A stretch of 24,414 nucleotides of DNA. Origin: a virus. The position numbers and the translations under genes are program-made. The stretch lies in the IMG/VR virus record IMGVR_UViG_3300023235_000127, positions 1 through 24,414 of that record; one strand, written 5' to 3'. Under the pieces are notes generated by a model that saw only the letters and a program-made list of their open reading frames with translations, did not search any database and had not been told where the DNA came from. Positions 1 through 24,414 of this stretch are shown piece after piece (position 1 is the first letter of the stretch; every line of letters begins with the position of its first letter).

Positions 1-497
1 CGTGCTCCAGCAGGGAATGGAAGATTTCCCTTAGCTCCAGCCCCTGGACCAGCTCCACCAGCGCCTACAGAGCCCAGTGTGCGGACTAAAGAACGTAGAC
101 CTCCGTTGACTTGCTTGGTTAGCTCATGAAGCGTAGAGAGGGACGTAGCGGACCTACCAGCAGCTTGACGCTGTGCCTTGAATGGATCAGTCTTGGTTCC
201 GCCAGAAACATTAGCCTGGATGTCTAAACGTGTCTTCTTAACAGCGTTCTGAACAGCATTACGGATTTGTGATTCAGCGGCGCGAAGGCTATTCTTGTTA
301 AGCTCTAGCTTGATCTTGTTGAGCTTGATGTTATCAAACCGAGCCTTGACTTTTTTTGCAGCCACACCGGCATCAGCCACCAGCTTCTTTAGTGCCGACG
401 TATCTACCTTGAACTTAAGAGTTCCGGCGTCCAGGTCTCCCTTGACATCCACACCGGTAATCTTTAGCTTGGCCTCGATATTAAATTGGTCTGCCAA
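1..497 (-). CDS. Probable tape-measure protein, N-terminal part (runs off the window)
   Basis: The minus-strand frame is open from a TTG at 497-495 to the window edge, about 165 codons. The start was chosen because GGAAGG lies 6-7 bases upstream (at about 504-509) and no ATG is near; the first residues read LADQFNIEAKLKITG. The protein begins with a short strand-rich part, continues with a Lys/Ala-rich, probably helical stretch (KKLVADAGVAAKKVKARF, then LRAAESQIRNAVQNAVKK) and then reaches a Gly/Ala/Pro-rich segment at the edge. Helical, low-complexity N-termini are typical of phage tape-measure proteins, which set tail length. The position, last in the series after the tail tube and several small tail genes, fits that role. 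The call rests on position and composition only, because most of the protein is outside the window; a minor tail protein is the alternative. Confidence 0.55.
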   Translation of the reverse strand, partial: MADQFNIEAKLKITGVDVKGDLDAGTLKFKVDTSALKKLVADAGVAAKKVKARFDNIKLNKIKLELNKNSLRAAESQIRNAVQNAVKKTRLDIQANVSGGTKTDPFKAQRQAAGRSATSLSTLHELTKQVNGGLRSLVRTLGSVGAGGAGPGAGAKGNLPFPAGA

Positions 498-521
498 CTG
501 CTACCTTCCTATAAGTAAGTA

Positions 522-1226
522 TTAACTACTAGCTGTCTTTTTGGTAACCTTTTTGGCTACCTTCTTCGCTGTCTTTTTCGCTACCTTCTTCTTTGTGGTC
601 TTCTTTGCTGCCGCCTCACCATCTGCCCTAATCTGTTTTTCTACACCGCGCACGTAGCCAACTTCTGGTAGGCTTGTGAGCGATTCTTGAAATGATTGAC
701 TTGCGATCGTGAGTAGTTCTTGACGAGCATCTAGAACAACTTGTTCTTGTGCGCGAATCATGAAATCGTTGTAATCCTTGAACACGCGCTTGTTCGTTTC
801 TGAATACACAGTGCCGAATGCGATGTAGGCATCACGGCGAATGCTATCCGCTAGGGATTCACAGGAGTTAGATAGGACAGCCGCCTTGGCCTCAATGAGC
901 CTCAAGCAGTCTGCGCGCAGAATACCCATCTCTCTTGCGACAGCCAATCCATCCTCATGAGTGTTTGACTTCTCTAGTTTGATATGAAGGTCAACTAGCT
1001 GATGTTGTAGAGCAGTTAGCTTCCCCTCTTCCTTTGAAGTCCAGATATCTAGCTCTACCATCTGGCGCTCAAGAGTCGCCTTCGGGAGAATACCCCGCTG
1101 CATTAGCTGGGTGTATGCGATATGGTATTCCGTGTCGCATCGTCTTTCCACATCAACGTTTTCCGGAATAAGCTTTAGCTTAACACTCTTGCCGTCAATC
1201 ACCGAATCAAATTCAACCCCGTCCAT
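522..1226 (-). CDS. Hypothetical tail-region protein with Lys-rich C-terminal tail
   Basis: A 234-residue protein that I do not recognise. Residues 1-25 look like a small beta domain (VEFDSVIDGKSVKLKLIPE). Residues 40-200 are mostly helical with long amphipathic stretches (LTALQHQLVDLHIKLEK). The last 30 residues are a basic low-complexity tail built on KK repeats (VAKKTAKKVAKKVTKK), like histone H1 tails. The ATG at 1226 follows AGAGG with 6-base spacing; this ribosome-binding site lies inside the end of a homing-endonuclease relic. It sits just before the probable tape-measure gene, where tail-assembly chaperones are usually found, so a role in tail assembly is a reasonable inference. The A-rich codons of the tail were checked for a frameshift: the downstream gene lies in the same frame behind TAA and TAG stops, so no fusion is implied. 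Confidence 0.7.
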   Translation of the reverse strand: MDGVEFDSVIDGKSVKLKLIPENVDVERRCDTEYHIAYTQLMQRGILPKATLERQMVELDIWTSKEEGKLTALQHQLVDLHIKLEKSNTHEDGLAVAREMGILRADCLRLIEAKAAVLSNSCESLADSIRRDAYIAFGTVYSETNKRVFKDYNDFMIRAQEQVVLDARQELLTIASQSFQESLTSLPEVGYVRGVEKQIRADGEAAAKKTTKKKVAKKTAKKVAKKVTKKTASS

Positions 1227-1227
1227 T

Positions 1228-1378
1228 TTATACCTCTAAAAACTTCCTATTATGGATCCAGCTAATTGTAGACTGGGTCACGCCAAATTGTTTTGCTATA
1301 TCTTTTTGATATATACCCTTATCTAGTATAGCGCTTGTTATTTAGTTTGTTTGTAATCCTATAAATACCGCTATTCAT
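1228..1378 (-). pseudogene. GIY-YIG homing endonuclease relic (both ends kept, centre deleted)
   Basis: On the minus strand an ATG at 1378, overlapping the TAG stop of the preceding gene, opens MNSGIYRITNKLNNKRY and stops at TAA 1319-1321. This is the start of a GIY-YIG domain; compare MDTGIYQIKNLVSGKVY in the intact enzyme at 3235-3876. In another frame, ending at TAA 1228-1230, follows a helix-turn-helix: QKDIAKQFGVTQSTISWI, then a worn version of the usual Gly-Lys-x-Trp ending. The catalytic Arg and Glu regions and the NUMOD3 repeats are absent. The two frames do not join, so this copy is broken. Its tail contains the AGAGG ribosome-binding site of the next gene. Confidence 0.85.
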
Positions 1379-1925
1379 CATCCACCCCGTCAAGATACAT
1401 TTCACAGACAGCATCGCGCCACCCCATATAGTCACCGTTTGCAATCCTAATGCCCGCGATCTGAGCTGAATCTAGGAACGGTATTAACGAATCAACGACA
1501 TTGTCGATACCAACGCACGTATATGACTTATCATACACTATACCCGCCCCTACTATGTTACGAATTTTGATTAGGAGGTTAAAATCACCAAAGGCTCTAA
1601 ACGTAGGAATATCATCTAGCGTTCCCTCTGTGGCAACTATATCGATATGAGCCTTGTTGAGGGAGGCGATTATATCACGACTGAACGACACTCCGGCTGA
1701 ACCGGACTGCTTGGCGTCACCCATAAGCTGTGCTAGTGATCTAGTTGTATCACCAGCCGCGTTCAAGATTTCGCTACGAATGATATTAAGGTCCGCGCCC
1801 TTTAGGGTGTATTCCTCGTTATCCTTCATGTCACCTAGATCAGCTCCGAGGGTATGCTCGATGTTCGCCAAAATACGAACAGCCATACCTTTTAGCCGCT
1901 TCTGTAAGACCTTTTCAAATTCCAT
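1371..1925 (-). CDS. Hypothetical tail-region protein (184 aa)
   Basis: I do not recognise this gene. The ATG at 1925 has a good ribosome-binding site (AGGAG about 6 bases upstream) and starts 9 bases after the stop of the preceding gene. The protein looks globular and soluble: a basic amphipathic N-terminal helix (EKVLQKRLKGMAVRILANIE), a mixed middle, and a C-terminal part with hydrophobic strands (FNLLIKIRNIVGAGIVY) ending in acidic DGVDDE. No signal peptide or membrane segment is visible. Its place between tail tube and tape measure suggests a tail-assembly or minor tail function; this is inference from position. The stop codon overlaps the ATG of the homing-endonuclease relic next to it. 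Confidence 0.7.
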   Translation of the reverse strand: MEFEKVLQKRLKGMAVRILANIEHTLGADLGDMKDNEEYTLKGADLNIIRSEILNAAGDTTRSLAQLMGDAKQSGSAGVSFSRDIIASLNKAHIDIVATEGTLDDIPTFRAFGDFNLLIKIRNIVGAGIVYDKSYTCVGIDNVVDSLIPFLDSAQIAGIRIANGDYMGWRDAVCEMYLDGVDDE

Positions 1926-1934
1926 AACTTTCTC

Positions 1935-3248
1935 CTAACTGGGCTTAGCCCTGCCTTTGTTGACCTTACTCAGATCCCCGGGACCAGAGTATTTAGTTTG
2001 CATACCTAGTGTGTTTCTAGACTTATCTCCACGAAGTGCTTGATCTTCCACACCATCCTCACCTCTCTTCGCTAGGCGCTTTTGTTCACCCGCGAGTAGC
2101 TTACGAACGTTTTCTGGGTTGGCAGACTGCACATCTTCGACCCTCTCTGATTTCTTGGTTTTATTATAGTAGAAGTAAACACCGTATGAACAACTCGGAT
2201 CATGGATATTGCCACGCTTATCGGGTCCTCTAGCTGCTGCCTCTTCCTTAACTCCACAAGTGCAATCCTCAGAGTATTCACCTATGACACTAAGGCTGAC
2301 TTCGTGTGCATCACCCGTCTTATTCATTGCGCTTACCTTCTGATCAAAGGCGGATTTCTTACGTCCCTGTTCGCGCTTCTGATGTTGCTCTTCCAACCAA
2401 CGGTCGAATAGCTTATCATCCTCCAACACTGCATCTGATGGCGACTCCATTGATTCATATGCAGAGTCATATACTTGTGACCAATAGACCAGTCGAAACT
2501 GATCTAGAGTCAGGTCATACATTTCTCTATCGAATAGAGTCTTTACGCCGCGATTCTCTTTAGACCCCATCCATTTACAACGCCAAAACCCAGAACGTGC
2601 GACGCGACGAATAGACGCCTCATCCGCTATAGACTCATCGTAGTAAGCCCTCATTAGGTTGGCTACTAATCGTGTATCTGTCTCTGCCTTTAGGATATCC
2701 ATACTGGACCAAATCTGGTCCATATCCGGAAACGACAATGTAGCGCAGCGAAGAAAGTAACTTCCCCTCTCGCACTCCGCTCTGTATTCCGCACTAGGTA
2801 GCTCAATGAACTGAGTGTAATCAGCTTCAAGCTTCATGATAGTCTTAGTGATCGATACGATCATTTTATCGAGCTTAACCAGCTTGCCAGTTGGCTCTCG
2901 ACGCTTTGACCTACCCCTACTATCCAACATCTTGGAGTTCATCTCGTATTCACGAGCCTTAACCTGAAGAGCCAACTCACTTCGCAATGACTTCATATCA
3001 TCGTCGTAAGCTGCCTTCCATAAGCCATTTTCAATAGCTTGTTTCTTTAACCCATCCCTCTTGAGGAGTCCGTCTGTCTCATCTACCATACTCTGATAGA
3101 TGTAATTACCCATGTTCTTCTCTTCTAGAGTTAGCGGACGAATTACATACGTGACCTTCTCATCCTTAGCGTTTGGGACCTTTATGATCCTGTGACCCCA
3201 GATGATAGCATCTAGTAGCTCGATTACATCCTCGTTAGATTGTGACAT
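1935..3248 (-). CDS. Candidate tail-assembly protein (437 aa)
   Basis: The ATG at 3248 (MSQSNEDVIELLDAI) is preferred to a TTG 33 bases upstream because the longer form would overlap the homing endonuclease further and has no visible ribosome-binding site. The gene starts 14 bases inside the end of that endonuclease. The N-terminal 60 residues (IIWGHRIIKVP, then YVIRPLTLEEKN) have a strand followed by 'RPLTLxE', similar in character to the start of tail-assembly chaperones of large phages. Residues 85-145 are a basic helical region, and residues 185-300 are helical with several Trp/Tyr. A Cys-x-Cys pair (329, 331) with His349 and Cys353 could bind a metal. The Lys-rich C-terminus includes RGDKSRNTLGMQTKYS. 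The position directly downstream of the tail tube supports a tail-assembly role, but this is not proven by sequence. Confidence 0.6.
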   Translation of the reverse strand: MSQSNEDVIELLDAIIWGHRIIKVPNAKDEKVTYVIRPLTLEEKNMGNYIYQSMVDETDGLLKRDGLKKQAIENGLWKAAYDDDMKSLRSELALQVKAREYEMNSKMLDSRGRSKRREPTGKLVKLDKMIVSITKTIMKLEADYTQFIELPSAEYRAECERGSYFLRCATLSFPDMDQIWSSMDILKAETDTRLVANLMRAYYDESIADEASIRRVARSGFWRCKWMGSKENRGVKTLFDREMYDLTLDQFRLVYWSQVYDSAYESMESPSDAVLEDDKLFDRWLEEQHQKREQGRKKSAFDQKVSAMNKTGDAHEVSLSVIGEYSEDCTCGVKEEAAARGPDKRGNIHDPSCSYGVYFYYNKTKKSERVEDVQSANPENVRKLLAGEQKRLAKRGEDGVEDQALRGDKSRNTLGMQTKYSGPGDLSKVNKGRAKPS

Positions 3249-3876
3249 GATGCCAAGTTGTGCCCTGCGCAATATGTTCAATTAATCGTAAAGATGTATT
3301 CATTTGATTGGCTATATCAATCTGTTTGAATCCGTTACATAACATCTTTTTGATACTTTTGACCTGTTGTATAGTCAGCTTGGCTCGACCATTACTCTCG
3401 CCCTTATTGGCCCTTGAAAGATTCTCCTTATGAGTATTAGAAAATTTCTTTACCTTGCCAGATTGAGACATGCGATTTCGCGTCGCTAATGAGAACTTCT
3501 TACCTAAATGAGCCTTACTTATCTTAGCTTTTGTCTCTTCGCTATGTTTAAATCCTAATCGACTGCCAGCAACACGGACCACATTATAGCCCAACTTATG
3601 AAATCGTTGATCGTCACAACTAGCAAATAATAGAGTATTCAAGTAGTATTGTTCGCGCTCAATACAAACCGAAGGCTCACATTTTTCAAGAATCTCAAAT
3701 AGAAATACATCAGCACTATATTTACTCCAAGCACTTTGAAGATGTCTATTGCAATGCTTCTTAGCTACTAATCTTCCTCGATGATGACCCCATCTAGTCT
3801 TAAAAGATTCTGTGGTGCTACCTATATAAACCTTTCCACTAACCAAATTTTTAATTTGGTATATACCAGTATCCAT
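3235..3876 (-). CDS. Intact GIY-YIG homing endonuclease with NUMOD3 repeats and C-terminal HTH
   Basis: A 213-residue free-standing homing endonuclease, a selfish nuclease that spreads by cutting relatives lacking it. The GIY motif is at residues 4-6 and YIG at 17-19. The catalytic Arg lies in KTRWGHHR (R28) and the catalytic Glu in IEREQYYL (E73). Two NUMOD3-type DNA-binding repeats follow (GFKHSEETKAKISKAHLGKK at about 108-127; a second at about 133-155), then a C-terminal helix-turn-helix (residues 165-213, KQIDIANQM ending in GTTWHHV). All key residues are present, so it looks active. The ATG follows AGAGGG at 5-base spacing. It sits directly after the hairpin behind the tail tube gene, and its end overlaps the next tail gene. 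Six degraded relatives occupy other junctions in this window. Confidence 0.94.
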   Translation of the reverse strand: MDTGIYQIKNLVSGKVYIGSTTESFKTRWGHHRGRLVAKKHCNRHLQSAWSKYSADVFLFEILEKCEPSVCIEREQYYLNTLLFASCDDQRFHKLGYNVVRVAGSRLGFKHSEETKAKISKAHLGKKFSLATRNRMSQSGKVKKFSNTHKENLSRANKGESNGRAKLTIQQVKSIKKMLCNGFKQIDIANQMNTSLRLIEHIAQGTTWHHVTI

Positions 3877-3887
3877 CTCATCCCTCT

Positions 3888-3927
3888 ATTAAAGAGAACC
3901 TACCCCCTTTTTAAAAGAGGGTAGGTT
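3888..3927 (-). terminator. Hairpin behind the tail tube gene, probable terminator
   Basis: Read on the minus strand, AACCTACCC pairs with GGGTAGGTT, extended by CTTTT/AAAAG around one or two mismatches, giving a stem of about 14 bp. It is followed by a pyrimidine-rich TCTCTTT tract rather than a pure T run, so termination may be partial. It lies 21 bases after the tail tube stop codon and before the homing endonuclease. Partial termination would let the tube be made in excess over the downstream tail genes. Confidence 0.65.
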
Positions 3928-3947
3928 ATATCACTCAACCTCTAGTC

Positions 3948-5324
3948 TTATGAATCATCGAACAGGTTCGGGAATGGGGCTGAACCCACGTTAAACCTAC
4001 CACCACGATCAAACACTAGCACGCGGTGGTTCGGTTGGAACCTGTCATGGCTGATGCTTAGCGCGTTAAACGAACTGAAGTTGTAGGTAACAGTCATATT
4101 GTCACCACCAGCTTCACCACCACCCACGTCAACAGTAGTCAGAACGTTGGAGTCTCCAGCGTCTACCTGCATACCATCGCAAGTGCGAATGATGATTGTG
4201 TTCAGCGCGGTCGAGTCTGGACCACAGTCTACTTCGGAAGTCGCATCGATCAGGTCACCCTGCGAAGTGATTACCTCGATTGCAGTCGTAACCTCCACGG
4301 GGAAAGTCACATACTTGGTGAACGGACGCTTCGAGCCTAGCTCAAAGATATCGTCACGACCAATGTCTGCTGTAATTGTGATCGACTGAAGGTGTTCAAT
4401 AATACCACTCGTGTTGGCGTCAGCTACTAGCTGAGTCAACGGGTTTCCAGCAGCGTCTACAGCGCCGGAAGACCCAGCGGAGATGTAACCCTTCTGCTCT
4501 AATTGCAAGGTGCTAACACCAGAACCAAGAGCCACGGTAATACCTGGGATGTCAGACGGAAGAATTGAACGACGGATGTCTACTTCTTCACGACGTTGCA
4601 CGCCAGAACCTACAACGAGAACGCCGAAGCCTCCATCGCCACCTGCTAGTTCCTGCTTGCCACCGAGTGGTTCGTGACCGAACACGCCAGAAGGAACACC
4701 GACCGGTGTCTCATTCGTTGGTGGGGTAAGGGCTGGGGGATAAACCGAAATGGTTTGGCCTGGGATGCCCGCGTCAAAGTTTGCCCACTTCTTGTCGTTT
4801 CCAACCATTGAAACCGACTCGGTTACCGCGCCATCCACAGGGAAGGTGTAGGTAACAGTGGATAGATACATGCCCGATGCTAGGACAGTCGACAGCGGAG
4901 CTGCGGTGTCTGCACGGAACTTAGTATCCGAGTAAATGCTAAGGATAATGTCGCTGCGATAAAACGCAGTCTTTCCAACCAAGTCCGTGAACAACGGATC
5001 GGTCAGCATGAACCACAACGGCTTAGTGCCATCGATAATCTTCTCTAGGGTGACCTCTACATCTGGCTGACGCTCAGAGTATTCGTAAAGCTCGACTTGA
5101 CCTAGTTGGAATACGGTCTCGCGGTTAAAGTTGGTCGACATTGCTGCCGACTGCATACCACGGGGGACTTCCCAAAGGCCAGCGACTTCGTCTACGGAGT
5201 CACTTGAGAAAAGTCCCGAGGCATATTCGCGGGAGTTAAGTGGTGCAACGCTGTTGGTCGGAGCCGCAGCATTATCCTTGATCGCCACTTGTTCTAGGGC
5301 GTAAAAAGTTCTGCGATTAGTCAT
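3948..5324 (-). CDS. Major tail tube protein with internally duplicated domain
   Basis: A 458-residue protein that I interpret as the tail tube subunit. Two segments resemble each other: residues 58-100 (MQSAAMSTNFNRETVFQLG, later PDVEVT) and residues 312-355 (LQSITITADIGRDDIFELG, later FPVEVT). Each is followed, about 65-70 residues on, by a matching strand pair (STVTYTFPVDGAVTESVS at about 155-172 and MTVTYNFSSFNALSIS at about 410-425). Between them is a Gly/Pro-rich insert (190-245). Tail tube folds of this type normally form hexameric rings; a tandem duplication would give a trimer with pseudo-six-fold symmetry, as known for phage T5. The ATG at 5324 follows a strong AGGAGG, with its own promoter element and leader upstream and a terminator behind, as expected for an abundant structural protein. 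A tail sheath is less likely given the duplication and length. Confidence 0.75.
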   Translation of the reverse strand: MTNRRTFYALEQVAIKDNAAAPTNSVAPLNSREYASGLFSSDSVDEVAGLWEVPRGMQSAAMSTNFNRETVFQLGQVELYEYSERQPDVEVTLEKIIDGTKPLWFMLTDPLFTDLVGKTAFYRSDIILSIYSDTKFRADTAAPLSTVLASGMYLSTVTYTFPVDGAVTESVSMVGNDKKWANFDAGIPGQTISVYPPALTPPTNETPVGVPSGVFGHEPLGGKQELAGGDGGFGVLVVGSGVQRREEVDIRRSILPSDIPGITVALGSGVSTLQLEQKGYISAGSSGAVDAAGNPLTQLVADANTSGIIEHLQSITITADIGRDDIFELGSKRPFTKYVTFPVEVTTAIEVITSQGDLIDATSEVDCGPDSTALNTIIIRTCDGMQVDAGDSNVLTTVDVGGGEAGGDNMTVTYNFSSFNALSISHDRFQPNHRVLVFDRGGRFNVGSAPFPNLFDDS

Positions 5325-5382
5325 ATGATAACCTCCTATTTGCGTATCTGATCAGATGCATCTGTGAGCAGTATGCTCATCC
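5325..5382 (-). promoter_or_regulatory. Structured 5' leader of the tail tube gene
   Basis: The transcript leader of about 55 bases contains three short dyads: GAGCATACTGCTC (5366-5378), the perfect palindrome CAGATGCATCTG (5353-5364) and TCTGATCAGA (5347-5356), followed by AGGAGG just ahead of the ATG. Such leaders can stabilise mRNA of highly expressed virion genes; that role is inferred. Confidence 0.4.
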
Positions 5383-5396
5383 AGATTATACACTAA
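5383..5396 (-). promoter_or_regulatory. Late-promoter-like element upstream of the tail tube gene
   Basis: The minus strand reads TTAGTGTATAATC, a member of the window-wide TTAGTGTATNAT family and containing a perfect TATAAT. No -35 box is evident 16-18 bases upstream. It lies in the gap between the preceding structural gene and the tail tube start. Confidence 0.6.
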
Positions 5397-5421
5397 ACCC
5401 CTATTTCCGCTACTGTCTTAT

Positions 5422-6480
5422 TCAGCTCTCCATATTTCTTCCATCTATACCCTCTAAAGATACATCAAAACCAAATGGTGTCGTAGGCATAATTGGATAA
5501 GTTTCTACTATCATCCGGACCACAGCCCTCTCAAACACGTCCTGCTGGGTCGTAGAGTCACTAAAGAAGCTATCCAGGTCTACTACCTCGGTTTCCTCAA
5601 TAAAGCCCCTAAAGGCGATTGGGTTAACCCCAGAGAACGACGGTCCCGGCAGCGGTTCATTCTGAGCTAAACTAATATATGGCACGTATTCGGGACTTAA
5701 CTCATTCTTGAGTCCAGACAGTGGCAGCGGGGCGATGTTGTAGTTAATGATCGGAAAGCTCTTCCTTTGCTGGAAGGATACTAGGTCAATCAGGTTATCC
5801 CGGGTGCTTTCGTCAAGAGCCCAAATCTCACAGGTTAGTTCATCTCGGGCGACTAGGGATCTGTCACCTAGTTGATAATTGCTGAACGTCCTACCCATAT
5901 TCTCCACGAAGATAATAGGCAGGGGTGATATTCTAGTGCTACCCGATGGGTAGACTAACTGCCCCGCCGAGAATGGATTAGTCTTATATTGCTGCTCCAA
6001 AACACCCTGCCGAAGCTGGTCATTGAACTGACGTAGATCTAGGATCTGAACAGTCTTATAGGTGTAATCAGCATGGACTATTGTTTCTAGAGATAATGGA
6101 CCGTCAAAGATCACACGACCATTGATGTGGTCAATGCTGTGAGGATAGACAGGGTCGTCTTCTAGGCGGAATGAACCATCAATATAGACGCCACTTGCTC
6201 TAAATGCAGTAGGCCACAGATTGAGAACCACTGACGGATTCAGCGCTGGTGGCGGATCGTAAGCCCAGTTTTGAAAAAGAGACTGCCATACCTGACCAGC
6301 GCTATAACCACCTTCAGCCAACACCTCTTCTCCGGTGTCGGGAACTAAGACACTTAGGTCTTGCCCGTCGTAAAATTGCTGACCTGATGTAATAGTGTCA
6401 TAGCAGCCATCTCTCATCAGCTCGGCGTCAAGAAACTCGCGAAACGAGTTTTTCATAAGGTATCTCAACTTGTGGAACAC
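5422..6480 (-). CDS. Virion structural protein of the head-tail or tail region (352 aa)
   Basis: I do not recognise a named family. The protein is rich in beta-strands and aromatic residues, with segments such as HINGRVIFDGPLSLETIVHA and DYTYKTVQI, and has no membrane segment. This type of protein is common between neck and tube genes in large environmental phages, so a tail-terminator, neck or connector role is plausible from position. The start is uncertain. A GTG at 6480 has an excellent ribosome-binding site (GGAGG, 7 bases upstream), which lies inside the end of the neighbouring endonuclease relic, and forms TAAGTG with the relic's stop. An ATG at 6456 (MKNSFREF) has only a weak GAG. I prefer the GTG. 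The downstream gap carries the tail tube promoter element. Confidence 0.72.
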   Translation of the reverse strand: MFHKLRYLMKNSFREFLDAELMRDGCYDTITSGQQFYDGQDLSVLVPDTGEEVLAEGGYSAGQVWQSLFQNWAYDPPPALNPSVVLNLWPTAFRASGVYIDGSFRLEDDPVYPHSIDHINGRVIFDGPLSLETIVHADYTYKTVQILDLRQFNDQLRQGVLEQQYKTNPFSAGQLVYPSGSTRISPLPIIFVENMGRTFSNYQLGDRSLVARDELTCEIWALDESTRDNLIDLVSFQQRKSFPIINYNIAPLPLSGLKNELSPEYVPYISLAQNEPLPGPSFSGVNPIAFRGFIEETEVVDLDSFFSDSTTQQDVFERAVVRMIVETYPIMPTTPFGFDVSLEGIDGRNMES

Positions 6481-6668
6481 TTAAACACCTCCGATATGTG
6501 ACCAGCGGCGACCGGTTTTGATATTTGAAATAGTGATTGGTTTGACATTGAACTGTTGAGCGATGACGACACCCTCCACCTAGCCTGGAATCCACCCTTG
6601 CCAGCAGCACTACCAATGTAGCGCTTCCCATTCACAAGGTTTCGTATTTGATATACTCCGGTCTTCAT
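6481..6668 (-). pseudogene. GIY-YIG homing endonuclease relic, frameshifted
   Basis: The ATG at 6668 follows the TAA of the upstream gene by one base and opens MKTGVYQIRNLVNGKRYIGS, continuing to FQARWR. This is an intact start of a GIY-YIG domain including the YIG motif and the catalytic Arg region. The reading then shifts: in another frame the C-terminal helix-turn-helix follows (VIAQQFNVKPITISNI, then TGRRWSHIGGV) and stops at TAA 6481-6483. Everything between, including the catalytic Glu and the NUMOD3 repeats, is gone. The original frame runs on as nonsense into the next gene. The last codons (CGGAGGTG) provide the GGAGG ribosome-binding site of the downstream gene. Confidence 0.88.
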
Positions 6669-6669
6669 A

Positions 6670-7671
6670 TTATCCTCTCAGTAATCCTCGAACTGTTGCG
6701 TTCATCACGCGCCTAGACCATGTGCCGAGTTCTAGCTTCATGCGAAGCCACCATGTGTCCCAGAAGCCGTTGTATTTGCTACTAGGAGAATAGTTTGAAC
6801 TACTACCACCAAACGCTTCGGCTGGTGATTTCTTACCGCTCCTAGAGCGATTGCTTAGCATGATAGCCGCAAACTCTCCCGCATTCCCTCTTGTCCTAGA
6901 TGACCTCAGAAGGTTCTCTGCAATGTTCGCACGTCGCATGTTGATCTTCTTAGGTGACTTAGAATTGGAAGACACTCTATTGAGTGACTCCTTAATGTCG
7001 CTTACTCTGACCATAGAGAATCCAGGGGTTCCGCCAGACACAAAGTCTGGACCGGTAACTAGACTCAGCCAAGAAAAGAATGGCCCCTTTGTTCCACTCT
7101 CAAACTTGCTGGGGTGTGGAGTAAGCTTTAGAAGGCGGCGCTGGTCAAACGTAAATTTGATTTGTGGACCATCACTACGCACCACAACATCCACCTTGAT
7201 GGCTTGTAATAGAGCGGCTTTTAGGTTCCTAATTGATTCCTTCGGGTCTGGCAAACCTATTTCACCAGCGCCTTCTTTACTCATGATGAACTTAGCGAAT
7301 GGCTCCTGATCTATTTGTCGTTGAGGTTTGGCGGTTCCCAGGGATCTATTCATGACCCTCACGTTAGAACTTCCTGCACCAACTAGACCAGCAATAACTG
7401 ACTCAATAGCGGTCTTGATTAACTTTTCAACTCTAGATGCGTTCTTACCAAAGATCTGGGTCAGAATGTCACGTCGAGCAATACTTGCCACACTACGCTT
7501 ATCGTTAGCCCCATTCATCTTGAATGTAAACTGAGCCGACTTGCGCTTACCTTTGATTGAAGCTACTGCACCAGGAGAGCCAGAGAATGCTGCGGCTGTG
7601 ACACGCTTGAGTGCCTCACCTACATTCCTCATCTCCTCCTCTAGGGACACCTCAATCTTATTCTTTGCCAT
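6670..7671 (-). CDS. Neck or tail-completion type structural protein (333 aa)
   Basis: The ATG at 7671 (MAKNKIEVSLEEEMRN) overlaps the upstream stop as TAATG; the 33-base upstream extension lies inside the preceding gene and is not favoured. The protein is basic, with an N-terminal helix (LEEEMRNVGEALKRVTAAAF), a strand region around 45-60, a Ser/Lys/Asn-rich middle and a basic C-terminal helix (RRVMNATVRGLLRG). I do not recognise a named domain. Position in the neck cluster, after two connector-like genes and before the tube, fits a tail-completion or head-tail joining protein. That assignment is by context only. Its stop is followed by an endonuclease relic beginning one base later. Confidence 0.65.
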   Translation of the reverse strand: MAKNKIEVSLEEEMRNVGEALKRVTAAAFSGSPGAVASIKGKRKSAQFTFKMNGANDKRSVASIARRDILTQIFGKNASRVEKLIKTAIESVIAGLVGAGSSNVRVMNRSLGTAKPQRQIDQEPFAKFIMSKEGAGEIGLPDPKESIRNLKAALLQAIKVDVVVRSDGPQIKFTFDQRRLLKLTPHPSKFESGTKGPFFSWLSLVTGPDFVSGGTPGFSMVRVSDIKESLNRVSSNSKSPKKINMRRANIAENLLRSSRTRGNAGEFAAIMLSNRSRSGKKSPAEAFGGSSSNYSPSSKYNGFWDTWWLRMKLELGTWSRRVMNATVRGLLRG

Positions 7672-8213
7672 TATGGATTCTGAGCCTCGTTGATGATCTT
7701 CCACTTTGAGATCAGATAACGAACGTCACGGTAGCCGATAGGGCGTGATGATTCAAACTTATAGCGTCGCCCATCGATCGTAGCTGACTGACACTGAGAT
7801 AGGTGTGGACCAGACTCGATAACGGTGGTGGTTGTAAGTTCACCCTTTAGTAGCTCGATACCACCCTTCTCGTCTGGCGCTTTGGGACCATGCTTGATCT
7901 GCGCAATATATGAAACGTCACGATGGACTAATTGCACCGCTGGCATTCTAGTTGTTGAAATCGGGCTTGGAACCTGCCTACCAGCACGACGTTGGAACGG
8001 GTTATAATGGACTGCTGATGCACTTGCTTGAACACCTGATGCATCTAGAGTCTTCTGAGGCGTAAGGTGTAGAACAATAGTGCGCCCTAATGCAAAGAAT
8101 GCACTGTCAAAGATAGAATCATAGCAGTTCTCAAATTCATTTTGAATATCACTGAATGAACCATCATCTGGTGATGGAGTTCCTAGTGGATTTACGTTTA
8201 TCTTATCGACCAT
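7671..8213 (-). CDS. Head-tail connector-like protein (180 aa)
   Basis: The ATG at 8213 follows AGGAG with good spacing and starts 8 bases after the preceding stop; its own stop overlaps the next start (TAATG). Residues 1-30 are loop-like, followed by an aromatic/acidic helix (FENCYDSIFDSAFFALGRTI). The middle has basic loops, and the C-terminal half carries strands (RRYKFESSRP, RDVRYLISKWKII). Size, lack of membrane segments and location between the adaptor and the tube suggest a head-closure or stopper protein. No diagnostic motif is visible, so the specific role is inference from synteny. Confidence 0.6.
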   Translation of the reverse strand: MVDKINVNPLGTPSPDDGSFSDIQNEFENCYDSIFDSAFFALGRTIVLHLTPQKTLDASGVQASASAVHYNPFQRRAGRQVPSPISTTRMPAVQLVHRDVSYIAQIKHGPKAPDEKGGIELLKGELTTTTVIESGPHLSQCQSATIDGRRYKFESSRPIGYRDVRYLISKWKIINEAQNP

Positions 8214-8221
8214 GACTACTC

Positions 8222-8773
8222 CTAACGAATGTGAATGCGAACCCTAGCCCAACCTGCGGTTGGAATTGTGGCTGGCTGTGGATCCACGATAGCTTGATTA
8301 CCCGCAACCCTCATGGAGGAAACACCAATAGAGTTAGCTGAAACCCTAATAGTGGGATCGTTTAATGCGCTATCAAATGTTCCAATTCGTCTATTGCTAA
8401 ATGTTGTGTTCGATGTGATTAGACCGGATGGCGCTAAGTAGACAGGAGCACCAGGACGAATCGTAGAGGCATCTACGTGTGGATGGATAGCATTTGTTAC
8501 GACAATACCCAGAGTTATGTATGGGGCACGACTAAAAGCCGGGTATGCCCTCCTGGTGCTCCACGGGGCAATTGCACGAAACAAATCAACTTCCTCAAAA
8601 TCATACTGTTGCAATCCTAATGGAATTGTATCCCGCGTGGGGTTTGCCTCATATACAGCATATTGAATACCACTAAGCGTAGCTAAAGACAGAATACCTC
8701 CACGCTCAGTTTCAAACGGCACAACGTAGTCTGCGCGTTGGTCTGATACCTGCTGATCGACACCGAGGGCCAT
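8222..8773 (-). CDS. Decoration-protein paralogue in the neck cluster (183 aa)
   Basis: The C-terminal half matches, by eye, the decoration protein at 11278-11751: PGAPVYLAPSG versus PGQPAFLAPNG, then RRIGTF versus QRVGQF, and the ending GWARVRIHI versus GYARVRIEL. The N-terminal halves share a PIG/PLG turn. It therefore probably has the same beta fold and decorates the virion, perhaps the capsid or the neck. It lies among connector genes rather than beside the capsid gene, which suggests duplication and specialisation. The ATG at 8773 overlaps the stop of a 17-codon endonuclease miniature (TAATG), whose codons supply GGAGG 8 bases upstream. Confidence 0.7.
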   Translation of the reverse strand: MALGVDQQVSDQRADYVVPFETERGGILSLATLSGIQYAVYEANPTRDTIPLGLQQYDFEEVDLFRAIAPWSTRRAYPAFSRAPYITLGIVVTNAIHPHVDASTIRPGAPVYLAPSGLITSNTTFSNRRIGTFDSALNDPTIRVSANSIGVSSMRVAGNQAIVDPQPATIPTAGWARVRIHIR

Positions 8774-8826
8774 TATGTATACCTCCAGGTTTTACCAGTC
8801 TTAATACGCGAAACTCCGTTTTTCAT
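8773..8826 (-). pseudogene. 17-codon in-frame miniature of a homing endonuclease
   Basis: Minus-strand ORF MKNGVSRIKTGKTWRYT. The first five residues correspond to the family start (Met-x-x-Gly-Val/Ile-Tyr) and the rest to the last turn of the C-terminal helix-turn-helix (SDIKLGKSW, SNIKTGRRW in other copies). About 190 codons have been lost without breaking the frame. Its ATG overlaps the upstream TGA and its TAA overlaps the downstream ATG (TAATG). The Trp-Arg codons TGG AGG form the ribosome-binding site of the next gene. Confidence 0.72.
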
Positions 8827-9158
8827 CAGCAATTCACCTTCATAAACTTGCGCAGCTTGCGACGACGAGACTGCTTCGACCTGTTGGTCGTGAATCCAAA
8901 TGCCTTACATAGAGAACACATTTGCTCCCAATCAAGGTAGCGGATTTCGTGATACGTAAAAGACAACTTCGGAAAGCTCTTTCCGGGGAATAGCTGTTCT
9001 AGCACATCCTGTGTGTATGATGCTTCAATTAGGCTACTGCGAGCATCTTTGAATACTTCCCACGGCACAACTACAGGAGCGTGTCTTTCTAGATAGCCAT
9101 AGATTCGCCTCCCATTGATCATGGTCGACCCATATGGATGACGGAAGAATACGAGCAC
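8826..9158 (-). CDS. Small basic neck-cluster protein (110 aa)
   Basis: I do not recognise a family. The GTG start at 9158 is supported by GGAGG 7-8 bases upstream and a TAGTG overlap with the preceding stop; an ATG 36 bases further in (MINGRRIYGY) has no ribosome-binding site. The protein has an aromatic N-terminus, a central helix (VFKDARSSLIEASYTQDVL), a Cys-x-x-Cys pair (CSLCKAFGF) and a strongly basic end (SKQSRRRKLRKFM). Basic charge and position between adaptor and decoration paralogue suggest a head-completion or DNA-contacting neck component, by context only. Confidence 0.65.
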   Translation of the reverse strand: MLVFFRHPYGSTMINGRRIYGYLERHAPVVVPWEVFKDARSSLIEASYTQDVLEQLFPGKSFPKLSFTYHEIRYLDWEQMCSLCKAFGFTTNRSKQSRRRKLRKFMKVNC

Positions 9159-10117
9159 TAGTAGCCTCCGGGACCATAGCCACGACCACCATTACCACCG
9201 TAACCACCGTATCCACCACCATATTTGGGGATGCTGACATCACGACCAGCGCCACCGGCAAGCCTCCAGCGGAAGTCTGCGACTGCATGCTCAAGCTCTT
9301 TCCTAAGTGCATCTAGATTGAACTTAGTAAGGTCTGCACGATGACTCAAGCGACCGACTGCCTTTGAAATGGTCACACCATCAGCATTGGTTGCGGACAC
9401 TCCGTCTCCAGCAATACCTACAAGACCACTACCGAATGAACCAGCAGTGTTTTGATTTAGACGCTGCAAGGCTACCGACTCACCACTTAGAAGAATCTCT
9501 TCCATCTGTAGAACCAGAATGTCTGCATACGGATCAGTGGCAGGGTCGATTGTTCCTACCGAGAGATTCAGTGTTAGGGTTGGGGTCGAAATCCTAGTTG
9601 AGAAAGCGATGACCCAAATGAAGTGACTGTCATGAGATACGTTAACTAGTCCTAGTCTACGGTTCAACCTACTTACCGCCTTCTTCATTGTTCGACGCAT
9701 CAAGCCGTCTGTGAAGATCATAGCGTCTGGATCTCCAATATCAATTCGAACTCGGTCGAAGATACTCTCAACGCTATTCCCTGCTGGGTTAGCGAATGAT
9801 GTTGCTAATGTTGCGTCAGCTACGCAGAATAGTTCTGTAGACTGTCCACTAGCTGATGTGGTTACGATATCCCACTTGATACTCCAGTCTTCACCTAACT
9901 GGAATCCAGTAGGAATTAAGGCACCAGAGGCGGTATAAACACCAACCCCAGTCTTGGTGCCGACCGTCTCGGTTACTGCCTCAACACCAGTAGGATCAAA
10001 GATCCTGAAAATGATGCTCGTTGGATCAAGAGGTGCGCCATTTTGACCGGCTGTGATGTAGATGTCAAGCTCGGTGGCAGCGGTGCCAACTGTTAGTATT
10101 TTGCCGTCCTGTGCCAT
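9158..10117 (-). CDS. Head-tail adaptor (connector) with N-terminal beta domain and Gly/Tyr-rich tail
   Basis: A 319-residue protein with three parts. Residues 1-105 are strand-rich and Ig-like (LDIYITAGQNGAPLDPTSII). Residues 113-290 are helical and resemble gp6-type head-completion adaptors (VRIDIGDPDAMIFTDGLM, then MKKAVSRLNRRLGL), including the typical 'gDpd..fTD..l...l..A' pattern. The last 25 residues are a Gly/Tyr-rich tail (GGGYGGYGGNGGRGYGPGGY). Adaptors of this class dock under the portal after packaging. The ATG at 10117 has a strong AAGGAGGG and lies 30 bases after its own promoter element, immediately downstream of the capsid-gene terminator, so it heads a new transcription unit. 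The N-terminal beta domain is an unusual addition. Confidence 0.75.
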   Translation of the reverse strand: MAQDGKILTVGTAATELDIYITAGQNGAPLDPTSIIFRIFDPTGVEAVTETVGTKTGVGVYTASGALIPTGFQLGEDWSIKWDIVTTSASGQSTELFCVADATLATSFANPAGNSVESIFDRVRIDIGDPDAMIFTDGLMRRTMKKAVSRLNRRLGLVNVSHDSHFIWVIAFSTRISTPTLTLNLSVGTIDPATDPYADILVLQMEEILLSGESVALQRLNQNTAGSFGSGLVGIAGDGVSATNADGVTISKAVGRLSHRADLTKFNLDALRKELEHAVADFRWRLAGGAGRDVSIPKYGGGYGGYGGNGGRGYGPGGY

Positions 10118-10147
10118 GTAAGCCCTCCTTATTTAGCGTAGATATGT

Positions 10148-10161
10148 CTATAATACACTAA
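10148..10161 (-). promoter_or_regulatory. Late-promoter-like element upstream of the adaptor gene
   Basis: The minus strand reads TTAGTGTATTATAG. It matches the TTAGTGTATNAT family, with TATTAT in the -10 position and no consistent -35 box. It lies between the capsid-gene terminator and the adaptor gene, exactly where a new transcript must start. Confidence 0.65.
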
Positions 10162-10170
10162 CTACCCTGT

Positions 10171-10200
10171 AAACAAAAAAGGGGTGGCTAAAGCCACCCC
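10171..10200 (-). terminator. Rho-independent terminator behind the major capsid gene
   Basis: The minus strand forms GGGGTGGC-TTTA-GCCACCCC followed by TTTTTTGTTT. A perfect 8-bp GC-rich stem, a tetraloop and a T tract 30 bases after the capsid stop codon are the textbook arrangement. Confidence 0.93.
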
Positions 10201-10231
10201 CTCTCTTCTTTTATTGTCTAACCCGTTAGGA

Positions 10232-11260
10232 CTAGAACGCTCCGAGGAGCACCCTACGGTTATCGAGGCAGGCGAAGCCATGACGCATCCAACCGAAGAC
10301 ACCCATGCGCTGGAAGCGCGTTAGTGCATCATCGTCGTATACCTCAAGCTCTTCCTTGATCGGCATGACGAACGAATCGTCAGCGGTAAGGTCAAGACCC
10401 ACACAGAACTGCTCAGTGCCACCCGGCTTGGCGAGGCTAAGGACAGTCTCTAGGAAAGCGTCATACTCTTGATCTTGACCGAATTCGGTCATCGAGTGCA
10501 TGATGACACCGTAGATCTGAGCAAGGCCCTTATCGGCACTTGTAAAGATCTCACGACGAGTGAACTCATCGATACGGCTTGCGTCCCACGAGCGGACACA
10601 TTCCATTGCTTCCAACGATAGGTAAAGGTCAGTCAAACGACCACCGTTACCGTTACCACCAGCACCACGAGTCATCGCGGTATGAAGACGGCTTACTAGC
10701 TCCTTCGTGAATTCACCAGGATTCGGAGGAGTCGTGAGACAACTAGACGAACCAGTGAATGCGGCGGTGCCACTTGCTTCTACAACTAGACCACGGTCTG
10801 CGGCTGCTGCGAGAACGGTTCTCCAGCCATCAGAATTGATCTTGCGAACGAAGCCAGCTTCGAACACTTGTAGGGCGCGCTTGACAACATCCCAACGGGC
10901 TTCCTTCATGAACTTAATGTCCCAGTCGATCGAGTTACCGATCTTGAAGGTTGGCACGTTGATCTCAGATGCCTCAACACGACGCTCTGGCAGGCGACCC
11001 TGCTCGGCTAGCGTGTATGCTGTGTAGCTGTCCTCGTCACCAGGGCGAACAAAGTCTAGCGGGTAGCTAGCAGTTGCGCCATAGGGGATAACTTGCGGGG
11101 TGTAGATGTCACCTAGGTTGTCTGCATCAAAGATGCCACGACGTAGGGGTGCAACTAGTTCCGCTGCGAATGCCTTTCTTGCTGCTTCTGCCTTTCGTTG
11201 ATCACGATCGGCCATCGCACGCAGAAGGTCGAGCGTCTGCTCATTTTGCTTCTCATACAT
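10232..11260 (-). CDS. Major capsid protein, HK97 fold
   Basis: A 342-residue protein that builds the head shell. Features fit the HK97-type capsid fold: an N-terminal helical arm (residues 1-40), a strand region with IPYGATASYPLDFV, an E-loop-like stretch (YTLAEQGRLPERRVEAS), a long spine-helix region (FMKEARWDVVKRALQVFEAG), and a C-terminal A-domain ending (RFQRMGVFGWMRHGFACLDN then RRVLLGAF) typical of the family. Pro-head protease and decoration genes lie directly upstream, and a strong terminator follows. The ATG at 11260 has GGAGG 7-8 bases upstream. No long N-terminal delta domain is present; scaffolding is supplied by the protease fusion two genes upstream. Confidence 0.9.
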   Translation of the reverse strand: MYEKQNEQTLDLLRAMADRDQRKAEAARKAFAAELVAPLRRGIFDADNLGDIYTPQVIPYGATASYPLDFVRPGDEDSYTAYTLAEQGRLPERRVEASEINVPTFKIGNSIDWDIKFMKEARWDVVKRALQVFEAGFVRKINSDGWRTVLAAAADRGLVVEASGTAAFTGSSSCLTTPPNPGEFTKELVSRLHTAMTRGAGGNGNGGRLTDLYLSLEAMECVRSWDASRIDEFTRREIFTSADKGLAQIYGVIMHSMTEFGQDQEYDAFLETVLSLAKPGGTEQFCVGLDLTADDSFVMPIKEELEVYDDDALTRFQRMGVFGWMRHGFACLDNRRVLLGAF

Positions 11261-11277
11261 TTTCAGTTCCTCCGTGA

Positions 11278-11751
11278 TTATTGAAGTTCGATGCGAACTC
11301 GGGCATAGCCGTCAGAATCGACAGCAGTCATAAACTGACCAACGCGCTGATCGTCACTAGCGTCAACCGCAAGATTGGCGTTGCCAATGTTACCGTTAGG
11401 TGCTAGGAAAGCAGGCTGACCCGGAGTAATTGCAACGCCACCGTTCGCGATTACTAGATCTGTATCTAGTTCTCCACGACGTAGTAGTGCAACAACAGTG
11501 CCGATGTCGTCAGTGTCGTATTGGGTGCGCTCCATCTCCTTGGCGTAGTTAAACGCTTCACGAGTATTAAGCAGGACACCGATTGGGTAAATGCCAGAGG
11601 CACCTACTTCAGCGGCGGTTCCACCCGCGATATCCACAAGTCCCGCGACTCCAGATGCGACTACTAGTGTGCCCGGCTCTCCAGCGCGGTTCAACACATA
11701 CTGCATCGTGGTCTCGTGACGGTGGCTTAGACCTCCACTCTTAAGTGCCAT
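11278..11751 (-). CDS. Capsid decoration (head-stabilising) protein
   Basis: A 157-residue, beta-rich protein located between the protease-scaffold and the capsid gene, the standard place for lambda gpD-like decoration genes. Visible segments are GEPGTLVVASGVAGLV, a YPIGVLLNTREAF turn, then PGQPAFLAPNG and a final strand GYARVRIEL. Such proteins trimerise on the expanded shell and lock it. A second, diverged copy of the same layout is at 8222-8773. The ATG at 11751 starts only 2 bases after the upstream stop, with GGAGG inside the end of the protease gene, so the two are translationally linked. Confidence 0.75.
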   Translation of the reverse strand: MALKSGGLSHRHETTMQYVLNRAGEPGTLVVASGVAGLVDIAGGTAAEVGASGIYPIGVLLNTREAFNYAKEMERTQYDTDDIGTVVALLRRGELDTDLVIANGGVAITPGQPAFLAPNGNIGNANLAVDASDDQRVGQFMTAVDSDGYARVRIELQ

Positions 11752-11753
11752 AA

Positions 11754-13502
11754 TTAGACCTCCTTCTTGGTGTTCTTAGCAGGGATGAGGTTAGCAACTA
11801 GACGACCCATTGGGGATTCGCCGTTACCGCCTTCCTGCTCAGCGTTTGCGCCAGCTAGGTTAGGCCCGTTGACCTCTTCGAACATGGCGTTCAAGTCCGC
11901 AGAAGCGCCAAGCTTCGAACGGGGGACGCGGGGCATGTCCATGGGGGCACGACCGAGTCCGGGACGGAGAACCGCGCCATGATCATCAATCGGGGTCTCA
12001 CGATCCATCGGCTCCAGAAGACCAGCTTCGGCATCGGGTGCCTTCTTGTCCTTCTTATCCTTCTTCATATTCTTCTTGAGATCGATCATCTTGTTAGCGA
12101 AGATCTTCTTCTCATCTAGCCACTCAGCATAAGCTTCGTCAGAAGCCTTGCTTAGGCCAACAGTTACAAACTGCTTGACTTCCGCTTCTTCCATCTCTAG
12201 GATGGTAGCAAAGAGATACTCGATCTCATGCTTACGCAAATCCTGCTTGATGGTTGTTAGCTCTGCCTTGAGGGCAGTATTCTCTTCAATAAGCTTGGTG
12301 TCAGCTTCTAGATCCTTGTTTTCAACAAGAGCGGACGCTACTGCCTTGCGGCTATCAGCAATCCAAGCAATCTTCGCAGCAAATACTGCGTCGCCAGCGC
12401 CTACACCCTTAACTTCCAAAGCCTTGTCGATCTTAGCGATCTCAGCAGGGATGTCATTGGTTGCGCCGGAGTATGCTCGGTCGATTGCCGATCGAAGCGT
12501 ATCTAGAGCAGCCTGTGCCGTAGCAAGGTTGCTTTCTAGTTGTGCGTTATCTGCCTTCGTCTGTTGTAGATCAGAAACGATGCGCTCGCTGGCTTCGATA
12601 CGCTTTTGCGCGTCGAGTGCAAGTTGAACACCCTTCTGGATCTCTTCAGCGCTGGCAGCAGCACGATTCAGATCGTTCATATTAACCTCCATTGGTTCCT
12701 TTTTACTAAACAACGTTGTTTGTGTGACTTCTTGATCCTGAGTCAGATGGTCACTACTCGCCTCCACTACCTCCGCCTCTGCGAGCGGATCGAAAGCAAA
12801 GTGGTTCAGAATAAATGAGCGTTTGTTAGCTGGACGATCTACGAAGGCTACGCCTCCAAAGGTTACTCCAGATAGTGCTCTACCGATACGCATACCATTA
12901 TATCTACCAGTTCCCCCGCATACGCGAAGGTGACCGTCCAGGAAGGCGGTCTCTGGCTTACGTGCAATGCTGTCGAATAACTCTCCACCTTGGGTGTATA
13001 GCCCGTAGTCGTAGTCATCAAACCAGCACTCCATTGACACGAAAAGATCGCCCTTTTCAATACGTTGGACGATCTGTTCCGCAGTGGCTTTAATATGAGG
13101 AAGGTGGTGCCAAACTACACCTTGGATGACCAGTTCAATTTCCTGATCTTCGATTTCCTCGACTGCCAAGGTCTTACCTTGGAGATCACGAGCTTCTACG
13201 GCATACATAGCTCCAAGGATTTGCTCATCCTTGTGCTGCCAATTCATTGGCTTAAGTATGGGGCTCGAAATTGCGCGCTTAAGTTCTTCGCGGGTAAAGG
13301 CATCGTCGTTATCGTTGATGCCCTCGCTCACCAATACTGCTTCTACATGTAGCAAGTCAGGTTGGGAGTTTAGCTTATCCACACCACTGATTTCGAACGA
13401 AGACAGCGCTGCGCTTGCTTTAAGGTGATCCACCTTAGAGGGTCGCGCAAACTTAATCTCCCTTACGGCTACAGCTCGTAGTTTTGGTGTGTTGTTTACC
13501 AT
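11754..13502 (-). CDS. Prohead protease fused to scaffold domain
   Basis: A 582-residue fusion. Residues 45-200 form a serine protease of the prohead type: LLHVEAVLVSEGINDNDDAF, then MNWQH with the likely catalytic His90, and DLFVSMECWFDDYDY with the likely nucleophile Ser156. Residues about 270-460 are a long Ala/Glu/Lys-rich coiled coil (IQKGVQLALDAQKRIEASE and similar) acting as scaffold. The remainder is Lys-rich and Pro/Gly-rich. The protease would remove scaffold during head maturation. The ATG at 13502 is preferred to a GTG at 13517, because the promoter-like box TTAGTGTATAAAG lies directly against it. Placing TATAAA at -12 to -7 puts +1 on the A of the ATG, so the mRNA is probably leaderless; no ribosome-binding site is visible. 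Confidence 0.86.
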   Translation of the reverse strand: MVNNTPKLRAVAVREIKFARPSKVDHLKASAALSSFEISGVDKLNSQPDLLHVEAVLVSEGINDNDDAFTREELKRAISSPILKPMNWQHKDEQILGAMYAVEARDLQGKTLAVEEIEDQEIELVIQGVVWHHLPHIKATAEQIVQRIEKGDLFVSMECWFDDYDYGLYTQGGELFDSIARKPETAFLDGHLRVCGGTGRYNGMRIGRALSGVTFGGVAFVDRPANKRSFILNHFAFDPLAEAEVVEASSDHLTQDQEVTQTTLFSKKEPMEVNMNDLNRAAASAEEIQKGVQLALDAQKRIEASERIVSDLQQTKADNAQLESNLATAQAALDTLRSAIDRAYSGATNDIPAEIAKIDKALEVKGVGAGDAVFAAKIAWIADSRKAVASALVENKDLEADTKLIEENTALKAELTTIKQDLRKHEIEYLFATILEMEEAEVKQFVTVGLSKASDEAYAEWLDEKKIFANKMIDLKKNMKKDKKDKKAPDAEAGLLEPMDRETPIDDHGAVLRPGLGRAPMDMPRVPRSKLGASADLNAMFEEVNGPNLAGANAEQEGGNGESPMGRLVANLIPAKNTKKEV

Positions 13503-13507
13503 GCCTA

Positions 13508-13520
13508 CTTTATACACTAA
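13508..13520 (-). promoter_or_regulatory. Late-promoter-like element abutting the protease start codon
   Basis: The minus strand reads TTAGTGTATAAAG, 5 bases before the protease ATG. The spacing predicts transcription starting at the ATG itself. A small dyad, CTGTC-ATCTA-GACAG, lies just upstream at about 13529-13543. Confidence 0.6.
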
Positions 13521-13591
13521 GTCTTACTGTCTAGATGACAGATTTCAGTTAATCTTAGACCAGTGTGACGTTTTAGGCTGGTTGTAACTCA

Positions 13592-13825
13592 TTACTCCTC
13601 TTCAGTCTGCTCAGTAATGAATGTCTTACGAATAGGAGCTTGGATCTCTGAGGGGTCAACAGAGTCATTACGGACTCGGTCATATCGCCCCTTAGAACCA
13701 GTAGGATCTACAACGTGAGCGGCAGTCTTTACTCCACCAATCGAAAAGGTGATACGGTTGATGCGGTTGCGGTTAGGATTTGGAGTCTGACCGTCAAACG
13801 GACCTGGATTAAGTGAAGTTGCCAT
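13592..13825 (-). CDS. Small hypothetical protein (77 aa)
   Basis: I do not recognise it. Hydrophilic, with an Asn/Pro-rich start (PNPNRNRINRITF), a strand-like centre and an acidic tail (TEQTEEE). The ATG at 13825 starts 2 bases after the preceding stop; its ribosome-binding site is weak, so translation may depend on coupling. The core pattern NRITxSxG-(x)n-HxV-(x)n-G-(x)n-DR resembles the N-terminal half of the small protein at 23375-23656, hinting at a shared fold. It lies between portal and protease genes and may be a minor head component; that is inference. Confidence 0.6.
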   Translation of the reverse strand: MATSLNPGPFDGQTPNPNRNRINRITFSIGGVKTAAHVVDPTGSKGRYDRVRNDSVDPSEIQAPIRKTFITEQTEEE

Positions 13826-13827
13826 AA

Positions 13828-14163
13828 TTAGTCAAGTTCTTTTTCTGCTGGTGGTGACTTGCGAAGAGTAAGTGTTTTTTCGATTAGCAGACCGTCATCA
13901 TCAGATTCTTCCATAGTGATACTGAGATCGCAATGAGGGTAGTCTTTGTCGTTGGAGCAGTAAAGCGAGATTTGCTTCGCTGAAATAGGTTGTCCGTGTA
14001 ACATCAGCATGGTTCCTTCCGGCGTTCCATCGCTGACAATCACAATAGCTGGCTGGTCTTGCGCGACCGTAGTCCCTAGTTCGGCAGCTAGAATGTTAAT
14101 TCGTTCGGCTGCTGCTAGTTCGATGCCCGACCTCATCTCGTTGTTTTCTGGAGTAGATGACAT
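13828..14163 (-). CDS. Small hypothetical protein (111 aa)
   Basis: I do not recognise it. The ATG at 14163 overlaps the stop of the preceding small gene (TGATG) and has GAGG about 10 bases upstream; a GTG three bases earlier is less likely. The first 45 residues are helical and acidic (MRSGIELAAAERINILAAEL), followed by a beta-rich core (DQPAIVIVSDGTPEGTMLML) with one close Cys/His group (YCSNDKDYPHCDL). The C-terminus is charged. It is part of a coupled trio between portal and protease. No membrane segment is present. A head-assembly accessory role is possible from position only. Confidence 0.65.
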   Translation of the reverse strand: MSSTPENNEMRSGIELAAAERINILAAELGTTVAQDQPAIVIVSDGTPEGTMLMLHGQPISAKQISLYCSNDKDYPHCDLSITMEESDDDGLLIEKTLTLRKSPPAEKELD

Positions 14164-14294
14164 CACTTCTTTTCCTCTTCTTTAAGTTCTGTTTCGGCGG
14201 CTTTAACAACGCGAAGTAGTCTACCAAGCCATAGGATTCCCTTACCGATCCAGGTCTTAGCTGTCCCTAGCCATTGTAGAATCTTCTTCATCAT
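14163..14294 (-). CDS. Small amphipathic cationic protein (43 aa)
   Basis: This small ORF begins inside the end of the portal gene. Two adjacent ATGs (14294 and 14291) follow AGAGG at 6-base spacing, and the TGA overlaps the next ATG (TGATG), so it is well placed for coupled translation. The peptide is a Trp/Leu-rich, Lys/Arg-bearing helix (MMKKILQWLGTAKTWIGKGI, then LWLGRLLRVV) followed by a Glu/Lys tail ending in EEEKK. It could lie on a membrane surface or act as a short coiled peptide; it does not look like a clean transmembrane segment. No function is known to me. A late-promoter-like box lies upstream inside the portal gene. Confidence 0.65.
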   Translation of the reverse strand: MMKKILQWLGTAKTWIGKGILWLGRLLRVVKAAETELKEEEKK

Positions 14295-16689
14295 CGTTAT
14301 CCTCTAGTAGATCTGCGTTAATCGCGGCGAATGCATTGCACATCAGGTCAACCCTCTGCTCCTTAGTGGTAGCGTCTGTGAGACCGTCCTGATACAGAGC
14401 CACGATTCGTTGGCATTTCTCCGTAGAGAAAGTAGACTCATCAGCTCTCAATACATCATACACTAAATCTTGGGTTAATTCCGTCTCTGGATTTAAGGCA
14501 GCTAGACTATAAATTACGGTGGTTTCCAGTTCTACCTTTTGTGCCTTAGTAAGTGACCTAGAGTCCCTAACCTGTGAAGCTTCTACCACTAGTTGCGTAG
14601 CGGAATCATTAAGCAGCTTCGCTGCCATAGCTGCAAATCCGTGATGCTTCTGGAAGAGCTGAATAGCGCCCATCCCCTTAGGCTTCGTATTGCGCTTCTT
14701 AGTCTGTGGAGTGCCCGTTTTAACCGGACGACCACCAGCTCCGCCAGGAGCCTTGGGCTTGGGTCTAGGTGCCCCAATATCGCCACTCTTGAATGGGCCA
14801 CGAGAAACCATAACCGGAGGACGGAACTTGTCGTCATCCTTCTTAACGCCAGGATTCTCCTTCTCTTTGATGACCTTCTCAAATTTCTGACGTTCGGTCT
14901 CAATATTGAAGTCGGTCCCAAATTGCTCAAGCATTGATTCGTCAGAGACGATACCTCGATCATACAAGTCGATCCATAGCTTTCGTTCAGAGTTCTCGTC
15001 GCGTAGATTCATCAACCCCCACTTGATGATCGGGAGACGCCTAAACTTCATTGCATCAGCGATCTTCTTTACTTCAATTCGCAACCAGTCTTCAAGCTTG
15101 CAACGAATAGTCTCAAGCTTTTCTAGTAGCAACTTGATGGACATGAAAGAGTTAGCAAAGCTACCCTTGCCAGCCATAACCGACTCGGAGACGCCTAGTG
15201 CCGCATAGATGTCCTTATCAATTTGCTCATACTTCTTTGGGTCGAAGATATTGCCCATGTTGGGTTGCAAAACCTTACCATCGATAAGATTGTCCCATAC
15301 AAGGTGGTGAACCTGTGATCCGCCAGATAGAGCTGCCGCAACACGTTCAATTTGCTCTTCAGTAGGAATGAAGCCTTCCTTAACGTCACCTAGTTGAATT
15401 AGGGTGATCGCCTGCTTCATTGACTCCACAGCGGAAATCTCTGCATCGCGCATAAGGCGCTTAAACATGACTTCCTTGTTCGCTGGGTAGATTTGAGGCG
15501 TAGCCCAATCTTCATAGTCAGCCTTGGTGATGTCCTGAATCACAGATAGGCGAGTCTCGTCCAAACGAAGTTCTGCCGCGTATGCGGAACCTTGCTTGGC
15601 TGGAAGAAGCTTACCCTTAAAGATCTCCGGTAGGTTGACCTTCGTAGTGCCGATGTCGTCGTAGTAGCGATAGGACATAAACCTAGAAAGCGGTGCCATG
15701 TCGCGCTTGCTCAACAGCATCACCCAGTAGTGTTCATTAGCGAAGCGGGATCCACGTGGCTCCATCTGTAGTGGATTCAGAGAGATATACTCCCATGGGA
15801 TCAGTGCATCCTTTTGCTTGACATCTTGTGCTGGGTCAGTGTTCGAGTTGCGAGTGTCGCCCGCTACTCGGTTCATCATAACCTCATTGACACTTCCGTT
15901 AGCGGCCTCTGCGTGACATGCGTCGCTTAACTCCTTGAGTTGGGTGATTTGATCATCTACTAGCTCGACGGCGATCGTCTTATCACGAAGCCTCCTACTA
16001 CCATCTTCTAGTTGCACCACAAGCTCGTTACCGATAACTTGTGCGGCGATACCACGCTTCATAGCAGTCTTGTCAGCCGTCTTAAGCTTCGCTTCCTTAG
16101 TCCAGATAAAGACGTTACCAGTGCTTAGAAGGTCTACCACGAAACGATGTAGACGCTCCTTTAGTCGAACCTTGGTTACCCATGCCTGATAGAAGTTGTG
16201 AACAGTCTCGTCCTCATGGACTAGGTCAATGTTCTCCACCGTAAAGTCGGCGAGTAGATGGACGATAGTTTGGACAATACCTTCAGTCTTGTATAGAAGG
16301 ACACATTGAGCAATACGTTGATGGTTGATGTTTACCTGACCACTACGACCGTATACCCACCCCTCTCGCCCCTGGTATCCATTTCCACCAAAGCCACCGT
16401 ATCGTGCGGGATTGCTATGTGGGTCAGATCCACCAAAACCACCTCCAAAACCACCACCACCGAATTCGACAGGTGGGGAATAAAGGTTACTTCCCTGGTT
16501 GTCACCATAAAATCCGAAGCCAGCCTTGGCTTGGGTGCCTAGGATTACGCCACGCTTAGAGTCTCTATAGAGTTCCCTAAACGTATTCGCGTCTCCAGGC
16601 GTAGCCTGAATGTCAACAATGGGCGCATCCCTTACGATGTCTGCTGGTGTTGCTCCAGTCGTCTTGTTACCCGGTTCGTGTTCTGCCAT
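14257..16689 (-). CDS. Portal protein
   Basis: An 810-residue portal, the dodecameric ring through which DNA enters the head. The ATG at 16689 (MAEHEPG) follows GGGAG with 8-base spacing; an upstream TTG is not favoured. The portal core starts near residue 120 (HQRIAQCVLLYKTEGIV) and contains the typical wing motif RFVVDLLSTGNVFIW, then ISLNPLQMEPRGSR, and a stem/crown region with DIYAALGVSESVMAGKGSFA and long helices after it. Residues 76-116 are Gly/Phe-rich (VEFGGGGFGGGFGGSDP). A Lys/Pro/Gly linker near 620-670 leads to a helical, acidic C-terminal domain of about 140 residues that is unusual in portals. It is longer than most portals (commonly 450-600). It follows the large terminase as usual. 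Confidence 0.9.
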   Translation of the reverse strand: MAEHEPGNKTTGATPADIVRDAPIVDIQATPGDANTFRELYRDSKRGVILGTQAKAGFGFYGDNQGSNLYSPPVEFGGGGFGGGFGGSDPHSNPARYGGFGGNGYQGREGWVYGRSGQVNINHQRIAQCVLLYKTEGIVQTIVHLLADFTVENIDLVHEDETVHNFYQAWVTKVRLKERLHRFVVDLLSTGNVFIWTKEAKLKTADKTAMKRGIAAQVIGNELVVQLEDGSRRLRDKTIAVELVDDQITQLKELSDACHAEAANGSVNEVMMNRVAGDTRNSNTDPAQDVKQKDALIPWEYISLNPLQMEPRGSRFANEHYWVMLLSKRDMAPLSRFMSYRYYDDIGTTKVNLPEIFKGKLLPAKQGSAYAAELRLDETRLSVIQDITKADYEDWATPQIYPANKEVMFKRLMRDAEISAVESMKQAITLIQLGDVKEGFIPTEEQIERVAAALSGGSQVHHLVWDNLIDGKVLQPNMGNIFDPKKYEQIDKDIYAALGVSESVMAGKGSFANSFMSIKLLLEKLETIRCKLEDWLRIEVKKIADAMKFRRLPIIKWGLMNLRDENSERKLWIDLYDRGIVSDESMLEQFGTDFNIETERQKFEKVIKEKENPGVKKDDDKFRPPVMVSRGPFKSGDIGAPRPKPKAPGGAGGRPVKTGTPQTKKRNTKPKGMGAIQLFQKHHGFAAMAAKLLNDSATQLVVEASQVRDSRSLTKAQKVELETTVIYSLAALNPETELTQDLVYDVLRADESTFSTEKCQRIVALYQDGLTDATTKEQRVDLMCNAFAAINADLLEDNDDEEDSTMARDS
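14454..14466 (-). promoter_or_regulatory. Possible internal late-promoter element in the portal gene
   Basis: The minus strand reads TTAGTGTATGATG, a full match to the shared motif, within codons for Leu-Val-Tyr-Asp. It could drive the three small genes between portal and protease. Being in a coding region, it may be chance. Confidence 0.35.
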
Positions 16690-16740
16690 ACTGTAATCTC
16701 CCTGAGCGGATCGCAATCATCAAAAAGACGATCACCTGCC

Positions 16741-16755
16741 CCTATGATACACTAA
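16741..16755 (-). promoter_or_regulatory. Late-promoter-like element upstream of the portal gene
   Basis: The minus strand reads TTAGTGTATCATAGG, 52 bases before the portal ATG. It covers the last codons and the TAG stop of an endonuclease relic, so the relic's end doubles as promoter sequence. Confidence 0.6.
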
Positions 16756-16858
16756 TATGGGTATAGGTCTTGCCAGAACATAGACTAAGCACCGTCGCAT
16801 ACCCCACGTCGAACTCCTCGGCGAGGCGTTTCTTATAGACTCCGCACTTAGTAATCAT
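16742..16858 (-). pseudogene. 38-codon in-frame homing endonuclease miniature (HTH only)
   Basis: Minus-strand ORF starting at an ATG that overlaps the preceding TGA (ATGA). It reads MITKCGVYKKRLAEEF, then DVGYATVLSLCSGKTYTHI, ending in SVS. The first residues keep the family's Gly-Val-Tyr start, and the rest is the C-terminal helix-turn-helix with its Gly-Lys-Thr-Tyr ending (usually Trp). The nuclease centre is deleted without breaking the frame. A strong alternative is that it is a small domesticated DNA-binding peptide. Confidence 0.7.
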
Positions 16859-17052
16859 GATATCGGTGTTTCAACACACCAACCGTCTGGATGCTCCTTC
16901 ATCATGTCAATTTTAGCTGCATCTAACTCTTCTCTAGATGTAGCTATGACCTTAGACACGGGATCATCCTCCGGACATGGGGGTTGTCCGGGATGCTCCA
17001 CCAGTCTATAACACCGCACTTCACACGGATACTTAATTGGATCGTTGAGCAT
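16855..17052 (-). CDS. Small hypothetical protein after the large terminase (65 aa)
   Basis: I do not recognise it. The ATG at 17052 overlaps the terminase stop (TAATG); an in-frame ATG at 17076 inside the terminase gene is possible and would add 8 residues. The protein starts with strands and Cys residues (DPIKYPCEVRCYRLVEHP), has a Pro/Cys loop (GQPPCPEDD), a helix (SREELDAAKIDMMKEH) and the ending GWCVETPIS. Four Cys could bind a metal or form cross-links. It lies between terminase and portal and may be a head-assembly accessory; that is inference. Confidence 0.65.
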   Translation of the reverse strand: MLNDPIKYPCEVRCYRLVEHPGQPPCPEDDPVSKVIATSREELDAAKIDMMKEHPDGWCVETPIS

Positions 17053-19082
17053 TAGTATGCTACACCCCCTTTCCATCTCATGGGGCGATAACCATCACCC
17101 GGTCCACCCTTACGATTCTTGAGAATCTCCTGAGGTGATCCACCGTATGCCTTGCCCCAGCCCTTTTCGTGACCATGACCCTTGATCATACGTGCCGCGT
17201 GACCAGCCAAAAGCAGGGCACTATAACGGTCTCGGCGTCTCACATCCAGACCATCGGGTTGGTCAACCATCTTCTGTAGTCCAAAACCCTCTGTTCCCTT
17301 TTCTGTCACTGTCATAACGATCGCACACAGCTCATTGGTAAGCTCGTCAATCTCACGGTAGTTACCAAGAGAGGCAATTTCGCCATCATCGTCCTCTGTG
17401 CCATAAAGCAAGTCATTGATATGCTCAGCACATAAGACATGTTCGGCATCTTCGTAATCAAACTCCGGAGAGTCTATCAGACGCTTAGCGTGCTTATTCA
17501 TCACGATGTCGTCGTCAAGACGCCCCGGGAATAGGATGCTCTTCATAATGATGTCGCGCTTAAGTGCGTGGTTAGCTGGCGCGGTCCATGTATGAAAATT
17601 GACCATCTCTAGAATGCGACGTGCATTCGGGATGGCTTTGTATTCGTCGCTTGGTTCAATCTCGATGATGGGCTGCTCACCTTCTCGGAGATACTTGGCT
17701 GAGGCCAGCATTTCCTGAATCGTGTCACCACCACCACCTTTGTCACAGGCGATGTATGCCATGTTGGGAAAACGTGACAATACGTCTTTAATCTTGCCAA
17801 TACTGACTTCCCACTTCGCCTTGTTCCAAGACTCGGTGTAGACTACCTGTGCTGTAGTTCCGACTAGCTTAAGGACAACTAGCCCGAAATTGTCGTTCCA
17901 ACGAGCAGGGTCGAGTCCCATAACATACTGAAACCCGGGCTCACCATACATTTCGTAATGAACCTCGTCAGGGTTACCTTTACCAAAAGAAGCTTCGTCA
18001 ATGATTGATCTAGGAAAGAATCCATTTGTGTCCTTGCTGAATTTGCATTCGTATTCGTGTCCAAAAATAGTGGGGTCCATGATAGCCTTGTGGTTTGCCA
18101 CAATGTCATCATCGAGGAAGCCTTCAGGCATCCCATAGTAGGGTAGCGCGAACACTGCGTATTCATGCCACACCTTACCCCAACGCTCTAGCATCTCATC
18201 TGAGACGCTAATAGTTCCATCGCGGCTCTGACGACGTAAACCCTCTTTGATAGCCTGAGGGTCACCCTTAGAGCGCGCAAAGATGTTGTATGCCTCGAAG
18301 CGTCGATAGAAATGGTTGAATTGATAGGTCGCCGTTCCTGACAGCACCAATTGGTTGCCGTTAGCTCGGCTCGATTTTTCGACCAAGTCAACAACGTCCT
18401 GATTCGCGCCTAACTCCTTCAATCTCCGAATAAACGAAGCTGTGACTACCGCCTCTGCCGGGTCCGCCTTAACACTCAAGAACGGACCAATAGCTGTGTC
18501 AAAGACAGAGTCATCAATAGACGCCACCTCATCACATACTAGCGTAGTTGCACGCATACCACGCACCTTGCTACCGTCGCCGACTGGGATGCCAGTGATC
18601 TCGGTGTTGCTGCCCACCTTGATGTAAACCTTGTCCGTAGCGAACTTCACACCGAAGTCGTTACCAGGATGGAACTTTCGAATCGTTTCCTGGAGGATAG
18701 GGGATGCCTTCACCAGGGTGTCGATGTATTGGAAGGTGAACTTCGCCTGACGGAAACCACCAGAAACGATTACTACCTTCGTTCCAGGCACCAGAAGACA
18801 TTTCAACAAGCAGAACACTGCGAGCATGAACGTCTTACCCGCTCCACGGCAGGCGAGAACCATAGGAAATTTTTTATGCCATATCGCGTGGAGCATAACG
18901 CTCTGGAATGGCAATAGACGTAACGGATCTCCAAACTGATTTCTCATGGTGAGTTCTACAAACTTAGTGAGCGAAATATCACTCACTCTGTTTACTATGT
19001 AAGGATACTGCTTCTTATCATGGATATAAAGCGACTCCTCAATAGCCTTCGTGTCTGTAACTACTTCTTGTATGACTGTCAT
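17052..19082 (-). CDS. terL: Terminase large subunit (DNA-packaging ATPase/nuclease)
   Basis: A 676-residue motor protein that pumps DNA into the head and cuts it. The ATPase domain has a Walker A (CRGAGKT, residues 78-84), a Walker B (LVCDEV with D184/E185) and a coupling motif (LSGTAT, about 248-252). The nuclease domain has MGLDPARWND (D391), YIACDKGGGGDT (D447) and a third acidic site probably near HINDLLYG (about 555-561). The ATG at 19082 overlaps the stop of a decayed endonuclease (ATGA) and has GGAG upstream within that relic. The C-terminus is Gly-rich. It lies in the usual place directly upstream of the portal gene, with a probable small subunit five genes further upstream. Confidence 0.95.
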   Translation of the reverse strand: MTVIQEVVTDTKAIEESLYIHDKKQYPYIVNRVSDISLTKFVELTMRNQFGDPLRLLPFQSVMLHAIWHKKFPMVLACRGAGKTFMLAVFCLLKCLLVPGTKVVIVSGGFRQAKFTFQYIDTLVKASPILQETIRKFHPGNDFGVKFATDKVYIKVGSNTEITGIPVGDGSKVRGMRATTLVCDEVASIDDSVFDTAIGPFLSVKADPAEAVVTASFIRRLKELGANQDVVDLVEKSSRANGNQLVLSGTATYQFNHFYRRFEAYNIFARSKGDPQAIKEGLRRQSRDGTISVSDEMLERWGKVWHEYAVFALPYYGMPEGFLDDDIVANHKAIMDPTIFGHEYECKFSKDTNGFFPRSIIDEASFGKGNPDEVHYEMYGEPGFQYVMGLDPARWNDNFGLVVLKLVGTTAQVVYTESWNKAKWEVSIGKIKDVLSRFPNMAYIACDKGGGGDTIQEMLASAKYLREGEQPIIEIEPSDEYKAIPNARRILEMVNFHTWTAPANHALKRDIIMKSILFPGRLDDDIVMNKHAKRLIDSPEFDYEDAEHVLCAEHINDLLYGTEDDDGEIASLGNYREIDELTNELCAIVMTVTEKGTEGFGLQKMVDQPDGLDVRRRDRYSALLLAGHAARMIKGHGHEKGWGKAYGGSPQEILKNRKGGPGDGYRPMRWKGGVAY

Positions 19083-19343
19083 TTAATATAACTCCAACTA
19101 CGACCGCGTTTAATATCTGTAACAACATAGCGAGAAACTCCAAATCGAGATGCTATGTCAGCCTGTGGAATACTAAGTGCTAGAAGCCTCCGAAAACTTC
19201 TTACCCATGTGACTCGCACTTATTTTTGCCTTCGTTTCATCAGTATGCCGATATCCACGCGAATCAACCACATAAGGGAAGACATTCATCAGAACTTATC
19301 CCAAGATGCTTGAAGATATTGATTATGACCAACACCACAAGCC
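19080..19343 (-). pseudogene. GIY-YIG homing endonuclease pseudogene, central and C-terminal parts
   Basis: Several frames on the minus strand carry homologous pieces in order. GVGHNQYLQASWDKF matches the intact enzyme's CNRHLQSAWSKY and ends in TGA. GYRHTDETKAKISASHMGKK matches its NUMOD3 repeat and ends in TAG. A helix-turn-helix (QADIASRFGVSRYVVTDI, then RGRSWSYIK) ends in TGA overlapping the terminase ATG. The GIY start is missing. At least two frame breaks show it is dead. This copy keeps the most internal sequence of the six relics, so it may be the youngest. Confidence 0.9.
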
Positions 19344-19673
19344 TTAGATAATACGGTCATCGTCTTCCTCCTCGTCTTCCTCTAGGTCTTCTTCTCCAGT
19401 TCCGGACTGATACCAAGAGGAGCTAAGAACGCTAGCCCCGAAGAAGGGATGAAACTCCATTACCTCCTCCATACGCCTTGCGTCACGGGTCTTCTGGACG
19501 TGATAGAACGCTTGTCTCGCGTGCCTCAAGGCTGTTTCGTTGTCACCGGCATCTAGAACTAACTGGTCATACTGGCGTTTAATCTGAGCGCGGATCTCCA
19601 ACTCCTTGTTGGTCAGGTCTAGGATCTTATCTCGAAAGCTCTTTAGCTGAGCATTTGATAGCGGGTTACTCAT
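19344..19673 (-). CDS. Acidic-tailed small protein upstream of the large terminase (109 aa)
   Basis: The ATG at 19673 (MSNPLSNAQLKSF) overlaps the upstream TGA (ATGA). Residues 5-70 form long charged helices with coiled-coil character (DKILDLTNKELEIRAQIKRQ). The middle contains EVMEFHPFFGASV, and the C-terminus is a highly acidic run (EEDLEEDEEEDDD). I do not recognise a family. Its place just ahead of the large terminase and its helical make-up leave it as an alternative candidate for the small terminase subunit, although it lacks a clear DNA-binding HTH. Confidence 0.65.
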   Translation of the reverse strand: MSNPLSNAQLKSFRDKILDLTNKELEIRAQIKRQYDQLVLDAGDNETALRHARQAFYHVQKTRDARRMEEVMEFHPFFGASVLSSSWYQSGTGEEDLEEDEEEDDDRII

Positions 19674-19918
19674 AGTGGTGTTCCGTCTGATTCGATTGCG
19701 GTGATTAGCACAGCCCATGCGTCGAAGTCCTTAAATAGAGGACGAGCAAATTGGAGCCAGTGATACACCCGGTATTGTTCTTGTTGCGTGGCGCAAACCA
19801 CACTGTAATGATTGATGTCTAGCTCACGCTTGGGAAACACTTCGTGAGTGGGTCTTACGTGGACATCGATGTCATAGGCAGCTAGAGATGATTCAATGTC
19901 ATTGACGGTGATTTGCAC
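19670..19918 (-). CDS. Small hypothetical protein (82 aa)
   Basis: I do not recognise it. The GTG start at 19918 is supported by AGGA six bases upstream; the gene overlaps the preceding one by 20 bases and the next by 4. It appears to be a compact alpha/beta protein (MQITVNDIESSLAAYDIDV, then INHYSVVCAT, then VYHWLQFARPLFKDFDAW). No motif indicates function. The tight overlaps place it in one translational unit with the nuclease and terminase genes. Confidence 0.6.
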   Translation of the reverse strand: MQITVNDIESSLAAYDIDVHVRPTHEVFPKRELDINHYSVVCATQQEQYRVYHWLQFARPLFKDFDAWAVLITAIESDGTPL

Positions 19919-20090
19919 TGGCTTCCTTGCACATCAGAATTTCAGCCTGATCGCCTTCAGAAGATGCCTTGACCTTTGACACCACATCATCTGGATCAGT
20001 GCCAAATGAGGTAACGATAAAAACAAGCCCTCTATAGCGCAGCTTGACGGTATACCACTTAGTCTTCTTGACATCATTAGTCGGCATCAT
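19899..20090 (-). CDS. Small hypothetical protein (about 63 aa)
   Basis: I do not recognise it. Adjacent ATGs lie at 20090 and 20087; the second has the better spacing (7 bases) from AAGGAG. It overlaps the end of the ERCC4-type nuclease gene. Strand-rich, with WYTVKLRYRGLVFIVTSFG followed by DPDDVVSKVKAS, suggesting a small beta-alpha domain. No motif indicates function. Confidence 0.6.
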   Translation of the reverse strand: MMPTNDVKKTKWYTVKLRYRGLVFIVTSFGTDPDDVVSKVKASSEGDQAEILMCKEASANHRQ

Positions 20091-20619
20091 CTAGCTCCTT
20101 TGCTTTCTTCATCAATCGTTTACGTTCCCATTCGTATGTCTTTATCAGAATCTTCTTCGCAGCCCGAGGGGCATGCTTCTGTCCCGTGAACAAGAAATGA
20201 ATGTCCTCGTTCTGGGATAGTGAGATTAGCCAGCTTTCGACAGCCGCCATAGCCTGGAATCGCCTCTGAGTGCTTCCAATGAAGGTCCACTTCTTGGGAT
20301 CTAGGAATTCGGCGTAGGTTTGCTGAATGATGATGTATTTGTGCTTGAACTGGCGCATACGCTCCACAGCGCGCATGAATACGTCAGGCTTCAAGATGAA
20401 GTTCCCGTAGAGTTCTTTGCCGTCTTTCTTTTTCTCAATAACAACTAGATCAGGCATCTCCAAGATGGTGTAATCCCCGGCGTCAACCTTCTGCTGAATA
20501 TAAGCAGCAACCTGATCATCACCTTGTAGATTAACAGAAAACAATCGATTGGCCAGTTTCTCTCTTGTGTCAATAACTATTGTGGGCTTAACAGGAAACT
20601 GTGATTTTGCTCTAGACAT
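20077..20619 (-). CDS. ERCC4-type nuclease
   Basis: A 180-residue protein with the XPF/ERCC4 nuclease signature: IDTREK (residues 16-21), GDYTI (48-52) and VIEKKK (60-65), corresponding to the D...GDY...ERK motif with Lys for Arg. These residues bind metal and cut branched or flapped DNA. Phage ERCC4 proteins are thought to act on recombination or replication intermediates. Its location inside the packaging cluster suggests that it may clear branches before or during packaging, as T4 endonuclease VII does with a different fold. The ATG at 20619 follows GGAG with 6-base spacing. It has no helicase domain and appears to be nuclease only. Confidence 0.78.
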   Translation of the reverse strand: MSRAKSQFPVKPTIVIDTREKLANRLFSVNLQGDDQVAAYIQQKVDAGDYTILEMPDLVVIEKKKDGKELYGNFILKPDVFMRAVERMRQFKHKYIIIQQTYAEFLDPKKWTFIGSTQRRFQAMAAVESWLISLSQNEDIHFLFTGQKHAPRAAKKILIKTYEWERKRLMKKAKELDDAD

Positions 20620-20622
20620 TTA

Positions 20623-21036
20623 TCACTCCGCACTCTTGCAGTTATCTGAGTGGGGCTCCCCATCTGGGCTGCATGCGCAGTCATAGCCACCGGTCCAACT
20701 AGGATCCCTCTCCGAGGCTCGACTATGGTCACCCGGGGTTTGACAAGCATTGATCTCAACGATGCCTTCTTGCCACTCGCTTTGCACGTATGGATGTGCG
20801 AGGACTCCGTTGGTATGCGTGATGCTGCCACCGCCAATAGTCGGAGTGCCGCCGGTAACCCATGGGCTTAGGGGTGTTAGATTGAATGTCGTATCCCAGA
20901 CGATACCGGTAGCGCAACAGCCATGGCACCTGAAGCGCTGTGGCTCCGCAGAAATCAGAATTGCGCCAGCTTGCGCTAGTCTCTTGCCGATCTCGCCGCG
21001 TCCTTCGCAAACGGGGCACTTATGTGGAATGCTCAT
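20623..21036 (-). CDS. Zinc-ribbon protein (137 aa)
   Basis: Starts CPVCEGRGEIG and later has FRCHGCCATGIV, i.e. paired Cys-x-x-Cys-x-Gly-x-Gly-like elements as in DnaJ-type zinc domains. The middle is Gly/Thr-rich with strands (TGGTPTIGGGSITHTNGVL). The C-terminal part carries more Cys/His (YDCACSPDGEPHSDNC). The ATG at 21036 follows AGAGG and overlaps the preceding gene by 17 bases. A nucleic-acid or protein-binding adapter is likely from the zinc motifs, but the exact function is unknown. Confidence 0.7.
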   Translation of the reverse strand: MSIPHKCPVCEGRGEIGKRLAQAGAILISAEPQRFRCHGCCATGIVWDTTFNLTPLSPWVTGGTPTIGGGSITHTNGVLAHPYVQSEWQEGIVEINACQTPGDHSRASERDPSWTGGYDCACSPDGEPHSDNCKSAE

Positions 21037-21931
21037 CTTCTATATCCTCTTTCTTATCTAGTTGCTTTGTTGACTGAGACTCTTTAGGCTCAGGCAAATA
21101 ATCATCGAACGCACCTACTAGCCATGAATGAGTTTTTCCATCGGGACCCGGCTCACCCTTGGCCATGCGACGAAACTCGTCAGCCGTAGCCATATTAATG
21201 CGTTTGATCTCCTCTACGAGAGAATCTCTTCTGATCTGAGTTGTTAGTTCTTGTTGCAGATCCAGGAATGTATTCCTTGTGTCCTTAATCTTGTCAAGGC
21301 GTTGTTTACGGGTCAGCTTGAGACCATCCAAGTAGTCCATGTATTCTTTCTGCCACTGATCCGCTTCCTTTTTATAGGAGTCCCCTCGACCGGCAAACCT
21401 CTTTTTCGCCTTATCTTCGTCTGAATCAGTCATCCCACCCTCCATTTCTAACATGAGGTAGGATTCTGCAAGCATTAGCATGGACTGTGCGTTTAGGTAT
21501 TTGACGTTACTGTAACTTGCGCGAATCAGCATCTCGTTTTCCGCAGTGGTTAGTGACTCTTCATCAACATTGCCACGCAAGTCCATATAGTGCCCAATGA
21601 AGATCTTGCGCTGGGCGTCGTTCATCATGGTCATGAATTCATGCGCCGAGAGACTCGCCGCCATTTCCGGAGGCAGAACAACTAGAGCAGATTTGGGTAT
21701 GGTTGTTACAATCTGGTGCGAGGTCTGCACGGGAGCCGCCTGAGGGGCTGGCTCGGGAGGAGTAGCCTTTGCCGCACGGTCCTCACGAATAATGTCGCCA
21801 ACCGAGCGCCATGCGGATGATACGCCGGGTCGTAACCGCTCTGCGATCTGGCGATGAGTATAGCCCTCTGTGTGCATTCTAATTACTTCGCGTTTCTCAT
21901 CTGGAGACCAACGCCTTCTAGCGGCTCCCAT
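21020..21931 (-). CDS. HTH protein, probable terminase small subunit
   Basis: A 303-residue protein beginning with a helix-turn-helix (WSPDEKREVIRMHTEGYTHR, then QIAERLRPGVSSA), as in small terminase subunits and related DNA-binding proteins. A Pro/Ala linker (55-70) leads to a long helical region (100-260) suited to oligomerisation, with LTRKQRLDKIKDTRNTFLDL. The C-terminal tail is charged. The small subunit recognises phage DNA and hands it to the large subunit, and the packaging-cluster location supports this. Five small genes separate it from terL, which is further than usual, so a regulator is the alternative. The ATG at 21931 overlaps the upstream stop (TAATG). Confidence 0.55.
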   Translation of the reverse strand: MGAARRRWSPDEKREVIRMHTEGYTHRQIAERLRPGVSSAWRSVGDIIREDRAAKATPPEPAPQAAPVQTSHQIVTTIPKSALVVLPPEMAASLSAHEFMTMMNDAQRKIFIGHYMDLRGNVDEESLTTAENEMLIRASYSNVKYLNAQSMLMLAESYLMLEMEGGMTDSDEDKAKKRFAGRGDSYKKEADQWQKEYMDYLDGLKLTRKQRLDKIKDTRNTFLDLQQELTTQIRRDSLVEEIKRINMATADEFRRMAKGEPGPDGKTHSWLVGAFDDYLPEPKESQSTKQLDKKEDIEDEHST

Positions 21932-22599
21932 TAGATTGGCTCCTTGCTGATGAAGATGTCATCTAGACGAACCTTTGGGTAGTTCTGGCGAACGATGGGA
22001 TGGATCAACTTAACAGGGCAACTCCCTGACTTTATTTCACGCATGATTTCCTTCTCGGTGAACTCAAAACGCTGCTTCGTGTTGTCATTAAAGGTTACAA
22101 TCACTACAGTCTTCCTATCCCTGGAGCCCTCATAGGGGTAAACATCCACATGTTCGACATCGGGCCAGCCTTTGCGCCAGATATACAGCAAGTCTTCGGA
22201 TGAAAGCCCATGAGTGGCGAAGAACACCTCCTCAATCTCTTCTGGGTCACTTGAGCGTTGCAGTTCTTGACCTGTTACAATTCGTTGTGTTACAAGGCTT
22301 CCCATCGTGGCAACTTCTTCGTAAATATCCACTGGTGGGAATGCCTTTTTGATTGTATCCTTGAATTGTTCTGCACTTAGGGTTGTATCCTTACATGCTT
22401 GAGTGAAGGTTACTCCGCCAAGGCGGAACTCAGTCAATACATCTAGAATATTAGAGGGGATGATGAACTCCTCGGGTTTGGACGGCATCAACTGGGGATG
22501 TCGAGGAAAGCGCTCGTCGCACTCTCTGCATACGAATCGATTGTCGTCCTGAATTTCGTGAGCTACCCAGCCTCTGTGTTGACAATCACTCATTGCCAT
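21931..22599 (-). CDS. Zinc-ribbon N-terminal hypothetical protein (222 aa)
   Basis: The N-terminus carries CQHRGWVAHE and FVCRECDERFPRHP, a Cys-x-His...Cys-x-x-Cys zinc-ribbon arrangement. Residues 45-90 are HTH-like (TFTQACKDTTLSAEQFKDTI). A beta-rich C-terminal domain follows (KTVVIVTFNDNTKQRFEFTE). I do not recognise a family; a DNA-binding accessory of packaging or late transcription is possible. Two ATGs are available: 22599, with AGGA at 5-base spacing, and 22593, which overlaps the stop of the upstream endonuclease relic as ATGA. I prefer 22599. Confidence 0.68.
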   Translation of the reverse strand: MAMSDCQHRGWVAHEIQDDNRFVCRECDERFPRHPQLMPSKPEEFIIPSNILDVLTEFRLGGVTFTQACKDTTLSAEQFKDTIKKAFPPVDIYEEVATMGSLVTQRIVTGQELQRSSDPEEIEEVFFATHGLSSEDLLYIWRKGWPDVEHVDVYPYEGSRDRKTVVIVTFNDNTKQRFEFTEKEIMREIKSGSCPVKLIHPIVRQNYPKVRLDDIFISKEPI

Positions 22600-22754
22600 G
22601 ATTTTCCTAATTTAATATCACTGACTGTTTGTTGTGCCACGCCATAACGAGTAGCAATAGACGTTTGTTTGGAGATACTGCTACGATGAGAAATAGAAAT
22701 TCTACCCCCATACCGTGGATGATCTATGGCAATTTGATATACTCCGTTATTCAT
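22590..22754 (-). pseudogene. 54-codon in-frame homing endonuclease miniature
   Basis: Minus-strand ORF starting MNNGVYQIAIDHPRYGG, i.e. the GIY-YIG start joined to a short segment that may derive from a linker, then directly to a helix-turn-helix (QTSIATRYGVAQQTVSDI, then KLGKSWQ). The YIG motif, catalytic Arg and Glu are absent, yet the frame is intact. Its ATG overlaps the end of the sigma-like gene and its TGA overlaps the second ATG of the next gene. It supplies AGGA as that gene's ribosome-binding site. It could still encode a DNA-binding peptide. Confidence 0.75.
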
Positions 22755-23403
22755 CTTTCAAATCCTCAAGCGTTGCGCGCACCTGACGTTGCACAAGCTT
22801 ACGATAGTGAGCCGGAACCTTATCTATCTCTCCTCGAACCATTTGGTCGTAATATGGAACGAGAGAATCATCTAGAGAAGACCTCAGAGTGTCAGTCATA
22901 TCACAAACACCAGTGGTTGATCCTACACTGAGCGACTGGTGAACAGTGAAGTCAGATCTCTCATCCTCATCAAGGTGCGAGTTATAGCTAAGTGGTGCAG
23001 CTATAGCTCTCCTTTGAGCCATACGTCGCCTGTATGACACGATGCGGTCACAACCCACCTCTTCGATTGCGCAGGACTTCGTCTCCTTGACGTAATGCTC
23101 ACAGCGCAAGCAAGGTGGGTTGTTGTCGAGATAGATGCCACGGAACTTGTTGTATAGCCCATTGTCTACTACACGAGCAACAAAGTGGAATACAGACTTA
23201 CCAAGCTTGTCGGGATCAAAACTCTGCTCCAGAGCCTGCCAGCACATAAGCCGAATATCCTGAGCTAAATCTTCCGAGTCAACACCCGGAAAGTTATACT
23301 TAGACTTCTTCATGCTTACGATTGTCTCAACTAGATCCTGAGCATCCTCGTAAGCGATCCCGCTACCCGTTGGCTCAGTTCGAATCCTGTCCACTCTTGT
23401 CAT
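22747..23403 (-). CDS. Sigma-factor-like protein, T4 gp55-type, with Cys cluster
   Basis: A 218-residue protein whose residues 35-90 look like sigma-70 region 2: KYNFPGVDSEDLAQDIRLMC, WQALEQSFDPDKLGK, then FHFVARVVDNGLYNKFR. The pattern, including the 'NF.G' start and 'FDp.K' turn, resembles the late sigma factor gp55 of phage T4. Right after it is a Cys cluster (C98, C101, C111, C118: PCLRCEHY, then KSCAIEEVGC), probably a zinc site, which gp55 lacks. No clear region 4 is visible; the C-terminus is helical. It would direct host RNA polymerase to late promoters, and TTAGTGTATNAT elements in this window are candidates. The start is taken as the ATG at 23403, overlapping the preceding gene by 29 bases; longer in-frame forms lie inside that gene. 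Confidence 0.65.
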   Translation of the reverse strand: MTRVDRIRTEPTGSGIAYEDAQDLVETIVSMKKSKYNFPGVDSEDLAQDIRLMCWQALEQSFDPDKLGKSVFHFVARVVDNGLYNKFRGIYLDNNPPCLRCEHYVKETKSCAIEEVGCDRIVSYRRRMAQRRAIAAPLSYNSHLDEDERSDFTVHQSLSVGSTTGVCDMTDTLRSSLDDSLVPYYDQMVRGEIDKVPAHYRKLVQRQVRATLEDLKDE

Positions 23404-23656
23404 CACTCTTGTTGCTAGTTCCCCCGCTGGCTTCCTTGCTGGCTTGCCTGCTAGAATTCCTAGCGATAGCATCCTTCTTGTCATCTTCACTAGCGTGTGC
23501 TTTTGCTGGAACTTCACGCTCCGGGAGTGTTGGGTTAGGCTGTGCAAAACTGCGATCTACAGTTCCATCAGACTTAACGGTGTGCGAGGTATTGAGGCCA
23601 CGTGAGATAGTGATACGATTTTCCGGCTTAGCGCCGTGTGCGAAGTTGGTGCCCAT
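23375..23656 (-). CDS. Small hydrophilic hypothetical protein (93 aa)
   Basis: The ATG at 23656 (MGTNFAHGAKPENRI) comes one base after the upstream stop; longer in-frame forms would overlap the preceding gene. The first 45 residues may form a small beta unit (NRITISRGLNTSHTV). The rest is a Ser/Lys/Asp-rich, probably disordered tail (SRQASKEASGGTSNKSDDKS). The N-terminal pattern resembles the 77-residue protein at 13592-13825. No function is recognised. It sits in a unit with the sigma-like gene and overlaps it. Confidence 0.6.
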   Translation of the reverse strand: MGTNFAHGAKPENRITISRGLNTSHTVKSDGTVDRSFAQPNPTLPEREVPAKAHASEDDKKDAIARNSSRQASKEASGGTSNKSDDKSGQDSN

Positions 23657-23657
23657 T

Positions 23658-23945
23658 CTAATAACGTTCCTGAGGTGGGGACGGCGGTTTGGTCGCGTCC
23701 TTATATTTAGTGACTGACTCATTGAACCAAGTAGCAATCTGGCTCTGAATCTCGGAAAGCTGACCGCAGAGCACAACTGGAGGTGCATCTTCGATAACTT
23801 GTGCGGGATCACCACTCTTAATGGTGTCTGGCTTGATGAATGCGAGTTTCATGTAAACTACGCCCTCTCCTTCTTCTGGGGTAAACTCTTGACCCTTCAT
23901 GGCATCTAGAGTCTCTTTCGTCCCAGGCAAAATCTTAATACTCAT
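23658..23945 (-). CDS. First gene of the late cluster, hypothetical (95 aa)
   Basis: I do not recognise it. The ATG at 23945 (MSIKILPGTKETLDAM) has AGGA about 11 bases upstream and two promoter-like boxes beyond. The protein is a small alpha/beta unit (GEGVVYMKLAFIKPD, then VVLCGQLSEIQSQIATWF) with a Pro-rich tail (KPPSPPQERY). As the leading gene of the packaging and head operon it may be an accessory or regulatory protein; nothing in the sequence shows which. Confidence 0.65.
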   Translation of the reverse strand: MSIKILPGTKETLDAMKGQEFTPEEGEGVVYMKLAFIKPDTIKSGDPAQVIEDAPPVVLCGQLSEIQSQIATWFNESVTKYKDATKPPSPPQERY

Positions 23946-23962
23946 AGTTCTACTGTTCCTGT

Positions 23963-23976
23963 CTCTACTACACTAA
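23963..23976 (-). promoter_or_regulatory. Weaker late-promoter-like element upstream of the cluster
   Basis: The minus strand reads TTAGTGTAGTAGAG. It keeps the TTAGTGTA core but has AGTAG where others have TNAT. It would give a short leader ahead of the gene at 23945. Confidence 0.45.
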
Positions 23977-23980
23977 GCCC

Positions 23981-23998
23981 ATGTTATACTAGTATGGG
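23981..23998 (-). promoter_or_regulatory. Second promoter-like element, divergent variant
   Basis: The minus strand reads CCCATACTAGTATAACAT. It lines up with the portal-gene element CCCATATTAGTGTATCAT (14 of 18 bases alike), so it may be a tandem promoter or the main one. Confidence 0.4.
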
Positions 23999-24155
23999 GA
24001 AAACGCCCAAAAGTCCAGTCTAGTTCCGCGTTTTTCTATTACCCCCCAGTAGTTTAGGTGTTTCATCCTCTTATGCACAACGTGTGAACTGCTGTAGCAT
24101 GCCACACCGGGCCTCGGAGTGAGGCGGGGGCGTCCCGAGTTGAAAAACCCCCCCC

Positions 24156-24297
24156 GTCCCAAATTGATAAGTCCCAAATTGATAAGATCTATTGTCCCAC
24201 AATGGGATATCCTTTGTCTCAATGTGATACTACATTCATGTCTCATTGTGATACTCGATTCGTTTCGCTTTTCTTTGCCATAGGCTCAAGTTTGATA
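24156..24297. repeat. Six-copy operator-like dyad array
   Basis: Six copies of TCYCA-N3-TGRKA start at 24156, 24171, 24194, 24216, 24240 and 24284 (counting a leading G). The first two are exact tandem 15-mers (GTCCCAAATTGATAA). The third, TCCCACAATGGGA, is a perfect palindrome. The fourth and fifth are TCTCAATGTGATA and TCTCATTGTGATA. The sixth has a 4-base spacer. Spacing from the second copy on is 23, 22, 24 and 44 bases, near multiples of two helical turns. This is the layout of cooperative binding by a dimeric regulator; an origin-type iteron array is the alternative. Confidence 0.7.
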
Positions 24298-24319
24298 GGC
24301 ATCTAGTCGATGAGTAAGT

Positions 24320-24414
24320 ATGTTCACCATCGCTACATTGTTCGTCATCGTCCCGGTCATCGCAATCACGCTCGGCCTATGCAAGATCGCCATCGTGATC
24401 AAGCGCACCGTTTG
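24320..24414 (+). CDS. Divergent membrane-protein gene, N-terminal part (runs off the window)
   Basis: An ATG at 24320 opens a plus-strand frame that stays open to the edge (31 codons). It encodes a hydrophobic N-terminal segment, MFTIATLFVIVPVIAITLG, then LCKIAIVIKRTV: a likely transmembrane helix followed by a basic end. Third codon positions are mostly C or G, more than in neighbouring genes. The ribosome-binding site is weak (GAG at about -9). A second frame, from the ATG at 24310, is also open but His/Arg-rich and less protein-like. If real, this is the first gene of a divergent unit controlled from the repeat array. Confidence 0.42.
   Translation, partial: MFTIATLFVIVPVIAITLGLCKIAIVIKRTV

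Follow-up and report, generated by a model that had tools for sequence, protein, structure and literature searches.

We have found that the 17-codon ORF (MKNGVSRIKTGKTWRYT*) located at positions 8773-8826 on the minus strand of the window, which is how we refer to the complete IMG/VR record of 24,414 bp analysed here (part of the genome of a phage with relatives of up to ~176 kb), is, judged by its sequence, what an internal deletion has left of a GIY-YIG/HTH homing endonuclease gene and not a working member of this family. In the reading that we favour, to which we give a probability of about two in three, the endonuclease would have entered at the start of the downstream gene, the enzyme would later have been deleted and the retained tail would now be the ribosome site of that gene. 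Comparison with related phages provided the family identity, an intact relative at the same site, the anatomy of the edges, the ongoing internal deletions and the swap of start-codon position.

The upstream gene (8826-9158, minus strand, 110 aa) ends with AAT TGC TGA, and the final A of this stop is shared with the ATG of the mini-ORF (8826-8824), forming a TGATG at 8824-8828. The minus strand then continues with the codons AAA AAC GGA GTT TCG CGT, followed by ATT AAG ACT GGT AAA ACC TGG AGG TAT ACA and by TAATG GCC. In this TAATG (8771-8775), the last A of the mini-ORF TAA (8775-8773) is the first base of the ATG of the downstream gene (8222-8773, minus strand, 183 aa), which likely encodes a capsid-region structural protein. 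Such overlaps between stop and start codons, present here at both ends, are a feature of translationally coupled gene pairs. The Trp-Arg codons of the mini-ORF hold the predicted Shine-Dalgarno (SD) sequence of gene 8222-8773 (GGAGG, 8782-8786, minus strand; -10.6 kcal/mol, spacing 8 nt), and the mini-ORF itself has a weak predicted SD, GAAGGTG (8835-8841, minus strand; -4.4 kcal/mol), inside the last codons of the upstream gene. The first-pass annotation had described both overlaps correctly to the base, and both the sequence and an intact copy from another phage that is arranged alike, TAATG included, support its proposal that ribosomes bind at the TGG AGG codons to translate the next gene. 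As the mini-ORF is identical in a separately assembled contig (L001 of G001, UViG_3300022851_000170), it is not a one-off assembly slip.

The mini-ORF keeps the last ~14 residues of the family, that is, the end of the HTH and the conserved (V/I)S-x-IK-x-G-x-x-W tail, and its start, up to GV, continues in frame with the VS of this tail. The ORF had been said to join the family start to the last turn of its HTH; the join is as described, and "last turn" is slightly loose for the stretch retained. A profile built from 11 intact family members gave the last 12 residues of the mini-ORF 23.96 bits. The highest value for any of the other 25,681 12-mers of the window was 12.57 bits, and a set of 39,462 random short ORFs contained none that scored as high as the tail of the fossil. 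Furthermore, G006 (UViG_3300001199_000002) contains an intact 172-codon endonuclease gene at the very same junction (L012 12659-13177), which reads MKTGVYQIQN...TTVSAIKRHTTWRNC*, starts within TGATG, ends with TGGAGGAATTGCTAATG and shows GIY-YIG (4.4e-6), NUMOD3 and HTH_7 domains according to Pfam. The family profile matches the structures of the I-TevI catalytic domain (1mk0/1ln0) at about 1e-21, and this GIY-YIG domain, present in the G006 copy, is absent from the 17-codon remnant. The 19 nt at the 5' start of the fossil are identical to G006 at 18 positions, the top value among all the loci compared, and its 3' tail has the closest match (31/44) in a copy from another phage, not in G006. 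The G006 gene may therefore be a same-site member of the family and not the direct parent of the fossil; if the parent was as large as the G006 gene, a single internal deletion of about 465 nt would suffice to generate the mini-ORF. The same-site intact relative, with equal overlaps, and the profile score strongly support the earlier view of this ORF as an endonuclease fossil, a view that had been tied to the existence of longer relatives at the site. A length of only 17 codons could also be reached by a chance ORF unrelated to endonucleases, but the probability of this is practically negligible, as it is ruled out by the profile score, the same-site relative and the 5' match. It is also very improbable that selection maintains the mini-ORF for the peptide it encodes, be it a functional micropeptide or a DNA/RNA-binding leader: the short frame is intact and its edges are good, but it is found in one lineage only and retains no catalytic domain and little of the HTH.

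The focal junction was compared across five relatives that share the gene order. The remnant is present in the window and in G001, and the intact endonuclease in G006. G002 and G003 contain only GAGGTATACAT-ATG, with about 11 nt in common with the tail in the window (in full, TGCTGAGGTATACATATG, and no further endonuclease sequence), and G004 has an 8-nt gap without any ORF. G005 is empty, its downstream gene directly overlapping the upstream stop with its own start (TGATG), and the distant L031 has a direct overlap of 8 nt. Occupied and empty alleles of one site are found at this junction and also at junctions 1371/522 and 6670/5422. A tree of 14 concatenated proteins places G005 as sister to the window lineage, although, because it includes five taxa and homing is horizontal, it does not separate an endonuclease that was ancestral and then lost from one repeatedly gained. 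These alleles do not support the idea that erosion has reached its end point in the mini-ORF and left no more than is needed, as G002 and G003 keep only the apparent ribosome site, G005 overlaps cleanly and the minimal form is restricted to one lineage; a permissive pattern scan of viral contigs did not detect other minimal fossils of this kind beyond the G001 copy. The sequence shared by G002 and G003 with the window, which comes without other endonuclease sequence, would also be expected if the ancestral junction was already GAGGTATACAT-ATG, as in G003, and the endonuclease frame ran into it and supplied no SD. We consider this quite unlikely, because the TGGAG tail of the family is found at unrelated junctions and in unrelated phages, G005 and L031 overlap directly without such a sequence, and a further-eroded remnant explains the G003 sequence equally well. 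Given the presence of GAGGTATACAT in G002 and G003, part of the tail could nevertheless be native sequence into which the endonuclease ran.

At all four comparable junctions (4/4), the endonuclease ATG lies at the offset from the upstream stop that the ATG of the displaced gene has in one or more empty sister phages: -1 (G005), +1 (G004 and G005), -8 (G003 to G005) and -8 (G004 and G005). This agreement indicates that the invader starts at the former start of the displaced gene, which restarts at the end of the invader. According to this, in the empty G005 an AAGGAG within the last codons of the upstream gene is the SD of the downstream gene (-8.7 kcal/mol); in G006 the SD at this native position, now that of the endonuclease, has decayed (-0.9) and the downstream SD comes from the endonuclease tail (-9.3), the corresponding values in the window being -4.4 and -10.6 kcal/mol. 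The G006 tail GGAGGAATTGCTAATG resembles a duplicate of the native GGAGAATTGCTGATG, and the terminase start MTV occurs twice; these two sites give clear hints of a duplication of the edge, and at junction 1371/522 no duplication was found beyond the ATG. Our working hypothesis is that insertion may duplicate the edge. Sixty distinct endonuclease relatives from viral contigs were analysed by reading the SD at a fixed place from the endonuclease stop, blind to the downstream start: 16 of the 24 tails that abut a downstream gene had a match of SD strength, vs 5 of the 36 non-abutting ones (p=3.7e-5), an enrichment that by itself is not specific to endonucleases and in part follows a general rule, as abutting genes tend to carry the SD of their neighbour in the tail. 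The TGGAG that follows the conserved Trp was present in 13/25 abutting tails vs 1/28 others, but the downstream start was chosen in part by SD strength, so the blind count is to be preferred and the choice of the codon after Trp is only suggestive, and no proof, of selection. In the cultured phages vB_Pae_U9, Segz_1, and BcepSauron, the deposited annotation has overlapping downstream starts and SD-like tails.

We propose that a free-standing GIY-YIG/NUMOD3/HTH homing endonuclease gene would have entered precisely on the start codon of what is now gene 8222-8773. The native start position, overlapping the stop, would thereby have passed to the endonuclease ATG, together with the native SD at the 3' end of the upstream gene, and the final codons of the endonuclease (TGG AGG ... 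TAATG) would have supplied the displaced gene with a new SD and a new stop-overlapping start. A later in-frame internal deletion (of the size given above for a G006-like parent) would have lost the enzyme and spared both translation edges, leaving the tail as the ribosome-binding site of gene 8222-8773. We infer this use of the tail SD, and with it the reason for the retention of the 3' end, from the sequence of the tail, its position and the intact relative.

The mini-ORF had been interpreted earlier as a translational bridge kept by selection, in which ribosomes restart at TGATG, read the 17 codons through the SD, stop and restart at TAATG, and the need of an in-frame relay would explain its form. 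Overlaps of the TGATG/ATGA type can indeed couple translation by termination-reinitiation (PMC6728339), and here both overlaps are perfectly kept, the deletion is in frame and the downstream SD is partly paired in the predicted local fold (probability of being unpaired, 0.5). However, no strong hairpin hiding this SD, which would demand coupling, was seen in that fold, and the SD is strong by itself, in contrast to the weak one of the mini-ORF, which speaks against a strict dependence of gene 8222-8773 on upstream translation. Moreover, sister phages link the same genes without any mini-ORF, either through a short gap (G003 and G004) or directly (G005), only two of the four two-ended eroded copies in the window stay in frame, and a second minimal fossil was absent from the viral contigs scanned. 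As the overlaps are inherited from the intact gene, no present selection is needed to account for them. Overall, a selected bridge seems to us unlikely, though worth keeping in mind; it is plausible that the mini-ORF is translated at a low level through reinitiation at TGATG, as an incidental and not a required event.

The remnant is not the only member of its family in the window, as the 24 kb include one intact gene and five eroded copies, the focal one among them, all on the minus strand. The intact gene (3235-3876) encodes a GIY-YIG/NUMOD3/HTH homing endonuclease. At 1227-1381 only the start MMNSGIYRITNKLNNKRY and the HTH tail are left of a recently deleted copy, which is intact in G009 (UViG_3300005931_001007; 218 residues, up to the contig end) and in G001, which aligns with the window over 17,306 bp with a single mismatch and contains a 223-aa endonuclease at this junction (1371/522); the window has an internal deletion of ~518 bp, with 2-nt microhomology and a frame shift. 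The comparison of these near-identical strains (window 1227-1381 vs L008 17252-17923 and G009 4872-5525) offers a snapshot of erosion. At junction 6670/5422, the copy at 6465-6668 has a tail that encodes GGAGG for gene 5422-6480; its intact 266-aa counterpart in G003 ends with ...GGGAGGTGTTTAG-GTG, and the window keeps both ends, with ...CGGAGGTGTTTAA-GTG. The debris at the terminase junction (19083-19360) has lost the endonuclease start and retains catalytic and NUMOD3 sequence, and the new terminase start (MTVIQE, at 19082) follows a TTGGAG from the endonuclease tail. The start of the terminase large subunit has been displaced by ~260 bp in this way. The stranded old start (MTVLSK, 19341-19360) overlaps the stop of the upstream gene, like the terminase start of G005, and is now the beginning of a 23-codon frame. 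In the fifth copy (22590-22754), start and tail lie within one 54-codon frame. The 3' tail beside the downstream start is thus kept in 5/5 eroded copies, a count biased by the fact that the copies were recognised by their tails, and the start in 4/5; two of the four copies with both ends are in frame and two out of frame. Outside the window, a 51-codon HTH-like ORF of G004 (L002 9154-9309, junction 5422/3948) that ends with DVIAKQFNISRRHCFRVFSV also looks like an endonuclease tail remnant.

We suggest tentatively, and with somewhat less than even odds, a more general model in which one branch of these endonucleases acts as a "start-codon cassette". Having a start codon at either end, it would enter at the start of a coupled gene, take over the native initiation site and give back an SD in its conserved C-terminal codons (G-K-T-W-R/S, with TGG AGN). 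The dependence of the neighbour would then allow the cassette to be hollowed, with removal possible only by an exact ATG-to-ATG loss, and fossils of the size of a ribosome site would be left in structural operons.

With regard to the source phage, searches with the downstream gene and with the capsid gene found no cultured relatives, the terminase gave distant matches only, and species genomes contained no host or prophage copies of the downstream gene. The genes flanking the mini-ORF had been called virion genes, which is reasonable, as both lie after the major capsid gene and the protein of 8222-8773 is weakly similar, in a profile comparison (E 6e-6, probability 85%), to that of 11278-11751, encoded beside the capsid gene; the assignment is nevertheless indirect and the upstream gene has no family hit. 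The similarity lies in the PGxPxYLAPxGxI region and suggests two related capsid-region proteins. After the major capsid gene, G004 has a 509-aa ORF (L002 3151-4680) that contains FGSWxxALxxAGL-like repeat units and is unusual in its C-terminal half; it has no counterpart at that place in the window. Finally, several structural genes of the window and its relatives are preceded by copies of the motif TTTAGTGTAT(A/T)A (junctions 13592/11754, 17052/14257, and 5422/3948), for example the CTTAGTGTATAAAG in front of gene 11754-13517; this motif is a candidate phage promoter element.

This work addresses how a selfish gene can sit harmlessly between essential co-translated genes and why its remains linger. 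One junction is now known in intact, hollowed, near-erased and empty states, together with a deletion caught between near-identical strains. Invaders may become hard to remove completely once the neighbour uses the retained ribosome site. Many of the tiny ORFs annotated as "hypothetical" in phage operons may likewise be what remains of invaders, retained for their ribosome sites, and the present case yields a simple search rule for them.

Promoterless free-standing endonucleases located between conserved genes have been reviewed for T4 (PMC2988022), and the family described here resembles the T4 seg genes and I-TevI in its GIY-YIG domain, its location between conserved genes and its presence or absence among relatives. 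The start of T4 mobE also overlaps the upstream stop (UAAUGA; PMC2988022), as the endonuclease start does here. Unlike the seg genes, however, this start is that of the displaced gene, the last codons carry the SD and the overlapping start of that gene, and only an inactive remnant of 17 codons is left of the focal copy. In the open-access papers searched, we found no tail-encoded ribosome sites of phage homing endonucleases and no ORF-sized fossils. Together with the start-for-start replacement, the tail-encoded site is a translational counterpart of the promoters of downstream genes embedded in T4 seg and mob genes, which favour the retention of these genes (PMC2988022): in both cases the invader bears an expression signal of its neighbour, but here the signal serves ribosome binding and lies in the last codons, which would account for erosion halting once a short stub of the 3' end is left. 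As in the homing life cycle of invasion, decay and loss (PMC13405050), intact alleles coexist here with decayed and empty ones, with the difference that decay proceeds here by internal deletion, constrained by the translation signals of the neighbours, at several junctions of one phage genome. Finally, the mini-ORF shares its stop/start overlaps, at both ends, with gene pairs coupled by termination-reinitiation (PMC6728339), from which it differs in that its coupling is putative and the downstream start has a strong SD of its own.
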